Shown here piece by piece: positions 1-64,000 of a stretch of 64,000 nucleotides of DNA. This DNA comes from Candidatus Competibacteraceae bacterium. Its GTDB lineage: Bacteria; Bacteroidota; Bacteroidia; CAIKAF01. The stretch's first letter is position 1; each line of letters opens with the position of its first letter. The DNA lies in assembly GCA_014879445.1 (NCBI GenBank), contig JACSSC010000018.1, positions 128,706-192,705 of the forward strand. The letters are read 5' to 3'. Both the position numbers and the translations under genes were made by a program. The notes under the pieces are model-generated. The model saw only the letters and a list, made by a program, of their open reading frames with translations. It had not been told where the DNA came from and did not search any database.

Positions 1-372
1 CTTTATTCTGGCGATGGCGTAAACCCACACAGTAAATCAAACGAGCAACTTCTGATTGATATTCGTATTCCATTCCAACCATCCCATGTTGTTTTTAGAA
101 AACTGCGCCCTCGAAAATCACTCGATTTTACTTCTCTTTCTACAGCCGTGGCCTTATATCCAAACCAAATAAGAGTTGTGATTGGAGGGGTTGACCCCCA
201 ACCGGTTTTGCTAACATTTGATGGCACTCATCCGCATGATGATGTCATTGCTCAGTGTGTTAAAAAACCCCGCATTGTTGACAACGATTTTTATTCACGC
301 AAGTACCGCAAAGAAATGATAGGACATTTTATTCGTGAAAGCTTATCTCAATTATCTAATATGAAATTTTAA
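1..372 (+). CDS. FAD-binding subunit of a xanthine/CO dehydrogenase-type molybdoenzyme (C-terminal fragment)
   Basis: The frame is open from base 1 to the stop at 372, so this is the last ~123 residues of a gene that starts left of the window. The sequence reads like the C-terminal domain of the CoxM/XdhB subunit: the strand with RKLRPRKSLDF, then SLSTAVAL and IRVVIGGVDPQPV, and a helical tail with YRKEMIGHFIRESL. In this family the FAD subunit passes electrons between the molybdenum subunit and NAD or another acceptor. The N-terminal FAD-binding domain is outside the window, so substrate and subunit composition cannot be judged. The hemerythrin-like gene follows after 5 bases and may be co-transcribed. 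Confidence 0.72.
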   Translation, partial: LYSGDGVNPHSKSNEQLLIDIRIPFQPSHVVFRKLRPRKSLDFTSLSTAVALYPNQIRVVIGGVDPQPVLLTFDGTHPHDDVIAQCVKKPRIVDNDFYSRKYRKEMIGHFIRESLSQLSNMKF

Positions 373-377
373 TAAAC

Positions 378-893
378 ATGACAAAAGCAATTGATTTATT
401 GTACGACGAACATCAGATTATTACACAGGCAATTGAGCAGGTTCGAGCATTTTTAGACGAAGCCGTAAACGGCACTAAATCCATTGAAGAAATGCACGCC
501 TATATCCTTTTTTTTCGTCATTATGCTGACAAGTTTCATCATTACAAGGAAGAAGAAATTCTTTTTCCCGAAATGGCCAAACGTAATGAATTGATCGCTG
601 AAGGGGTTATTCAGGAAATGCTCGACAATCATGTTGAGTTTAGACAAATGATTGCCGATATGGAAGCGTCTGCAAGCGAAGGCGATGCGGCAAAAACACA
701 AATGCAATTTGCCCAATATGCAGAAGCACTTCTCGATCATATTGCTGTCGAGAATGATGAAGTTTTTCAAATGGCCGAATCTCTTTTCTCTGATGACGAA
801 CTCGAAAATATGTATTTCCGCTTTGTAGATATGGACCGCGAATTAAATGATGCTAAAAAGCGCGAAATGGAGGCATCTATTCAGAATGGATAA
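378..893 (+). CDS. Hemerythrin-domain protein
   Basis: This 171-residue all-helical protein has the hemerythrin ligand pattern: His12 in DEHQ, His48 and His54/55 with the acidic run in HHYKEEEILFP, His85 in LDNHVEF, and His121 with Glu125 in LLDHIAVENDE. Hemerythrin-like domains bind a non-haem di-iron centre and are used for O2 or NO sensing and storage, or iron-centre repair. There is no signal peptide, so it should be cytoplasmic. It lies 5 bases after the molybdoenzyme fragment. A role in oxygen or NO response would suit an organism that reduces N2O, but that is inference. The domain call is secure; the precise role is unknown. Confidence 0.8.
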   Translation: MTKAIDLLYDEHQIITQAIEQVRAFLDEAVNGTKSIEEMHAYILFFRHYADKFHHYKEEEILFPEMAKRNELIAEGVIQEMLDNHVEFRQMIADMEASASEGDAAKTQMQFAQYAEALLDHIAVENDEVFQMAESLFSDDELENMYFRFVDMDRELNDAKKREMEASIQNG

Positions 894-921
894 TTGCATG
901 TTTCCCACTTTATTGTGCTCT

Positions 922-3144
922 TTATTTGGGCAAGAGTATAAATTTTGAAACAAATTTTATCTCGCTTCCACGCATCAGCATCAGCACATACATGCCTTGC
1001 GACAGCTCGTTTAGGTCTATCAAAAGTTTGCCTTCATCTGCAGAAGTAATTTTACCTTGAATTAATTTTTGACCAGAGAGGTTGCTAATGGCCCACGTAT
1101 CCATATTGCTGCTTTGATAATCAAACTGCACTTGTATCAAGCCATTGGTTGGATTCGGAAAAACCTCTGCGCTAAAGGTTAAGGGATCGTCTATTCCTAC
1201 ATAAAATCCAGTTGTGAAATGGTGTATGATGGAGCTGCCAAAATCTCCATTAAATGATTTTAGAACACCTTGAGGGTTGAGCTTCTGAATCCGGAATGTG
1301 CCACTTCCATCATTGTTTGCCCAAAACGAAATGCCGTCACCATCGCTATCTTCAAGCACAAGTGTATAACATCCCGATGTTAATGCCAAAGTGTCGCGAT
1401 AAATCGTATTGGCGCTCATTCCACTTCTTGAAAAAACAATGTTGCCCTGATCATCAATCACACGATACGTATTTTCGTTAGGATAACTGTTCGATTTAAA
1501 ATATATCATGATGCTGTCGGGATACATGGGCGGAATATCATATGCACTCTCCTGCATATTGTTGAGCGAATAATTATCCGTCATGCCATTGATATCCTGA
1601 ATGGATGCCCTGAATCGTTTTTCGCCGGAGGCGCTCGTCCAGTCATTCAGGTTGTTTAATATCACAGTGTCTGTTTGCATAAATGTCAACATGCCCGACC
1701 AAGATTGCGTTTGCATCCACCCCCCAACAACACCATATTCAATGGTAGCCGAAGTGAGAGGTTGGCTGCCTGTATTGCGTATAACAACAGTGGCATTGTT
1801 GCAAATCGGATTTTGACGCCTGTGGTTTTTATCATGGCTAGGGGCTATGATTTCAAGCATTTCGGCATCGAGTGTTCGAGTTGGTGCTGTATAATAAAAT
1901 ACCTGACCCTCGATGATATAACTGCAATTGTTGTTGTTTATGTTGGTAAAAGGTTGCATGTTAACATCCAATGTGCAAACATTCCCAGGCGTTAGATATG
2001 CGCCTATGTCATGATCAAACACACCAACCGCCGCGCCAGGACACCAATTAGCACGGTCATAAATCCAAGTGCCTGCTTGCGGAAAAACAGGATTTAATCC
2101 GCAGTTGTCACGCCAGATTAAGTTCGAACCCCGTTGCACTCCGTCCATAAAAAAATAATAGTTTTTCGGACAAAATTCTGCACAATTTTCATTGCCACCA
2201 AACCCATGCCCCGTTGGCACAAACCTGAATTTGGCATGATCTGTCTGTATGGGTATTGTTCGTATTCTAGGTGTCAGGTAGTTCTCTATCGGATTTGATG
2301 TATTGCCATACGGAAAACTACCCTGCCAAAGATTCTCAACCAAAAATGCCCTGTGAGGGGGCTCTCCTTCTATCATTTCAAAATCCAGTGTCGCCGTAAA
2401 TCCATCTTGCCAGCCACCGTAAAATACACGGATCTCTACAGAATCGCTTAGTAACGATATGTAATCAGTAACATCAAATGTGTAGGTCCAAGTCCAATTA
2501 TTGGATACATTTCCATTGTATGGCGTTATCAGGCGGGCAATTTCATAATGCTCTATAATCTCATATACCTGATAGGTTTGCCACGGTTGATTTGTAATAG
2601 CCGTGTCACAACCTACCCATATCGAATCTGTAATATTGCCAACCCCGTCAAACACATAATAGTAGTATTGACATGGCCAGGCAAGTATAGTGTCGGTTGC
2701 TGTATTGGGGGTCAATCCATTCCCAAAAATAAATACCGAATCGGCTAAAAAATAAATTGTATCTGTTTCAAGTAATGTGCTATTCCATGTCGTAGTATAG
2801 GTGGATTGAAAGGAAAAGTTAAACGTAGAATAACTATTGTTGCCAACCGTAAACGATGGATATTCGGTAAGCGTGGAGTCGAATGTCTGAGTGCGTTTTT
2901 TGGCATAAACCTGCGTGGTGTAATCCCACTCCGAACAGCCCGAAGACGGACATCCTAATGTAAATCGGAGCAATACCTTATAAAACGATTGCGTGTTAGG
3001 CGGAAAAACAGTCCAGTAATCAAAATGCCCGTACCAGTTCAGATGCGTTTGTTGGTGACTTTGTATCCGTACCGTATCTCCGGGCGTGGCTAATGCTGAA
3101 CCCGAAACAACAATAAGAAAAAATAAAATTGAAAATAGTCGCAT
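922..3144 (-). CDS. Secreted PNGase F-like glycoprotein amidase with T9SS sorting domain
   Basis: The 740-residue protein starts with a signal peptide (MRLFSILFFLIVVSGSALA). I chose ATG 3144 over the upstream TTG at 3171 because a TATCTTGC sequence resembling a -7 box lies over the TTG. The N-terminal half carries features of the peptide-N-glycosidase F fold: a stretch with HFDYWTVFPP and a disulfide-type segment GCPSSGCSEWDYTTQVY, then the EIIEHYEIARLITPY region. The last ~82 residues are a type-A T9SS C-terminal domain (VFPNPTNG ... GQKLIQG ... LNELSQGMYVL), so it is exported by T9SS and anchored or released at the surface. Family members cleave N-glycans from asparagine. Whether the active-site acids are intact was not verified. 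It has no obvious operon partner. Confidence 0.75.
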   Translation of the reverse strand: MRLFSILFFLIVVSGSALATPGDTVRIQSHQQTHLNWYGHFDYWTVFPPNTQSFYKVLLRFTLGCPSSGCSEWDYTTQVYAKKRTQTFDSTLTEYPSFTVGNNSYSTFNFSFQSTYTTTWNSTLLETDTIYFLADSVFIFGNGLTPNTATDTILAWPCQYYYYVFDGVGNITDSIWVGCDTAITNQPWQTYQVYEIIEHYEIARLITPYNGNVSNNWTWTYTFDVTDYISLLSDSVEIRVFYGGWQDGFTATLDFEMIEGEPPHRAFLVENLWQGSFPYGNTSNPIENYLTPRIRTIPIQTDHAKFRFVPTGHGFGGNENCAEFCPKNYYFFMDGVQRGSNLIWRDNCGLNPVFPQAGTWIYDRANWCPGAAVGVFDHDIGAYLTPGNVCTLDVNMQPFTNINNNNCSYIIEGQVFYYTAPTRTLDAEMLEIIAPSHDKNHRRQNPICNNATVVIRNTGSQPLTSATIEYGVVGGWMQTQSWSGMLTFMQTDTVILNNLNDWTSASGEKRFRASIQDINGMTDNYSLNNMQESAYDIPPMYPDSIMIYFKSNSYPNENTYRVIDDQGNIVFSRSGMSANTIYRDTLALTSGCYTLVLEDSDGDGISFWANNDGSGTFRIQKLNPQGVLKSFNGDFGSSIIHHFTTGFYVGIDDPLTFSAEVFPNPTNGLIQVQFDYQSSNMDTWAISNLSGQKLIQGKITSADEGKLLIDLNELSQGMYVLMLMRGSEIKFVSKFILLPK

Positions 3145-3542
3145 GTTTATCTTACCATATTTTTTGGGCAAGATAGTAATAATTGAATTTTGTTATTAGA
3201 ATAGTTCAGGGCGCCTTTTCCGCCTCCGGCTGCAAGCAGCGTTGCCGGGCTGCGGGGTGCCACGGCGTGCGGGGGCTTACTTTTGCAGGCCGCCACCACC
3301 GCCTGCCAACCCCAATTTTATTACTGTTCATCAACTTAGCTATGCTCACTCTCACTTTCAGCATAAGTTGTTGCAGCCCGTCTTCCGCCGGCTATCCGCC
3401 TACGTCGGGGCGCAAAATAAGGGTTAAGTATGTATCCTTTATTATCAATCGGCGTGTTAATATTGGTCATGCACGCAAGTTTGACAAACAATTCAACTGG
3501 TTCTTTCTTTTAATATACAAATTATGCGATATATTCAACGCA
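3145..3542. other. Intergenic region with GC-rich island
   Basis: This 398-base gap lies between the PNGase F-like gene start and the selD stop. From about 3209 to 3428 the composition changes sharply from AT-rich to strongly GC-rich (runs such as GGGCGCC, CGCCTCCGGC, GCGTGCGGGGGC, CCGCCGGCTATCCGCC), with an AT-rich centre at about 3313-3370. No ORF in it resembles a protein. The two GC-rich flanks around an AT core suggest a decayed mobile or dispersed non-coding element, not a gene. The rest of the gap shows nothing recognisable. Confidence 0.5.
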
Positions 3543-4592
3543 TTACATCATCGTTATGGTTATAAGATTTTTTGTTTTCGGCACTATTTCACCTATACAA
3601 TATACAGGTTGCCCGATGGCTTTCATTTCATTTTCAAAATCGTTTTTGTGGGCAGTATCAACACAGGCCAATAATCCGCCGCTGGTTTGAGGATCTGCAA
3701 ATAAGTTTTTATGCCTTTCACTCAAATCGGACATCTGCTTACCGTAGCTTTTCCAATTTCGTTCTGTGCCCCCCGGAATGGCTCCTTTCTCAAGATATTC
3801 GTAGGCGGATGGTATAACAGGAATATTCGATTCATGTATAATGGCCGACGCATTACTGCCATTGCACACTTCGCCTAAATGTCCGAGCAATCCAAACCCC
3901 GTAACATCCGTTAGCGCATGTACGTAATCTAGAGAGCCCATATGCAATCCGCTTTGGTTTAAGGTTGTCATACATTCAATGGCTTCTTGTAAATGGGCAT
4001 TAGTTATCATGCCCTTTTTTATAGCTGTTGAGAGTATCCCAATTCCTAATGGCTTGGTTAGAAAGATACAGTCGCCGGTTTTTGCTGTATTGTTTTTTTT
4101 TAGATTTTGTAATTTAACCATTCCGGTTACTGCTAATCCGAAAATGGGCTCCGGATTATCTATGGAATGCCCGCCGGCTAAAGGAATACCTGCTTGATGA
4201 CAAATTTTTTCGGCCCCTTGCAATACTTCAGCTGCCAGCTCGGGCGGAAGGGTTTGTGCGGGCCAGCCCAATATGGCTATGGCCATAATAGGTTTGCCCC
4301 CCATGGCATATACATCGCTTAGTGCATTCGCAGAAGCAATGCGACCAAAATCAAAAGCACTGTCAACAATGGGCATAAAAAAATCAGTTGTGGAGATAAT
4401 TGCTTCATTATCCCCAATTTGATATACAGCTGCGTCATCGCGTGTGGCATTGCCTACAAGCAACTGTGGATAGGAAGTTTGTGATTGGCGAGTTTGTGAG
4501 ATGATTTCTGACAATACTCCCGGCGATAGCTTGCATCCGCATCCCGCTCCGTGGCTATATGCTGTTAGTTTTATATCCGAGTTTTTTTTCAT
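3543..4592 (-). CDS. selD: Selenide, water dikinase
   Basis: SelD makes selenophosphate from selenide and ATP. The N-terminus has the diagnostic YSHGAGCGCKLSP segment, with Cys18 and Lys21 aligning with the essential Cys17 and Lys20 of the E. coli enzyme. The AIR-synthase-like ATP-binding core follows (DDAAVY, STTDFFMPIVDS, AGGHSID, LTDVTGFGLLGHL), ending with DPQTSGGLL. The length of 349 residues is normal. The position that is Sec in some bacteria is an ordinary Cys. It overlaps mnmH by 4 bases (ATGA type), so the two are translationally coupled. With no selA/selB/selC in view, the likely job is feeding tRNA 2-selenouridine synthesis. Confidence 0.95.
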   Translation of the reverse strand: MKKNSDIKLTAYSHGAGCGCKLSPGVLSEIISQTRQSQTSYPQLLVGNATRDDAAVYQIGDNEAIISTTDFFMPIVDSAFDFGRIASANALSDVYAMGGKPIMAIAILGWPAQTLPPELAAEVLQGAEKICHQAGIPLAGGHSIDNPEPIFGLAVTGMVKLQNLKKNNTAKTGDCIFLTKPLGIGILSTAIKKGMITNAHLQEAIECMTTLNQSGLHMGSLDYVHALTDVTGFGLLGHLGEVCNGSNASAIIHESNIPVIPSAYEYLEKGAIPGGTERNWKSYGKQMSDLSERHKNLFADPQTSGGLLACVDTAHKNDFENEMKAIGQPVYCIGEIVPKTKNLITITMM

Positions 4593-5614
4593 GTGTATTG
4601 TGATAGTAAATGTTGTGCAACATCATTATGTGTCCAGTGAGATGGAATGTCAATTTTTATAACTTTTTCTGCAGATCGTTTTGAAATTAAACCTTCATAT
4701 GAGCGGTCATAGTATCTTAATACAATCTCACAAAATTGGTCTAATTTTTTTGATTTGAGCATGTCGCATCCGGATTGATATGCTTCGTTTCCCAGCCGTT
4801 TTTTTATCCTTTCAAGCGCATCTTGTATCTCGTGGATTGAAGCTTCTCCATAGAGCGATAGCAGGTGTTCTCTTCTTTTTTCAGCATCACAGATGATAAA
4901 ATAGGTTTGACTTGATTTTAATGATGCGTGAATATTGTGAGGAAGGAATACTTTTCCAATGTTTTTACTTTCGTCTTCTATCCAAATGGGTTTTTGGGGG
5001 TTGAGTTGTATCAGATGTTGATACAACTTATTTTCAAACATTTCGGTTGATGGTTGTGCAGGCATACATAATGCGCCAAATGCCGATCCCCTGTGGTTGG
5101 CCAACGACTCCAAATCAACAACCTGCGCCCCTGATTGCTGCATGGCTTTTAGTATTTCCGTTTTTCCTGATCCGGTATATCCACCCAATACATTGAACTG
5201 AAAAGATTGATTTAAATAATGCAGCACATGACGTCGGTATGATTTGTAACCGCCCTCAAGTACGATAACATGCATGCCGGCCGTATGAAGCAGCCAAGCA
5301 ACGCTGTTGCTTCGCATTCCACCACGCCAACAATATAATTTTATTTGATTGCCATCAGCCATTATTTGCCTTGCTCTTCGCACCATATCGGCCATACGAG
5401 GGCCAACATACTCCAGACCTTTTTCAATGGCTTTTTCTCGCCCATCATGCTTGTATAAAGTGCCTATAACCGACCTTTCTTCATCTGTAAATAGTGGCAT
5501 GGAAATACTGCCGAGCAAATGTCCGTGCTCATATTCCCCCGCTGAACGTACATCTAAAATTGGCGCAGATTTGTGCGTTTCAAGAAATTCAGTTATAGAA
5601 AGTATTGTTATCAT
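4589..5614 (-). CDS. mnmH: tRNA 2-selenouridine synthase
   Basis: MnmH (SelU, YbbB) replaces the 2-thio group of wobble uridine in Lys, Glu and Gln tRNAs with selenium from selenophosphate. The N-terminal rhodanese domain (residues ~1-125) has its catalytic cysteine in CWRGGMRS (Cys95). The C-terminal part is a P-loop domain with GGYTGSGKTEI at ~144-154. The length of 341 residues is typical. It is upstream of selD, with a 4-base overlap. The pairing makes a self-contained selenium-tRNA module that does not need the selenocysteine machinery. Confidence 0.95.
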   Translation of the reverse strand: MITILSITEFLETHKSAPILDVRSAGEYEHGHLLGSISMPLFTDEERSVIGTLYKHDGREKAIEKGLEYVGPRMADMVRRARQIMADGNQIKLYCWRGGMRSNSVAWLLHTAGMHVIVLEGGYKSYRRHVLHYLNQSFQFNVLGGYTGSGKTEILKAMQQSGAQVVDLESLANHRGSAFGALCMPAQPSTEMFENKLYQHLIQLNPQKPIWIEDESKNIGKVFLPHNIHASLKSSQTYFIICDAEKRREHLLSLYGEASIHEIQDALERIKKRLGNEAYQSGCDMLKSKKLDQFCEIVLRYYDRSYEGLISKRSAEKVIKIDIPSHWTHNDVAQHLLSQYT

Positions 5615-5639
5615 TCAGCGAATCAAAAGTAATGCTTTC

Positions 5640-6614
5640 TCATCCCATCTCCAGCCCTTTTATTACACGTGCATAAATGTCGGGATGTTCTTTTTGAAAG
5701 AGATCCGTTTCAACCTTGCGTTTATGTATAAAGGTTTGTGTTTCGGCAGAGGTAGAATCCATAATTCGATGTTGCCAAAGCGAAATCAAACGACAGGTTT
5801 TATTGTATATATCCTTTGTAGAATACGTAAAATATTGTTGGGAAAATTTTTCCCAAATAATATCTACGGCAAGTTTGTTGGGATGCATTAAATCTTGGTC
5901 GTAAAATCTGTAATCTCTTAATTCATCTTGCATGATTTCGTATGATGGGAAATAACCTGGAAACGTATGTCGCGATAAAATCCTGTGAATTAGCACATGC
6001 AGCATGCCTTTGCTTAAATTATTCTCAAAAAATCCATCATGTAGATGCTTAACAGGGCTTATTGTAAAAATAATTCGAAGACGTGGGTTGAAGTCGTGAA
6101 TTTGTTCTAGTAATTTTATCCAAGCACTGGTTTCTTCTTCAAGATTCAATAATAATTTTTCAAAAAAATAGGATGGTATTTTGTGGCAGTTGGCTACTAT
6201 TTTTTCTGTCGATTTATAACGATATACCCAAAAAGTACCTAGCGTAATAAAAAGAACTCCCTGTTTAAGTAACGCATCATGAAATAAGGTTATGTTTTGA
6301 TTAATTTTTTCAATGATTGCTTCCGGGTTGGGCGATGAAAAGGATCCATGATGTTGTAAACTTATCCAGCGTCCGTTATATTGTATCAAGTCAGAATGGG
6401 TGTAAATACGGTTTTCAAGAATGTCTTGTATGCATTGTCGGATTGCGTGTGGATTATATACAATGCCATGCGAATGTATATGAACATCAAATCCGCTATC
6501 TTGTATTTTTTTTCCTATTTCGGTTGTAAAACATGAGCCGAGCATACAAATGCAATCATCGTATGAAATGCCTGGAGGTGCAAAGGATATTGGTATGGTA
6601 GTTTGAAGTTTCAT
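5640..6614 (-). CDS. GSCFA-domain protein
   Basis: The 324-residue protein has the GSCFA-type signature MLGSCFT near residue 25 and a later histidine- and asparagine-containing tail (DQDLMHPNKLAVDIIWEKF), as in SGNH-like hydrolase folds. The family is common in Bacteroidota and has no well-defined substrate. No signal peptide is visible. It lies 25 bases upstream of mnmH and overlaps or abuts rnhA on the other side, so it may be part of the same minus-strand run. An SGNH/GDSL-like esterase activity is plausible from the fold family only. Confidence 0.75.
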   Translation of the reverse strand: MKLQTTIPISFAPPGISYDDCICMLGSCFTTEIGKKIQDSGFDVHIHSHGIVYNPHAIRQCIQDILENRIYTHSDLIQYNGRWISLQHHGSFSSPNPEAIIEKINQNITLFHDALLKQGVLFITLGTFWVYRYKSTEKIVANCHKIPSYFFEKLLLNLEEETSAWIKLLEQIHDFNPRLRIIFTISPVKHLHDGFFENNLSKGMLHVLIHRILSRHTFPGYFPSYEIMQDELRDYRFYDQDLMHPNKLAVDIIWEKFSQQYFTYSTKDIYNKTCRLISLWQHRIMDSTSAETQTFIHKRKVETDLFQKEHPDIYARVIKGLEMG

Positions 6615-7072
6615 TAAAATAACCCATCATTTTTTTGTTTTTCATAATAATCATCTACCAACAGATTCTTCTCAAATGAGGCAGCAACAGCCAACTCGTC
6701 GCAACGGTTGTTTTCTTCATTGTCGGCATGCCCTTTTACCCAAACAAATTTGATGCGGAATTTCGAATAGAGTTTTAAAAAACGAATCCATAAATCAGAA
6801 TTTTTCTTTCCCTTAAATCCTTTGACAGCCCATCCAAATACCCACTTTTTTTCAACGGCATCTACCACATATTTTGAATCGGAGTAAATAATAACAGGGA
6901 GGTTCGTTGTTTTTAGCATTTCCAGTCCGTAAATAACCGCCATAAGCTCCATGCGGTTGTTGGTTGTAAGGCGAAATCCTTGAGCAAATTCTTTGCGGTG
7001 CGGACCTGCAATAAGTACTACGCCAAATCCTCCAGGGCCTGGATTGCCACGGGCTGCACCATCGGTGTACAT
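6614..7072 (-). CDS. rnhA: Ribonuclease HI
   Basis: RNase HI cuts the RNA strand of RNA-DNA hybrids. The four catalytic carboxylates are visible: Asp4 (MYTDGAARGNPGPGG), Glu42 (NNRMELMAV), Asp65 (IIYSDSKYVV) and Asp125 (RCDELAVAA), with the mobile His115 in VKGHADN. An ATG at 7072 puts the initiator immediately before the first catalytic strand. Family members normally have several residues ahead of it, and the frame upstream (AIQPVIH) fits that strand. An unusual start such as ATT at 7090 is therefore possible. No in-frame ATG, GTG or TTG exists between 7072 and the upstream stop near 7110. Confidence 0.9.
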   Translation of the reverse strand: MYTDGAARGNPGPGGFGVVLIAGPHRKEFAQGFRLTTNNRMELMAVIYGLEMLKTTNLPVIIYSDSKYVVDAVEKKWVFGWAVKGFKGKKNSDLWIRFLKLYSKFRIKFVWVKGHADNEENNRCDELAVAASFEKNLLVDDYYEKQKNDGLF

Positions 7073-7193
7073 ATGTATAACTGGTTGAATCGCTCTATGA
7101 TTTTGACGTTAAAAGTAGTCAAATTTACGCTTACTATTTCGCAATTCTTTTTATACAGACATCATTCAGGCGTATGCCCTCAGAGATTTCGCG

Positions 7194-7201
7194 TATATTT
7201 G
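7194..7201 (+). promoter_or_regulatory. Bacteroidota -7 box for smpB (TATATTTG)
   Basis: An exact match to TAnnTTTG lies 17 bases before the chosen smpB ATG. Transcription would begin near 7208, downstream of the ATG at 7174, which rules out the longer reading. No convincing -33 TTTG is seen 19 bases upstream. Confidence 0.6.
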
Positions 7202-7218
7202 CAACCCGTTTGTTTTGT

Positions 7219-7668
7219 ATGCAGATTATTGTTAAAAATAAAAAAGCACTTTTTGAATTTACCTTACTCGAAACATTTGAGGTGGGTATTGTATTACTTG
7301 GTTCTGAAATTAAATCTATCAGATCAGGCAAAGCCAATTTGCAGGAGGCATTTTGTTTTTTTGATTGCGATGAATTATTCATCAAAGGTATGCACATTGC
7401 CGAATACAGCCATGGCGGATATGCTAATCATGACCCGCTACGTCAACGAAAACTGCTGCTAAAAAAAGGCGAACTTCGAAAAATTAAAAATAAATTGAAA
7501 GAAAAAGGACTCACAGTAGTTCCGATAAAATTATTTTTAAGCGACAAAGGGTTTGCAAAACTGGAAATTGCGATAGCGAAAGGAAAAAAATTATATGATA
7601 AGAGAGAAAACATCAAAAGCCGCGATGTGAAAAAACAGTTAGACAGAACTCGAAAACAATATAAATAA
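7219..7668 (+). CDS. smpB: SsrA-binding protein SmpB
   Basis: SmpB binds tmRNA and delivers it to stalled ribosomes for trans-translation. The protein from ATG 7219 has 149 residues, typical of the family. It shows the OB-fold core (FEFTLLETFEVGIVLLGSEI, KSIRSGKANLQEAF), the GYANHDPLRQRKLLL segment, and the basic tail DKRENIKSRDVKKQLDR that enters the mRNA channel. A longer in-frame start at 7174 is rejected because the -7 box at 7194-7201 lies downstream of it and the extra residues do not fit the family. A strong terminator follows directly. Confidence 0.95.
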   Translation: MQIIVKNKKALFEFTLLETFEVGIVLLGSEIKSIRSGKANLQEAFCFFDCDELFIKGMHIAEYSHGGYANHDPLRQRKLLLKKGELRKIKNKLKEKGLTVVPIKLFLSDKGFAKLEIAIAKGKKLYDKRENIKSRDVKKQLDRTRKQYK

Positions 7669-7696
7669 AAAACACCGCCAAAGCGGTGTTTTTTTA
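7669..7696 (+). terminator. Rho-independent terminator after smpB
   Basis: AACACCGC (7671-7678), loop CAAA, GCGGTGTT (7683-7690), then a run of T. The A-run on the 5' side makes it potentially bidirectional, so it could also stop the convergent lipoprotein gene at 7715. Confidence 0.85.
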
Positions 7697-7714
7697 AGGC
7701 CTATTTTAAATAAA

Positions 7715-8392
7715 TTACGGGAGGCCATTCAAATAGTCACGCTGATCATCAGTCAGTGTTCCGTTGTATTCTGTAATGCTCCAAATAATACTTTGTATCT
7801 CGCCCGTACTGAATGTGGGCTGTTTGCCCGTAAGTAGCTGAACCATTTCGAGTAACTGCTGATTTTGTGTTTTGCCTAACAACTGATAGTTGGCAAATTT
7901 ATCACTGGAAGAACGGGCTGCGTTAAGACAATATGCATTAAATATCACAAAGGCCGTATCGGAAGCAGGTATTTGTACTTGAATATCCTGAATAATAAAT
8001 CCGTGCTGATAATGCTTGGTAGAATCGCAAAATACGGTTCCAGCCGGAATGTTCCAAGTATGAGGCAATCCGTCGGCTGATAAGATTTTTACAAACAACT
8101 CAACGTAGGTGCCGGTTCCATATGAAGTCCAGTCGGCATCCCCTGATTTGTTTGGCGTTAATGAACGATTCAAGTCGCGCTTATTGAAATTGGCAGGAAG
8201 ACGATATTCGGGATTACCCCCGTAAATTGAACTGACAATTTGTACGTATGAAGGAATTTGCACGTTTGTTACTGCCGGAAACCCATCGTTGCCTCCTAGT
8301 CCTGCAAACTGATCAACGGGTGGCAATTCTTCTTTGGCGCAAGAAACCATGAGTGCTCCCAAAAGTAGAGGGATAAAAAATAACTTTTTCAT
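7715..8392 (-). CDS. Putative lipoprotein, unknown function
   Basis: The 225-residue protein begins with a lipoprotein signal (MKKLFFIPLLLGALMVSCAKEE, acylated Cys at residue 18). The mature part contains a segment about tyrosine- and proline-rich strands and an ending that reads like a repeated-count domain (TGKQPTFSTGEIQSIIWSI, then YNGTLTDDQRDYLNGLP). I do not recognise the family. It stands alone between two convergent or divergent neighbours and should be anchored in a membrane facing the periplasm or surface. Confidence 0.7.
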   Translation of the reverse strand: MKKLFFIPLLLGALMVSCAKEELPPVDQFAGLGGNDGFPAVTNVQIPSYVQIVSSIYGGNPEYRLPANFNKRDLNRSLTPNKSGDADWTSYGTGTYVELFVKILSADGLPHTWNIPAGTVFCDSTKHYQHGFIIQDIQVQIPASDTAFVIFNAYCLNAARSSSDKFANYQLLGKTQNQQLLEMVQLLTGKQPTFSTGEIQSIIWSITEYNGTLTDDQRDYLNGLP

Positions 8393-8544
8393 GATATGGT
8401 TTTTAAATTAGTAATCTTCAAAGGTATTAAAATTTCAATCAAAAAATCTAATAATCCTAGAATTATTTAAAAAAAAAAGAAATAACGATCAAATAGCTGA
8501 ATAAATGATGATAAAAATGGAGTACAAGATATTAAAGTTTTTTG

Positions 8545-8552
8545 TAAATTTG
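8545..8552 (+). promoter_or_regulatory. Bacteroidota -7 box for clpS (TAAATTTG)
   Basis: An exact TAnnTTTG lies 18 bases before ATG 8571. It places the transcript start near 8559, so the longer reading from 8505 cannot be translated from this promoter. Confidence 0.55.
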
Positions 8553-8570
8553 CACTTAATAATAATTTGT

Positions 8571-8876
8571 ATGCATCATTATATTCAAAACCGTTCAATG
8601 GATACCGAAGTATTCACACAGGAAGAAGTTTTGGCTGATGTTGTAACAGAAAGAGTCAGCCGATTGATTTTGCACAATGATGATTTTAACACCTTTGATT
8701 GGGTGATAGAAACATTAGTAACCGTTTGCCGACATTCTACAGAGCAGGCAGAACAATGTGCGCATATTGTGCATTACAATGGTAAATGCCAGGTAAAGCA
8801 TGGTAAATTGAGCGACATGACTCGTCTTTGCAGGGCGCTTGAACAGCATGGGCTTACTGCAACTGTTGATGAGTAG
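8571..8876 (+). CDS. clpS: ATP-dependent Clp protease adaptor ClpS
   Basis: ClpS binds N-degron substrates and hands them to ClpAP/ClpCP. From ATG 8571 the protein has 101 residues; ATG 8598 is an alternative giving 92. The adaptor core shows LILHNDDFNTFDWVIETL with the conserved NDD(F) N-end-rule pocket, then the CRHSTEQAEQCAHIVHYNGKC helix-loop where ClpS normally has the H-x-G/N-x-G-K pattern. The length and motifs match the family. The longer frame from 8505 has a hydrophobic prefix that lies upstream of the promoter and is probably untranslated. Confidence 0.88.
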   Translation: MHHYIQNRSMDTEVFTQEEVLADVVTERVSRLILHNDDFNTFDWVIETLVTVCRHSTEQAEQCAHIVHYNGKCQVKHGKLSDMTRLCRALEQHGLTATVDE

Positions 8877-8932
8877 ATTATTTTCCTAATTATCCCTAAG
8901 GGTATTGTGGTTTCTTATATCTTTGTCATGTT

Positions 8933-9397
8933 ATGACGCTTACTACTGTATTGTTGCTTATAGTGATTGGTTTGCTGATAGTATTAGCCGAGATCTTCTT
9001 TGTGCCAGGAAGCACGATTGTGGGGGTAATTGGTATAGTATTGATTTTAGTAGGGATTGTTGGCGCCTTTTATTTGGGTCGAAATACAGGGTTTCTAGTT
9101 TTTGGTATTACTTTGGCTTTGGTTGCTATATTAGGATATTTCGGATTTAAAACGAATACATGGCAGCGCTTTGCCGTGAAATCTGCAATTGATGGTAAAG
9201 CTACCGAAGATGCAAGAAGATTTCAAATAGGACAAAGTGCTATTACACTAACAAGATGTGCCCCGATTGGTAAAGCCCGCTTTGAAGATGGTACGATTGA
9301 AGAAGTGTATTCTTCTGGCGATATGATTCCTGAAAATACCCCCATACACATACATCGCATAATAGACCAAAAAATTATTGTAAAACCTCAAAGTTAA
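8933..9397 (+). CDS. NfeD-like membrane protein
   Basis: The 154-residue protein has three or four membrane segments packed into the first ~85 residues ([17 protein letters not shown], then a glycine-rich pair) and a C-terminal OB-fold domain ([21 protein letters not shown] ... [16 protein letters not shown]), which is the NfeD_C arrangement without the protease domain. NfeD-type proteins work with SPFH-domain proteins in membrane microdomains. The floA gene starts 5 bases downstream, exactly the expected partner, so the two almost certainly form an operon. Confidence 0.88.
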
Positions 9398-9402
9398 TTG
9401 AA

Positions 9403-10407
9403 ATGAACGACGTAACACCATTGTTTTTATTAGGAGGAATTGCTGTCGGAGTAATTCTTTTTTTTCTGATCTTTTTCTATTTTCTACCTTTCGGCCTATG
9501 GATTTCTGCACAATTTGCCGGAGTGCGGGTTAATCTGTTTCAACTTGCTTTCATGCGAATTCGAAAAGTGCCACCCGGCATTATTGTTAAGGCACTTGTT
9601 ACGGCTACAAAAGCCGGCTTATCAATCAAGCGGGATGATCTCGAAGCACATTATTTGGCCGGTGGAAGGGTGATTCCGGTTATCAATGCCTTGATTTCAG
9701 CAGATAAAGCCAACATTGATCTTGATTTTAAAACAGCTACAGCCATTGATCTTGCCGGTCGTGAAGTTTTTGAAGCTGTACAACTTTCAGTTAATCCCAA
9801 AGTAATCAACACCCCTCCCATTGCCGCTGTAGCCAAAGATGGCATACAACTTATTGCAAAGGCAAGAGTTACGGTAAGAGCAAACATACGTCGCTTGGTG
9901 GGCGGCGCCGGAGAGGAAACTATCATTGCTCGTATTGGTGAAGGGGTTGTGTCTTCAATCGGGTCATCAATCAATCACAAAGAAGTACTCGAAAATCCTG
10001 ATATGATTTCAAAAACCGTACTATCCAAAGGGTTGGATGCCGGCACAGCTTTCGAAATTCTTTCTATTGATATTGCAGATGTTGATGTAGGAAAAAATAT
10101 CGGCGCACAGCTTCAAATGGATCAAGCACAGGCCGATAAAAATATTGCACAGGCCAAAGCCGAAGAACGTCGAGCTATGGCTATTGCACTTGAGCAGGAA
10201 ATGAAAGCTAAAGCGCAGGAGGCAAGAGCTGCCGTAATTGAAGCAGAAGCTGAAGTGCCACGTGCTCTTGCAGAAGCTTTTCGTAAGGGTAATCTTGGTA
10301 TTATGGATTACTATAAAATGCAAAACATTCAGGCAGACACCAATATGCGTGATTCTATCTCAAGACCTGGTGGATCAAGCAAACCCAGCGATTCTAAATC
10401 AGAATAA
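9403..10407 (+). CDS. floA: Flotillin-like protein FloA
   Basis: FloA is a bacterial flotillin that scaffolds membrane microdomains. The 334-residue protein has an N-terminal membrane hairpin ([20 protein letters not shown], then [16 protein letters not shown]) followed by an SPFH-like domain ([37 protein letters not shown]) and the Ala/Glu-rich coiled region [45 protein letters not shown] (residues ~245-290). Length and motifs match the FloA (former UPF0365) family. It lies directly behind its NfeD-like partner. Confidence 0.93.
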
Positions 10408-10495
10408 ATAAAAGTTGACTTTTTAGAATCTTTGTTGATGATATATTTTTCTCTGATTACGTATTTTCAAACTTTTTTCAGTTAATTTTTTATTC

Positions 10496-11695
10496 ATGTC
10501 TTCAGCTTTTATACAACACTTGAGTCGCCAACTTGATGATATTGAAGCGGCCGGCCTTTTCAAAAATGAACGCATCATCTGTAGCGAACAGGGTCCTGAA
10601 GTTATTCTTAACACCGGCCAAAAAGTTTTGATTTTTTGTGCTAATAATTATTTGGGCCTTTCATCGCATCCACGCGTTGTTAAAGCAGCACATCAGACAC
10701 TTGATAGCCGAGGTTACGGGATGTCAAGTGTGCGTTTTATATGCGGCACTCAAGATATTCATAAAGAACTAGAAGAAAAAATTGCTCGTTTCTTGGGGCA
10801 AGAGGATACGATTTTGTATGCTGCTTGCTTCGATGCCAATGGCGGCGTGTTTGAACCTTTATTTGGCGAAGAGGACGCCATCATCTCTGACGAACTGAAT
10901 CATGCTTCAATTATTGACGGGGTTCGACTTTGTAAAGCCCAAAGATATCGCTACAAAAATTGCGATATGGCTGATTTAGAAAAACAACTTATTGATTCGC
11001 AAGCACAACGTTTTAGAATCATTGTTACGGATGGCGTTTTCTCAATGGATGGATATGTGGCGCCTTTGGATAAAATCTGCGATTTGGCTGAAAGATATAA
11101 CGCCTTGGTGATGGTAGATGAAAGTCATGCCACCGGCTTTATCGGTAAAACAGGCAGAGGAACAGTTGAGCTAAAAAATGTGATGAACAAGGTAGATCTT
11201 ATCACCGGTACGCTCGGTAAAGCTTTAGGGGGTGCAATGGGTGGGTTTACTACAGGGAAAAAGGAAATTATTGAAATGTTGCGACAGCGCTCACGACCTT
11301 ATCTGTTTTCTAATTCTCTTGCACCACATATTGTAGGGGCATCTATTGCCGTTTTTGATATGCTTTCCGAAACAACAAATCTTCGCGACCGTCTGGAATG
11401 GAATATCGGATATTTCAAAAATGCAATAAAAGGCGCTGGATTTGATATCCGTGATGGCGAATCTGCTATTGTTCCTATTATGCTTTATGATGCCAAGCTT
11501 GCTCAAAAATTTGCTGCTCGTCTTTTAGACGAGGGAATCTATGTTACCGGATTTTTCTATCCTGTTGTGCCCAAAAATCAAGCAAGAATCCGGGTGCAAA
11601 TTTCAGCAGCTCATACCCGCGAACATCTCGATTTAGCCGTTGCAGCGTTTACTAAAGTTGGCCAAGAACTGGGCGTTATAGTTCATCATTCATAA
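10496..11695 (+). CDS. kbl: Glycine C-acetyltransferase (2-amino-3-ketobutyrate CoA ligase)
   Basis: Kbl splits 2-amino-3-oxobutyrate with CoA to glycine and acetyl-CoA, the second step of threonine breakdown. The 399-residue sequence is an alpha-oxoamine synthase throughout: FCANNYLGLSSHP, GYGMSSVRFICGTQ, DELNHASIIDG, VMVDESHATGF, and the PLP lysine Lys242 in TGTLGKALGGAMGG. The partner threonine dehydrogenase (tdh) is not next to it. Other members of this fold (serine palmitoyltransferase, BioF) are close relatives, but the SSVRFICGTQ segment fits Kbl best. YicC follows after 10 bases. Confidence 0.92.
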   Translation: MSSAFIQHLSRQLDDIEAAGLFKNERIICSEQGPEVILNTGQKVLIFCANNYLGLSSHPRVVKAAHQTLDSRGYGMSSVRFICGTQDIHKELEEKIARFLGQEDTILYAACFDANGGVFEPLFGEEDAIISDELNHASIIDGVRLCKAQRYRYKNCDMADLEKQLIDSQAQRFRIIVTDGVFSMDGYVAPLDKICDLAERYNALVMVDESHATGFIGKTGRGTVELKNVMNKVDLITGTLGKALGGAMGGFTTGKKEIIEMLRQRSRPYLFSNSLAPHIVGASIAVFDMLSETTNLRDRLEWNIGYFKNAIKGAGFDIRDGESAIVPIMLYDAKLAQKFAARLLDEGIYVTGFFYPVVPKNQARIRVQISAAHTREHLDLAVAAFTKVGQELGVIVHHS

Positions 11696-11705
11696 TCTCT
11701 ATTGT

Positions 11706-12581
11706 ATGATTTATTCCATGACCGGATACGGCAAACAAACCCGTGAAATAAAACAAAAAAAAATTACGGTTGAGGTAAGAGCGCTTAACAGTAAAAATCT
11801 AGATATCAATCTGAAATATCCCCCTGCTTTTAGATCTGTCGAAACTGATATTCGAAATATGATTGCCTCACATCTCGACCGCGGCAAAATTGATTTCTGG
11901 ATTAATCAAGAAGACATTTCACCACAAAACAACTATGCACTCAATCTGCCGCTCATTCAATCATACTATTCTCAGCTTTCATCACTGGCAAAAGATCTTG
12001 AATTAGCTGAAACCGATTGGCTGCAACTTATTATGCGATTGCCTGAAGCTGTTCAAACAACAGGCGATGAAGAACCCGATGAAAAAATGCTCGATGAGGT
12101 TATGCTTATTACACGAATGGCATTAGAACAATGTGCTGCTTTTAGACGAGCCGAAGGCGCTACTCTACAAATTGCCCTTGCCCATCACCTCGATCAAATT
12201 GATTCCTTGTTGTGCCAAACACATCCATTTGAAACAGGACGGCTTGAAAGAATTCGTGAAAAAATACGTAAGTCATTATCAGAAACTATTAAAGAGGCAG
12301 AATCAGATAAAAATCGATACGAACAGGAGATTATTTATTATATCGAAAAACTCGATATTTCTGAAGAAAAAATTCGGCTGAAAAGCCATTGTGATTATTT
12401 TAGAGAAACCATGTTGGCAGATGGACATAATGGACGAAAGCTCAATTTTATTTCACAGGAAATGGGGCGCGAAATTAATACTCTCGGATCCAAAGCTTCT
12501 GATGCCAATATTCAGCGCATTGTTGTGCTTATGAAGGATGAGCTTGAGAAAATCAAGGAACAAGTACTAAATATTTTATAA
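11706..12581 (+). CDS. yicC: YicC family endoribonuclease
   Basis: The 291-residue protein has the YicC N-terminal signature MIYSMTGYGK, followed by VEVRALNSKNLDINLKYP and the C-terminal DUF1732-type block (EKLDISEEKIRLKSHCDYF, then GRKLNFISQEMGREINTLGSKASD). E. coli YicC has been shown to be a ribonuclease acting on small RNAs. The gene sits 4 bases upstream of gmk, the conserved arrangement in many bacteria, which supports co-transcription. Confidence 0.93.
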   Translation: MIYSMTGYGKQTREIKQKKITVEVRALNSKNLDINLKYPPAFRSVETDIRNMIASHLDRGKIDFWINQEDISPQNNYALNLPLIQSYYSQLSSLAKDLELAETDWLQLIMRLPEAVQTTGDEEPDEKMLDEVMLITRMALEQCAAFRRAEGATLQIALAHHLDQIDSLLCQTHPFETGRLERIREKIRKSLSETIKEAESDKNRYEQEIIYYIEKLDISEEKIRLKSHCDYFRETMLADGHNGRKLNFISQEMGREINTLGSKASDANIQRIVVLMKDELEKIKEQVLNIL

Positions 12582-12585
12582 TCTG

Positions 12586-13149
12586 GTGAGTGGAAAAGTA
12601 ATTATATTTTCTGCCCCTTCAGGCGCCGGAAAAACTACTTTGGTTCAATATGCTTTGAGGCAGTTTCCTCAACTCGAATTTTCGGTTTCGGCCACTTCTC
12701 GTAAGCCAAGAAATAATGAAATAGACGGGAAGGATTATTATTTTCTGCATGCCGACGAATTTAAGTTAAGAATTGCTTCAAATGATTTTGCCGAATGGGA
12801 AGAAGTGTATCCTTCTTTGTTTTACGGAACTTTACATAGCGAAATTCAGCGGATATGGCAAAATGGCCACCATGTGGTTTTTGATGTGGACGTAAAAGGG
12901 GGCATGGCTTTAAAGAAGATTTTTGGCCGACAAGCACTAGCCATTTTTATTATGCCTCCATCCATTGATGTTTTGCAAAAACGATTGCAAAAAAGAGCTA
13001 CTGAATCGGAGGATGCAATCAAGCAGCGCGTTCGTAAAGCATCTGATGAATTATCTTTTTATAAGTGTTTTGATCAAATAATTGTTAATGATAGAATAGA
13101 GATGGCAAAAAATGACCTGATTGATATTATTACTCGATTCCTTGCTTAA
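12586..13149 (+). CDS. gmk: Guanylate kinase
   Basis: Gmk phosphorylates GMP to GDP. The P-loop is APSGAGKTT at residues ~10-18, followed by the GMP-binding SATSRKPRNNEIDGKDYYFL and EWEEVYPSLFYGTLHSEI segments and VVFDVDVKGGMALK. The length of 187 residues is normal. It starts with GTG at 12586, 4 bases after the yicC stop, and no closer ATG fits the family. The convergent DUF2911 gene ends 14 bases away with no obvious terminator in between. Confidence 0.95.
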   Translation: MSGKVIIFSAPSGAGKTTLVQYALRQFPQLEFSVSATSRKPRNNEIDGKDYYFLHADEFKLRIASNDFAEWEEVYPSLFYGTLHSEIQRIWQNGHHVVFDVDVKGGMALKKIFGRQALAIFIMPPSIDVLQKRLQKRATESEDAIKQRVRKASDELSFYKCFDQIIVNDRIEMAKNDLIDIITRFLA

Positions 13150-13163
13150 AAACTACTTATTGC

Positions 13164-13772
13164 TTATAGTGGCTTTACCGAAAATCCCACTTCCAAATTT
13201 TCCCAAACCAATAATACGCCATCAGGGGTTAACAAAAAATCTAGTCGCTCTGCCATTGGGCTGTGAGGTCGAGGTGAAGTTTTAATGCGCAATACATCCA
13301 TATTGGAATCGTAATCATAGGCCCCCCATTGATCCCAAACAGAATTGAAAATCAGTGTCCATTCTTTATCTCCCGGTATGGAGAAAAGCCCATATTTCCC
13401 AGCTTTCAACTCTTGCCCGTCAACGAGCACATCTTTAGAAAATTCTATGCATGTGGCTTCATTTGCGCCTGTTCTCCAAATTTCATTGTAAGGCACCAAA
13501 TTGCCCCACACCTGACGCCCTTTCACAGCAGGTGAGCCGTACCGAATACTAATTGAAACATCTTCGATTTGACCCGTGGTCTTTTTTAATGGGCTGGGAC
13601 GGTCCTCCACAATTTCGGTTTGTGGCCCGGCGGAACCGCTATCGACAGGATTATCCTGATTGGTTATTATAGTGGGTTTACCATTATTGCATGCAGAAAG
13701 CACCAAAACAATACCCGAAAGATGAAAGATATTTCTTAAAAGCATATTTTTATGAAGAATTGCATTTTTCAA
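13164..13772 (-). CDS. DUF2911-domain lipoprotein
   Basis: The N-terminus carries a lipoprotein signal ending in the lipobox LSAC (Cys28). The body contains the DUF2911 pattern: SIRYGSPAVKGRQVWGNLVP, YNEIWRTGANEATCIEFSKDV, LKAGKYGLFSIPG and EWTLIFNSVWDQWGAYDYD. This family is abundant in Bacteroidota, is exported, and has no established function. A shorter start at Met10 is possible and would give a more compact signal peptide. It is divergently oriented from the SH3-domain lipoprotein gene at 13792, with only 19 bases between starts. Confidence 0.85.
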   Translation of the reverse strand: MKNAILHKNMLLRNIFHLSGIVLVLSACNNGKPTIITNQDNPVDSGSAGPQTEIVEDRPSPLKKTTGQIEDVSISIRYGSPAVKGRQVWGNLVPYNEIWRTGANEATCIEFSKDVLVDGQELKAGKYGLFSIPGDKEWTLIFNSVWDQWGAYDYDSNMDVLRIKTSPRPHSPMAERLDFLLTPDGVLLVWENLEVGFSVKPL

Positions 13773-13791
13773 ATCAAATATAATTAAAATT

Positions 13792-14718
13792 ATGATTCAC
13801 TATCTTTTTAGAGATCGTCAGCTGATTTTTATTTTCGGATTCATGCCTTTATTGTTGTTTTTTACGGCTTGTGGCCCCAAAAAAAATTCATATCATTCCA
13901 GCTACGATTCTGTTGGCGATTCATCACAAATCAAAACATCCGAAGAGTTATATTATGTTTGGGTGGACAACCTACGGGCTCGTAAAAAACCCGGGCTGGA
14001 TGGAGATATCATTCGTGAATTAAAAAAGGGAGAAAAGCTCATTTTCTTACACGAAAAATCTGCGCATAAAGAAACGATTCAATTACGAGGTATTACTTAT
14101 GAAGATTTTTGGCTAAAGGTGAAGTTGCCAGGCGGAGAAATAGGATGGGTTTTTGGCGGAGCTATTTCTCCTCATTCAGATAATATGTCGGATTCGGAAG
14201 AATGGCTTTTATTGCCAGGACAAAGCGCCGGATTGATAACATTTGACGACTCCTTTGAGTCGCTTTTGAAGAAAACGGCAAAACAGTGCAAAAAAGCGCC
14301 TTTTTATTTAGGAGAAGGCGAGGATGCTCCCGGATACCTCATTTATCCGGGCACTCACAAAGAAATAGAATGTTTGTTAGACGAAAAAGGGAAAATTCAA
14401 CTTATGCGAATTTCTCATCCAGAGTCACCATGGCATACTTCCGAAAATATTCGTATAGGCACAACGCTTTCTGAACTGGTTGTTTTAAACGGCAAACCGA
14501 TTTCTTTGTATGGATTCGGATGGGATTATGGAGGTACGCTAATTGATTTTCAAGGCGGCAAATTCAATAATAATCACCTCTCTTTTGTGTTCTCGCCCCA
14601 TGATGATGATAATTTATTCATCCCTTTCCTTGGCGATCAATCATTCTTATCAACAGAAATGGGAAAACTTACAGAAAAAGTTCGCATTACATCCATTTTG
14701 CTGCCCAGACCTTTATAA
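13792..14718 (+). CDS. SH3-like domain lipoprotein
   Basis: The 308-residue protein has a lipoprotein signal (FMPLLLFFTACGPKK, Cys at ~27). Residues ~55-125 look like a bacterial SH3 domain: YYVWVDNLRARKKPGLDGDII, LKKGEKLIFLHEKS, EDFWLKVKLPGGEIGWVFGG. The C-terminal ~180 residues, with repeated glycine-aromatic motifs (LYGFGWDYGGTLIDFQGG), are not recognised. The likely location is the periplasm or outer membrane; peptidoglycan or peptide binding is typical for such SH3 domains but is inference here. Confidence 0.75.
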   Translation: MIHYLFRDRQLIFIFGFMPLLLFFTACGPKKNSYHSSYDSVGDSSQIKTSEELYYVWVDNLRARKKPGLDGDIIRELKKGEKLIFLHEKSAHKETIQLRGITYEDFWLKVKLPGGEIGWVFGGAISPHSDNMSDSEEWLLLPGQSAGLITFDDSFESLLKKTAKQCKKAPFYLGEGEDAPGYLIYPGTHKEIECLLDEKGKIQLMRISHPESPWHTSENIRIGTTLSELVVLNGKPISLYGFGWDYGGTLIDFQGGKFNNNHLSFVFSPHDDDNLFIPFLGDQSFLSTEMGKLTEKVRITSILLPRPL

Positions 14719-14790
14719 CGCTAAACATATTTAAAATAAAATTGTTATTATCAGCAAATCATAATTCATTAATAACTAAAAACTATTGCC

Positions 14791-15402
14791 ATGGCTTTCG
14801 AATTACCTTCTTTACCTTATGCTTTTGATGCACTCGAACCCTATATTGATGCCCTCACAATGGAAATCCATCATGACAGACACCATGCAGCATATACAAA
14901 CAACTTAAATGCTGCCATAAAAGATTCGCTCACTGAAAAACTTAGTATCGAAAGCATCATGGCTGAAATTTCCAAACACCCTGCGGCTATTCGCAACAAC
15001 GGCGGGGGATACTTTAACCATAATTTGTTTTGGACTGTAATGAAAAAACAGAGTGAAAGCAACCCCAGTGGAGAGCTCCTCAAAGCCATTGAAAGAAGTT
15101 TTGGAACAGTTGATGCTTTTAAAGAAGAATTTAACAAAGCAGCTATATCGCGATTTGGCTCTGGCTGGGCATGGCTTGTTTATCATGATGGCGGATTGGT
15201 GGTAACATCTACCCCCAATCAAGACAACCCGTTGATGGATATTGCAGAGGTGAAAGGATTCCCTATATTGGGGCTTGATGTTTGGGAACATGCCTATTAT
15301 CTTAAATATCAAAATAAACGGCCAGATTATGTACAAAACTTTTGGCATGTGATAAACTGGGATCAAGTGGCAGATTATTTCAATCAGGCGAAAAAGCAAT
15401 AA
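14791..15402 (+). CDS. sodA: Superoxide dismutase, Mn-type or cambialistic
   Basis: The enzyme dismutates superoxide. All four metal ligands are present: His27 (EIHHDRHH), His77 (GGGYFNHNLFW), Asp163 and His167 (LDVWEHAYYLKY). Gln144 in TPNQDNP and the GGG before Tyr74 follow the Mn pattern, where Fe enzymes place the key glutamine near the second helix. Mn or cambialistic use is therefore likelier than Fe, but sequence alone does not prove the metal. The length of 203 residues is typical, and there is no signal peptide. It precedes the nos locus by 250 bases. Confidence 0.93.
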   Translation: MAFELPSLPYAFDALEPYIDALTMEIHHDRHHAAYTNNLNAAIKDSLTEKLSIESIMAEISKHPAAIRNNGGGYFNHNLFWTVMKKQSESNPSGELLKAIERSFGTVDAFKEEFNKAAISRFGSGWAWLVYHDGGLVVTSTPNQDNPLMDIAEVKGFPILGLDVWEHAYYLKYQNKRPDYVQNFWHVINWDQVADYFNQAKKQ

Positions 15403-15510
15403 TTAATCTTGAATTTGCTCTCTGTTCCTAATTTTTAGTGAATCTAATCATAGGATGTAGTGATTTTTAAGAAATAAAAACCTGCAATATCGCAGAATTT
15501 TATTTCTTTC

Positions 15511-15537
15511 ATTTTGCAACTTTTTAGTTGTCAAAAT
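15511..15537. promoter_or_regulatory. Near-perfect inverted repeat upstream of the nos locus
   Basis: ATTTTGCAACT (15511-15521) pairs with AGTTGTCAAAAT (15526-15537) with a single-base bulge and a TTTT centre. It lies 108 bases after sodA and about 63 bases before the nos promoter -33 box. It could be an operator for a dimeric regulator or a hairpin ending sodA transcription. No T-run follows it, so it is not a canonical terminator. Confidence 0.35.
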
Positions 15538-15599
15538 GTTACATTGAAATAAGCAAAAAAATGAAACCAAGAAAATTCCAATTTGAAAATGCGATTTTT

Positions 15600-15630
15600 T
15601 TTGCATTATCCACTTAAACATATAGCTTTG
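15600..15630 (+). promoter_or_regulatory. Consensus Bacteroidota promoter for the nos locus
   Basis: TTTG (15600-15603), a 19-base spacer, then TAGCTTTG (15623-15630): an exact -33/-7 match. The expected transcript start is about 15637, leaving a leader of roughly 16 bases before ATG 15653. Confidence 0.75.
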
Positions 15631-15652
15631 TGTCGAAATTAAAACAACAATT

Positions 15653-16135
15653 ATGATGAATAAATTAGTTTTTGGAGCGGCTATATGCTTTGCTCTTATG
15701 AGTTGCGGAGGCAAAGCTGAAACTCCACAATCAAATGACTCTGGCACAACTACCAACACACCTACACGCGACCCCAATGAGTATGACCCTAAGCGTGGTT
15801 TGGGTAAGTTTAATGATGAAAATGTTAAGGTTGATGCATCATTAAACAAAGAAATGGCTACACGTGGAGAATCCTCTGCTAATACAAAATGTTTTTCTTG
15901 TCACAAGATGACTGATGAGCGTTTGGTGGGTCCAGGATGGAAAGATGTTACTACACGCCGTACCGCTCCTTGGATAATGAACTTCATCACCAATCCAGAC
16001 CCGATGATTGACAAAGACCCTGAATTGCAGGCCCAGTTAGAAATTTGTTTGGTGCGTATGCCCAATCAAAACCTTTCCGATGATGAAGCTCGTGATATTT
16101 ACGAATTTATGCGTAAAAATGATGGAGTGAATTAA
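15653..16135 (+). CDS. Lipoprotein cytochrome c of the nos locus
   Basis: The 160-residue protein has a lipoprotein signal with Cys18 (CFALMSCGGK), a low-complexity Ser/Thr/Asn linker, and one haem-c site, CFSCH at 80-84. Later methionines (CLVRMPNQNLSDDEARDIYEF) can supply the sixth ligand. It is the first gene after the consensus promoter and 44 bases before nosZ, which is the usual place for a small cytochrome c in Bacteroidota nos clusters. The natural inference is that it donates electrons to NosZ in the periplasm. Two ATGs (15653 and 15656) are equally possible starts. Confidence 0.88.
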   Translation: MMNKLVFGAAICFALMSCGGKAETPQSNDSGTTTNTPTRDPNEYDPKRGLGKFNDENVKVDASLNKEMATRGESSANTKCFSCHKMTDERLVGPGWKDVTTRRTAPWIMNFITNPDPMIDKDPELQAQLEICLVRMPNQNLSDDEARDIYEFMRKNDGVN

Positions 16136-16179
16136 TCCTTCATATATAAATAAACACACTTAACACTTAAATCACTTTT

Positions 16180-18150
16180 ATGAAAACAATGAACAAATTG
16201 ATGATTCTGCTAGCTGTCGGCTCGTTGGTTGTCGTTTCGTGCAAGCCCAAAGGTACGAAACAGGCCGTGTCCGGCGATGCTGCTTCTCAAGCGTATATTG
16301 CCCCAGGCGAATACGACGAGTTTTATAACTTCGTGTCAGGTGGTTTCAGCGGACAAATGAGCGTGTATGGTTTGCCCAGCGGTCGCCTGTTCCGTGTTAT
16401 TCCTGTATTTTCAGTTGACCCTGAAAAAGGTTGGGGATACAGCGAAGAAACCAAGCCAATGCTGATGACTTCTCATGGTTTCGTTCCTTGGGATGACCTG
16501 CATCACGTGGAGATGTCTCAAACAAATGGCGAACAAAACGGAAAATGGGTTTTTGGTAATGCCAACAACACGCCTCGTGTAGCTCGTATTGACCTTAAAA
16601 CATTCCGTACTGCCGAAATCATTGAGCTTCCCAACAGTGCTGGTAATCACAGCTCTCCTTTTGGTACTGAAAACACTGAATATGTTGTGGCAGGAACACG
16701 CTTCAGCGTGCCTGGCGACAACCAAAATGGCGATGTGCCTATTAGCACTTACAAAGAGAATTTCAAAGGCCACATCAGCTTTATTAGTGTTGATCAGGAA
16801 ACCGGTCATATGAATTTGGCTTTCCAAATTCGCACACCGGGAATCAACTTCGACCTAGCTCGTTGCGGTCGTGCCAAATCTCACGGATGGATGTTCTTTA
16901 GTTGCTACAACACTGAACAAGCCAACACCTTGTTAGAAGTGAATGCTTCTCAAAAAGACAAGGACTTTATCATGGCTGTTAACTGGAAAAAAGCTGAGGA
17001 ATATATTAAAGCCGGAGAAGGTGAAAAACTTCCTGTGAAATATGCTCATAACACATGGGATGAAGCTACTCATACCGGTACTCACACCATCAAAAACGAA
17101 GTATTGGTTTTGGATGCTGCTAAGTTGAAAGGCATTTGTTACTTCATTCCTTGCCCCAAGTCACCTCACGGTTGTGACGTAGATCCTACAGGTGAATATA
17201 TTGTAGGTAGTGGAAAGCTTGCAGCTTTGCTGCCTGTTTTTAGCTTCGACAAAATTATCAAAGCTATCGAAAACAAAGAATACGATGGCGACTATGGAGG
17301 TATTCCAGTTATCAAATACGAAGCAGCGCTTTATGGCGAAGTAGTAAAACCAGGATTAGGTCCGCTTCATACTGAATTTGATGCTAACGGATTTGCTTAC
17401 ACATCTATGTTCGTTTCTTCTGAAATTGTAAAGTGGAACGTGAAGGATCTTAAAGTTGTTGATCGTGTTCCAACTTATTACTCAATTGGTCACCTTTGTG
17501 TTCCTGGTGGTAATACTCGTAAGCCATGGGGTAAATATGTGATTGCTTACAACAAAATCACTAAAGACCGTTACTTGCCAACTGGCCCCGAGCTGACACA
17601 AAGCGCCCAGTTGTTCGATATTACCGGCGAAAAGATGAAATTGGTTCTTGACTATCCTACAATCGGTGAGCCACACTATGCGCAGGCCGCTCCTACTGAT
17701 TTGATTAAAAACAACGGTCAGTTGAAAATTTTCAAAATCGAAGAGAACAAACACCCCTATGTAACCAAGAGCGAAGCCGAAGCTAAAGTGGTTCGTGAAG
17801 GAAACAAAGTGCATGTATATATGATTACCATTCGTTCTCACCTTACGCCTGACAATATTGAAGGCATTAAAGTGGGCGATGAAGTGTACTTCCACATTAC
17901 AAATCTTGAACAGGACTGGGATGTGCCACATGGATTTGCTATTAAAGGTGCTAATACCGCCGAATTGTTAATCATGCCTGGAGAAACAACCACATTGAAG
18001 TGGGTTCCAGATCGCGTTGGAATTTTCCCATTCTATTGCACGGATTTCTGTAGCGCATTGCATCAAGAAATGCAAGGATATGTACGTGTATCGCCTGCGG
18101 GAAGCAATGTTAAATTGTATTATCATACAGGAGAAACGGTAACTCCATAA
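16180..18150 (+). CDS. nosZ: Nitrous-oxide reductase, clade II (Sec-exported, probable lipoprotein)
   Basis: NosZ reduces N2O to N2 in the periplasm. The 656-residue protein has a beta-propeller holding the CuZ cluster (histidine-rich DDLHHVEMS, AGNHSSPFGT, CPKSPHGCDVDPTGEY, GPLHTEFDANG) and a C-terminal cupredoxin domain with the CuA ligands: His~582 (DVPHGFAI), Cys620, Cys624, His628 and Met631 in FYCTDFCSALHQEM. The N-terminus has no twin-arginine signal. It is a Sec-type signal ending VVVSC (Cys21), as expected for clade II and probably lipidated. Codon use and GC are slightly higher than in the neighbours, consistent with high expression. A terminator follows. Confidence 0.96.
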   Translation: MKTMNKLMILLAVGSLVVVSCKPKGTKQAVSGDAASQAYIAPGEYDEFYNFVSGGFSGQMSVYGLPSGRLFRVIPVFSVDPEKGWGYSEETKPMLMTSHGFVPWDDLHHVEMSQTNGEQNGKWVFGNANNTPRVARIDLKTFRTAEIIELPNSAGNHSSPFGTENTEYVVAGTRFSVPGDNQNGDVPISTYKENFKGHISFISVDQETGHMNLAFQIRTPGINFDLARCGRAKSHGWMFFSCYNTEQANTLLEVNASQKDKDFIMAVNWKKAEEYIKAGEGEKLPVKYAHNTWDEATHTGTHTIKNEVLVLDAAKLKGICYFIPCPKSPHGCDVDPTGEYIVGSGKLAALLPVFSFDKIIKAIENKEYDGDYGGIPVIKYEAALYGEVVKPGLGPLHTEFDANGFAYTSMFVSSEIVKWNVKDLKVVDRVPTYYSIGHLCVPGGNTRKPWGKYVIAYNKITKDRYLPTGPELTQSAQLFDITGEKMKLVLDYPTIGEPHYAQAAPTDLIKNNGQLKIFKIEENKHPYVTKSEAEAKVVREGNKVHVYMITIRSHLTPDNIEGIKVGDEVYFHITNLEQDWDVPHGFAIKGANTAELLIMPGETTTLKWVPDRVGIFPFYCTDFCSALHQEMQGYVRVSPAGSNVKLYYHTGETVTP

Positions 18151-18170
18151 AGTATAAATTGAACAATACA

Positions 18171-18210
18171 GGGAGCAGGAGCGTTAATATGTAAACCTGC
18201 TCCCTTTTTT
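18171..18210 (+). terminator. Rho-independent terminator between nosZ and the NosL-fusion gene
   Basis: GGGAGCAGG (18171-18179) pairs with CCTGCTCCC (18196-18204), a 9-bp GC-rich stem with a 16-base loop, followed by TTTTTT. Its position suggests that most transcripts stop after cytochrome c and nosZ, and that accessory genes are reached by read-through or from another promoter. Confidence 0.82.
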
Positions 18211-18229
18211 ATTTCTCTTTTTTAATGTT

Positions 18230-19261
18230 ATGAAAATGAAAACGAACAAAATTACACTAACCACCCGAATTCTACTATTTGTTGGCGCTATTTTGATAGC
18301 CGTTGCTATTTATCAACCTATTTGGCGTATCGAACTCGAAGCACCTCAATATCCCGAAGGCCTAATGATGCAGATATATGCCCATAAATTAGGCGGAGAT
18401 GTGGAGATTATCAATGGGCTGAATCACTACATCGGTATGGCTACATTGCATACTGAAAATTTCTTCGAATTTAAAATACTTCCCTATATTTTTTGGGGAT
18501 TTGTCGGCTTACTTGCCTTAGCAGGAATTATAGGTAACAAAAAATTCTTTTATGCTTCCTTTATTCTTTTAGTTGTTTTTGGCATTGTATCTATGATTGA
18601 TTTTTGGAGATGGGAATATGACTATGGTCATAACCTAGATCCGAATGCGGCTATTCAAGTTCCAGGGCAGTCCTATCAACCGCCTTTGATTGGCTATAAA
18701 GTTCTGCTTAATTTTGGGGCTTATTCTGTTCCAGATATTGGAGGTCTTATGATTGTGGGGGCTGGACTTCTTATGTCAATCGGCATGGTGATTGAAACGA
18801 ATTTGATACAAAGATTAAAAAAGAGAAAAAAAAATAAAATTGTACCTACTGCCCTATTCATGGTCTTTATTCTGAGTTCCTGCGGAACTAAAGGCCCAGA
18901 ACCTATTGCCCTACATAAAGATAATTGTGAGTTTTGTAAAATGACGATTGCTGATGGTCGCTTTGGCGCTGAAATTATTACCAATAAAAGACGAGTTTAT
19001 AAATTTGATGATATCAGTTGTTTGATTAAGTATCAGAAAGAAAATCCAAACACTGTTTTTTCTGCTTGGTATGTTCATGATTATACTGCCAGCAATCAGC
19101 TGATTGATGCTACTATGGCTTTTTATGTTCAGTCAGAAAATCTGCGAAGCCCTATGCGAGGCGATGTTGCCGCTTTTGCTGATAAGTCAAAGGCGGAAAT
19201 TGTGGCTGTAGAAAATCAAACACAGATACTTGATTGGGGTCGAATCACAGCTGAATTTTAA
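18230..19261 (+). CDS. nosL: Membrane protein fused to copper chaperone NosL
   Basis: Residues 1-~195 form a membrane protein with about four helices (~13-32, 84-101, 106-123, 168-190) and a conserved-looking extracytoplasmic loop (QYPEGLMMQIY, NHYIGM, YGHNLDP, PGQSYQPPLIG). This matches the separate membrane protein normally found beside nosZ in Bacteroidota. After a basic linker (LKKRKKNK) the protein continues with a hydrophobic stretch ending in the lipobox-like ILSSC (Cys218) and then NosL with its copper site CEFCKM (Cys233, Cys236, Met238). NosL delivers Cu(I) for CuZ assembly. The frame is open throughout, so this is a single 343-residue fusion. It overlaps nosD by 1 base. Confidence 0.88.
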   Translation: MKMKTNKITLTTRILLFVGAILIAVAIYQPIWRIELEAPQYPEGLMMQIYAHKLGGDVEIINGLNHYIGMATLHTENFFEFKILPYIFWGFVGLLALAGIIGNKKFFYASFILLVVFGIVSMIDFWRWEYDYGHNLDPNAAIQVPGQSYQPPLIGYKVLLNFGAYSVPDIGGLMIVGAGLLMSIGMVIETNLIQRLKKRKKNKIVPTALFMVFILSSCGTKGPEPIALHKDNCEFCKMTIADGRFGAEIITNKRRVYKFDDISCLIKYQKENPNTVFSAWYVHDYTASNQLIDATMAFYVQSENLRSPMRGDVAAFADKSKAEIVAVENQTQILDWGRITAEF

Positions 19262-20496
19262 TGCGGATTTTTCTTAGTTATATTCTTCTCATTTGCTTTG
19301 TTCAATCTACCTATTCCAAAACAATATGGGTAGGAAAAAATCATAAATTTTCATCTATTACACCAGCTATTAAAGCAGCTGAAAATGGCGATACGGTTAT
19401 TGTAGAAAGCGGCTTTTACAAAGAGGGAAACATTGTCATTGATAAATCTATTACTTTTCTTGGTGTTGGTATGCCTATTATTGATGGTGACAGAAAGTTT
19501 GAAGTCATTACGATACGCGCCAGCTACGTTACCGTCAAAGGATTTCAGGTGCAACATTCTGGCTATGCAACACTCGATGACCCGGGTGGTATTAAAGTGT
19601 ATAACAGCAAACACGTACAAATCCTCGATAATTACCTGTATGATAATTTCTTTGGCATATACATACAGCAGGGTAAGCATTGTCTTATTAAGAACAATCG
19701 CATCATTGCTTTTGGTAAAGCCGAACAGGAAATTGGCAATGGGATTCATTGCTGGAAAAGTGACAGCTTACTGGTGATTGGCAACCATATTACAGGGAAT
19801 CGAGATGGCATCTATTTTGAATTTGTTACCAACTCGGTTATTTGGCGCAATGTATCAGTCAACAATATACGATATGGCTTACATTTTATGTTTTCTCACA
19901 ACGATGCATATTTTACCAATATCTTTAAAAATAATGGCGCTGGAGTAGCTGTAATGTACACTAAGAATGTAACCATGATGAATAATACATTCATCGAAAA
20001 CTGGGGCGATGCCGCCTACGGCCTTTTACTAAAAGAAATATCTGACAGCTATATATACAACAATCGCTTTGTAAACAATACATCAGCAATATTTTTGGAT
20101 GGGGCAAGCAGAATAAGGGTAGAGAAAAATTTATTTAAATCCAATGGCTGGGGGATGAAAATTCAAGCCAATGGAATGGACAATGTGGTTACTCAAAACA
20201 ATTTTATTCGAAATACTTTTGACATAAGTACAAATGGTACTTTAGTTTTAAGCACTTTTGATGGTAATTATTGGGATCGCTATGAGGGGTATGATTTAGA
20301 TAAAGATCGTATTGGCGATGTGCCGTATCGCCCGCTTAGTTTGTTTTCTGTAATTGTTGAAATTAATCCGCCAGCCATGCTTTTATATCGAAGTTTTATG
20401 GTTACGTTGCTTGATAAATCCGAAAGGATATTGCCTAGCTTAACGCCTGATAACTTTATAGACAATACTCCATTAATGAGACCGTTGCCGTTATGA
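19261..20496 (+). CDS. nosD: NosD, periplasmic beta-helix copper-site maturation protein
   Basis: The 411-residue protein starts with a Sec signal (MRIFLSYILLICFVQSTYS) and is a right-handed beta-helix of the CASH/NosD type, shown by repeated Asn/Asp/Ile turns (ITFLGVGMPIIDG, NHITGNRDGIYFEF, NNTFIENWGDAAYG, NYWDRYEGYDLDKDRIGD). NosD works with the NosFY ABC transporter in maturation of the CuZ site of NosZ. The ATG overlaps the previous stop by 1 base and its stop overlaps nosF by 4 bases, so the accessory genes are translationally coupled. Confidence 0.94.
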   Translation: MRIFLSYILLICFVQSTYSKTIWVGKNHKFSSITPAIKAAENGDTVIVESGFYKEGNIVIDKSITFLGVGMPIIDGDRKFEVITIRASYVTVKGFQVQHSGYATLDDPGGIKVYNSKHVQILDNYLYDNFFGIYIQQGKHCLIKNNRIIAFGKAEQEIGNGIHCWKSDSLLVIGNHITGNRDGIYFEFVTNSVIWRNVSVNNIRYGLHFMFSHNDAYFTNIFKNNGAGVAVMYTKNVTMMNNTFIENWGDAAYGLLLKEISDSYIYNNRFVNNTSAIFLDGASRIRVEKNLFKSNGWGMKIQANGMDNVVTQNNFIRNTFDISTNGTLVLSTFDGNYWDRYEGYDLDKDRIGDVPYRPLSLFSVIVEINPPAMLLYRSFMVTLLDKSERILPSLTPDNFIDNTPLMRPLPL

Positions 20497-21203
20497 TTGA
20501 AACCATTAATCTAAATAAGCGATTTGGTAAATTACAAGCACTAAACAACATTTCGGTGCATTGCCAAAGCCAACATTCCATTGCATTGATTGGCCCAAAT
20601 GGTTGTGGAAAAACAACCTTAATCAAAAGCATTCTGGGCATGGTGGTGCCTGATAGCGGCAATATTATTTTTAAAGGAAAGAATATTAAAAAGGACTATA
20701 CCTATCGCAATCATATTGGATATATGCCACAAATTGGACGATATCCTGATAATATGACTATTGGCCAAGTGTTAGACATGATTATTAATATTCGTTCCTT
20801 TCAAGGCGCTCTTGACGAAGATTTAATTCATGAATTTGGATTGCATCAAATGAAAGACAAAAGAATGCGAACACTAAGTGGGGGTACACGACAAAAAGTG
20901 AGCGCATGCCTATCGTTTCTTTTTAATCCCGATGTGTTGATTTTGGACGAACCCACAGCTGGTCTTGACCCAATTGCCTCCGAACAACTCAAAGAAAAAA
21001 TCATTCTTGAAAAACAAAAAGGTAAACTCATTCTCATAACATCTCACTTGCTAAGCGAACTTGATGATATGATAACTCAGCTGATTTTTATGCAGGAAGG
21101 ATGTCTTATTTTTCATAAAAACATTGATGAATTACGTGCTGAAACGGGTGAGGATCGTATTTCTAAAGCAATCGCTTACATTCTAAAAAATCAGAAGGCA
21201 TGA
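20493..21203 (+). CDS. nosF: NosF, ABC transporter ATPase for NosZ maturation
   Basis: The 236-residue protein is an ABC ATPase with Walker A GPNGCGKTT (34-42), signature LSGG (128-131, followed by TRQK), Walker B LILDEPTAGLDP (~148-159) and the switch His in ITSHLLSEL. NosF powers the NosDFY complex that supplies sulfur or copper-cluster components for CuZ. It overlaps nosD and nosY by 4 bases each. Confidence 0.94.
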   Translation: MIETINLNKRFGKLQALNNISVHCQSQHSIALIGPNGCGKTTLIKSILGMVVPDSGNIIFKGKNIKKDYTYRNHIGYMPQIGRYPDNMTIGQVLDMIINIRSFQGALDEDLIHEFGLHQMKDKRMRTLSGGTRQKVSACLSFLFNPDVLILDEPTAGLDPIASEQLKEKIILEKQKGKLILITSHLLSELDDMITQLIFMQEGCLIFHKNIDELRAETGEDRISKAIAYILKNQKA

Positions 21204-21967
21204 TACGAATAATAAAGTTTGTAATACTTGATATTATAAAAAACAGGATTGTCTTGGCTTATACTTTGCTGCTTGCCATTTTTGCATGGAGTGCATTCAG
21301 CTTGGAAGATACTAGCGCCAAAGGTGTTTTGTCTTTACTGAATATCATCTTACTGACCGTGCCGTTGGTTTCGGTACTGTTTACTACCATCTACATATAC
21401 AATAGCGCTGAGTTTGTTGAATTGCTCACCAGTCAACCCATTAAGCGTACCAAAATCTGGATTAGTTTATTTGCGGGTCTTGCTTGCAGCATGTCGATGG
21501 CTTTTTTATTGGGCGCAGGGATTCCTTTATTTGTGTATGCCGAAACCACCTTATCTATTATCATGGTTTCAATTGGCATTTTAGTTTCTTTGGTTTTTGT
21601 TTCACTTGCCTTTTTTAGTGCATCTATTACACGTGATAAAGCAAAAGGGATAGGTGTATCAATCATGTTATGGCTGTATTTTGCCTTACTTTTTGACGCA
21701 TTGGTTTTATTCCTGCTTTTTCAGCTTTCCGACTATCCGATTGAAAAAATGATGGTAGGTATTACAGCGTCTAGCCCTATTGATTTAGCACGTATTCTTA
21801 TTCTTCTTCATCTTGATGTTTCAGCTATGATGGGATACACCGGTGCAATATTCAAAAAGTTTTTTGGCACAACAACGGGTATGTCAATCGCCTTTTTGCT
21901 TCTCACGTTGTGGATAGCCATTCCTTATCTCATTTCTCTGAGGATTTTCCGCAAAAAAGATCTTTAG
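21200..21967 (+). CDS. nosY: NosY, ABC transporter permease for NosZ maturation
   Basis: The 255-residue polytopic membrane protein has about six helices (IVLAYTLLLAIFAWSAF, LNIILLTVPLVSVLFTTIYI, FAGLACSMSMAFLLGAGIPL, ILVSLVFVSLAFFSASI, MLWLYFALLFDALVLFLLF, and one C-terminal). It has the ABC-2 permease coupling segment VELLTSQPIKRTKIWISL, typical of NosY. It is the last gene of the nos run; the convergent aminotransferase gene ends 4 bases downstream. Confidence 0.93.
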   Translation: MIRIIKFVILDIIKNRIVLAYTLLLAIFAWSAFSLEDTSAKGVLSLLNIILLTVPLVSVLFTTIYIYNSAEFVELLTSQPIKRTKIWISLFAGLACSMSMAFLLGAGIPLFVYAETTLSIIMVSIGILVSLVFVSLAFFSASITRDKAKGIGVSIMLWLYFALLFDALVLFLLFQLSDYPIEKMMVGITASSPIDLARILILLHLDVSAMMGYTGAIFKKFFGTTTGMSIAFLLLTLWIAIPYLISLRIFRKKDL

Positions 21968-21971
21968 TCGG

Positions 21972-23180
21972 TTATTCAGCCAAATGCAACACTTGCTGAT
22001 AGGCCTCTAGTCCGTGGGCTAGACACTCCATAGCTTTCTCTATTTTTTCGCGGTTTAATACATATGCTAATCGAACTTCATTTATCCCCATATCTGGGGT
22101 AACATAAAATCCGGATGCAGGTGCCAGCATAACCGTTTGGTTATGAAAGGCAAATTCTTTCAGCATCCAGATGCAAAAATCTTCAGCATTCTTTACAGGA
22201 AGTCGTGCCACAGTATAGAATGCACCGCCCGGAAGAGGACATTGTACACCCGGAATCTGATTGAGCAGATCTACCATATGATTTCTGCGAGATTCATATT
22301 CTGAAACCACCTCATTAAAATAGGATTGTGGTGTTTCTAAAGCAGCTTCGGCAGCCACCTGGCCAAATGTAGGCGGGCTTAGTCGTGCCTGGGCAAACTT
22401 TAAGCAGGTTTGATACACTTCTTCATTTTGTGTTAGCAAGGCGCCAATGCGTGCGCCACACATGCTATATCTTTTCGAAATAGAATCTACTACAACTAAA
22501 TGATTTTCTAAACCTGGCAATTCGAAAGTGGACATGTGTTTTTTACCATCATAAACAAATTCCCGATACACTTCGTCGGCAAATAGAAATAAGTCATGCT
22601 TCAGTACAATATCCCTGAGGCGCATTAATTCTTCTTTTGTATATAAATAACCAGTAGGGTTGGATGGGTTGCATATTAAAATGGCTTTTGTTTTTGCTGT
22701 TATTTTTGCTTCAAAAGCATCCATCGGAGGCAGTGCAAAGCCATCTTCAATATGGGCAGTAACAGGAACGATATTTACACCTGCGGTAATAGCAAAGCTG
22801 ATATAATTGGCATAAAAGGGTTCAGGGATGATAAGCTCATCCCCTTCGTTCAGGCACGACATCAATGCAAACAGGATGGCCTCAGACCCTCCGGTTGTTA
22901 TCAGCAATTGGTCAGGCCCAATGGGCATGTTCATATGTTGGTAGTAGGCCGATAGTTTTTGCCTGTAAGAAGTTATGCCCGCAGAATGAGAATATTCAAT
23001 GATGGACTGAGAAAATGATTTAATTGCTCGAAGAGCCAGATCCGGCGTTTGAATATCGGGTTGCCCGATGTTAAGTTGATATACAGTCCGCCCTTGGCTG
23101 CGTGCAGCTTCTGCATATGGTACCAAGCGACGTATCGGCGATGCCGGCATACGCAGACCTTTGTTTGAAATAGAAGGCAT
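21972..23180 (-). CDS. Class I/II PLP-dependent aminotransferase
   Basis: The 402-residue protein is a fold-type I aminotransferase resembling aspartate aminotransferases of the AspC/Aro group: NIGQPDIQTPD, TTGGSEAILFAL, NPSNPTGYLYTKEEL, FADEVYREFVYDG, and the PLP lysine in SISKRYSMCGARIG. The C-terminal GINEVRLAYVLN carries the substrate-carboxylate arginine. Substrate (aspartate, aromatic or other) cannot be fixed from sequence alone. It is convergent with nosY and separated from the upstream DUF1573 gene by a terminator, so it is probably a single-gene unit. Confidence 0.9.
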   Translation of the reverse strand: MPSISNKGLRMPASPIRRLVPYAEAARSQGRTVYQLNIGQPDIQTPDLALRAIKSFSQSIIEYSHSAGITSYRQKLSAYYQHMNMPIGPDQLLITTGGSEAILFALMSCLNEGDELIIPEPFYANYISFAITAGVNIVPVTAHIEDGFALPPMDAFEAKITAKTKAILICNPSNPTGYLYTKEELMRLRDIVLKHDLFLFADEVYREFVYDGKKHMSTFELPGLENHLVVVDSISKRYSMCGARIGALLTQNEEVYQTCLKFAQARLSPPTFGQVAAEAALETPQSYFNEVVSEYESRRNHMVDLLNQIPGVQCPLPGGAFYTVARLPVKNAEDFCIWMLKEFAFHNQTVMLAPASGFYVTPDMGINEVRLAYVLNREKIEKAMECLAHGLEAYQQVLHLAE

Positions 23181-23194
23181 AAATAATAGTTTAA

Positions 23195-23221
23195 ATAAAA
23201 AAGCCCCGTTTATGGGGCTAA
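23195..23221 (-). terminator. Rho-independent terminator after the DUF1573 pair
   Basis: On the minus strand AGCCCC and GGGGCT (23202-23207 and 23214-23219) form a hairpin with a 6-base loop, followed by a run of T (A's at 23196-23201 on the plus strand). Confidence 0.8.
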
Positions 23222-23251
23222 ATTAACAATTATGAATGAATGAGAGTTTTT

Positions 23252-23734
23252 TTATTCAACCGGAGCGCCTGTGTTTGATTTGGTAGGCAAACCATCTGTT
23301 GTGGGAGCGGCTTTCACATTTCCCTTTACCATAACATTATGATTTTTATACACCGGATTGCCATTTGCATCCTTGCTTTCTATCTCATTAGTGGTCACAG
23401 TCACACTTTTGCTTATCGGACCAGAACGTGTAGTGTCATATTTGATTTTAATAACGCCTGTTTGTCCTGGGCGAATAGGTTCTTTGGGCCAATCGGGAAC
23501 GGTGCATCCACAACTGCCTTTGGCATTGGTTATAAGCAGCGGTTCGGTGCCTGTATTTTTAAAAACAAATTCACGAGTTCCATCTCCTTTATATTCAACT
23601 TCACCATAATTCACTTCCAGTTTTTCGGCCGAAAACACAGGACCGGAGGCCTTTTGAGCCAATGAAGAAAACACCCCACCTACAATTGATAGCGTGAGAA
23701 CATTAAGCGCAATTAAAAACTTTTTCATAATCAA
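23252..23734 (-). CDS. DUF1573 protein, second of a tandem pair
   Basis: The 160-residue exported protein has a Sec signal (KFLIALNVLTLSIVGGVFSSLA) and one DUF1573 immunoglobulin-like domain: FVFKNTGTEPLLITNAKGSCGCTVPDWPKEPI, then GVIKIKYDTTRSGPISKSVTVTTNE. The two cysteines in SCGC are typical. The family is common in Bacteroidota and has no settled function. It follows its paralogue at 23748-24173 by 13 bases, so both are on one transcript that ends at the terminator at 23195. It differs by a C-terminal tail of about 15 residues (AAPTTDGLPTKSNTGAPVE). Confidence 0.88.
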   Translation of the reverse strand: MIMKKFLIALNVLTLSIVGGVFSSLAQKASGPVFSAEKLEVNYGEVEYKGDGTREFVFKNTGTEPLLITNAKGSCGCTVPDWPKEPIRPGQTGVIKIKYDTTRSGPISKSVTVTTNEIESKDANGNPVYKNHNVMVKGNVKAAPTTDGLPTKSNTGAPVE

Positions 23735-23747
23735 ATAAATTTAGAAA

Positions 23748-24173
23748 TTATGGTTGTTTGATATTCCCTTTTACTTGAATCACGTGGTTCTTGTAGATAG
23801 GATTCCCGTTGCCATCTTTTCCCTCTACCTCATTTGTTGTAACAGTAACAGTTTTATTGATTTGCCCAATACGGCTTGTGTCATATTTAATTTTTATCAC
23901 ATTTGATTTGCCGGGCATAATAGGATCTTTTGGCCATTCGGGAATAGTGCAACCGCATGAACCCTGAGCGTTGGTAATAAGCAATGGTTCTGTGCCGGAA
24001 TTGGTAAATTTGAATTCGCGTACACCGTCTCCATTTTGCATAACTTCACCAAAATCTACTTCCATTTTGGAAGTGCTAAATTCAGGGCCCATTTTCTTCT
24101 GGGCTGTTAACTGTGAGATGCCCAATAGCATGAAACAAATAACAGCGCTAAATAATGTAAGTTTCTTCTTCAT
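23748..24173 (-). CDS. DUF1573 protein, first of a tandem pair
   Basis: The 141-residue protein has a Sec signal (FSAVICFMLLGISQLTAQ) and a DUF1573 domain nearly identical in layout to the next gene: VREFKFTNSGTEPLLITNAQGSCGC, KSNVIKIKYDTSRIGQINKTVTVTTNE, NPIYKNHVIQVKGNIK. The strong similarity, same order of motifs and 13-base spacing point to a local duplication. Predicted periplasmic; role unknown. Confidence 0.88.
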   Translation of the reverse strand: MKKKLTLFSAVICFMLLGISQLTAQKKMGPEFSTSKMEVDFGEVMQNGDGVREFKFTNSGTEPLLITNAQGSCGCTIPEWPKDPIMPGKSNVIKIKYDTSRIGQINKTVTVTTNEVEGKDGNGNPIYKNHVIQVKGNIKQP

Positions 24174-24351
24174 ACAATGAGTTTTTTTGTTCTGATTTTT
24201 TACAAATTTATAACCCTAATTTAGATATTTCCAAACATTAACAACTCTTTAACCCCAAATTTATAGCATTAGCCCTCAATTATACAGAAATAAATCTTCT
24301 TAACAATGCAGAATCACTATGGCTGCATGCGATTTCATACCAATTTTTGAC

Positions 24352-24359
24352 TAAATTTG
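24352..24359 (+). promoter_or_regulatory. Bacteroidota -7 box for ahcY (TAAATTTG)
   Basis: An exact TAnnTTTG 24 bases before the ahcY ATG. I see no good TTTG at the 19-base spacing. The rest of the gap between the divergent DUF1573 and ahcY genes is AT-rich and featureless. Confidence 0.5.
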
Positions 24360-24383
24360 TGCAGAAAATTGTAAACCATAAAG

Positions 24384-25700
24384 ATGACAACAACAACAAT
24401 CACAAAAATGCAATACAAGGTAAAAGACATTTCACAGGCCGAATGGGGTCGTAAAGAGATTAAATTGGCAGAGGCCGAGATGCCCGGACTGATGGCAATT
24501 CGTGAAGAATACGGGCCACTACAGCCACTTAAAGGCGCTCGTATTGCGGGCTGTTTGCACATGACTATTCAAACCGCCGTATTGATAGAGACCCTTACTC
24601 ACTTGGGCGCCGAGGTTAGTTGGTCATCTTGCAATATTTTCTCTACTCAAGATCATGCAGCTGCGGCAATTGCTGCTGCCGGTATTCCGGTATTTGCATG
24701 GAAAGGCATGAACGAAGAGGAATTTGACTGGTGTATTGAGCAAACGCTTTTTGCATTTAAAGACAGCAAACCGCTGAATATGATATTAGATGATGGTGGC
24801 GACCTAACCAACATGGTACTTGATCGCTTTCCGGAGTTAGTAAAAGATATTCGAGGATTGAGCGAAGAAACAACAACAGGTGTACATCGCTTGTATGAGC
24901 GAATGAAGAATGGATCACTTCCCTTGCCTGCTATCAATGTGAATGATTCTGTAACCAAATCAAAGTTCGACAACAAATATGGCTGTAAGGAATCATTAGT
25001 GGATTCTATTCGTCGTGCCACTGATATTATGATGGCCGGAAAAGTTGCTGTGGTTGCAGGATATGGCGATGTGGGCAAAGGATCTGCAGCATCACTTCGA
25101 GGCGCTGGTGCCAGAGTAATTGTTACTGAAATTGATCCGATTTGTGCCTTACAGGCAGCAATGGATGGATTTGCTGTTAGAAAAATGAAGCATGCCATTA
25201 GCAAAGCTGATATTGTTGTTACAGCTACCGGCAATAAAGATATTATCACCGGCGAACATTTTAAGTTGATGAAAGATAAAGCCATTGTTTGTAATATAGG
25301 GCACTTTGACAACGAAATTGATGTAGCTTGGTTGAATTCAAACTACGGACAAACCAAAGAAAATATCAAACCTCAAGTTGATAAATATACGATTGATGGT
25401 AAAGATATTTTGCTGCTTGCAGAAGGTCGTTTGGTTAATCTGGGCTGTGCAACCGGTCATCCATCTTTTGTTATGTCTAATTCATTCAGCAACCAAACAT
25501 TGGCCCAAATTGAACTTTGGAATAATCATAAGAGTTATAACAATGAAGTGTATGTTCTTCCAAAGCACTTAGATGAGAAAGTGGCACGTTTGCACTTATC
25601 TAAAATTGGAGTAGAGCTTGAAGAACTGTCTATAGAGCAGGCAAAATATATTGGAGTTTCTCAACAAGGACCCTTTAAGCCCGATTACTACCGATACTAA
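24384..25700 (+). CDS. ahcY: Adenosylhomocysteinase
   Basis: AhcY hydrolyses S-adenosylhomocysteine to adenosine and homocysteine, which keeps methyltransferases from product inhibition. The 438-residue protein has the substrate-domain signatures [16 protein letters not shown] and [16 protein letters not shown], the NAD-binding [38 protein letters not shown] and the C-terminal NAD-clamp KPDYYRY. The two Met candidates at the N-terminus (residues 1 and 9) leave the start slightly open; the first is used here. Confidence 0.96.
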
Positions 25701-25762
25701 TTTTCTCCAACCCGTTGATAAAATATCCAGAAACAAGATTCGTTTCGTGGAAAGATTATTAG

Positions 25763-25770
25763 TATATTTG
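25763..25770 (+). promoter_or_regulatory. Bacteroidota -7 box for the TPR gene (TATATTTG)
   Basis: An exact TAnnTTTG ending 7 bases before ATG 25778, implying a leaderless or nearly leaderless mRNA. Confidence 0.55.
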
Positions 25771-25777
25771 TTTATCT

Positions 25778-27184
25778 ATGAGAGGAGATTTTGAGTTGGA
25801 AAATAACGAACAGGCCAAAAAGGAGGTTGCTCGTTTTGAAGCTATGCTTCGGCGTAATGAGTTGAAATTTTTTGATGTTGAGCAAATAGATAGAATCATT
25901 CAGTATTATTTGCTCAATGGAAATGTTTATTTGGCAGGGAAAGCTATTCACATTGGACTTTCTCAACACCCATCTTCTGTTGAGCTTAAATTTAAAAAAG
26001 CACAAGTGCTTTACCGAAAAGGAAAGCCGGATCAGGCACTTCATATTTTAAATGAACTGGAGTTGTTCGATCGTACAAATCCCGAAATCTACATCTTTAA
26101 AGCTGAGATACTTTCCGAATTACAGGACTTTGATAATTCTATTGCTAATTTTGAACAGGCATTGGCTTTAACTGATAGTGAAGACAGAGATTTTTTATAT
26201 GTAGATATTGCAGCTGAATTTCAAAATAAAGGCGATTATCAAAATGCCCTTACCTATTTAAAGCGTGCCATTGCGGAAAATCCGTATAACGAAATTGCTT
26301 ATTTAGAGGTATTTTTTACCCTACAAATGGAAGATAAAATGGAAGAAGCTATTGATTTCTTCCAGCAGATTATTGATAAAGATCCATATAATCATAATCC
26401 TTGGTATTTCACCGGTTTGGCCTATCACGACTTGGAGTTGTATGAAAAAGCAATTGAGGCCTTTGATTTTGTGATTGTGATTGAAGAGTCATACGTTGAT
26501 GCATATTTGCAAAAGGCAGAATGTTTTATTGGCCTTGAATTATATAACCACGCTATTAGAACCTTACTCGAAATTTTGCCAGAGTGTGATTTTAAAGAAC
26601 GAATTTATTTTTTGCTAGGCGAATGTTATGAAAACGCTTGTCATTATGAATTAGCTATTGATTATTATCAAAAAGCGCTTAAAGAAACACCTGATTTAGC
26701 CGATGCATGGCTTGGAATTGGTATTTGTTTTGGGCAAATGAATCGTTCGGCAGAAGGGTTGGAATTTATAAAAAAAGCATTGTCAATTGAACCTAATAAC
26801 GGTGATTTTCTGCTTGTAAAGGCAGAATTTTTGCAAAATATTGGCAGATTTCAAGACGCTGAGGAGTTATATGACAAACTCATTACGACCATGCCACATA
26901 ATATAGATTTATGGCTTGATGCATCTCAATTATATTATCGGTATGATGATTATCAAACAGCGTGTGAAATGCTCGAATTAGGCCTCAGTTATTTGCCATC
27001 TGCTTCTGAATTATTGTATCGAAAGGCGGGATTGCTTATGCTAAGAGGTTTTCAGAATAAAGGAAAAGATTGTTTGCAATCAGCGTTGATGAACGATAAA
27101 GAAAAGGTGAATGAATTTGTTGAGTTTTTTCCTGAACTTGCTCAACGTGATGACATAATTGAAATTATCCACACCTATTTATAA
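25778..27184 (+). CDS. Tetratricopeptide-repeat protein
   Basis: The 468-residue protein is made almost entirely of TPR helices, about eleven or twelve repeats from residue ~45, for example ALTYLKRAIAENPYNEIAYL, NHNPWYFTGLAYHDLELYEKAIEAF and ADAWLGIGICFGQMNRSAEGL. There is no signal peptide, so it is probably cytoplasmic, a protein-protein scaffold. It is followed after 5 bases by the ComA-like gene, so the two may be co-transcribed, but no functional link is evident. Proteins of this kind are widespread in Bacteroidota with unknown partners. Confidence 0.85.
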   Translation: MRGDFELENNEQAKKEVARFEAMLRRNELKFFDVEQIDRIIQYYLLNGNVYLAGKAIHIGLSQHPSSVELKFKKAQVLYRKGKPDQALHILNELELFDRTNPEIYIFKAEILSELQDFDNSIANFEQALALTDSEDRDFLYVDIAAEFQNKGDYQNALTYLKRAIAENPYNEIAYLEVFFTLQMEDKMEEAIDFFQQIIDKDPYNHNPWYFTGLAYHDLELYEKAIEAFDFVIVIEESYVDAYLQKAECFIGLELYNHAIRTLLEILPECDFKERIYFLLGECYENACHYELAIDYYQKALKETPDLADAWLGIGICFGQMNRSAEGLEFIKKALSIEPNNGDFLLVKAEFLQNIGRFQDAEELYDKLITTMPHNIDLWLDASQLYYRYDDYQTACEMLELGLSYLPSASELLYRKAGLLMLRGFQNKGKDCLQSALMNDKEKVNEFVEFFPELAQRDDIIEIIHTYL

Positions 27185-27189
27185 CTCTT

Positions 27190-28026
27190 ATGGATGTGAA
27201 ATTACCTCATATACCCGAACGGCCAGCTAAGCCACGCTCTTCCGGTATAACTATGGTCATGGACAAAGGCCTGAGTATACGACAGGCAGAAGATTTTGTT
27301 CAATCTGCCGGCCATTTAGTTGATTTTGTTAAACTCGGGTTTGGCACCTCTTATGTGTCTAAAAATGTACAGGAAAAGATTAAGCTCTACCAACAGTCAG
27401 GCATTAAACCTTATTTAGGTGGAACTTTCTTTGAAGCATTTGTTGTGAGAAATCTATTTAAGCAGTATCTCAAGATGATACATTCGTTGGGGCTTGATGC
27501 TATGGAGGTTTCTGATGGCTCAATCAATATGCCTCATGCTGTCAAGTGTAAGTATATTACTGATTTGGCCAAGCATGGTTTGGTGTTAAGTGAAGTAGGG
27601 TCGAAGGAAGAAGGCATCCTCATATCGCCTAATAAATGGAAATCAATGATGCAGAAAGAACTGGATGCAGGTGCTTGGAAAGTGATAGCCGAAGCCAGAG
27701 AGAGCGGAACAGTTGGGATTTATCGTCCGAGTGGGAAAGCCCATATTCAACTTGTCAATAAAATTCTCAATAAAATTTCTGCGGATAATATTATTTGGGA
27801 AGCTCCCATTAAGTCACAACAAGCATTTTGGATTAAACTGTTAGGGGCTAATGTAAATTTGGGTAACATTCCTCCTGATGAAGCCATTCCTTTAGAAACG
27901 CTTCGTATAGGATTGAGAGGAGATACATTCTTTACTTTCTTGCCAAAAGAAATTGCGAACAAATGGATTCATCATCTGCCGGGTGATATTGAACAAAATA
28001 ATGACGTTCAGACTAATAAAAAATGA
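27190..28026 (+). CDS. Phosphosulfolactate synthase-like protein (ComA family)
   Basis: ComA condenses sulfite with phosphoenolpyruvate to phosphosulfolactate. The 278-residue protein is a TIM barrel with family segments: GITMVMDKGLSIRQAEDF, DFVKLGFGTSYVS, YLGGTFFEAFV, MEVSDGSINMP, LSEVGSKEEG, VIAEARESGTVGIY and IWEAPIKSQQAFWI. It matches the family along its length. The downstream steps to sulfolactate or coenzyme M are not nearby, so in this organism the product may serve another purpose or the function may have changed. It overlaps the rhodanese gene by 4 bases. Confidence 0.87.
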   Translation: MDVKLPHIPERPAKPRSSGITMVMDKGLSIRQAEDFVQSAGHLVDFVKLGFGTSYVSKNVQEKIKLYQQSGIKPYLGGTFFEAFVVRNLFKQYLKMIHSLGLDAMEVSDGSINMPHAVKCKYITDLAKHGLVLSEVGSKEEGILISPNKWKSMMQKELDAGAWKVIAEARESGTVGIYRPSGKAHIQLVNKILNKISADNIIWEAPIKSQQAFWIKLLGANVNLGNIPPDEAIPLETLRIGLRGDTFFTFLPKEIANKWIHHLPGDIEQNNDVQTNKK

Positions 28027-28337
28027 ATCGTATTACGGTTGTTGAACTGAAAGCCCTCATGGACCAGGGATGTGATTTCCAACTCATAGATGTTCGAGAA
28101 TCCTACGAACGTGATTTTTGTCATATTGGAGGCGAGCTAATACCTTTGGGCGACGTACTCGAAAACACTCACCGCATTCATTCTAACAAGCAAGTTATTA
28201 TTTATTGTCGTACAGGCGTGCGTTCGGCTACACTTATTAGTGTTTTGCAAACGATGGGTTATAGCAATTTGTATAATCTTGAGGGAGGCATTGTAGCTTG
28301 GAGTAAAGAAATTGACTCAACCGTTCCTATATACTAA
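28023..28337 (+). CDS. Single-domain rhodanese
   Basis: The 104-residue cytoplasmic protein is a single rhodanese domain: LIDVRESYERDFCHIGG, PLGDVLEN, then the active-site loop CRTGVRS with its catalytic cysteine, and GYSNLYNLEGGIVAW. Such proteins carry sulfur as a persulfide. The translational overlap with the ComA-like gene (4 bases) raises the idea that both take part in sulfur handling, for example sulfite or persulfide supply; this is inference. Confidence 0.92.
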   Translation: MNRITVVELKALMDQGCDFQLIDVRESYERDFCHIGGELIPLGDVLENTHRIHSNKQVIIYCRTGVRSATLISVLQTMGYSNLYNLEGGIVAWSKEIDSTVPIY

Positions 28338-28353
28338 TAACATGATATAATAC

Positions 28354-29316
28354 ATGGAAAACCCTGCAGAAGTCATAATGTCTCCACGAAAAACAAAGGA
28401 TTATTTGCTTATTTTGATTAAAGGAGCAGGTATGGGAGCAGCAGATGTTGTTCCCGGTGTTTCGGGAGGAACGATTGCTTTTATCACAGGCATTTATGAA
28501 GAGTTGATTTTTTCTATCAGAAACTTTCCCAAGGCCTTACCTATTCTTTTTACTAAAGGACCTGTTCCTTTTTGGAAATATGCTAATGCTACATTCCTAT
28601 TAACTCTAATGCTCGGTATCTTATTTAGTGTGGTTTCCTTGGCTCGTGTCATCACATATTTGTTAAATACTTATCCTGTCATTATTTGGTCGTTCTTCTT
28701 TGGGTTGATTTTGGCATCTACCGTTTTTGTCATAAAAAAAATCAGAATTAATATTCCAACGGCCTTGTTTTTTTTGTCAGGCGCCTCATTGGCATATTAT
28801 ATTACGATTGCAGCACCGGTTCAAACGCCAGAGAGCATGGGCTTTGTTTTTCTTTCTGGGTTTATTGCCATTTGTGCTATGATATTGCCAGGCATTTCGG
28901 GTAGCTTTATCTTGTTGCTGTTGGGCAAATATGATTTTATTTTGCATGCTGTAAAAAACTTTGATATCAAAACTATTCTGATTTTTATGGCTGGCTGTTT
29001 GGTTGGAGTTTTTTCTTTTGCACAAGTTATCTCATGGCTTTTTAAACGGTTTTATGCTGCAAGCATGGCGCTGCTGGCTGGATTTATGGTGGGTTCATTA
29101 AATAAAGTTTGGCCATGGAAAATTGTTACACAGTACCGGTTGAACAGCAAAAATGAAATGGTACCTTTCCTCGATAAAAGTGTTACGTTTGGAGAATATG
29201 AAGCTATTACAGGGCAAAACGGGTATGTGCTTTATGCCGCAGTATTTATGCTTGTTGGCTTTATTTCTATCTTTCTCATCGAAAAACTATCTGTGAAAAA
29301 AAAAATACTTGATTGA
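28354..29316 (+). CDS. DUF368 membrane protein (PopT-type undecaprenyl-phosphate transporter family)
   Basis: The 320-residue polytopic protein has the DUF368 signatures GAGMGAADVVPGVSGGTIAFITGIYEELI near the N-terminus and its inverted-repeat counterpart AICAMILPGISGSFILLLLGKYDFIL in the middle. About eight helices are visible. Members of DUF368 were shown to recycle undecaprenyl phosphate across the cytoplasmic membrane (PopT). That role is plausible here but not shown by context. It overlaps the aroE start by 4 bases. Confidence 0.88.
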   Translation: MENPAEVIMSPRKTKDYLLILIKGAGMGAADVVPGVSGGTIAFITGIYEELIFSIRNFPKALPILFTKGPVPFWKYANATFLLTLMLGILFSVVSLARVITYLLNTYPVIIWSFFFGLILASTVFVIKKIRINIPTALFFLSGASLAYYITIAAPVQTPESMGFVFLSGFIAICAMILPGISGSFILLLLGKYDFILHAVKNFDIKTILIFMAGCLVGVFSFAQVISWLFKRFYAASMALLAGFMVGSLNKVWPWKIVTQYRLNSKNEMVPFLDKSVTFGEYEAITGQNGYVLYAAVFMLVGFISIFLIEKLSVKKKILD

Positions 29317-30071
29317 AGCAATACGGACTTATAGGATTTCCGCTATCACATAGTTTTTCGCCGGATTATTTTGCAAAATTATTTGCACGCGAAAAGCGTA
29401 AAGATTGTCGTTATGATGCTTATGAAATTTCTTCAATTTCTATGTTGTTAAATCTCATCAGAAAAAAGAAATTACTAGGAATGAATGTCACCATCCCATA
29501 TAAGCAAACTGTCATTTCATTATTGGATTATTTACATCCTGCCGCACTTCGCATTGGCGCCGTTAATTGTGTGAAAATTGACAGAAGGCATAACCGTCTT
29601 CACATGATAGGATTTAATACTGATTATTTGGGATTCAGACAAACATTTATCCCTTGTCTCACATCAGCACATACCAAGGCATTGGTGCTGGGTAGTGGCG
29701 GTTCATCGTTGGCTGTTCGGTATGTGCTAAAAAAAGAAAATATTCCCTATCTATTGGTGTCGCGTTTGGCTTCAGCAAACACCATTAGTTATAATGATCT
29801 AACACCTGAAATGGTTAACATGCATACTGTGATAATTAATACAACACCCGTTGGCATGTTTCCCGAAACAAACTTTTCGCCATCCATTCCATACGAAGGC
29901 ATAAGTTCAAATCATCTTCTTTATGATTTGATATATAATCCTGCTGAGACAATTTTTCTTCAGGAGGGAAGGCGTCGAGGTGCAAAGATTATTAATGGTT
30001 ATGAGATGCTATGTAGCCAGGCGGAGGAGTCGTGGAAAATTTGGCAATCCGATTCTGTTTTTTGGGAATAA
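29313..30071 (+). CDS. aroE: Shikimate dehydrogenase
   Basis: AroE reduces 3-dehydroshikimate to shikimate with NADPH. The 252-residue protein shows GLIGFPLSHSFSPDYF, GMNVTIPYKQTVISLLD with the catalytic lysine, IGAVNCVKID, GFNTDYLGF, the nucleotide-binding LGSGGSSLAVRYVL and INTTPVGMFP, ending with NGYEMLCSQAEESW. The start is TTG at 29313, overlapping the DUF368 stop (TTGA). No ATG fits before the conserved YGLIGFPLSHS strand. The 3' end contains a promoter for the next gene. Confidence 0.93.
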   Translation: MKQYGLIGFPLSHSFSPDYFAKLFAREKRKDCRYDAYEISSISMLLNLIRKKKLLGMNVTIPYKQTVISLLDYLHPAALRIGAVNCVKIDRRHNRLHMIGFNTDYLGFRQTFIPCLTSAHTKALVLGSGGSSLAVRYVLKKENIPYLLVSRLASANTISYNDLTPEMVNMHTVIINTTPVGMFPETNFSPSIPYEGISSNHLLYDLIYNPAETIFLQEGRRRGAKIINGYEMLCSQAEESWKIWQSDSVFWE

Positions 30072-30091
30072 TTATCATCTTCCTACCTTTG
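30061..30091 (+). promoter_or_regulatory. Consensus Bacteroidota promoter inside the end of aroE
   Basis: TTTG (30061-30064), exactly 19 bases, TACCTTTG (30084-30091). Transcript start near 30098 and the downstream ATG at 30110. It decides the start of the class-III aminotransferase: the earlier GTG at 30032 is upstream of the promoter. Confidence 0.75.
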
Positions 30092-30109
30092 CAGCATAAA
30101 AATAAATCT

Positions 30110-31456
30110 ATGGCAAACTCAGTTAGTTTTAATTCCCAATATCCCGATTTGACCCGTTCAAAAGAAATGCATGAAAAAGCAAGAAAGATCATGACTCCCG
30201 TGAGCCAAACCATGGCAAAAGGCCCTGGTCAGTATTCGGTAGGCGCATGCCCGGTGTATTTAAGTAGGGGCAAAGGAACCAGAGTATGGGATATTGACGG
30301 CAATGAGTATCTCGATTGGAATGCAGCCATTGGTCCGCTTTCGTTAGGATACGGATATCCTGAAGTAGATAATGCCATTCGTGAACAATTGGAAAAAGGA
30401 ATTACTTTTTCGCTGATGCATGAATTAGAATATGAAGTTGCATCATTGATTCATCAAATCATTCCTAATGCCGAAGCTATTCGTATCAGTAAATCGGGCG
30501 CTGATGTGGCATCTGCTGCTATTCGTATTGCCCGTGCTTTTACAGGTCGTGATAAAGTGCTATGCTGTGGGTATCATGGGTGGCATGATTGGTATATTTC
30601 AGCGACCGACAGAGCAAAAGGAATTCCTCAAGCAGTAAGAGACCTTACTTATACATTTAATTATAATGACATTGACAGCTTGCGTGAATCACTGGATAAG
30701 GACGTAGCTGCCGTTATTCTCGAACCATTTGTGTTTGATGAACCCAAACCTGGATATTTGCAGCAGGTGTATGAAGCATGTAAGGCCAATGGCACATTGT
30801 TGATTTTTGATGAAATGTGGACGGGTTTTCGAATTGCTTTGGGGGGTGCTCAGGAATTTTTTGGCATTAAACCTGATTTAGCGGTGTATTCAAAAGCCGT
30901 TGCGAATGGAATGCCTATTGCTTTTTTAACTGGTCGCAGAGACGTTCTTGAGCTTTTTGAGAAAGAGGTTTTCTTCTACACTACATTTGGCGGAGAAGCA
31001 TTGTCGCTGGCTGCTACAAAGGCCACTATTCAAGTATTGAAAGAAAAAAACGTGCCGGCTGTTTTGGCTTCAAATGGCACTCAACTTAAAGATGGGCTCA
31101 ACAAACTTATTGAAGATTTAGGGTTAAGGCAGTACATGCAATGTAAGGGTTATCCTTGTCGTACTACATTGGCATTTGAAGCTGCCATGCCTAGCCCCTT
31201 ATTTATTAAAGCATATATTCAGCAAGAGATGATAAAGCGTGGGATTTTGTGGCAAGGAAATCATAATTTCTCTTTTATGCATAGCAAAGAGGATATTGAT
31301 TATACGTTGAAGGCATATGCTGATGTATTGCCGATGGTTAAAGATGCTGTCGAAAAAGGAGATGTTGATTCTCGATTGATTGGGGCGCCTATTGAAGCGG
31401 CATTTAGAAGAGTTGATAATTTTAACATGAAACCCAAAACAGCACCTCACTCATGA
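30110..31456 (+). CDS. Class III aminotransferase, glutamate-1-semialdehyde aminomutase-like
   Basis: From ATG 30110 the protein has 448 residues. Family motifs: [77 protein letters not shown], and the PLP lysine in [15 protein letters not shown]. It resembles HemL and sugar or amino-polyol aminotransferases of surface-glycan loci. The residue pattern fits an enzyme acting on a side substrate, not HemL itself, because the family's usual GSEA segment reads SGADV. It overlaps the SDR gene by 4 bases, forming a two-gene operon from its own promoter. The substrate is unknown. Confidence 0.85.
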
Positions 31457-32265
31457 GCAGCAATCTTTTTACACTCAAAGATAAAGTTGCTATTGTTACC
31501 GGAGCATGTGGTTTGATAGGTCAAAAGCATGCACAAGCATTAGCGGCCTATGGCGCACGTGTTGTAGTGGCTGATCGTGATCAAGCCCTATGTGAAAAGC
31601 TAGTATCAACACTTGAAGGAGCAAATCATATTGCAATTTCTCTTGATGTTACAAATGAAGAGAATCTGATAGCAGCTAAAAATGTTATTCTCGAAAGAGC
31701 TGGACGAATAGATGTGTTGGTGAATAATGCAGCCATTAATGATATGTTTGAAAATCCTGCAATGGCAGCCGAGCAAAGTCGTTTTGAGAATTATCCGGTA
31801 CAGATGTTTCGCCAATCATTAGAAGTAAATGTAACAGGCGTTTTTTTGTGTTCGCAGGTTTTCGGAACAGAAATGGCTCGTCAAGGAAAAGGAAGCATCA
31901 TTAATGTGGCTTCAACATATGGATTGGTTGGGCCTGACCAGTCGTTATATATTAATCCTGAGGGCAAACAGGCCTTTTATAAAAGTGCTGCTTATCCTGC
32001 CACTAAGGGAGCCGTTATTAATTTTACCCGTTTTTTGGCCGCATATTGGGGCGCTAGCGGGGTGAGAGTAAACACCCTTTCGCCAGGCGGGGTTGAGAAT
32101 AGCCAGGATGATTGGTTTGTGAAAAATTATAGTGCGAAAACACCATTAGGTAGAATGGCTCAACCTACCGATTATCAAGGGGCGTTGGTGTTTTTGGCCA
32201 GCGATGCTTCGTCTTATATGACAGGTGCCAACTTGGTGGTGGATGGAGGTTGGACAGCTATTTAA
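31453..32265 (+). CDS. Short-chain dehydrogenase/reductase
   Basis: The 270-residue enzyme is a classical SDR: cofactor motif [16 protein letters not shown] (favours NAD(H) by the acidic residue after the second strand), NNAAIND, catalytic Ser in NVASTYG, Tyr and Lys in AYPATKGAV, and C-terminal VVDGGWTAI. The 15-residue insertion [15 protein letters not shown] and the [13 protein letters not shown] segment resemble SDRs of surface-sugar pathways such as PtmA of flagellin glycan biosynthesis. Coupling to the class-III aminotransferase suggests an oxidation-transamination pair on the same substrate. Inference only. Confidence 0.88.
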
Positions 32266-32277
32266 TTTTGTTCAGAT

Positions 32278-33531
32278 TTAGGCCTTTTCTTCCCAAACAG
32301 TACATAAGTGAACAATGGTTTCAACCGCTTTCTGCATATCTTGAATGCTAATCCACTCATGTTTGCTATGAAAACCATGACCACCGGCAAATAAGTTGGG
32401 GCATGGCAATCCCATAAAACTTAAACGGCTGCCATCTGTTCCTCCACGAATAGAGCCACATACAGGGGTTAACCCTGTTCGTCCAATGGCCTCTATTGCA
32501 TAATCAACAACTTGCGGATGCTTGTCTAATACTTCTTTCATATTCCGATATTGCTCGCTGAATTCAAGTTTGGCTGTAGAGCGAGGATATTTTTTTAATA
32601 CATCGTTAACCAGTGCTTGTAATTCATTTTCTAATTCTTTAAGAGTATCTGTGTTGAATGCACGGATAATAAATTTTACCTGAGCAGACTCCAATCCACC
32701 TTGAAAGGAAACAGGATGAATAAAAGGTTGTTTGCCATCAGTAGTTTCAGGCGCTTTGTTGGAGGGTAGTTGAGTAATGATAGCAGAGGCAATGCGAATG
32801 GCATGCTCCATCTGTCCTTTTGCAAATCCAGGATGCGTGGCCCGTCCGTGAATACTTAATGTTGCAGAATCGGCACTAAATGTTTCATTCTCAATCCATC
32901 CAGCTGTTTCTCCGTCTAGTGTATAAGCATAGTCAGCGCCTAACAATGAAAGATTAATTTTGTCAACACCTCTTCCAATCTCTTCATCAGGAGTAAGCAA
33001 TACTCGAATTTTTCCGTGTTTGATTTCGGGATGTTTAAGCAGATAATTCATTGCATCCATAATTTCTGCTATTCCTGCTTTATCGTCTGCACCCAACAAA
33101 GTAGTTCCATCTGCAGTAATGATATCATTGCCAATTTGAGTTTGTAGCAATGGATGTTCATCAACACGAATGGGCTGTTCAGGGTTTGAGGGGAGGACAA
33201 TGTCGCCACCCGAATATTGATGGTGTATGATGGGCATTACACCATTGCCTGAGCAGTCGGGAGCTGTGTCCATGTGACTGCAAAAGCAAATAACAGGCAC
33301 TTTTTTTTCACTATTTGCAGGGAGTGTAGCATATACATACCCATTATCGTCCATCACAACATCCTGCATTCCCATAATACGTAATTCTTCTGCCATTGAT
33401 CGGGCAAAATCTAGTTGACATGAGGTAGAAGGAAACGTGTCGGAGTCGGGATTGCTTTGTGTATTTATTTGTACATAACGAATAAAACGATCGGCTACCG
33501 TAAAATCATATTGTGAAAAATCAATGTTCAT
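32278..33531 (-). CDS. pepT: Tripeptide aminopeptidase (peptidase T)
   Basis: PepT removes N-terminal residues from tripeptides. The 417-residue protein has the M20 di-zinc core: CSHMDTAPD, LLGADDKAGIAEIMDAM, LLTPDEEIGRGVDKI, and the dimer-domain ATHPGFAKGQMEHAIRIA, with the distal zinc ligand in FAGGHGFHSKHEWI. The length fits PepT, and there is no signal peptide. The gene is convergent with the SDR gene (12 bases apart). The upstream 249-base gap is AT-rich. Confidence 0.93.
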   Translation of the reverse strand: MNIDFSQYDFTVADRFIRYVQINTQSNPDSDTFPSTSCQLDFARSMAEELRIMGMQDVVMDDNGYVYATLPANSEKKVPVICFCSHMDTAPDCSGNGVMPIIHHQYSGGDIVLPSNPEQPIRVDEHPLLQTQIGNDIITADGTTLLGADDKAGIAEIMDAMNYLLKHPEIKHGKIRVLLTPDEEIGRGVDKINLSLLGADYAYTLDGETAGWIENETFSADSATLSIHGRATHPGFAKGQMEHAIRIASAIITQLPSNKAPETTDGKQPFIHPVSFQGGLESAQVKFIIRAFNTDTLKELENELQALVNDVLKKYPRSTAKLEFSEQYRNMKEVLDKHPQVVDYAIEAIGRTGLTPVCGSIRGGTDGSRLSFMGLPCPNLFAGGHGFHSKHEWISIQDMQKAVETIVHLCTVWEEKA

Positions 33532-33780
33532 GATTGTGAAGTTTAAGCGAACATACCTTGTTTTTTTTTATTTGCAAAATGTGATGATTTGAATCTAATA
33601 TTTTTTGTCATACTTTATGAAAATATAATTTGAATCAGGTTTAAACATTTGTTTTTTTTCTCAATATTATTTGAACTTTTAGTATTATTGTATATATTCG
33701 TTTTGTTGTAATAATTATTCTGCGTTCGTATCAGATTGTATAATTCAGCCCCAAATGATATCAATTAAACTTAAATAGCC
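33532..33780. other. AT-rich divergent intergenic region
   Basis: This gap between the starts of pepT and the following TPR-type gene contains T-rich runs and TTTG elements but no -33/-7 pair with proper spacing that I can defend and no stable hairpin. It presumably carries both promoters. Confidence 0.3.
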
Positions 33781-34773
33781 ATGATAAAATTACAATGCAA
33801 CCTACTGTCTGGATTGCTTATTCTTGCAATTCTATTGTTTTTTTCCGAGATGAATTTTGCACAAACAGCAATTAATCGTCACGAAATGCCGGAGCATTTT
33901 TTTCTAACTTCCATTGAAGCCGATGGCGTAAAGTTGTTTACTAAATACAAAGGTGCCGCCATAGCTTATAATAAAAGGACCAAAGAAATACTGCTGTATG
34001 GCGAAATTAATGATGATGAGATTATTATTATTCATAAGGTTAAACATGAAATAGTTTTTAACCCTGATGAATTTAGGAGTTGCACCTATAGCAATGACGG
34101 CAAAGTAACACTATGTTCAATGCTAGAAAAAAGAACAGAAATTGTGTGTGGTATTTTTAATTGGGTTGACGAATCGTTGGTTTATGATAAATATGAGAGC
34201 ACCGACGAGTCGCTTGAGATTATCAAAAGAGCATCACTCTATTTAAAGCAACAAAAAGCAGTAGAAGCGCTCAGCGCATACGATTCGCTTAGATTCCCTG
34301 AAAGCTATATCAATACAGAGGAAGTGGCCGCTAAGATTTTAAAAGCCATGAGGCCGGTTGTAAAAGAGCAGGCAGACAAAAAAAAGTTTAAAGAAGCAGT
34401 TGCTCTATATCAATCTGCACTTACCTATAGGGGATGGAAATGGGCAGATGAAATTGAGTCGGAAGATGAAATGAAAAACAGATTTGGGAAGAATCTTTTT
34501 GGATTGACATTGCCAGATTTTCATGATATCTTGGTTGAGTATCTTCTGTATCTGAATGAAGCAAGAATGTCAGACCAGGTTGTTAAATTATATCCTAAAT
34601 ATAGAAAATGGTTCCCTTCGTCCACGGGCCTTTTGCTTCAAATAGCCGATGCATATTATTTGAAGAAAGAAAATGAGAAGGCCGGAGAATTATATTCTGC
34701 ATATGTGGCGAAGATGAAAGAACTGAAGAAAGACAAGCAAATTCCTGATTATGTTGCGCAGCGAATGAAGTAA
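33781..34773 (+). CDS. Exported protein with helical-repeat C-terminus, unknown function
   Basis: The 330-residue protein begins with a signal peptide (LLSGLLILAILLFFSEMNFA, cleavage near 27). Residues ~40-130 look like beta strands; residues ~140-330 are alpha-helical and TPR-like (AVEALSAYDSLRFPESYI, EAVALYQSALTYRGW, LLLQIADAYYLKKENEKAGELYSAYV). No enzyme motif is visible. It stands alone with long upstream and downstream gaps, so its partners are unknown. A periplasmic scaffold role is a guess. Confidence 0.7.
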   Translation: MIKLQCNLLSGLLILAILLFFSEMNFAQTAINRHEMPEHFFLTSIEADGVKLFTKYKGAAIAYNKRTKEILLYGEINDDEIIIIHKVKHEIVFNPDEFRSCTYSNDGKVTLCSMLEKRTEIVCGIFNWVDESLVYDKYESTDESLEIIKRASLYLKQQKAVEALSAYDSLRFPESYINTEEVAAKILKAMRPVVKEQADKKKFKEAVALYQSALTYRGWKWADEIESEDEMKNRFGKNLFGLTLPDFHDILVEYLLYLNEARMSDQVVKLYPKYRKWFPSSTGLLLQIADAYYLKKENEKAGELYSAYVAKMKELKKDKQIPDYVAQRMK

Positions 34774-34963
34774 AATATATTTGATAGATTATACTCTGCA
34801 ATTATTAACATAGCTGATTTAGGTTATTTTCATTGTTTCAGCATGATTCTATTGTTGATTTTCTTTGTCGGCAATACTAAGTTTATTATCATTCATTCAT
34901 ACAGATACATGGTTTTTGAGTGAAAAATATTCTTACATTTATCACACTTTAATTGAATACACT

Positions 34964-36337
34964 ATGTATGTTTTTGTGGCTAGAATTTGGAGCATTGTTT
35001 TTGCAGCGGTAGGGTTGTTGTTTGTTTTTTTTCCGATAACATTAGGAGAGCAGCTTAATGCAGCAGGAAATGTTTTAGGACTAAGCGGCCGAGTGATTTC
35101 ACAACCCGGCACACTTTGGTATTATCTTACTTTGTCGCTAATGGGCTTAATAACATTGCTTTCTTGGTATAGCGCATCAAATCCCGAAAACAAGATGTTA
35201 TGTCGCATGCTGGTAACGGCAAAGTTTATTAGCGTGTTTGGGTTTTTATTTGCGGCAATTACTATTGGTTCTGTATGGTTTTTGCCGGCATTTGCTGATT
35301 TATTTGTTGCTGCTACGCTCATTGTTTCTCATCAGTTTTTGCACGACACTAATGAGTATTTTGTACGTCAATTTAATCGAAAACAAAAGAAATTTTCTGA
35401 AGTATGGTATGGGAAAATTGACATTGATGAAGATATTGCATTTTGGTTTAGATATACTTTGTTGCAAGGTAAAGAACAAACAGCACACACATGGGCGATA
35501 TTTTTTGATAAAGGAAAAATACAAACAGGCAAAAACACATGGCCATGCAAGGCCTTAGCGCCGGGCAATATTGTTATCTTGCCAGAATCAAATGATTTGC
35601 AGCGATTTTATAATAAGCGCCAGGTTTTTCATATTGGCAATCAACACCTCGATGAAGGAAATGCGATAGGTAGTTCCGGAATCATTTCATGGGATTTACA
35701 ATTTAACTCTTCCGGATTATCGCATAGGCACAAACCCAAATTGTTACATTTGCTGGGTATCACAAAAAGCACATACGATTCTTGTTTCATAGATTTGCGT
35801 TATAGCGGTTCGGTTACTGTTGATGGAAAAACGTACACATTTCAACAAAAAACGGGAAACATAGGCCATATTTATGGAACACAAAGTGCTTATAGTTGGT
35901 CTTGGGCTCATTGTAATCATTTTAGCAATGCAGAAGGAGTTGTGTTTGAAGGCATATCGGCACGATTAAAAAAGGGAGGTAAGATTACTTCACCTATGTC
36001 ATCTTTTGTACTCTTTGAGAATGGTGTAAAAAATTCATTTACTACGATGAAATCACTTACAAAATCGTTTTCAGATATTCAGAATAATGTTTGGGAATTT
36101 AAAACAGAGAACGGTAGATATAAGTTAACAGGGCGTGCAGATTTACTTTCACCGGCTTTAGTTGAATATACAGATACAGACGGTTCAAAACTTTGGTGTT
36201 ATAATAGTAAGCTCAGTAATCTTATGCTGCAATTGACGGATAAAAAAACAGGACAGGCCAAATCTTTTGAGGCAGCTAAAACAGCTGCATTTGAAATTGT
36301 AACACGTGATGCACCTTCACGCCAGTTAGATTTATAA
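34964..36337 (+). CDS. Membrane protein with CrtC/tocopherol-cyclase-like domain
   Basis: From ATG 34964 the protein has 457 residues; an in-frame TTG at 34865 gives an extra 33 that look non-coding. Residues 1-~125 hold four membrane helices (VARIWSIVFAAVGLLFVFFP, LWYYLTLSLMGLITLL, FISVFGFLFAAITIGSVWFL, ADLFVAATLIV). The rest is a soluble beta-rich domain with VDGKTYTFQQKTGNIGHIYG and SWSWAHCNHF, which resemble the paired lipocalin-like domains of carotenoid 1,2-hydratase/AttH/tocopherol-cyclase proteins. It begins a three-gene operon with two GMC oxidoreductases (19-base gap, then a 4-base overlap). A lipid or isoprenoid substrate is inferred from the family and neighbours. Confidence 0.65.
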   Translation: MYVFVARIWSIVFAAVGLLFVFFPITLGEQLNAAGNVLGLSGRVISQPGTLWYYLTLSLMGLITLLSWYSASNPENKMLCRMLVTAKFISVFGFLFAAITIGSVWFLPAFADLFVAATLIVSHQFLHDTNEYFVRQFNRKQKKFSEVWYGKIDIDEDIAFWFRYTLLQGKEQTAHTWAIFFDKGKIQTGKNTWPCKALAPGNIVILPESNDLQRFYNKRQVFHIGNQHLDEGNAIGSSGIISWDLQFNSSGLSHRHKPKLLHLLGITKSTYDSCFIDLRYSGSVTVDGKTYTFQQKTGNIGHIYGTQSAYSWSWAHCNHFSNAEGVVFEGISARLKKGGKITSPMSSFVLFENGVKNSFTTMKSLTKSFSDIQNNVWEFKTENGRYKLTGRADLLSPALVEYTDTDGSKLWCYNSKLSNLMLQLTDKKTGQAKSFEAAKTAAFEIVTRDAPSRQLDL

Positions 36338-36356
36338 TTATCATTCAAAAATAAAG

Positions 36357-37967
36357 ATGGAAAATAACGAGGAAATTTTTGATTACATCGTCATAGGATC
36401 AGGATTTGGCGGAGCGGTTTCTGCGATGCGTCTAAGCGAGAAAGGGTACAAGGTTTTGGTAATTGAAAAAGGCAAAACGTATCATTCAAGTGATTTTCCA
36501 CAAACCAATTGGTCATTTAAAAAATATTTTTGGCTGCCTGCCTTGCGTTGGTTTGGCATTCAAAAACTTTCACTTTTCAGGGAAGTATTCATATTGAGTG
36601 GCGTGGGTGTTGGTGGCGGAAGTTTGGTGTATGCGAATACTCATATGTTTCCACCTGATGAGTTTTTTCAAAATCCGGTTTGGGCAGACATAAAAGATTG
36701 GAAAAAAACACTTACACCATTTTATGATAAAGCAAGGTTTATGTTAGGCACAGTACCTAATACTTCTTTCGACCGGGCAGACCAAGTGCTGAAAGAGCTG
36801 GCTATTGAGATGGGGCGAGAATCGTCATATAAAGGCGTAGATGTGGGTGTATATTTTGGAGATACAGAAACCGAAACAGATCCTTATTTTAAAGGGTTGG
36901 GACCACAACGTAAAGGTTGTACTCAATGTGCAGGATGTATGGTAGGATGTAGGCACAATGCAAAAAACACATTAGATAAGAACTATTTGTTTTTTGCACA
37001 AAAGAATGGAACCCAGTTGCTTGATGAAACATTGGCTGTGAAAGTTGAATTTGACGGAACATATTATCATATTTACACACGTTCTAGTACATCATTTTTT
37101 AATAAGAAAAAGAAAACGTATAAGTCCAAAGGAATCGTAATTTCAGGTGGTGTGCTTGGAACGATGGATCTGTTGTTGAAGCAGAAGCACAAATACAAAA
37201 CACTTCCAAGATTATCTAATAAATTAGGAGAAAATATTCGTACTAATTCAGAATCGTTATTGGGCGTAACATCAAGTAAAGAGAAATTAAATCATGGATT
37301 AGCGATTACTTCTGTGTTTAATCCCGACGATCATACACATATTGAGGTTGTGAAGTATCCAGATCGGTCAAATGGCATGAAATTATTTGCCACATTGGCC
37401 GCTGGCCCTGGTCATCCTGTTATAAGGGCATTTCGTTTAATGGGGAATATTATCACGCACCCAATCCAATATATTCGAATGTTGGTAGATGGTAAATGGG
37501 CTGAGAAATCAGTGATATTCCTAGTAATGCAAACGCTGGATAGTTCGATGCGGATGGTGTATAAACGATTCCCACTTTCGGGTATTTCGATGAAAAATAA
37601 AAAAGAAAACCGTGTGCCGGCATATATTGATATTGGGCAAAAGGTAATGTATGCCTATGCTAAAAAAGTGAATGGCATTCCACAAAATGCCTTGACTGAA
37701 GTATTGTTTAACATACCATCTACAGCACATATATTAGGCGGATGCCCGATGGGACTGAATGAAAATGAAGGCGTCGTAAATGATAGGATGCAGGCCTTTG
37801 GTTATCCCGAATTTTATGTACTCGATGGCTCAATAGTTCCCTGCAACATTGGTGTAAACCCCAGCTTAACGATTACGGCATTGAGCGAATATGCCATGTC
37901 TTTTATTCCTGAAAAACAAGGTAATATAATTCGTCCGATTGAAGAGGAGCTGTCATTAAAAGTATGA
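36357..37967 (+). CDS. GMC oxidoreductase, cholesterol-oxidase-like, with four-cysteine cluster
   Basis: The 536-residue flavoenzyme has the FAD motif VIGSGFGGAVSAMRLSEKGY, a second FAD contact GVGVGGGSLVYANT, and the C-terminal GMC signature with the catalytic His in AHILGGCPMG and Asn in GVNPSLTITAL. It resembles cholesterol oxidase-like GMC enzymes. At 188-198 it has CTQCAGCMVGC, a CX2CX2CX3C spacing like a [4Fe-4S] ferredoxin site. That cluster is known in some family members, but its metal content is unproven here. No signal peptide. It overlaps the second GMC gene by 4 bases, so both are produced together. Confidence 0.85.
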   Translation: MENNEEIFDYIVIGSGFGGAVSAMRLSEKGYKVLVIEKGKTYHSSDFPQTNWSFKKYFWLPALRWFGIQKLSLFREVFILSGVGVGGGSLVYANTHMFPPDEFFQNPVWADIKDWKKTLTPFYDKARFMLGTVPNTSFDRADQVLKELAIEMGRESSYKGVDVGVYFGDTETETDPYFKGLGPQRKGCTQCAGCMVGCRHNAKNTLDKNYLFFAQKNGTQLLDETLAVKVEFDGTYYHIYTRSSTSFFNKKKKTYKSKGIVISGGVLGTMDLLLKQKHKYKTLPRLSNKLGENIRTNSESLLGVTSSKEKLNHGLAITSVFNPDDHTHIEVVKYPDRSNGMKLFATLAAGPGHPVIRAFRLMGNIITHPIQYIRMLVDGKWAEKSVIFLVMQTLDSSMRMVYKRFPLSGISMKNKKENRVPAYIDIGQKVMYAYAKKVNGIPQNALTEVLFNIPSTAHILGGCPMGLNENEGVVNDRMQAFGYPEFYVLDGSIVPCNIGVNPSLTITALSEYAMSFIPEKQGNIIRPIEEELSLKV

Positions 37968-39766
37968 AGAAGAGGCGTTTTTCAACACGATGGCTTCGTT
38001 TGGCGGGTGTGCCAGAAGATGTGTTAGTATCAAGGGTTGAATTGGCCAGCAATCGAGTTCGGCGATTTCCAAAGTGGCACGCCTTGATGTATCCCTGCTT
38101 GTTAGCATGTGTAAATAATTTTGGCCCACTATTTTTAATGAATAAATGGAGGGCAGCCCATGCATTATCCGATGACGATTTTTTGAAATTTTGTAGTTGT
38201 TTCAGAGAGCACTCATCTTCATTTGTTCGACTATTGGCCATATTTGTTTTTTATCCGCTTTCACAGGTTTTAGAGAATGAATCATCGGAAAATCAGGCAT
38301 ACAGCCATCCTTTACAATCTGTTTGTAATACAACGCCTGAATGGAATGATAAAGAGGTTGCAGATTATATTATCATTGGAACTGGTGCCGGTGGGGCACC
38401 GGTGGCTGCTGAGCTGGCACGCAAAGGAAAAAGTGTACTCATCATTGAAAAAGGAGGGCTTGTTCAAATTGAATCACCGGGCAAAGTGTTGGAAAAAAAT
38501 TATGTATCACAGGGCTTTGTATCTACACTAAATGGAAGTACACTGATGGTTTTTGCAGGGCAAACAGTGGGTGGCACAACGAGTGTTAATTCTGGAACAT
38601 CACTTAATCCATTACCCGAATGTTTGTCAGAATGGGATGAGTGTTGGGGTACACATTTTTCGGATGGACTATTGCAACCCTTTCTTGAAAGAGTAAAAGA
38701 AGACATACATATTTGTGTGCCGGGAGAAGACGTTCTTAGCGAGTCATCACGTTTGTTTAGAGAGGGGATGAGTAGAATTGGACGACACGACACCTATATT
38801 CTTCCACGAAATATTCAGCAGTGTAAAGGTTCGGGTCGTTGTGCTTTTGGTTGTCCGAAAGGGGCAAAGCAAAGCACTGATTTGGCTTATTTGCCACAGG
38901 CCATACAGCATGGGGCAAAATTATTTCATCAAACAGAAGCCTTACGCATTAAGGACGGAAAAAAGAATGTTGAAGTATTGGTAGATCATTGCGGAGTTCA
39001 AAGAACATTTAAAGCCAAAAAACTGATCATTGCTGCTGGTGCGCTTTTTACCCCTAGTTTATTAAGAAAAAACAAATTGGGGAGTAATTTTAGCCGTGCA
39101 GGATATCATTTACAGATTCACCCTGCTACAAAAGTTTTTGCCCATTTTCCCAATCATTATGTAGGATTTGCCGGGATACCTCAAGGTATGGGTTACAGAA
39201 TGCCGGCGCCATCTCGCGTAACCTTAGAAGGAATACATACTCCTAAGAGTTTAACTGCACCCATTATTTCTGTAGGCGGTAAGCGTTTTAATGAATGGAT
39301 GAGTAGGATAGAGTCGTTGGCCAGCTTTGGTTTGATGGTTCGAGACAGAGCAACTGGTCGTGTGATATATATATCAGGTCAACCGTATTTACAATATCAC
39401 CTGCATCCTGATGATGCGACAGATATTGCCTCGGGTCTTAGGGTAATAGCTGAAGCTTTTTTTGCTGCAGGTGCCGAACGTGTATTGATGCCTTACGGTG
39501 GCGTAAGCCCAATTGAAATGAAAGCACCTGATGAATTAAATCGAATTCCGCAAATTCATTCGCGCCATATTATGCTCAGTGGATTCCATCCCTTAGGAAC
39601 AGCTGGCATAGGTCGTGTGGTAGATGATACATTGAAACTTTTTGGGTCGGAGAATATATATATATGTGATGCATCTGTATTACCGTCTTCTCCCGGAGTC
39701 AATCCGCAAGTAACGGTAATGGCATTATCTCTACGTTTGGCCGATCATCTCATCATGAATTTCTGA
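37964..39766 (+). CDS. GMC oxidoreductase, long-chain alcohol oxidase-like
   Basis: The 600-residue protein has an extra N-terminal ~115-residue helical region (a gluconate-2-dehydrogenase-subunit-3-like or FAO-like prefix), then the FAD motif IGTGAGGAPVAAELARKGKSV, GGTTSVNSGTSL, a CX5CX3C cluster (CKGSGRCAFGC) where the paralogue has its four-cysteine set, and the C-terminal GMC catalytic His and Asn (SGFHPLGTAG, GVNPQVTVMALS). This arrangement resembles long-chain alcohol oxidases. It is not a close copy of the first GMC enzyme, so the pair probably acts on successive or different alcohols. Confidence 0.85.
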   Translation: MKKRRFSTRWLRLAGVPEDVLVSRVELASNRVRRFPKWHALMYPCLLACVNNFGPLFLMNKWRAAHALSDDDFLKFCSCFREHSSSFVRLLAIFVFYPLSQVLENESSENQAYSHPLQSVCNTTPEWNDKEVADYIIIGTGAGGAPVAAELARKGKSVLIIEKGGLVQIESPGKVLEKNYVSQGFVSTLNGSTLMVFAGQTVGGTTSVNSGTSLNPLPECLSEWDECWGTHFSDGLLQPFLERVKEDIHICVPGEDVLSESSRLFREGMSRIGRHDTYILPRNIQQCKGSGRCAFGCPKGAKQSTDLAYLPQAIQHGAKLFHQTEALRIKDGKKNVEVLVDHCGVQRTFKAKKLIIAAGALFTPSLLRKNKLGSNFSRAGYHLQIHPATKVFAHFPNHYVGFAGIPQGMGYRMPAPSRVTLEGIHTPKSLTAPIISVGGKRFNEWMSRIESLASFGLMVRDRATGRVIYISGQPYLQYHLHPDDATDIASGLRVIAEAFFAAGAERVLMPYGGVSPIEMKAPDELNRIPQIHSRHIMLSGFHPLGTAGIGRVVDDTLKLFGSENIYICDASVLPSSPGVNPQVTVMALSLRLADHLIMNF

Positions 39767-39902
39767 TGTGTCAAATAATTTTGCTTCAAAGGTTCTGTTG
39801 AGCAGCGTTAAACAATTCTTTTTTTGAATATTGGTATTGGCAATACTCATTTAACGCTTCAAGGAATAAATTTCTTTTTGCGAATATCAATTACCACCTT
39901 CA

Positions 39903-39989
39903 ATGGATGTAAAAGGGATTCCGGTGGGCAAATATATGGTTTGTGTTGAGGCCAAAGAGAAAATTGCCACATTTGAACTTACGATATAA
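39903..39989 (+). pseudogene. Possible remnant of a T9SS C-terminal sorting domain
   Basis: An in-frame stretch of 28 codons reads DVKGIPVGKYMVCVEAKEKI then ATFELTI and stop. That matches the end pattern of type-A T9SS sorting domains, a D-V/L-x-x-L/I-P-x-G-x-Y-x-V-x-V strand pair followed by a short hydrophobic tail. Upstream in the same frame is a stop 12 codons earlier and no conserved domain, so any original gene has been deleted. The match is short and could be chance. Confidence 0.35.
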
Positions 39990-40071
39990 TGATGGGTAAT
40001 ATCGTTATGAAATAGATAATTATAAGCATAAGTTCGCAGATTAACTCAAAGATGTTGTTCTCGAATTTGCA

Positions 40072-40079
40072 TATATTTG
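40072..40079 (+). promoter_or_regulatory. Bacteroidota -7 box for rlmN (TATATTTG)
   Basis: An exact TAnnTTTG ending 6 bases before ATG 40086, which suggests a leaderless transcript. Confidence 0.55.
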
Positions 40080-40085
40080 TGCCGT

Positions 40086-41147
40086 ATGCAGGTTTCAAAT
40101 AAGACAGATATACGCCGACTTTCAGCAGATGAATTAAAAACAATGCTAGAAAAGGAAGGGCAACCTGCATTCAGAACCAAGCAAATATTTCAGTGGTTGT
40201 GGCAAAAGGGAGCAAATTCATTTGATCAAATGTCTAATTTGCCACAAGAACTGAGGGCATGGCTGAATGAGCATTGTGTGATTTATACACTAAAATTAGA
40301 AACTACACAAAAAAGCGATGATGGAACTATAAAATCAGCATTTTCATTGTATGATGGCAAATCAATTGAAGGTGTTTTGATTCCATCTCTTGATCGTATT
40401 ACGGCATGTATCTCATCACAGGTGGGTTGTAGCTTGCAATGTACGTTTTGCGCCACAGCTCAGTTGAATTTGCAACGTAATCTGAGTGCAGGAGAAATCT
40501 TTGATCAGGTAGTATTTCTGAATCAACAATCCAATTCTCAATTTCATAAACCGATATCAAATATTGTCATCATGGGTATGGGTGAGCCGTTGCTCAATTA
40601 TAAATCCGTTATGTCTGCAATCAATCATATTACATCTCCAGATGGGTTGGGGATGTCACCACGTCGCATTACTTTATCCACATCCGGCATTGCCAAGATG
40701 ATTAAGCAACTGGCAGATGATAATTTTGCCTGCAATTTGGCTTTATCATTACATGCAGCGGATAATGTAAAGCGTTCACAGATTATGCCTATTAACGACA
40801 GTAATTCACTTGAGATGTTGGCGAACGCACTGAAGTATTTTTATGAAATGACACATACAAGAATTACCTATGAATATGTGCTGTTGAGAGATTTTAATGA
40901 TAGCATGCAGGATGCTAAAAACCTAGCATTATTTTGTCGTCATACACCCTGCAAAGTAAACATTATAGAGTTTAATCCGGTTAGCCACGCCCCTCATAGG
41001 GCATCAACGGTTGAGAAGACGATGGCATTTATTGAATATCTTCAATCTAAAAATATCATAGTAAATATGCGTCGAAGTCGTGGCAAAGATATTGATGCTG
41101 CATGTGGTCAGTTGGCAAATAAATTGGCGAAGAAAAATGCCCTTTAG
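40086..41147 (+). CDS. rlmN: 23S rRNA/tRNA C2-adenosine methyltransferase RlmN
   Basis: RlmN is a radical-SAM enzyme that methylates A2503 of 23S rRNA and A37 of some tRNAs. From ATG 40086 the protein has 353 residues. The radical-SAM cluster is CSLQCTFC, in the context QVGCSLQCTFCATAQLNL; it also has GMGEPLLNY, ISLSTSG-type RRITLSTSGIAKMI, SLHAADNVKRSQIMPIN, and the catalytic C-terminal cysteine in DIDAACGQLA. A TTG four codons earlier (40077) lies in the -7 box and is rejected. Confidence 0.96.
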   Translation: MQVSNKTDIRRLSADELKTMLEKEGQPAFRTKQIFQWLWQKGANSFDQMSNLPQELRAWLNEHCVIYTLKLETTQKSDDGTIKSAFSLYDGKSIEGVLIPSLDRITACISSQVGCSLQCTFCATAQLNLQRNLSAGEIFDQVVFLNQQSNSQFHKPISNIVIMGMGEPLLNYKSVMSAINHITSPDGLGMSPRRITLSTSGIAKMIKQLADDNFACNLALSLHAADNVKRSQIMPINDSNSLEMLANALKYFYEMTHTRITYEYVLLRDFNDSMQDAKNLALFCRHTPCKVNIIEFNPVSHAPHRASTVEKTMAFIEYLQSKNIIVNMRRSRGKDIDAACGQLANKLAKKNAL

Positions 41148-41224
41148 TTCAATTATATTAATTTCTTTCTTTGATGCCTGATTGTGTAAAAGAATGCTAA
41201 ATTAAAAATTTTACCAATACCAAA

Positions 41225-42142
41225 ATGCCAAAAACAAGAATAGCTATTATTGATTGTGGTACCAACACATTTAATTTGTTATATGGCATAATCCAAGACA
41301 ACAAACCTGTTATACTTCACGAAGAAAAGCGTGTCGTAAAATTAGGGCAAGGCAGTATTTTGACTTGTGAGTTTACTATTGAATCCATGCAACGAGCAAT
41401 TGATACAATGCTTTTTTTTGCTCAAAAAATAAGATTATGGAATCCTGATCATGTTTTTGCTATAGCAACAGCTGCTTTTAGAAATGCTCATAATGCAAAT
41501 GATTTAATCAATAAAATAAAGCATGAAACCGATATACATATTGATATTATTTCGGGAGTTGAAGAAGCCCAACTGATCTACATTGGTGCGATTCATAACT
41601 GCCGTCTTGCCGAACCTCATTTAGTAATGGATATTGGCGGGGGAAGTACTGAATTTATTTTTTCCAGACACAATTCAATAGAAAAATGCTGGAGTTTTGA
41701 AGCGGGAGCAACCAATTTGATAGAAACACTTCAACTTCAAGACCCCGCAAGTGAAGAAGAGTTGAATCGCATTGAGACCTACTTGAAACATCTTTTTAAA
41801 CCTATGTTTGATAGTTTGCCAACAAGCATTCATACATTAATTGGCACATCTGGATTTTTTGATAGCATTGAGCATATGGCTACAGCCCGTGGAGAGGGCA
41901 ATCCAGTTCAAGGTCATGTTTCAACTCATATCTCATTAGAAGTATTTCAAAGGTTGTATAATGAAATCGTATATCTTCCGCTGGAAATGCGTTTACAAAT
42001 TCACGGATTGCCGGCCTTCAGGGCAGAGTTGATTGTCCCGGCTTTTGTATTAACCAAACTTATTATCCGTACTTTTGATGTTTCAACATTGATTACAACG
42101 CCTTATTCATTAAAAGAAGGGAAACTATTTTCAATTATATGA
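41225..42142 (+). CDS. Ppx/GppA exopolyphosphatase family protein
   Basis: The 305-residue protein has the ASKHA phosphate-binding motifs AIIDCGTNTFNLLYG and MDIGGGSTEFIF, plus ATAAFRNAHNANDLINKI and ISGVEEAQLIYIGAI. It has only the first two domains typical of the short Ppx2/GppA type. It may hydrolyse polyphosphate or guanosine pentaphosphate; which of the two is undetermined. It overlaps the next gene by 4 bases. Confidence 0.9.
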   Translation: MPKTRIAIIDCGTNTFNLLYGIIQDNKPVILHEEKRVVKLGQGSILTCEFTIESMQRAIDTMLFFAQKIRLWNPDHVFAIATAAFRNAHNANDLINKIKHETDIHIDIISGVEEAQLIYIGAIHNCRLAEPHLVMDIGGGSTEFIFSRHNSIEKCWSFEAGATNLIETLQLQDPASEEELNRIETYLKHLFKPMFDSLPTSIHTLIGTSGFFDSIEHMATARGEGNPVQGHVSTHISLEVFQRLYNEIVYLPLEMRLQIHGLPAFRAELIVPAFVLTKLIIRTFDVSTLITTPYSLKEGKLFSII

Positions 42143-42612
42143 AAAAAATATATCCACTTATACTATTACTGTCGACAACCGGATCTGCTATTTCTCAATC
42201 CTTGTCAATTCAGAAACTTGCATGGCTTGAAGGAAAATGGCAATGTAAAGAGAAACCCACCCTGTATGAAGAATGGAAGCTATCGGGATCTTCATTGTCG
42301 GGCTATGGATATCATGTTGAAAATGGCAATAAAACTGAAACTGAAAAGTTGTTGATTACAGAGATAAATCAACGATTGGTATATCGTGTTACGCTTTTTA
42401 AGCCACAAAAGACAATTGATTTTGCTTTAAAAAACAGCGTGAATAAATGGGTATTTACAAATGAAAAAAATGATTTTCCACAAGTAATAATTTATCAAAA
42501 AATATCAAACAAGAAATGCAAAGTATTGCTTACGATGATAGAGCCACAGTCGTCAAAAATGGAAGAGATGACATTCGTTAAAGTAAGTAGTAAATCATGG
42601 AAATTCGAGTAA
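42139..42612 (+). CDS. DUF6265-like exported protein
   Basis: The 157-residue protein has a signal peptide (PLILLLSTTGSAIS, cleavage ~19) and a lipocalin-like body starting WLEGKWQCKEKPTLYEEWKLSGSSLSGYG, as in DUF6265 proteins. The function of the family is not established. It lies between ppx and a TonB-dependent receptor gene, and its stop is 2 bases ahead of the receptor's ATG at 42615. The overlap with ppx suggests one transcript for the three genes, with ppx possibly unrelated in function. Confidence 0.65.
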   Translation: MKKIYPLILLLSTTGSAISQSLSIQKLAWLEGKWQCKEKPTLYEEWKLSGSSLSGYGYHVENGNKTETEKLLITEINQRLVYRVTLFKPQKTIDFALKNSVNKWVFTNEKNDFPQVIIYQKISNKKCKVLLTMIEPQSSKMEEMTFVKVSSKSWKFE

Positions 42613-42614
42613 AT

Positions 42615-45023
42615 ATGAAAATATTTACCTATTTTTTTTGCTATGCTTCCATTTATATTATTGGTATTCTGTCATTAATAGCGCAGCCGATAATATACAA
42701 CCAACAAACTATGAAGCCCATGTCGGGTGTTTGTTTGAGAAATCAGGATGGAAAATCCTGCTATACTGGTCGGGATGGAAAAATTACGCATTGTGTTTTT
42801 GCTGCAAATGATACAATCATTATTTCGCATAGTAATTATGAAATTTTGCGCTATGTTTGGAAAGAGCTTAATAATGAGTTAAAAATCTATCTTATATCCC
42901 AACATTACGATTTAGGAGAAGTGAAGATAGACGGGTATGGATTTCAGGAGGCAAGAAAAGAATTGCCGGCTAAAATTGATCTTATCAAATCAGAATGGCT
43001 TGATTTTCACCAGCCACAAACCACAGCAGATGCTTTGGAGAAGTCAGGCCATGTTTTTATACAGAAAAGCCAGATGGGTGGTGGCAGCCCTATTATTAGA
43101 GGGTTTGAAGCCAATCGCATTTTGATAGTAGTGGATGGAATAAGGATGAACAATGCCATATTTAGAAGTGGACATTTGCAAAATGTTATTCGAAGCGATG
43201 TTCAATCAGTTGAAAGAATAGAAATTATTAATGGCCCTTCATCAGTTTGTTTTGGCAGTGATGCAATGGGAGGCGTAATTCATGTTCGCACGATTTCACC
43301 GCCTGACCCAATCGATTCATTAAGCATTCATAATGGCAAAGGCGTAGTTCGTTGGGGAGGCGCTAATCAAGAAAAATCTATACATGCTCAATATGGTTTT
43401 GCTAAAAAGAAATGGAGTTTATTCAGTAGTTTTTCATTCTCACATTATGATGATTTGCGCCAAGGGAATTGGATTAAGAGTAAAGGAGATGAGTATTGGA
43501 GGAGAAACTTTTATGTAGAAAGGGTTGATGGTATTGATAGTATAATTAAAAATACAGACCCATATATACAAAGACAAAGCGGGTATTTTCAATACAATAT
43601 ATTACAAAAAATTTCCTATAAGTCAGATAATGGAATTCGTCATAAAATTAATATGCAATTTAGTAGTACAGGGAATGTAAATAGGTATGACCGATTGACA
43701 GAAGTCAATGATGATTCTTTACCACGATTTGCGCAATGGTATTATGGCCCCGAAACTTGGTTACTGGCTGCTTATAATGTGCAATTATCAAAGAGTAATT
43801 GGTACGATGAAGCAGAAATATCCTTCTCATATCAGTATTTTGATGAAAGTCGTAATAGCAGGCGGTTTCAAAATATTCAATTATTGAACCAAAATGAACA
43901 AGTGCATATGGGGCGGATAGCAAGCGACTTTCAGAAGAATATTAGCAAGCATCGTTTACAGTATGGAATAGAGTTAACCTATCAGCATGTTTTATCAAAA
44001 GCATTATACCGTCATGTTAATTCAGGGGAAAAAGAATTAGCTCCCACGCGTTATCCTGGTGGTGGTAGTCATTATTATACTGCTGGCATGTATGTAACAG
44101 AGCATTGGAGATTATCCGACAATATGCATTTGCACACTGGAGGAAGATTGGTTTTTACGGGCATGAATGCTATGTTTTCTGATACTACATTTTTCCCATT
44201 TCCATTCAAACAAGCAAACCAGTATCATTTTTCAGGAAGTGGAAGTTTGGGGGTTGTATTTCGAAAAAAATCTTTAGATTATTTCTCATTACAATTTTCA
44301 TCCGGTTTTAGAGCGCCTAATATTGATGATTTGGGAAAAGTATTTGAGAGTCGCCCCGGAAATGTTATTGTTCCTAATGCCAATCTTCGACCTGAATATA
44401 CGATGAATATAGAGATGGGCCTTGGTTGCAAAATATCACGATATGCCTTATTACAATTTTCAGCTTATAGCACTTATGCCAATGGGCTTATGCAAGTTAT
44501 GCCTTACCAGTTAAATGGAGATGATAGTATTATGTATGATGGAGAAAAAAGCAGCGTATGGGCAGTGCAGAACAGTTCACAAGCTTTTTTGGCCGGAGCA
44601 TCAGCATCATTTGTATGGTATCCGCATACTTACTGGTACTTTTCCTGCTCTGTTAATTATACTTGGGGTATAGTTAGTGATAGCTCCGGATACGTGCCGC
44701 TTGACCATATTCCACCTCTTTTTGGTCGGGCAGCAGTTGGTATTCGCTATCCCAACATTACGATCGAAATGTATGTGATATTTCAAGGATCAAAACCTAA
44801 AGAATTATATCACCCGAGCGGCGAAGATAATATTCATTATGCAACGCCATCGGGCATGCCCGGGTGGGCTACTTTAAATATAAATGGTAGTTTTCGGGTG
44901 AACCCCTCTTTGGACTTACAATTAGGAATAGACAATATCCTCAATCAACAATATAGAACCTTTGCTTCTGGCATAAGCGGAGCCGGAATTTCTTGTACAA
45001 TTACGCTGTATAGTCGATTCTAA
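42615..45023 (+). CDS. TonB-dependent outer-membrane receptor
   Basis: From ATG 42615 the protein has 802 residues with a signal peptide, an N-terminal carboxypeptidase-regulatory-like beta domain (~30-100), the plug (TADALEKSGHVFIQKSQMGGGSPIIRGFEANRILIVVDGIRMNNAIFRSG, SVERIEIINGPSSVCFGSDAMGGVIHV) and a 22-strand barrel ending in the aromatic terminus TLYSRF. The plug is closest in style to haem/vitamin-B12-type receptors, but substrate cannot be assigned. An earlier in-frame ATG at 42597 lies inside the preceding gene and is less likely. No SusD partner is present. Confidence 0.92.
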   Translation: MKIFTYFFCYASIYIIGILSLIAQPIIYNQQTMKPMSGVCLRNQDGKSCYTGRDGKITHCVFAANDTIIISHSNYEILRYVWKELNNELKIYLISQHYDLGEVKIDGYGFQEARKELPAKIDLIKSEWLDFHQPQTTADALEKSGHVFIQKSQMGGGSPIIRGFEANRILIVVDGIRMNNAIFRSGHLQNVIRSDVQSVERIEIINGPSSVCFGSDAMGGVIHVRTISPPDPIDSLSIHNGKGVVRWGGANQEKSIHAQYGFAKKKWSLFSSFSFSHYDDLRQGNWIKSKGDEYWRRNFYVERVDGIDSIIKNTDPYIQRQSGYFQYNILQKISYKSDNGIRHKINMQFSSTGNVNRYDRLTEVNDDSLPRFAQWYYGPETWLLAAYNVQLSKSNWYDEAEISFSYQYFDESRNSRRFQNIQLLNQNEQVHMGRIASDFQKNISKHRLQYGIELTYQHVLSKALYRHVNSGEKELAPTRYPGGGSHYYTAGMYVTEHWRLSDNMHLHTGGRLVFTGMNAMFSDTTFFPFPFKQANQYHFSGSGSLGVVFRKKSLDYFSLQFSSGFRAPNIDDLGKVFESRPGNVIVPNANLRPEYTMNIEMGLGCKISRYALLQFSAYSTYANGLMQVMPYQLNGDDSIMYDGEKSSVWAVQNSSQAFLAGASASFVWYPHTYWYFSCSVNYTWGIVSDSSGYVPLDHIPPLFGRAAVGIRYPNITIEMYVIFQGSKPKELYHPSGEDNIHYATPSGMPGWATLNINGSFRVNPSLDLQLGIDNILNQQYRTFASGISGAGISCTITLYSRF

Positions 45024-45183
45024 AAGATTTTTATACGGGTAATATAAATCATTCTATATTATTAAAAAACAACATTATAGAAACATATTAGGATATTTAA
45101 GTGCGTAATGTTTATTTTCAATCGGTTTTCAATTGCATTTATGTAGCGAGATATTTGTGTCATAAACAATAAAAACACAAGTT

Positions 45184-46809
45184 ATGAAAATGAAACTCAT
45201 GATTCTCATTACAATGTTGCTCAGCTCGATGAGCATCCGGGCAAGCATTTCGCCTGTGTATCAAGGTCAGGTTACTGACTCAAATAACAATCCGGTACCC
45301 GGTGTGCCGATTGTAATTCTAAATAATTGCACGAACCAAACCTATACAACTTATACAGATGTGTTAGGCAATTATTTCTACCAGGACTCTTTATTCAACA
45401 ATCCGCAGCAATGCGAAATCATTATCATTGCTATGGATTCAATAAATTGTGCAGACACGATTTCTTTTTGGATTAATCCATCTATGAATGGAGTAGTTAC
45501 ATTCACCAATAACCTGTCGTTGCAATGTTCGGGTAGTGGATGCAATATTGCATGGGGCTTCACGACCAATCCGGTTGATGCCTGCATGTTTGATTTTTGG
45601 CATCAAGGAAGTTTGGCTACTTGGTATTTTACTGACAATAATACAACAACGACATCATCTCAGACCTTTCCTTCATATTCTTGGAATGCATCTGGCACCT
45701 ATCAGGTATGTATTGAATTTCCTAATTGTGCACCACAATGTACAAACATTACCGTAACGCCAAATTGTCAAGGAAGCTCATCTGTTTGTAATACGGCATG
45801 GGGTGTTTATTTTCTAAGCTCTTGCACAATACAGATGTGGCACCAGGGCAATACCAGTGCTTTTTGGCAAGTTACAGGCCCCAATACCAATTATCAATCA
45901 ACAGATGTTATGCCTCAATTGAGTTTTAATCAAACCGGCACTTATATTGTTGAATTGATATTAGATTCCTGTTATTATGTTGATACGCTTTATGTTGATT
46001 CTGTTTGTGGTAATGCATACCCTTGTAATATCAGCTGGGGATATAGTGCGGTACCCAACAACGGATGTGCATATCAATTTTGGCATCAAAGCAGTTCGGC
46101 CATTTGGTATTTTACGACCCCCAACGGCACAACTACCACCACACAAAATTTTCCCGTATTTAGTTGGAATGCACCTGGCACTTATCAAGTATGTGTTGAG
46201 TTTCCAAACTGTGCCATTCAGTGTACAACAATTACAGTTACACCTAATTGCACCAATAATAATACAAGTTGCATGGCCTATTTCACTTGGTATGTTGACC
46301 CAACTACTAATGAGACATACATCAACAATCTCTCTACCGGATCGCCTATTCAATACAGTTGGGATTACGGTGATGGCAATGGAGGTTTAGGGTATAATCC
46401 TTCGCATACATACAATTCGCCAGGGTGGTATTTGGTTTGTCTTACTATAGGAACACCCAATACCCCATCTTGTTATGAAACATATTGTGATACAGTTTAT
46501 ATTCCATCAGCGCAACTTAGAATTAATGGACCGGCATTTATTGAAGCGGAGAATGAAATTTCTGTACTTGAAATTTATCCCAATCCGGCTACTGATCAGA
46601 TTCATATCAGCGTGCCTGATTTATTTCAAGGGGATGTTGCAATTGAGATCATCGGAATTAGTGGGAAGTTCATGAGGTCATTAAGTAAGAAGATAAATGC
46701 TGATTCAATATTGACAATAGGAGTTGAAGATTTATCATCGGGCATTTATATTCTTCGATTTACAGATCAGCAAAGCGGAAAATCATTTCAAAGTAAGTTT
46801 ATAAAATAG
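45184..46809 (+). CDS. Secreted protein with three cysteine/tryptophan repeats, PKD domain and T9SS sorting domain
   Basis: The 541-residue protein has a signal peptide (MKMKLMILITMLLSSMSIRA), an N-terminal Ig-like/CarboxypepD-type domain (~24-112), then three repeats at ~116-195, ~199-277 and ~278-358. Each begins with CN-x-x-W-G and contains M/F-x-F/M-WHQ and an SWNAxGTYQVC-type strand; the first and third are most alike. Residues ~362-435 form a PKD-like domain (YSWDYGDGNGGLGYNPSHTY) and the last ~80 a type-A T9SS domain (EIYPNPATDQIHISV ... DLSSGIYILRF). Expected at the cell surface; likely adhesion or carbohydrate contact, function unknown. A -7-like GATATTTG lies near 45150. Confidence 0.85.
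   Translation: MKMKLMILITMLLSSMSIRASISPVYQGQVTDSNNNPVPGVPIVILNNCTNQTYTTYTDVLGNYFYQDSLFNNPQQCEIIIIAMDSINCADTISFWINPSMNGVVTFTNNLSLQCSGSGCNIAWGFTTNPVDACMFDFWHQGSLATWYFTDNNTTTTSSQTFPSYSWNASGTYQVCIEFPNCAPQCTNITVTPNCQGSSSVCNTAWGVYFLSSCTIQMWHQGNTSAFWQVTGPNTNYQSTDVMPQLSFNQTGTYIVELILDSCYYVDTLYVDSVCGNAYPCNISWGYSAVPNNGCAYQFWHQSSSAIWYFTTPNGTTTTTQNFPVFSWNAPGTYQVCVEFPNCAIQCTTITVTPNCTNNNTSCMAYFTWYVDPTTNETYINNLSTGSPIQYSWDYGDGNGGLGYNPSHTYNSPGWYLVCLTIGTPNTPSCYETYCDTVYIPSAQLRINGPAFIEAENEISVLEIYPNPATDQIHISVPDLFQGDVAIEIIGISGKFMRSLSKKINADSILTIGVEDLSSGIYILRFTDQQSGKSFQSKFIK
45529..46254 (+). repeat. Three tandem protein repeats encoded in DNA
   Basis: Three units of about 240 bases (45529-45768, 45778-46014, 46015-46257 approximately) encode WHQ-containing domains. 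Units 1 and 3 share long stretches of sequence encoding GTYQVC(I/V)EFPNCA and ITVTPNC; unit 2 is diverged and lacks these. The boundaries are estimates from the protein. Confidence 0.6.
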
Positions 46810-46837
46810 ACATATGGGGGTATGTTTCATAGAAGAG

Positions 46838-46864
46838 GAGGGCAGATTATCTGCCCTCTTTTTT
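46838..46864 (+). terminator. Rho-independent terminator after the T9SS repeat protein
   Basis: GAGGGCAG (46838-46845), loop ATTAT, CTGCCCTC (46851-46858), then a T-run into 46864. It also sits at the 3' side of the convergent minus-strand gene ending at 46871. Confidence 0.85.
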
Positions 46865-46870
46865 AATCTA

Positions 46871-49246
46871 TTATTGTTGTTCAGGCGTTTTTGATGACGT
46901 GCTGCAGCTTATCATTTCAATTACTCCAATATCTCCATCAACGATAACCTCATCGCCAGTGCGAAGCAACTGTGTTATGTTGGGGATGCCCGTTATGGCA
47001 GGCATTTGGAGTTCACGAAAAATCATGGCTTCATTTGATAATGGATTCCCTACTTCAGAAATGATGCCGGCACAGTATCTGAAATAGGGGGCATATGACA
47101 AGTCAGTAAATGGCGTTACCAGCACTTCATTAGGCATTATTTTTCTAGCATCAGCTAAAGTATAAACAATACGAACTTTTCCTTTTGAAAGACCGGGACT
47201 CATTGGTGTGCCTTTGATAATGAATTGACCATCGTCAGTTGTGATTGAATCTCCACTGTCTATTGGATAAGGTTTGCCACTATAAAACTGCTTAAAATGG
47301 AATGATTTGCTAAGTTCAAATGAAGCTTTTCGGTTTATAATAATAGCATTCCAATTATCTACATTTGCGCTTTGCAGCATCAAGCCAATCTCCTCGTGTT
47401 TTAAATAGTATATATCATCAATATGATTTATAATTCCTTTTTCAATCAATTTTTGGGACAGTAAATGAAAAGCTCTTTTGATGCGATATGTTAAATCTGA
47501 AATTTGAGACAGGGAGTTGTCTCTTCTGATAATGGATCGTTGAAGTTGTAATACTAATATTTGAGTGATGTTCTTTTTAAAAATCCCCATGCCTTCGTAT
47601 GCCATATTTCTTGAATGTTCAATATTTTTATTTTTTTCATCAGCATGTTTTTCTTTTTGTAATGTTTCTTGCAAGAGTTGCACAAGTTTGTCAGGATTGT
47701 CTTTCAGCGAAGGGGTCATCAATTCGTATATATCGTCAGTAGTATGTCCAAATTGTTGAAGTAATTTTTTGTAGAGTGCTGCGATATTTTTAGGGGCAAA
47801 TCGAGTTATCATCAACAATGCATCTTCGCTGTTGGCAGATGAAAAGCCATTTTTAAAATTAGAATCCCTTTTGATCTCATTTACTAGCGAATACAGCAGT
47901 CGCAGGTATGTTGTACTTTTGTTATTAGAAATTAATGCAAATAAGTAATTAAGTTTTTGTACCTCTTTTTCATCAGGAACAGTACTTTTTGAGATGCTAA
48001 GTGAAAGGGCAGAGTAGTATGCCACGCAACCATATGAAAGTAGAAGATATGGATAGTAAATGTTTGGGAAGGCCTTTAAGGTATTATCAATCCAATTATA
48101 TATTGAATGTTCGTCAGATTTATCAATAGGTGGGATTTGACGAATTCCGAGTTCAATTTTTTTCTGTGTTAAATAGGGGGTCAGAAGTAATCGGATGTTA
48201 CGCAAAAAGTTTTTCCATCTAACGAAATCTGAAACCTGATATGGGGGTTTATGCAAACCAATAATTTGTCCGAAAATGAAAAATTCAAGATTATCGGTAG
48301 TGGTTCGTGCGATATAAATGCTTAAATCATGAATGGCAGTAACATTGATAAAAATCCTGTTGTAGAAGGATTTATAATACCGGCCAGCTATAGCCAAGTG
48401 TTTTGGAATGCCACTAGCGGTTGCATACTTAATAAAACAGGTGTCAACTAGTGGATAGAACACAGAAATAGAAAGAGGCGTATATGCGCCATGAAATGTT
48501 TCGTTTTGGCTACCATAAGAAAATAGTGTATTGTTATCACTTATTTCGGTGTCAAGGGCATTGATATGGTGGGCTTTAGATAAAGATAGCTTTTCTACAA
48601 AAAGGACAGTTAAGTTGTTTTTCTGATCAGCAGCCCATTCGATTCGAACCGGCCCCCATTTTTTTTCGATGGATTCGGCAAAATGTATCAGTTGAGAAGC
48701 CAAGCATTTATCTATCCACACAGGTATAAATGAGAATTGTTCAATGGAGTTTTTGTAAAGCGAAAAGCTAGTAGCTCGTTTTGACGTATCTGTAATAACA
48801 GAGGATGGGAAAGTAATTTGAAAAAAAAATTTATCACGTCTTTCCGAAATTAAATCAGCTGTATGAATAATCCCCTGGGTATAGCTAGGGTAAACAGGGT
48901 GAATGAAAATCTCAATATATGTTGCGTTTTGACGCGTATCATTGTGTTTTTTATACGAATCATGTATGGCTTGATAAATGTGAAATGGAACGGATAATAG
49001 TTGAAAGTGAAACAACAAGGGTAGCTCTTCTGAGTGCTCATTGCCAATGATGATACGTAGTTTAATCAATGGCATTTTATAGGTTGAAAGCCAGTTTATA
49101 ATTTCAGAAATGAGAAAATCCTTTGGATGTGATTTGCGTTGATGAATGAATGGAGCAATGGCGAAATCGTCTGAATGATTAAGTTGTTTCATAAAAACAA
49201 ACGATTCGTGCCAATAATCGGTTGATATACTGCTCTGATGATTCAT
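46871..49246 (-). CDS. Degenerate PEP-utilising enzyme, rifampicin-phosphotransferase-like pseudoenzyme
   Basis: The 791-residue protein has the layout of the rifampicin phosphotransferase/PEP synthase family but key features are lost. The N-terminus lacks the VGGKGxxL start of the ATP-grasp domain and begins at a region matching its second half (YIEIFIHPVYPSYTQGIIHTAD and EWAADQKNNLTVLFVEKL, where the usual QARP is missing). The middle carries the RPH-like YGHxxDDIYEL block as FGHTTDDIYELMTPSLKDNP. The C-terminal swivelling domain reads GIISEVGNPLSNEAMIFREL, where the catalytic His that becomes phosphorylated is Asn738. The domain fold is clear, but phosphotransfer seems impossible. It may act as a scaffold or bind a ligand. 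Confidence 0.75.
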   Translation of the reverse strand: MNHQSSISTDYWHESFVFMKQLNHSDDFAIAPFIHQRKSHPKDFLISEIINWLSTYKMPLIKLRIIIGNEHSEELPLLFHFQLLSVPFHIYQAIHDSYKKHNDTRQNATYIEIFIHPVYPSYTQGIIHTADLISERRDKFFFQITFPSSVITDTSKRATSFSLYKNSIEQFSFIPVWIDKCLASQLIHFAESIEKKWGPVRIEWAADQKNNLTVLFVEKLSLSKAHHINALDTEISDNNTLFSYGSQNETFHGAYTPLSISVFYPLVDTCFIKYATASGIPKHLAIAGRYYKSFYNRIFINVTAIHDLSIYIARTTTDNLEFFIFGQIIGLHKPPYQVSDFVRWKNFLRNIRLLLTPYLTQKKIELGIRQIPPIDKSDEHSIYNWIDNTLKAFPNIYYPYLLLSYGCVAYYSALSLSISKSTVPDEKEVQKLNYLFALISNNKSTTYLRLLYSLVNEIKRDSNFKNGFSSANSEDALLMITRFAPKNIAALYKKLLQQFGHTTDDIYELMTPSLKDNPDKLVQLLQETLQKEKHADEKNKNIEHSRNMAYEGMGIFKKNITQILVLQLQRSIIRRDNSLSQISDLTYRIKRAFHLLSQKLIEKGIINHIDDIYYLKHEEIGLMLQSANVDNWNAIIINRKASFELSKSFHFKQFYSGKPYPIDSGDSITTDDGQFIIKGTPMSPGLSKGKVRIVYTLADARKIMPNEVLVTPFTDLSYAPYFRYCAGIISEVGNPLSNEAMIFRELQMPAITGIPNITQLLRTGDEVIVDGDIGVIEMISCSTSSKTPEQQ

Positions 49247-49382
49247 AACTGAGAGAATTCAGGTAAATATCGTGAATCCTTGTTAAAAATCAAAACTCAC
49301 TAATGTTCATCGTTGCATAATAAACATTTCTTATCAGGTTTTGTTAGATAATAACCTACCTGCCTAATAATAAACACATCAT

Positions 49383-50687
49383 ATGAAAAGCATAATTTTT
49401 TTAATTTTCTGTTTGGGCGCGTATTTCATTTCTAATGCCCAGACAAGCGATACGATACCTATTAAAAACGGGTATTTACAGGTTTCTTTTATTTCGCCTA
49501 TTTCCACAGCATGGAAAAACAGTATTAATCGGTATTATCATTTTTCACTTAATCTCGTTTATGGACGAACAGGTGGGGTGCAAGGTGTTGAAATGGGTTT
49601 CATTAATCAAACTCTTGGCAGGGTTAATGGATGGCAAACAGGAGCCGTTAATATTGTAAATGGGAAATTTAATGGGGTGCAAGTTGGTGTTTTGATGAAT
49701 GTAAATAAATCAAACACAAACGGATTGCAATTATCAGGATTGTGGACACATAATCAAGGAAATTTTTCAGGATTTCAGTTTTCATGGTTTGGTAACACAA
49801 CATGGGGCGATGTGTATGGGGCGCAGTTAAGTCATTTATGGAATCATTCAAATAAGTCGTTGTATGGTATTCAGTTTGCACTGGGGCCAAATACTGCGAA
49901 GCATCATGCATATGGCATTCAGTTTTCTGCCACAATGAATTATGCAGGATATAATCACAAGGGCATACAGTTTGCTTTTCTAGCCAATTATGTTGGCGGG
50001 CGCTCACAGGGGTTTCAAATCAGTCCTTTAAATATTGCACTAAAAGGTGCGGGTAACCAAATTGGGGTAATTAATTATACGGATTCGGCAACTCGATTTC
50101 AAGGGGGTTTAATCAACATTGCTCGTCGTTCGGGCGCTTTTCAAATAGGTTTGATTAATTATTCAGGCGACAATACCGTTGCCCCAATCGGATTAGTTAA
50201 CATTGTTAAAAAGGGGTATAACAAGCTCGAAATTTGGGGCGGAGAGTTACAATCATTCAACATTGCATTAAAAACGGGCGGGCGTAATGTATATTCAATT
50301 TTGAATGTTGGGATAAATCCTTTTACACCTAATTTTTTCTGGACAACCGGCTGGGGTGTGGGTGGTCATATTCCGGTTTATAAGCGATTGTATGTAGATT
50401 TGGATAATATAACTTCTTTAGTGCATATTAATGAAGCGTTTTCAATTGGTAAAGGGAAAAATACATTTCTCAATCAAACACGTTTTATGGCGGGCATATC
50501 TGTTCATAAACGTGTAGCAATTTTTCTTGGGCCGGTTGTGAATTTTTTATTTTCAGACAACAATCAACTGATTGACGGGAAAAACGGAATTGACTTAGCG
50601 CCTACATTCCGCACAGGATACGGGAAAGTTAATGACTATCAGTTTGCCATATGGCCTGGAATAGGTGGAGGTATTCGATTCTTCTAG
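49383..50687 (+). CDS. Surface-repeat protein of the LA_2272 type
   Basis: The 434-residue protein has a signal peptide (IIFLIFCLGAYFISNAQT) and, from ~55 to ~300, a series of short repeats of the form N/G-x-x-x-G-x-Q-x-G-x-x-N (GVQVGVLMNV, GLQLSGLWTHN, GIQFALGPNTAKHHAYGIQFSA, GFQISPLNIA, GGLINIARRSGAFQIGLINYSG). This pattern is that of LA_2272-type surface proteins and resembles a beta-solenoid or barrel. The C-terminal ~130 residues are barrel-like with glycine and aromatic residues. Probably outer-membrane or surface located; no function is known. Confidence 0.72.
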   Translation: MKSIIFLIFCLGAYFISNAQTSDTIPIKNGYLQVSFISPISTAWKNSINRYYHFSLNLVYGRTGGVQGVEMGFINQTLGRVNGWQTGAVNIVNGKFNGVQVGVLMNVNKSNTNGLQLSGLWTHNQGNFSGFQFSWFGNTTWGDVYGAQLSHLWNHSNKSLYGIQFALGPNTAKHHAYGIQFSATMNYAGYNHKGIQFAFLANYVGGRSQGFQISPLNIALKGAGNQIGVINYTDSATRFQGGLINIARRSGAFQIGLINYSGDNTVAPIGLVNIVKKGYNKLEIWGGELQSFNIALKTGGRNVYSILNVGINPFTPNFFWTTGWGVGGHIPVYKRLYVDLDNITSLVHINEAFSIGKGKNTFLNQTRFMAGISVHKRVAIFLGPVVNFLFSDNNQLIDGKNGIDLAPTFRTGYGKVNDYQFAIWPGIGGGIRFF

Positions 50688-50747
50688 CTAAAAAATGGGA
50701 TGTAATTCTATCAGAAAATTGTAACTTAGCATCCAAACTTACAGGTC

Positions 50748-51245
50748 GTGAAAACACTTATTTTAGATAATCGGCAAATACAGGAAAAGATTAAGCGACT
50801 TGCATTTCAGGTTTATGAAGAAAACTATACCGAAACTGAAATTGTACTAGCAGGCATTGCCCCCAATGGTTATCATATAGCTCGACAAATTGCATCATTA
50901 CTTATAGAGATTAGCCCTATACAAGTACATCTTATCCAGCTTATTGTTAACAAAGAAAATCCATTACAAAGTCAAATACAAAGTGACAAGTCGGAATCCT
51001 TTCATCTAGACAATCTAACTGTAATTGTTATTGATGATGTTTTGAATACGGGGAAAACCATGATCTACGGCATTAATTATTTGCTGGCTTATCCTTTGAA
51101 AAAAGTTCAGACATTGGTTTTGATTGATCGCGACCATAAACAATTCCCCGTATTGGCGCACTATATCGGGATGGCTCTTTCTACCAACCTGCAAGAGCAT
51201 GTAACTGTTATATTGAACGAAGAGATGGCAGTGTATCTTGAGTGA
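50748..51245 (+). CDS. Phosphoribosyltransferase (PyrR-like)
   Basis: The 165-residue protein has the PRPP-binding loop VIVIDDVLNTGKTM and the type I phosphoribosyltransferase fold. The arrangement and length suit PyrR-like uracil phosphoribosyltransferase/pyrimidine regulator proteins. No upstream pyr operon or leader is present to support a regulatory role, so a salvage enzyme or other PRT is equally possible. It starts with GTG at 50748, and the GNAT gene follows after 3 bases. Confidence 0.82.
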   Translation: MKTLILDNRQIQEKIKRLAFQVYEENYTETEIVLAGIAPNGYHIARQIASLLIEISPIQVHLIQLIVNKENPLQSQIQSDKSESFHLDNLTVIVIDDVLNTGKTMIYGINYLLAYPLKKVQTLVLIDRDHKQFPVLAHYIGMALSTNLQEHVTVILNEEMAVYLE

Positions 51246-51248
51246 TTG

Positions 51249-51773
51249 ATGTCTTCGAATTTTAATAATGCTGATTTTGTTTCATTATTTCTTCGTCTAC
51301 CTCGATACGAAGACCTTAACTTTCTTTTTTTGTTACATACAGATGAACGTGTTATGCGCTATACAGGAGAGCTTTGCTGGACGAATATCGAGGAATCAGA
51401 AGAGTTGATTACTAACGAAATTAAAGAATGTTCAACGGGTATTTGCCGTTATGTTGTTTGTTTGCCAAATGGCATACCGATTGGTTTTGCAGGTTTTAGA
51501 AAATGGAATTTTATGCCAGGCCCCATTGATATATCATTTCGTTTCAGGTATGAATATTGGAATATGGGCTATGCTTCCAAATGCATCGAATTGCTTAAAC
51601 AAATAGCCCTTCAGTCATTACAGTTAAATGCATTAAGAGCTCAAGTTCATCCCCAAAATACTTATTCTATAAGAGTGCTTGAAAAATGTGGGTTCAACTT
51701 CTCACATACTTTTAAATGGGAGAGTCAAATTTGGTTGGCTTATCAGATTATGCTGGCTGAGCAGGAAAGGTAG
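51249..51773 (+). CDS. GNAT family N-acetyltransferase (RimJ/RimL type)
   Basis: The 174-residue protein has the GNAT fold of the RimJ/L subgroup: RLPRYEDLNFLFLLHTDERVMRYTG, IGFAGFRKWNF, the acetyl-CoA loop of the type Y-x-x-x-GYASKCIELL, and VHPQNTYSIRVLEKCGF. The substrate is unknown. Two starts are possible: TTG 51246 (directly after the previous stop) or ATG 51249; I use the ATG. Its 3' end overlaps the convergent ftsH gene by 26 bases. Confidence 0.88.
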   Translation: MSSNFNNADFVSLFLRLPRYEDLNFLFLLHTDERVMRYTGELCWTNIEESEELITNEIKECSTGICRYVVCLPNGIPIGFAGFRKWNFMPGPIDISFRFRYEYWNMGYASKCIELLKQIALQSLQLNALRAQVHPQNTYSIRVLEKCGFNFSHTFKWESQIWLAYQIMLAEQER

Positions 51774-53745
51774 GTTTAGGGTTTTCTGGCTCGGGGTCAT
51801 GATTTGCATCAGGCCAAGGACGTTCGCCAAAAATCTCAACCAAATCTTCTCTATATAATATTTCCCTTTCTAATAGCCGTTCAGCAAGCACATCAAGTTT
51901 TTCTTTGTTCTCGGCCAAAATTTGAGTAGAGCGATGATAACAAGATTCAATCAGTTTTTTCACCTCCTCATCGATAATTTCTGCAGTTTTTTCGCTATAC
52001 GGTTTGCTGAATGTGTAATCTGATTGTCCGGTTGAGTCGTAATAACTGAGGTTCCCGATTCGGTCATTTAATCCATAAATGGTAATCATAGCATATGCCT
52101 GTTTGGTAACCTTTTCAAGATCGCTCAATGCGCCGGTTGATACTTTACCAAATTCAATTTGTTCGGCGGCTCTCCCACCTAAAGCAGCACACATTTCATC
52201 AATTAACTGGTCGCGTGTAGTAATCTGTCGTTCTTCGGGCAAATACCATGCAGCACCAAGTGATTGGCCTCGTGGGATAATAGTAACTTTAACCAGTGGG
52301 CTAGCATATTCAAGCAACCAACTAACAGTAGCATGTCCGGCTTCATGAAAGGCAATAGTTCGTTTTTCGCGTGGAGCTATAACCTTATTTTTCTTTTCAA
52401 GCCCACCAACTACACGGTCAATGGCATCATTAAAATCCTCTCGACTGATCTGTTGTTTGTTTTTTCTCGCTGCAATAAGTGCGGCTTCGTTACAAACATT
52501 AGCAATGTCGGCGCCAGAGAAACCAGGTGTTTGTTTGGCAAGTAAATCCACATCTACAGTATTATCGAGCCGAGTAAGCGGTTTCATATGCACTTTGAAA
52601 ATTGCTTTTCTACCAATCAAGTCAGGCAAATCAATAAATATTTGCCTGTCAAATCGTCCAGGCCGCAACAATGCCTTATCAAGAATATCGGCACGGTTGG
52701 TAGCAGCCAAAATAATTACGCCCGTGTTGGCCTCAAAGCCATCCATTTCGGTTAGTAGTTGATTAAGCGTATTTTCACGTTCATCATTTGCCCCTTGTAC
52801 AACAGATCTGCCACGAGCCCTGCCAATAGCATCAATTTCATCAATAAAAATGATAGCAGGGGCTTTTTCTTTTGCTTGCCTGAACAAATCTCGAACACGA
52901 GATGCGCCGACACCAACAAACATTTCCACAAAATCAGATCCTGATAAAGAAAAGAATGGCACTTTGGCTTCTCCGGCAATGGCTTTGGCTAACAATGTTT
53001 TTCCTGTGCCAGGTGGCCCTACCAGCAGAGCGCCTTTAGGAATTTTTGCGCCTAAGTCGGTATATTTTTTCGGATTTTTTAGAAAATCCACAATTTCTTT
53101 CAATTCAACTTTGGCCTCGTCTAATCCTGCTACATTGTCAAAAGTTATCAGCACATGCGTGTCTTTGTCAAAAAGTTTTGCTTTTGATTTTCCAATGTTA
53201 AAAATCTGCCCACCTCCGCCGCCGCCACTCATGCGTCGCATGATGAAAATCCATACAACCACCATCAATCCAATAGGTATTAACCATCCCAGCAAATCGC
53301 CAAACAAATTTTTACGTGTTTCATTGCGGATTTCAACATTGCGAGTATCAGGAAACTGCGACCATAGATCTTTTATTTCGCTATCAAAAAGCTGTGGCGA
53401 GCCAATGTTATAACGATAATGAGGCCCGGGATTTTCTCCGCCTAATGATTTCTCCTTAACCGACACATATTTTTCTTTAGACAATCGGTCGGGCAAAATT
53501 GTAATTTCAGCAAACTCATTATTTACAATGGTAATTTGCTTTACATCTAAATCTTTCATCATCTCGACAAACTCGTTTTTGTTTATCTCCTTGATAGATG
53601 TGCTGAAACTGCTATACAATTGCATACCTATAAATACGATAGCAATCAGAGCATAAATCCAATATAGATTAAAATTAAATCGTGGTTTTCGATTTCCGTT
53701 TTTGGAATGTTTTGATTCGGGTGTATTTTTTGACTGTTCGGCCAT
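51748..53745 (-). CDS. ftsH: ATP-dependent zinc metalloprotease FtsH
   Basis: FtsH degrades membrane and short-lived cytoplasmic proteins. The 665-residue protein has an N-terminal membrane helix ([17 protein letters not shown]), a periplasmic segment, a second membrane helix ([19 protein letters not shown]), a glycine-rich linker, the AAA module ([48 protein letters not shown]) and the zinc protease motif [10 protein letters not shown] with the third ligand in the E/D-rich helix after [14 protein letters not shown]. Lies downstream of rsfS in the same direction, the usual Bacteroidota order. Its gene overlaps the GNAT gene by 26 bases at the 3' end. Confidence 0.97.
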
Positions 53746-53806
53746 GTGAATGAATCGTATTAAAAAGTGATTATTCGTGTTTGGGAAAATAACAAATATT
53801 ATTCAA

Positions 53807-54187
53807 TTAGGTTGTAACTGTTTTGGGATAAGTAACCTGAGCATCACCCCAAAGCTCTTCTATAGCATAGAAATCTCTAATTTCTGGCTGAAAAACGTGA
53901 ACAACCACATCAATATAATCTATTAGTATCCATTGTTTGTTTTCGTAACCCTCAACGTGCCATGGCTTCATCTTGGATTTTTTTCTAACTTCTTCAATGA
54001 CTGAGTCTGCAATTGATTCGACTTGCGTTGAGGAATTACCTGTACATATTACGTAATGGCTACAAATTGAATTTGAAATACCATCCAAATTCATTAATAC
54101 TATATCTGTTCCCTTCATGTCTTCAATGCCTTGAATAATGTTGTCTATTAGTTTTTGCTCTGTATTATTCTTTTTTGCTTTTGCCAT
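53807..54187 (-). CDS. rsfS: Ribosomal silencing factor RsfS
   Basis: RsfS binds L14 and blocks subunit joining when nutrients are low. The 126-residue protein has the signature DIVLMNLDGISNSICSHYVICTGNSSTQVESIAD, HVEGYENKQWILIDYIDVVVHVF and FYAIEELWGDA. It starts at ATG 54187 with a TAAATTTG -7 box 18 bases upstream on the minus strand. The ftsH gene follows after 61 bases, and birA is divergent. Confidence 0.95.
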   Translation of the reverse strand: MAKAKKNNTEQKLIDNIIQGIEDMKGTDIVLMNLDGISNSICSHYVICTGNSSTQVESIADSVIEEVRKKSKMKPWHVEGYENKQWILIDYIDVVVHVFQPEIRDFYAIEELWGDAQVTYPKTVTT

Positions 54188-54204
54188 TTTGTATTTTTAC
54201 TCAA

Positions 54205-54212
54205 CAAATTTA
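54205..54212 (-). promoter_or_regulatory. Bacteroidota -7 box for rsfS (TAAATTTG)
   Basis: Minus-strand TAAATTTG (CAAATTTA on the plus strand). Predicted transcript start near 54198, giving a short leader before ATG 54187. Confidence 0.5.
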
Positions 54213-54235
54213 CAATTATCTGCAAACTTCCATTC

Positions 54236-54985
54236 ATGCAAAAGTCGTTAATAATTGGTAATTCTCATATTGTGCTTCACAAAACTGCATCAACCAATCA
54301 GTATTTGTCTGAATGGGCTCGTAAAAAAGTAATTGCAGAAGGGACTGTAGTTCGTGCAATTAACCAAACGCAAGGACGTGGTCAAAAAGGCACACAATGG
54401 TATAGCACACCCGACGAATCGCTTACATTTAGCTTATATCTTATACCCGATTTCCTACCTATTGATCAGCAGTTTTTTCTAAACATGGCGATATGTAATG
54501 GCATTATTTCATGTTTTAAACAATTTTTCGATCAACCTCAAATCAAATGGCCTAATGATATATTCCTTAATAAGAAAAAGTGCGGAGGGATTTTAATTGA
54601 GAATTCAATATCACACGGATGCATTAGTTCATCGGTTGTTGGCATTGGTATTAACCTTAATCAAAAAGCATTTCCAAACGATTTACCATTTGCAACCTCT
54701 CTGTTTATGCAAACCCAATTGCATTTTAGTCCTGATGATTTTCTATTAAATCTTTGCCAACATTTGGATATTGAGTATCGCCAATTAAGGGAAGGGAAAA
54801 TGGAACAAATCCAAAAATGCTATCTCGGCCATTTGTTTGGGTTGAATAATGAACAAAGATTCAGGAATGAATCAGGGGAATTTATTGGAATCATAAAAGG
54901 AATTACTCAAGCAGGGTTGCTTGTAGTGCAGAATGGTTATACAGAAAAACAGTATGCATTGAAAGAAATTCAATTTGTGTTTTGA
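54236..54985 (+). CDS. birA: Biotin-[acetyl-CoA-carboxylase] ligase, no DNA-binding domain
   Basis: The enzyme biotinylates biotin-carboxyl-carrier proteins. From ATG 54236 it has 249 residues and contains ATP/biotin motifs NQTQGRGQKGTQWYS, SLTFSLYLIPD, IKWPNDIFLNKKKCGGILIEN and VVGIGINLN. It lacks the N-terminal winged helix, so it is a type I ligase without repressor activity. The in-frame codon at 54155 is inside rsfS and gives a hydrophobic non-homologous prefix; ATG 54236 is preferred. Confidence 0.93.
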   Translation: MQKSLIIGNSHIVLHKTASTNQYLSEWARKKVIAEGTVVRAINQTQGRGQKGTQWYSTPDESLTFSLYLIPDFLPIDQQFFLNMAICNGIISCFKQFFDQPQIKWPNDIFLNKKKCGGILIENSISHGCISSSVVGIGINLNQKAFPNDLPFATSLFMQTQLHFSPDDFLLNLCQHLDIEYRQLREGKMEQIQKCYLGHLFGLNNEQRFRNESGEFIGIIKGITQAGLLVVQNGYTEKQYALKEIQFVF

Positions 54986-55140
54986 AGATTTTTTATTTGC
55001 CGATTGTCTCAAAATATATCCTATATTTTTTATAGAAAAACAGCCTGATTATAAGCAGATTAGGGAAAATAAAAAAATATTTTGCCAGATGCAACCTTTA
55101 AGAGCGCCATACTCTCTATGAATATGTAATCTTTGTTTTA

Positions 55141-55215
55141 TTCTGGTTGTAACGGCGAATTGCATTCCAGAACCCAAGTAGATGAAAGGGGGCCGATTTA
55201 AGTCGGCCTTTTTTT
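55141..55215 (+). ncRNA. Possible small structured RNA between birA and the DUF2520 gene
   Basis: In the 212-base gap behind birA, TTCTGG...CCAGAA (55141-55146 with 55167-55172) forms a hairpin whose inner arms TGTAA/TTGCA continue the stem around the loop CGGCGAA. After about 15 unpaired bases comes a GC-rich terminator. This could be an independent small RNA, or part of the birA 3' UTR. No exact promoter was found; a near-match TAATCTTTG lies at 55127-55135. Not matched to a known RNA family. Confidence 0.35.
55191..55215 (+). terminator. Rho-independent terminator after birA / candidate small RNA
   Basis: GGCCGA (55191-55196) with TCGGCC (55203-55208) and a 6-base loop, then TTTTTTT. The stop codon of the convergent DUF2520 gene (55198-55200) lies inside the loop. 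Confidence 0.85.
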
Positions 55216-56001
55216 ATTTTCGTTATTAAGGTGATTAGCATAAAAATTTTGAATGGATTGGCTCAGTCGTTCATAAAGATCTTGAAGATTGGGGTTGAGC
55301 AAAAGCATATCTTTATGCATTTGAAGAGTTAGTGTATCATGACGAAATGCAGGACCTGTTTGCCAGGCAGAAGGGCTTTCGATAAGCACACGGTGTGCGG
55401 TTTCAACAATTAAAGGATGGAGAAGTTGAAAAGGAATTTCATGTTGATTGCAGTATTCCTCGGCTTGTGTATATAGATAATTGGTAAAATTAGAAACCAG
55501 CACTGCTGCGAGGTGTAGTTGCCGACGATGCTCGGATGACATATGAACCACATGTTGAGAGATGAGGCAAGCCAATTGATTAAGATGCCTGAAAGCATCA
55601 TCATGGCTGGCTTCGATGCAGATGGGAATCTGAGAAAAGTCGATATCACGGTTTTTATGAATTGATTGTAACGGATAGAGAATGCCTTGATTTTGGGAAT
55701 ATGGCTCCAATATGCTGATGGGCTGTGAGCCGGAAGTATGAACGAGCAGCATGGGTTTGAAAGGCAATAGCCCGGCTACTGTTGTAATGGCATTGTCGCT
55801 AACACAACATATAAATATGCCTTGATGTGGATTGATATTTTCAATAGAATCTACGTGAGAAGCGTTGAGGTTGCTTGCCAATAACATGGCATTTTGAGGA
55901 GTACGGCTATATACTTCAATGATTTGAAGTCCGGATTTATGCAGAGCTAATCCAAGTTGCCAAGCCACATTTCCAGCGCCAAGTAATGTGATGGGTAACA
56001 T
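55198..56001 (-). CDS. DUF2520 Rossmann-fold protein
   Basis: The 267-residue protein has an N-terminal NAD(P)-type Rossmann motif, LLGAGNVAWQLGLALHKSGL, and matches the Rossmann-like plus DUF2520 C-terminal arrangement (HTSGSQPISILEP, GILYPLQSIHKN, HLAAVLVSNFTNYLYTQAEEY). This family resembles ketopantoate-reductase/6-phosphogluconate-dehydrogenase-like oxidoreductases, but the substrate is unknown. Its start abuts the ccmF stop (56002), so it is probably the last gene of the ccmE-ccmF transcript. Confidence 0.85.
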   Translation of the reverse strand: MLPITLLGAGNVAWQLGLALHKSGLQIIEVYSRTPQNAMLLASNLNASHVDSIENINPHQGIFICCVSDNAITTVAGLLPFKPMLLVHTSGSQPISILEPYSQNQGILYPLQSIHKNRDIDFSQIPICIEASHDDAFRHLNQLACLISQHVVHMSSEHRRQLHLAAVLVSNFTNYLYTQAEEYCNQHEIPFQLLHPLIVETAHRVLIESPSAWQTGPAFRHDTLTLQMHKDMLLLNPNLQDLYERLSQSIQNFYANHLNNENKKRPT

Positions 56002-58578
56002 CTATGAGTGTTTAAGCAATCGATTCAATACCGATATAAATATACCTAAAATCATTAGAATGCATCCGGCCCATAGAATATTGATGCCCGGGAAAATAAT
56101 AGCTTGCATGATAATAAAATTGTTTAAGTTGCCGCCCTGAAGTTCGGAGAGATTGGCGTCAATGGTTCTTGAGGATGGATTGATACGTTCAACTTCGATT
56201 TTGAGGCCGGCATTTTCACCTGTTCCAGGGCTTGAATAGGCATAATTTCCTTTGATTTCATAAACAGCTTTTATCTCATCAATCTTTGCTCCCTGCGCAT
56301 TATACACTGAGAAAATGGCGTGCAGGCCGATATACAAAGAATCTTCATTGGATGAATTTATATCACTAAACGATTGTAACCCTTCAAAAACAACAAAGAA
56401 ACGTGACCCGAAGATGGTGTCTTTGTCTGCAATTGTGAAATGCTGTGGTTCGGAGTAAGAGGGTGGCGCTTGTTGATTTTTGCGTTTCAGATTTTCAATA
56501 TCCACATAAGTAACATGTGTGAAAATGTCTTGGTGTAAAAAATGCTTAGTGGCTGGTTCGGGCGAATTCCCCATTCTTTCGTTTAGGATAAGCTTAGGGT
56601 AAAGTGTAAAAGCTTTTTCAAGTCGATTGTTTTGTTTTTTATAATAATCAACTCGATAATGAGCCACATTGCCAATAAGTGTGTCGCCTTGGTATGAAAG
56701 GTAATAGTTCAGCATGGGCAATGTGTCTTTCAAATGTAACATAATATTTTCGTCGTTACGAAATTCTGCATTCAATGCTTCGAGATTAATCTGGCTGGTG
56801 TTTTTGGAGATAAACTTTTTATGTCCTCCCGAAACAACGGCGCCCAAAATGATAAGCCCAAATCCGATGTGAGCAAAAGCACTGCCGGCTTGCCTAAGAT
56901 TTTTACGCTGATATCTAAAGATAAAATCGGCATTAGCCAAAACAGCAAACCCTGAAGTAAAACAGAGCAGAATATATCTGGGGTTTCTGAAATCTGGAAA
57001 TATAATACCGGCTGCTAATGTGAGTAGTGTTGTAATAATAATAGTTCGCATGATTTTAGACCAAAACAGATCAAGATTGTTTTTGCGGTATTGCAAAAAA
57101 AGTGTAACGGCCATAAAAATGGTAATGACAACTGCCAATACACCCTGAACCTGGTTATAGGTTTCTACATTGCCGGGTGCATATTGTGTGCCTGCAAGTT
57201 TATTAATAACAGGTTTGGAGGTTTCAAAAGTTAAATGAATCACAGAAATGAGGATAACCAAGCTGGCGGCAAAGAGAAAGAACTCTCTACTGAGGAAATG
57301 TTCGCCTGATTCGGTAGCAGGGAATGATTTTTTTGCTTCAAAGAAAGCAATGGCAAGTGAAGCGCCGGCAAAAATTAAATACAGCATTTTTATAACGGGA
57401 GAGAAATTGAGAGCAAGACCAGCCAATAGCATGATGGCGGAGAGTGCTATATATCCGTATTGATGCGATTTTTTTTGGATGAAGAGTCGAATGGGTAGCC
57501 ATATAAAGAAAAGAAGATAGATGAGAAGCTGGCCTGTCATTCCCAAATCAGTAAAAGAGTGAACAGAAGCATCACCCAAAACACCACTTCGTGTTAGAAA
57601 AGTAGAATAAAGTACAAGCACGAATGAGAGTAGAATCAGAAAATAAGTTAGGAATAAGGTTGTGCCATTGTTTTTACGAATGAGAAGAAGGTGGGCGCCT
57701 GCTACGAGAGTAAGCCAAGGCACAAGAGAAGAATTTTCGACCGGATCCCATGCCCAAAATCCGCCAAAGTTGAGTGCCTCATAAGCCCAAGCGCCGCCCA
57801 TAAGAATACCGCCCCCCAAAATAGCAATGCCGGCAAAAGCCCAAGGGATAGCAGGTTTAAACCATTCTGTATATTTTTTTTGCCAAATTCCGCTTATCGC
57901 ATAAGCATACGGAACAAGCGTTAATGCAAAGCCGAAAAAGAGCATGGGTGGATGCAAGGTCATCCAGTAATTCTGAAGCGAGGGGTTGATGCCTCTTCCA
58001 TCAAGTATTTGAAGATAATCAGGGTTTTGTAAGATTGCCATTCCGGCTGTTGAGGGGTGTAGGCGAGTTAGGACAAAAGGATTGGAGCCAAGTTTGTATT
58101 CAATCAGTCCGGGAATATCAATGATGGCACCTGCTATCATTGAAGATATAAAAATTTGAACAACTGCAACAATCGTCATTAACCAGGGTTCGCGGTTGCG
58201 AGATGTTTTCATGAGAATTAGCCCTGTAACGACATGCCAAAAAGACCAAAGTAAAAAACTTCCTTCTTGCCCTTCCCAAAATGCTGCAAAAACATATTTA
58301 GATGGCAGTTCTCTACTGGTATGTTGCCAGGCATACTGGTACTCAAACCTATGTGCAAGCAGAATATAAAATAGGGTAATTATAGAGCCCAACACTCCTA
58401 AAGAATGTAAAAGGAATCCAATTCTACCAAGGCGCTTCCAGCCACTATTCCCCAATTGGTTGCGAGTAGCCATGTAGTATGACAAGGATGCCATCATTGC
58501 GGCAGCGATGGATAAGGCGATAAAAATGTTTCCTAAAGTGCCTGGCAAGAGATTTTCGCCGTTGTATATGGTATTCAT
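56002..58578 (-). CDS. ccmF: CcmF-like cytochrome c haem lyase
   Basis: This 858-residue membrane protein attaches haem to apocytochrome c. It has about fourteen membrane segments and the tryptophan-rich haem-handling domain FWAWDPVENSSLVPWL. Other CcmF features are LVRDGWDAHSLGVLGSII-like helices, EGQEGSFLLWSFWHVVTG and a large periplasmic C-terminal domain with several His residues. It begins 3 bases after ccmE. Together they would supply haem c for the cytochrome c of the nos locus. Confidence 0.92.
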   Translation of the reverse strand: MNTIYNGENLLPGTLGNIFIALSIAAAMMASLSYYMATRNQLGNSGWKRLGRIGFLLHSLGVLGSIITLFYILLAHRFEYQYAWQHTSRELPSKYVFAAFWEGQEGSFLLWSFWHVVTGLILMKTSRNREPWLMTIVAVVQIFISSMIAGAIIDIPGLIEYKLGSNPFVLTRLHPSTAGMAILQNPDYLQILDGRGINPSLQNYWMTLHPPMLFFGFALTLVPYAYAISGIWQKKYTEWFKPAIPWAFAGIAILGGGILMGGAWAYEALNFGGFWAWDPVENSSLVPWLTLVAGAHLLLIRKNNGTTLFLTYFLILLSFVLVLYSTFLTRSGVLGDASVHSFTDLGMTGQLLIYLLFFIWLPIRLFIQKKSHQYGYIALSAIMLLAGLALNFSPVIKMLYLIFAGASLAIAFFEAKKSFPATESGEHFLSREFFLFAASLVILISVIHLTFETSKPVINKLAGTQYAPGNVETYNQVQGVLAVVITIFMAVTLFLQYRKNNLDLFWSKIMRTIIITTLLTLAAGIIFPDFRNPRYILLCFTSGFAVLANADFIFRYQRKNLRQAGSAFAHIGFGLIILGAVVSGGHKKFISKNTSQINLEALNAEFRNDENIMLHLKDTLPMLNYYLSYQGDTLIGNVAHYRVDYYKKQNNRLEKAFTLYPKLILNERMGNSPEPATKHFLHQDIFTHVTYVDIENLKRKNQQAPPSYSEPQHFTIADKDTIFGSRFFVVFEGLQSFSDINSSNEDSLYIGLHAIFSVYNAQGAKIDEIKAVYEIKGNYAYSSPGTGENAGLKIEVERINPSSRTIDANLSELQGGNLNNFIIMQAIIFPGINILWAGCILMILGIFISVLNRLLKHS

Positions 58579-58581
58579 GCC

Positions 58582-58971
58582 TTATTGAACTTGTTGTGTT
58601 TGGGCATCTGAATATTTTGAAGGGCATTTAGTGAGTACATCTTTAGCGTGAAAACCGTCTTGTTTCATGCTGCCTACTACTACCACCTGTTCAGATTTTT
58701 CAAAATCCTGTGGCTTGGTTTTATAAAGCCATACCTTGTTTTCAACGCCTTCTTTATCTATTAGATAAAAGCTGAAAAGATTGACATCTTGTTGTGGGTT
58801 GTATATCATTTCCTTTTCGAGGTTGAGTTTGCCCACTACATGAAAAACTTTTTCGGGCTCTTGTTCGGCCTCTCTGAAAGATGCATAGGTTTCGGAACTT
58901 TGAAGTGAATATATAGCCAACCCTATGGCTCCTGCAATTACTAATATGAGAACAATGTGCGATTTTTTCAT
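58582..58971 (-). CDS. ccmE: Cytochrome c maturation protein CcmE, CxxxY type
   Basis: CcmE is a periplasmic haem chaperone with an N-terminal anchor (IVLILVIAGAIGLAIYSLQ) and an OB fold. Classical CcmE binds haem covalently through the histidine of an HxxxY motif. Here the position is Cys116 in CPSKY (Cys116-Tyr120), the CxxxY form known from Desulfovibrio and archaeal type I* systems. The length of 129 residues is normal. Three bases upstream of ccmF; divergent from murB. No ccmA-D or ccmH is in the window. Confidence 0.9.
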   Translation of the reverse strand: MKKSHIVLILVIAGAIGLAIYSLQSSETYASFREAEQEPEKVFHVVGKLNLEKEMIYNPQQDVNLFSFYLIDKEGVENKVWLYKTKPQDFEKSEQVVVVGSMKQDGFHAKDVLTKCPSKYSDAQTQQVQ

Positions 58972-59060
58972 GTCTTTACAATCCCTCTGTTATGTATTAA
59001 CAGGCAAAGATAAGGGTTTGTTCGAAGATGTTAGTTATTTCAGTCACCTGTTCTTTTTTA

Positions 59061-59068
59061 TACCTTTG
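59061..59068 (+). promoter_or_regulatory. Bacteroidota -7 box for murB (TACCTTTG)
   Basis: An exact TAnnTTTG 24 bases before ATG 59093, with TTTC at the 19-base spacing (59038-59041), one mismatch from TTTG. It supports 59093 as the murB start over the earlier ATG at 58925, which lies inside ccmE. Confidence 0.6.
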
Positions 59069-59092
59069 TTACCGAGCTTACATCCCCATATT

Positions 59093-60106
59093 ATGAGCAT
59101 TATACAACAAGATATTTCTTTGAAGGCCTTCAATACATTTGGTATTGATGCCCGTGCTGCATTTTATGCCAAGATAAATCAGGTGGATGATATTTACGGT
59201 TGTTTGGACTTAGCAAAAAACAAACCCCTTTTTGTTCTGGGAGGAGGAAGCAATGTTTTGTTTACCGACCATGTGGACGGACTGACTTTGCATATGGCTA
59301 CTCGAGGAATATCTTATACTGCTGACGATAAATTTCATTATGTGGAGGCATGTGCAGGGGAGCATTGGCATGATTTAGTTATTGATACGCTCGAACACAA
59401 AATCGGCGGATTGGAGAACCTGTCTCTTATCCCAGGTCAGGTTGGGGCAGCCCCTATTCAAAATATCGGGGCATACGGGGTAGAGCTTTGTGATGTTTTT
59501 CATTCACTTACGGCTTTGCATATACCTACTTTGGAACTTCACAAGTTTGATTTGAACGATTGTCGTTTTGGATATCGTAGTAGCATTTTTAAAACAACCG
59601 AGAAAGGGCAATATATTATTCTTTCAGTAAAGCTGGCTTTAGCCAAATCTCATACGCCCGTTACGTCTTATGGCGATATTGAGAGAAAATTACAAGAAAT
59701 GAATGTTGTGTCACCGAATGCATATGATGTTAGCAGGGCTGTTATTCAGATTCGTCAATCCAAACTTCCAAATCCGGCGCAGATTGGGAATGCCGGTTCG
59801 TTTTTTAAAAATCCTGTTGTCCCCTTTTTTAAATACGAATCTTTGAAAATTAAATATGCTGAAATGCCTTCATTTATGCTGGAGAGTGGCGATGTTAAAA
59901 TTCCGGCAGGATGGCTTATTGAGAAAGCCGGATGGAAAGGTCGTCGTGTTGGGAACTGTGGCGTACATACCAAGCAGGCATTAGTGCTGGTTAATTATGG
60001 AGAAGCTACAGGCCGGGAAATTCTGAATTTAGCCCAAACCATTCAAAATGATATACACGATTGTTTTGGGATTAAACTCGAAATGGAGGTGAATGTTATT
60101 GGTTAG
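59093..60106 (+). CDS. murB: UDP-N-acetylenolpyruvoylglucosamine reductase
   Basis: MurB makes UDP-N-acetylmuramate for peptidoglycan. From ATG 59093 the protein has 337 residues of the type I group: NTFGIDARAAFYA, FVLGGGSNVLFTDHVDG, LSLIPGQVGAAPIQNIGAYGVEL, FGYRSSIFK, IRQSKLPNPAQIGNAGSFFKNP (with catalytic Ser) and WLIEKAGWKGRRVGNCGVHTKQAL. Its stop overlaps the convergent CDF transporter gene by 11 bases. Confidence 0.96.
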   Translation: MSIIQQDISLKAFNTFGIDARAAFYAKINQVDDIYGCLDLAKNKPLFVLGGGSNVLFTDHVDGLTLHMATRGISYTADDKFHYVEACAGEHWHDLVIDTLEHKIGGLENLSLIPGQVGAAPIQNIGAYGVELCDVFHSLTALHIPTLELHKFDLNDCRFGYRSSIFKTTEKGQYIILSVKLALAKSHTPVTSYGDIERKLQEMNVVSPNAYDVSRAVIQIRQSKLPNPAQIGNAGSFFKNPVVPFFKYESLKIKYAEMPSFMLESGDVKIPAGWLIEKAGWKGRRVGNCGVHTKQALVLVNYGEATGREILNLAQTIQNDIHDCFGIKLEMEVNVIG

Positions 60107-61085
60107 ATATTCGATGTTTCTTGTTTTTCAGCACATTTTCCAAAGTCCATCCTGATTGTGTTTGGTAAGGATTTTTACGAACCTTGCAATCTGTTTTTGG
60201 ACATACAGGGCATGAGGCATCTTCGCAAGCATCTGCATGAATAAAAAATTCTACCTGATTATGATTTTTTTGATTGATGATTTGATCAATGGCTTCTATT
60301 TCTTCATGTGCTTGTTCTACAGTAAAATAATATGGAAGCGTAATATGACAATCAATATGCAGCATTGACCCATATTTAATGATACGCATATTATGTATAT
60401 CAATGACATTGTGGCTTCGTTCTTTTTCAATAGTTTGCATAATATTATTCAGCAATGCTTTGTCGGCAGCATCCATTATGCCGCTAATAGATTGTTTCAA
60501 TATTTTGTATCCGGTATAGATAATAACAAGCCCGAATATGATAGCAATTACACTATCGAGCCATATCCACCCCGTAAAATATACGACAGCCAATCCGCAA
60601 AGAATGCCGGCTGTTGAGTATGCATCTGATTGTAAGTGTTTGCCTCCAGCAATCAATATGAGAGAATTGTTTTTTTTTCCCTTACGTTCGATAATAAATC
60701 CTGTGGCAAAATTGATGATTCCTGCTCCTGTAATCAGAATGATTCCGGTATCTAATTGTTTTAGTTCGTATGGAACAAAATAGCTGTACACCGACTTAAT
60801 GATAATGCCCAAGCCGGCGGCAACAATCAGGCCTCCCTCAACGGATGCTGAAACATATTCTGCTTTACCATGTCCGTATGGATGACATTCGTCTTTGGGT
60901 TTTGCAACTAGCATCATGCTGTACAGCCCAATAATTGCCGCAATAACATTCACAATGTTTTCTACCGCATCAGTTAAAATAGCATTGGATTGGGTGATGA
61001 TAAAAGCAATAAATTTTGCTGTCATCAAGGCGAGTCCAACGCCCAAAACAATACGTTGAAGTAGGATGTTTTCTTTGTTTACCAA
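60096..61085 (-). CDS. Cation-diffusion-facilitator transporter with cysteine-rich tail
   Basis: The 329-residue protein has six membrane helices and the metal site of CDF transporters (SNAILTDAVENIVNV, GHGKAEYVSASVEG; HSLSSD-type positions are replaced by TDAVEN, ESDAYSTAG). The C-terminal cytoplasmic domain is followed by a cysteine cluster CEDASCPVCPKTDCK (CX4CX2CX4C), which suits zinc or another soft metal. Substrate not fixed. It starts with TTG at 61085, as no ATG fits before the first helix. Its 3' end overlaps murB by 11 bases. Confidence 0.87.
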   Translation of the reverse strand: MVNKENILLQRIVLGVGLALMTAKFIAFIITQSNAILTDAVENIVNVIAAIIGLYSMMLVAKPKDECHPYGHGKAEYVSASVEGGLIVAAGLGIIIKSVYSYFVPYELKQLDTGIILITGAGIINFATGFIIERKGKKNNSLILIAGGKHLQSDAYSTAGILCGLAVVYFTGWIWLDSVIAIIFGLVIIYTGYKILKQSISGIMDAADKALLNNIMQTIEKERSHNVIDIHNMRIIKYGSMLHIDCHITLPYYFTVEQAHEEIEAIDQIINQKNHNQVEFFIHADACEDASCPVCPKTDCKVRKNPYQTQSGWTLENVLKNKKHRISNQ

Positions 61086-61163
61086 TTGGATAGATTATAC
61101 GACAAAGAAAACACAATTATTCGTGATATGAGAGATGTAGTATTATGAGGTGTTTGTATTTTG

Positions 61164-61171
61164 TATTTTTG
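61164..61171 (+). promoter_or_regulatory. Bacteroidota -7 box for the Nudix gene (TATTTTTG)
   Basis: An exact TAnnTTTG ending 7 bases before ATG 61179, which indicates a leaderless or nearly leaderless transcript. No -33 TTTG at the right distance. Confidence 0.5.
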
Positions 61172-61178
61172 TGAAGTA

Positions 61179-61811
61179 ATGAATCATATTGCCCGATATT
61201 TATTCAAACGCCTTTCTGCGCCTTTGCCAGGCGAATCGGCACAACGTCTTATGTCGCCGGGTGGACGCATAGCTTATCCCGGGAAATGGGGTGTGCCCCG
61301 TCAAAGTGCCGTATTGTCTTTGTTTTTGCCTGGGCATGATAACCGATGGCATTTGGTATTGATAAAACGACCGGATTATAATGGTGTTCATAGCGGCCAA
61401 ATCGCTTTTCCTGGAGGCAGACAAGAGCCAGACGATCCATCTCTGATGCATACGGCACTGCGAGAAGCTGCTGAAGAGATAGGGTTACACATGCCTGTAA
61501 ATGTGCTGGGTCGTCTTTCTGATATTTATATTCCGGCAAGCAACTATTTGGTTGCTCCTTTTGTGGCTATATCTGAAAAGCGACAGAATTGGATACCTGA
61601 CGCTAAGGAAGTACAACAAGTTTTAGAAATGCCGATTGACGAAATACTGGATGAATCCAAAGTTGCTAGTGGCCATTTTATCACAGGGTTTAAAAAGGAG
61701 GTTGTTTCACCATATTTTGCATTACAAGAATATCGAATATGGGGCGCAACTGCTATGATGATGTCGGAGCTAAAATGTATCTTGATTGAGGGTGAAAAGG
61801 AGTGGCGATGA
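61179..61811 (+). CDS. Nudix hydrolase, CoA pyrophosphatase type
   Basis: The 210-residue protein has HSGQIAFPGGRQE, the signature block that marks CoA-diphosphatase Nudix proteins, followed by the Nudix box (REAAEEIGL with flanking GG...E). It may hydrolyse CoA or related pyrophosphates to limit their amount. The ORF extends upstream to a TTG at 61161, but a -7 box covers that codon, so ATG 61179 is used. Convergent with the methyltransferase gene (9 bases apart). Confidence 0.9.
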   Translation: MNHIARYLFKRLSAPLPGESAQRLMSPGGRIAYPGKWGVPRQSAVLSLFLPGHDNRWHLVLIKRPDYNGVHSGQIAFPGGRQEPDDPSLMHTALREAAEEIGLHMPVNVLGRLSDIYIPASNYLVAPFVAISEKRQNWIPDAKEVQQVLEMPIDEILDESKVASGHFITGFKKEVVSPYFALQEYRIWGATAMMMSELKCILIEGEKEWR

Positions 61812-61820
61812 TAAGTCAGA

Positions 61821-62945
61821 TTATGCCTGACGGCCACGCAGAACATATACATCTTGTAATCCGCCAAATGCTTTTTCTATGCGTTCTTCAAGCAATATTT
61901 CAGGAAATGAAGCAATGGATTTGTGAATAAAATCCTCACTGGCATAAGCAATTCCATATTGATTTTCATCATTAAGATGGCCTTCAATTTCAGGGAATAA
62001 TAAATCCTCATTGGCTGCATGAAAATAGAATCCTGTTCCATGCGGATCGGAGCCCAGCAATGAAATGTCATGAACAGAAAATGCCAATACGCCACCCGGA
62101 TTTAGCCATTTGCAAAGAGCATCTAACCATTGATTAAATAGTCGTTCTGGTAAATGGCTGAAAAGTGAACCGCAAAAAATCATATCAAAAGTTTGATTTT
62201 GTATGATAGCCATAGGCGAAGGCCCCGAAACAAAACCTTTTATACCAAAATTTTCGCATTGAAATGCAACGGCGTCGGGCTTTATATCACTTATCCAAAT
62301 GTTTTCTGGAGAAAACTCATGGGCTAAAAATCTTGATATGCGACCATGTCCTGAAGCAAAGTCGAGTAGCGTGAATGATGATAAGCGTTCGGATAAGTAT
62401 GTATTTGCAATCCTTTTTACTATTTGCAATCCGTTGAACCCAATGGATAAGTATGCCCATAGTGTTCTATTATATTCTTTTTCATGCAACAAGGAATAGT
62501 GAAACATTAAATCATTTTTTGATATGGCGGTTGAGAGTCCACGCGATAAACCATGGGCGTCACAAAATTGATGTATGATACTGATTTCTTTCGCTCCTAT
62601 AGGCATGAGAGCAGGCGCATGTTTGTATTGCAGGTTGGAGAGAAATCCAACTTTGAGTTGTAATGATTCGGCATCTTTTTGTTGTTGATTAATTTTTGAA
62701 TTGATTTGATCATGATTGCTTTCTTGCTCTTTGGTCAAATTCTGTAAAGCCAAATTATTTTTGTTTTGTTGTTTTTCGAGTAATTCCACAGTTTGTTGCA
62801 GGTTTTGAATGCGCTCTTGTAAGGCTAGAATTTGATACTCATTCTCCCTAATATGATCGCCTACATATGAAGAGTCGTTTGTTTCAACGATAATTCTACG
62901 TATGTCATTTCTGATTTTTAGAGGTATTATTTTGTATATCCACAT
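61821..62945 (-). CDS. Class I SAM-dependent methyltransferase with N-terminal coiled coil
   Basis: The 374-residue protein has a coiled coil at ~35-95 (NEYQILALQERIQNLQQTVELL, then KQQNKNNLALQNLTKE) and a Rossmann methyltransferase domain from ~185: LLDFASGHGRISRFLAHEF, WISDIKPDAV, FDMIFCGSLFSHLPE and GGVLAFSVHD. The coiled coil and neighbouring glycosyltransferase-like gene suggest a surface-polysaccharide modification role, but nothing proves the substrate. 18 bases separate it from the next gene upstream in the same direction. Confidence 0.85.
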   Translation of the reverse strand: MWIYKIIPLKIRNDIRRIIVETNDSSYVGDHIRENEYQILALQERIQNLQQTVELLEKQQNKNNLALQNLTKEQESNHDQINSKINQQQKDAESLQLKVGFLSNLQYKHAPALMPIGAKEISIIHQFCDAHGLSRGLSTAISKNDLMFHYSLLHEKEYNRTLWAYLSIGFNGLQIVKRIANTYLSERLSSFTLLDFASGHGRISRFLAHEFSPENIWISDIKPDAVAFQCENFGIKGFVSGPSPMAIIQNQTFDMIFCGSLFSHLPERLFNQWLDALCKWLNPGGVLAFSVHDISLLGSDPHGTGFYFHAANEDLLFPEIEGHLNDENQYGIAYASEDFIHKSIASFPEILLEERIEKAFGGLQDVYVLRGRQA

Positions 62946-62963
62946 AGAACAATCTTTAAGAAA

Positions 62964-64000
62964 TTAGGAAGAATGTAAGCGATTTTTCTTTATCAAATAT
63001 AAAAATGATGGCAGCCAAAGTATCATACCAGCAAAAATAAAAATTCCATATCCGGCATAATGACGGAATGCAAACCAATGTACCCCACCTATCCATTTGT
63101 TTAGTGCAAACCACATACAAAACAACAAGAAAATTATTAATCCTGCCTTAGCCAAAAATACTCGCATGTGACGGAGAAATAATGGGAAAAAAAATCCAGG
63201 AACGATTAGTAGCCAAATCCATATTCCCGGTGTTTTTTCTATCGAATACAAATGTGATATATGAAACATATCATCAGTCAATAATTCTATGAAAAAACGA
63301 AATTCGAATAATCCAGCCGGCAGTATGTTGCCAAATGCTTGGGATACTGGATTATCAAAAGTATAGGATGAAAGAAATCGAATGACCCATGCTATGGCCG
63401 GCAAATAAATGATAAAACATAGCATGATGTTTTGGCGATTATGCTTGTAATTTTGTAACATTTTATAGGTTATGAAAATTGCCAACAGCAAAGCCAGTAA
63501 ATAGTTTGTTTGCTTGGATAAAAAAAGCAACATGACAAGTGAATGTGCATATATCGCCCTACGAGCAGAAGGGTTTCTAATATAATTCCAGGTCAGCAAT
63601 AGGCAAAAATTAGCAATCGGAACTGAAAACCAGTCGTTGGAGAGTCCAAAGCGATTAAAGGAACCGGCGTGTAAAACAAACAAAACATATAAGGCCTTAA
63701 TGGGTACCGGATTGCCTGGAAAATAATGATGCATGAATTTGCGTATAAGTAATACGCCGCAAATGATCCCCGCTAAAAATATCAACCACGAAAAAATACG
63801 TAATATCCATACACGTTGTATGAGAGGAATATGCATTGCAATCATCAATCGGTTTGGAATTGACATGCACAAATAATATAACGGAGGTTGTTGCAATTCG
63901 TAGGAGTATGCTTTTAATCCTATTTCAGGTTCGGATAATTCTTCACCATGATTTGAATAGCTTTGATAGATCGATTCTTCAACGAGTGTGTTGATATTGG
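62964..64000 (-). CDS. Polytopic membrane glycosyltransferase-like protein (partial)
   Basis: The reading frame is open to the right edge of the window, so the N-terminus is missing; about 345 residues are visible. It has at least eight membrane helices and the segment QQPPLYYLCM, which resembles the (E/Q)-x-P-x-x-Y motif of GT-C glycosyltransferases such as the dolichyl-phosphate-mannose and ArnT families, preceded by a loop with EESIYQSYSNHGEELSEPE. Substrate unknown. Upstream of the methyltransferase gene in a minus-strand run that continues beyond the window. Confidence 0.75.
   Translation of the reverse strand, partial: NINTLVEESIYQSYSNHGEELSEPEIGLKAYSYELQQPPLYYLCMSIPNRLMIAMHIPLIQRVWILRIFSWLIFLAGIICGVLLIRKFMHHYFPGNPVPIKALYVLFVLHAGSFNRFGLSNDWFSVPIANFCLLLTWNYIRNPSARRAIYAHSLVMLLFLSKQTNYLLALLLAIFITYKMLQNYKHNRQNIMLCFIIYLPAIAWVIRFLSSYTFDNPVSQAFGNILPAGLFEFRFFIELLTDDMFHISHLYSIEKTPGIWIWLLIVPGFFFPLFLRHMRVFLAKAGLIIFLLFCMWFALNKWIGGVHWFAFRHYAGYGIFIFAGMILWLPSFLYLIKKNRLHSS

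Follow-up and report, generated by a model that had tools for sequence, protein, structure and literature searches.

A full-length RPH-like dikinase without phosphohistidine and nucleotide site, probably retained as a pseudoenzyme

The locus examined here raises the question of whether a protein with the full build of an RPH-like dikinase, and with asparagine at the position of the phosphorylated histidine, is a pseudoenzyme kept in evolution or a gene in decay. Enzymes of this kind phosphorylate rifampicin and other small molecules. The locus lies in a stretch of DNA of 64,000 nucleotides, hereafter the window, where its open reading frame (46871-49246, minus strand) begins with ATG and runs for 791 codons without internal stop. 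The features discussed below are as follows, RPH-Lm being the structurally known reference protein and G003 the only congener found to carry an orthologue.

46871..49246, minus strand: pseudo-dikinase gene, intact open reading frame of 791 aa with RPH-like three-domain architecture
48542..49246, minus strand: degenerate ATP-grasp region, residues 1-235, without PPDK_N match, aligned by hhalign from residue 27
49202..49204, minus strand: Ser15 in place of the ATP-binding lysine of the GGK motif (Lys22 of RPH-Lm); Val in the G003 orthologue
48590..48601, minus strand: F-V-E-K (216-219) in place of Q-x-R-P; Y-I-E-K in the G003 orthologue
47252..48541, minus strand: central and helical (acceptor-binding) region, residues 236-665, defined by BLAST and profile alignment with homologues predicted to be active
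47519..47524, minus strand: Arg575-Asp576, counterpart of Arg666-Glu667 of RPH-Lm; Arg-Glu in the G003 orthologue
46907..47239, minus strand: swivel (PEP-utilisers mobile) domain, residues 670-780, PF00391, E 1.4e-14
47033..47035, minus strand: codon AAT for Asn738 at the position of the phosphorylated His, aligned with His825 of RPH-Lm (PDB 5fbs); Asn also in the G003 orthologue

The sole Pfam match in the protein is that to the PEP-utilisers swivel domain, covering residues 705-774, and no match to PPDK_N was obtained. In NCBIfam, models for PEP synthase-like proteins, PigC/RedH and RPH matched below threshold and chiefly over the C-terminal half, the score with the rifampicin phosphotransferase model NF041857 being 82.7 bits, below its equivalog cut-off of 999; the PHROGs search gave no match. 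BLAST and profile alignment reveal a three-domain order with C-terminal swivel domain as in RPH-like and PEP-utilising dikinases. Profile-profile alignment with hhalign against a family of RPH-like proteins from a sister genus, g5, covers residues 27-776 (E 1e-57), so that homology with these proteins extends over the entire architecture and takes in the ATP-grasp region. An earlier note on this DNA had considered the start of the ATP-grasp domain to be absent; given the span of this alignment, it is instead degenerate. AlphaFold models were uninformative, with a pLDDT of 34 for the full-length protein (alignment of three rows) and of 38 for the swivel domain alone (two rows).

The extent of the catalytic losses can be evaluated by comparison with the rifampin phosphotransferase RPH-Lm (PDB 5FBS, 5FBT and 5FBU), which shows the same order of ATP-grasp, acceptor-binding and C-terminal swivel domains, its significant sequence match to the window protein being confined to residues 590-779. 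With respect to RPH-Lm, His825 is replaced by Asn, Arg311 by Glu and Gln309 by Phe, while the counterpart of Lys670 is lost and the SS..EDG..SFAGQ loop of the ATP-grasp domain is gone. His825 is the phosphorylated histidine of RPH-Lm, the activity of which is abolished by the Lys22Ala substitution (PMC4844700); activity is abolished also by H581Q in HpeH (PMC12167813) and by His827Ala in the RPH of B. cereus, a result that we take from its citation in PMC12167813. Two observations of the earlier note, namely LSN in place of LSH at residues 736-738 and the lack of a QARP-type arginine segment, are confirmed by the alignment of Asn738 with His825 and by the presence of F216-V-E218-K219 in the place of QxRP. 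Its statement that all catalytic sites had been lost was too broad, since R64, E203 and R575 (equivalent to Arg117, Glu297 and Arg666 of RPH-Lm) are kept and Asp576 corresponds to Glu667; Arg666 and Glu667 are involved in phosphate handling (PMC4844700).

A search among related genomes found matches in 16 of 100. Six genomes of genus g5, which belongs to the same family, have homologues of 796-815 aa (L003-L008) that resemble the window protein in length, start and domain order, with 22-25% identity over the whole alignment and 26-29% in local matches. Unlike the window protein, these homologues keep the motifs AGGK, AVRSS..EDG..SFAGQ, DLEWAID..QxRP, RHGHRG, REKSK and LSHGAVVARE, which suggests that they are active enzymes. 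Outside the genus of the window they are the most similar to the window protein, with 220-242 bits vs. at most 77 bits for the others, and in the phylogenetic tree their clade is sister to the pair formed by the window and G003 proteins, with support of 100/100. The stem of this pair measures 3.07 changes per site, so that long branches meet in the tree; the similarity ranking gives the same placement. The swivel histidine is present in all other homologues in which the motif was read, including the six g5 proteins, a count that leaves out three more distant matches of PPDK/PEP-synthase type. The interval between the lysine of GGK and the arginine of AVRSS spans 45 residues in g5 proteins, 49 in the window protein and 95 in RPH-Lm (Lys22 to Arg117). 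Because the sister proteins, presumed active, begin at nearly the same position and are just as short between the two motifs, the shortened N-terminus is ancestral, and not the sign of inactivation that the earlier note had seen in it.

Within its own genus, the protein has an orthologue in one of three congeners, the metagenome-assembled genome Flavobacteriales bacterium UW1SPNA046 (G003), with 48% identity. This orthologue is divided into two contig-end pieces with approximately 26 residues unsequenced between them; disruption by a transposon is unlikely, given that the homologous sequence continues in frame up to both contig ends. In the swivel domain it shows LTNES, with Asn for the histidine, and it shares with the window protein the replacement of Arg311 by Glu, of the following Pro by Lys and of His by Asn, as well as the loss of Lys22. 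Sequencing or assembly errors can be ruled out as the origin of these losses, which recur in another assembly whose protein is 48% identical. Conservation of the Asn, which had been proposed as a check, is thus found in the one orthologue available. Intact histidine in close relatives had been named as evidence against a pseudoenzyme; no such relative was found in the genus, whereas the sister genus does have the histidine, at 22-25% identity. The other two congeners gave no match, and the gene, missing from two of the four genomes of the genus, is dispensable there. A contig profile search with the single window protein found no match, and when repeated with an alignment of two rows, one of them the G003 pieces linked by X, it recovered only G003. 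The protein is best read as a lineage-specific pseudoenzyme of an already known dikinase family, with a range of two species.

Has this pair been maintained by selection? Between window and G003, pS amounts to 0.784, which is saturated, and pN to 0.344 (765 codons); with dS saturated a dN/dS figure is not usable and was replaced by a comparison with neighbouring genes and by neutral simulation. Neither copy has an internal stop over all sequenced codons. Under neutrality the gene acquired a mean of 10 stops already at 0.1 substitutions per site, none of 200 runs was stop-free at any of five distances, and identity fell to about 18% at one substitution per site, compared with the 48% observed. 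Saturated dS, open frames and the stops in every neutral run together indicate that purifying selection acted during most of the period after the two species diverged. These results weigh against slow decay, in which function was lost and the sequence drifted under relaxed selection with its frame open by chance in both genomes, an explanation that we consider improbable even though other facts would suit it: the gene is missing from two congeners, the partner gene adjoining the homologues predicted to be active is absent from the genus, and none of the 22 gene pairs compared has a higher dN than this one (0.46), which exceeds the median of its 21 neighbours (0.13; maximum 0.38) about 3.5-fold. 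In the proposed test by dN/dS and relaxed selection, the retention of an open frame speaks for constraint and the dN above all 21 neighbours does not; selection may have been relaxed very recently in one lineage. With Asn in the G003 orthologue, saturated dS, pN of 0.344 and open frames, the view of the earlier note, a retained pseudoenzyme and not simple decay, is supported. We consider it probable that the protein is a full-length RPH-like dikinase that has lost nucleotide site and phosphohistidine and is kept by purifying selection.

Constraint is unevenly distributed along the protein. In the ATP-grasp region, both pseudoenzymes keep 13 of the 89 positions that are invariant in the six g5 proteins, vs. 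68 of 202 outside it (Fisher p 7e-4), with 48 of 146 kept in the central and helical region (residues 236-665). At 82 positions invariant in the g5 clade, both species have the same new residue, including R>E218, P>K219, S>N734, H>N738 and G>E739. Such shared replacements, together with the retained acceptor-site arginine and its acidic neighbour, could fit an enzyme with another reaction that does not use phosphohistidine, in which Asn738-Glu739 and Glu218-Lys219 would be re-specified in a new site. We regard this as unlikely: the length of the common stem would by itself account for many of the shared residues, no operon points to a reaction and open-access papers gave no precedent in the RPH/PEP-utilising family. 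A broader proposal, that the dikinase has been rebuilt for a specific function independent of ATP and phosphate (as a ligand sensor, as a carrier or as an enzyme of new chemistry), so that EVGNxL[ST]NE..IFRE and FxEK/YxEK would be functional and not merely degenerate, may be entertained, although we lean against it.

The protein could also be one half of a split dikinase receiving its phosphate from a separate ATP-grasp protein. Two-component dikinases such as HpeHI, CreHI and PpsAB do exist (PMC12167813), and HpeH, with its RPH-related acceptor-binding and swivel domains, is similar to the window protein. These systems, however, need both a separate ATP-grasp protein and the histidine, and both are missing here. 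Neither the window genome nor G003 was found to have a PEP-utilisers domain other than that of the pseudo-dikinase, and no PPDK_N domain was detected in the four genomes of the genus (G000-G003) by a search that was positive in 13 of 14 control genomes; PPDK, PEP synthase and all other dikinases of this family thus appear to be missing from the four. Phosphate donation in trans by a PPDK_N protein was rejected on this basis, the acceptor histidine being Asn in both species anyway. Split dikinases like HpeHI are no model here, since their PPDK_N partner has no equivalent in the genus, and we give this possibility hardly any credence.

Divergent from the pseudo-dikinase, a gene at 49383-50687 on the plus strand codes for an LA_2272-type surface-repeat protein, of which each of the three congeners has a homologue at 65-78% identity. 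In G003 its homologue (78% identity, with one in-frame TAG) lies beside the pseudo-dikinase orthologue as in the window, and is followed by the same order of genes for phosphoribosyltransferase, GNAT, FtsH and RsfS. These neighbours point to no firm function for the pseudo-dikinase. The g5 loci are arranged differently: the dikinase gene with intact motifs adjoins a gene for a protein of about 340 aa, a pair conserved in six genomes, and this second gene, of which three out of four products scanned resembled DUF7065 weakly and short of the Pfam cut-off, was not found in the genus of the window. A UvrA-like gene comes next in three of the four g5 loci viewed (L020, L021 and L023 of L020-L023). 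Elsewhere in the window (33781-39766, plus strand) there is a block of four genes, encoding a 330-aa protein without Pfam match, a tocopherol-cyclase-like protein (34865-36337) and two GMC oxidoreductases, which is conserved in G003 with 70-83% identity. The tocopherol-cyclase-like gene occurs only in G000 and G003 among 16 genomes of the family, a distribution like that of the pseudo-dikinase; we take a tie between the two as no more than a lead, given that G003 has the block on a different contig and that the pair could simply be each other's closest relatives.

Returning to the probable pseudoenzyme, its ancestor would have been a full-length RPH-like dikinase for small molecules, equipped with ATP-grasp, acceptor-binding domain and phosphohistidine swivel. 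Nucleotide site and phosphohistidine would then have been lost, most simply once and before the split of the two species of the genus, after which the protein would have been held by purifying selection. The relay from ATP to histidine to acceptor would no longer be possible, but the central domain, which is retained, and the swivel with its Asn would most likely serve for the binding of a small molecule or of another protein independently of ATP, resulting in a sequestering, sensing or scaffold protein whose eroded ATP-grasp part could be structural or offer a new interaction surface. Since the acceptor and swivel parts are better conserved and the Arg-Asp/Glu pair is kept, ATP-independent ligand binding is the leading guess for the role, which we put forward tentatively on sequence grounds; a scaffold, our second guess, seems rather doubtful. 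Conserved proteins without conserved catalytic motifs, like the present one, correspond to pseudoenzymes in general (reviewed in PMC10211241). In the open-access literature, with most subscription papers outside its scope, our search found no pseudoenzyme of the PEP-utilising/RPH family.

The phosphohistidine is regarded as indispensable in swivelling dikinases. A full-length member kept by selection without histidine, ATP site and PPDK_N partner would mean that such a scaffold can persist for a different purpose, with a general importance limited by the known range of two species. Paired with the intact g5 homologues, the pseudo-dikinase offers a natural comparison for what acceptor-binding and swivel domains do alone.
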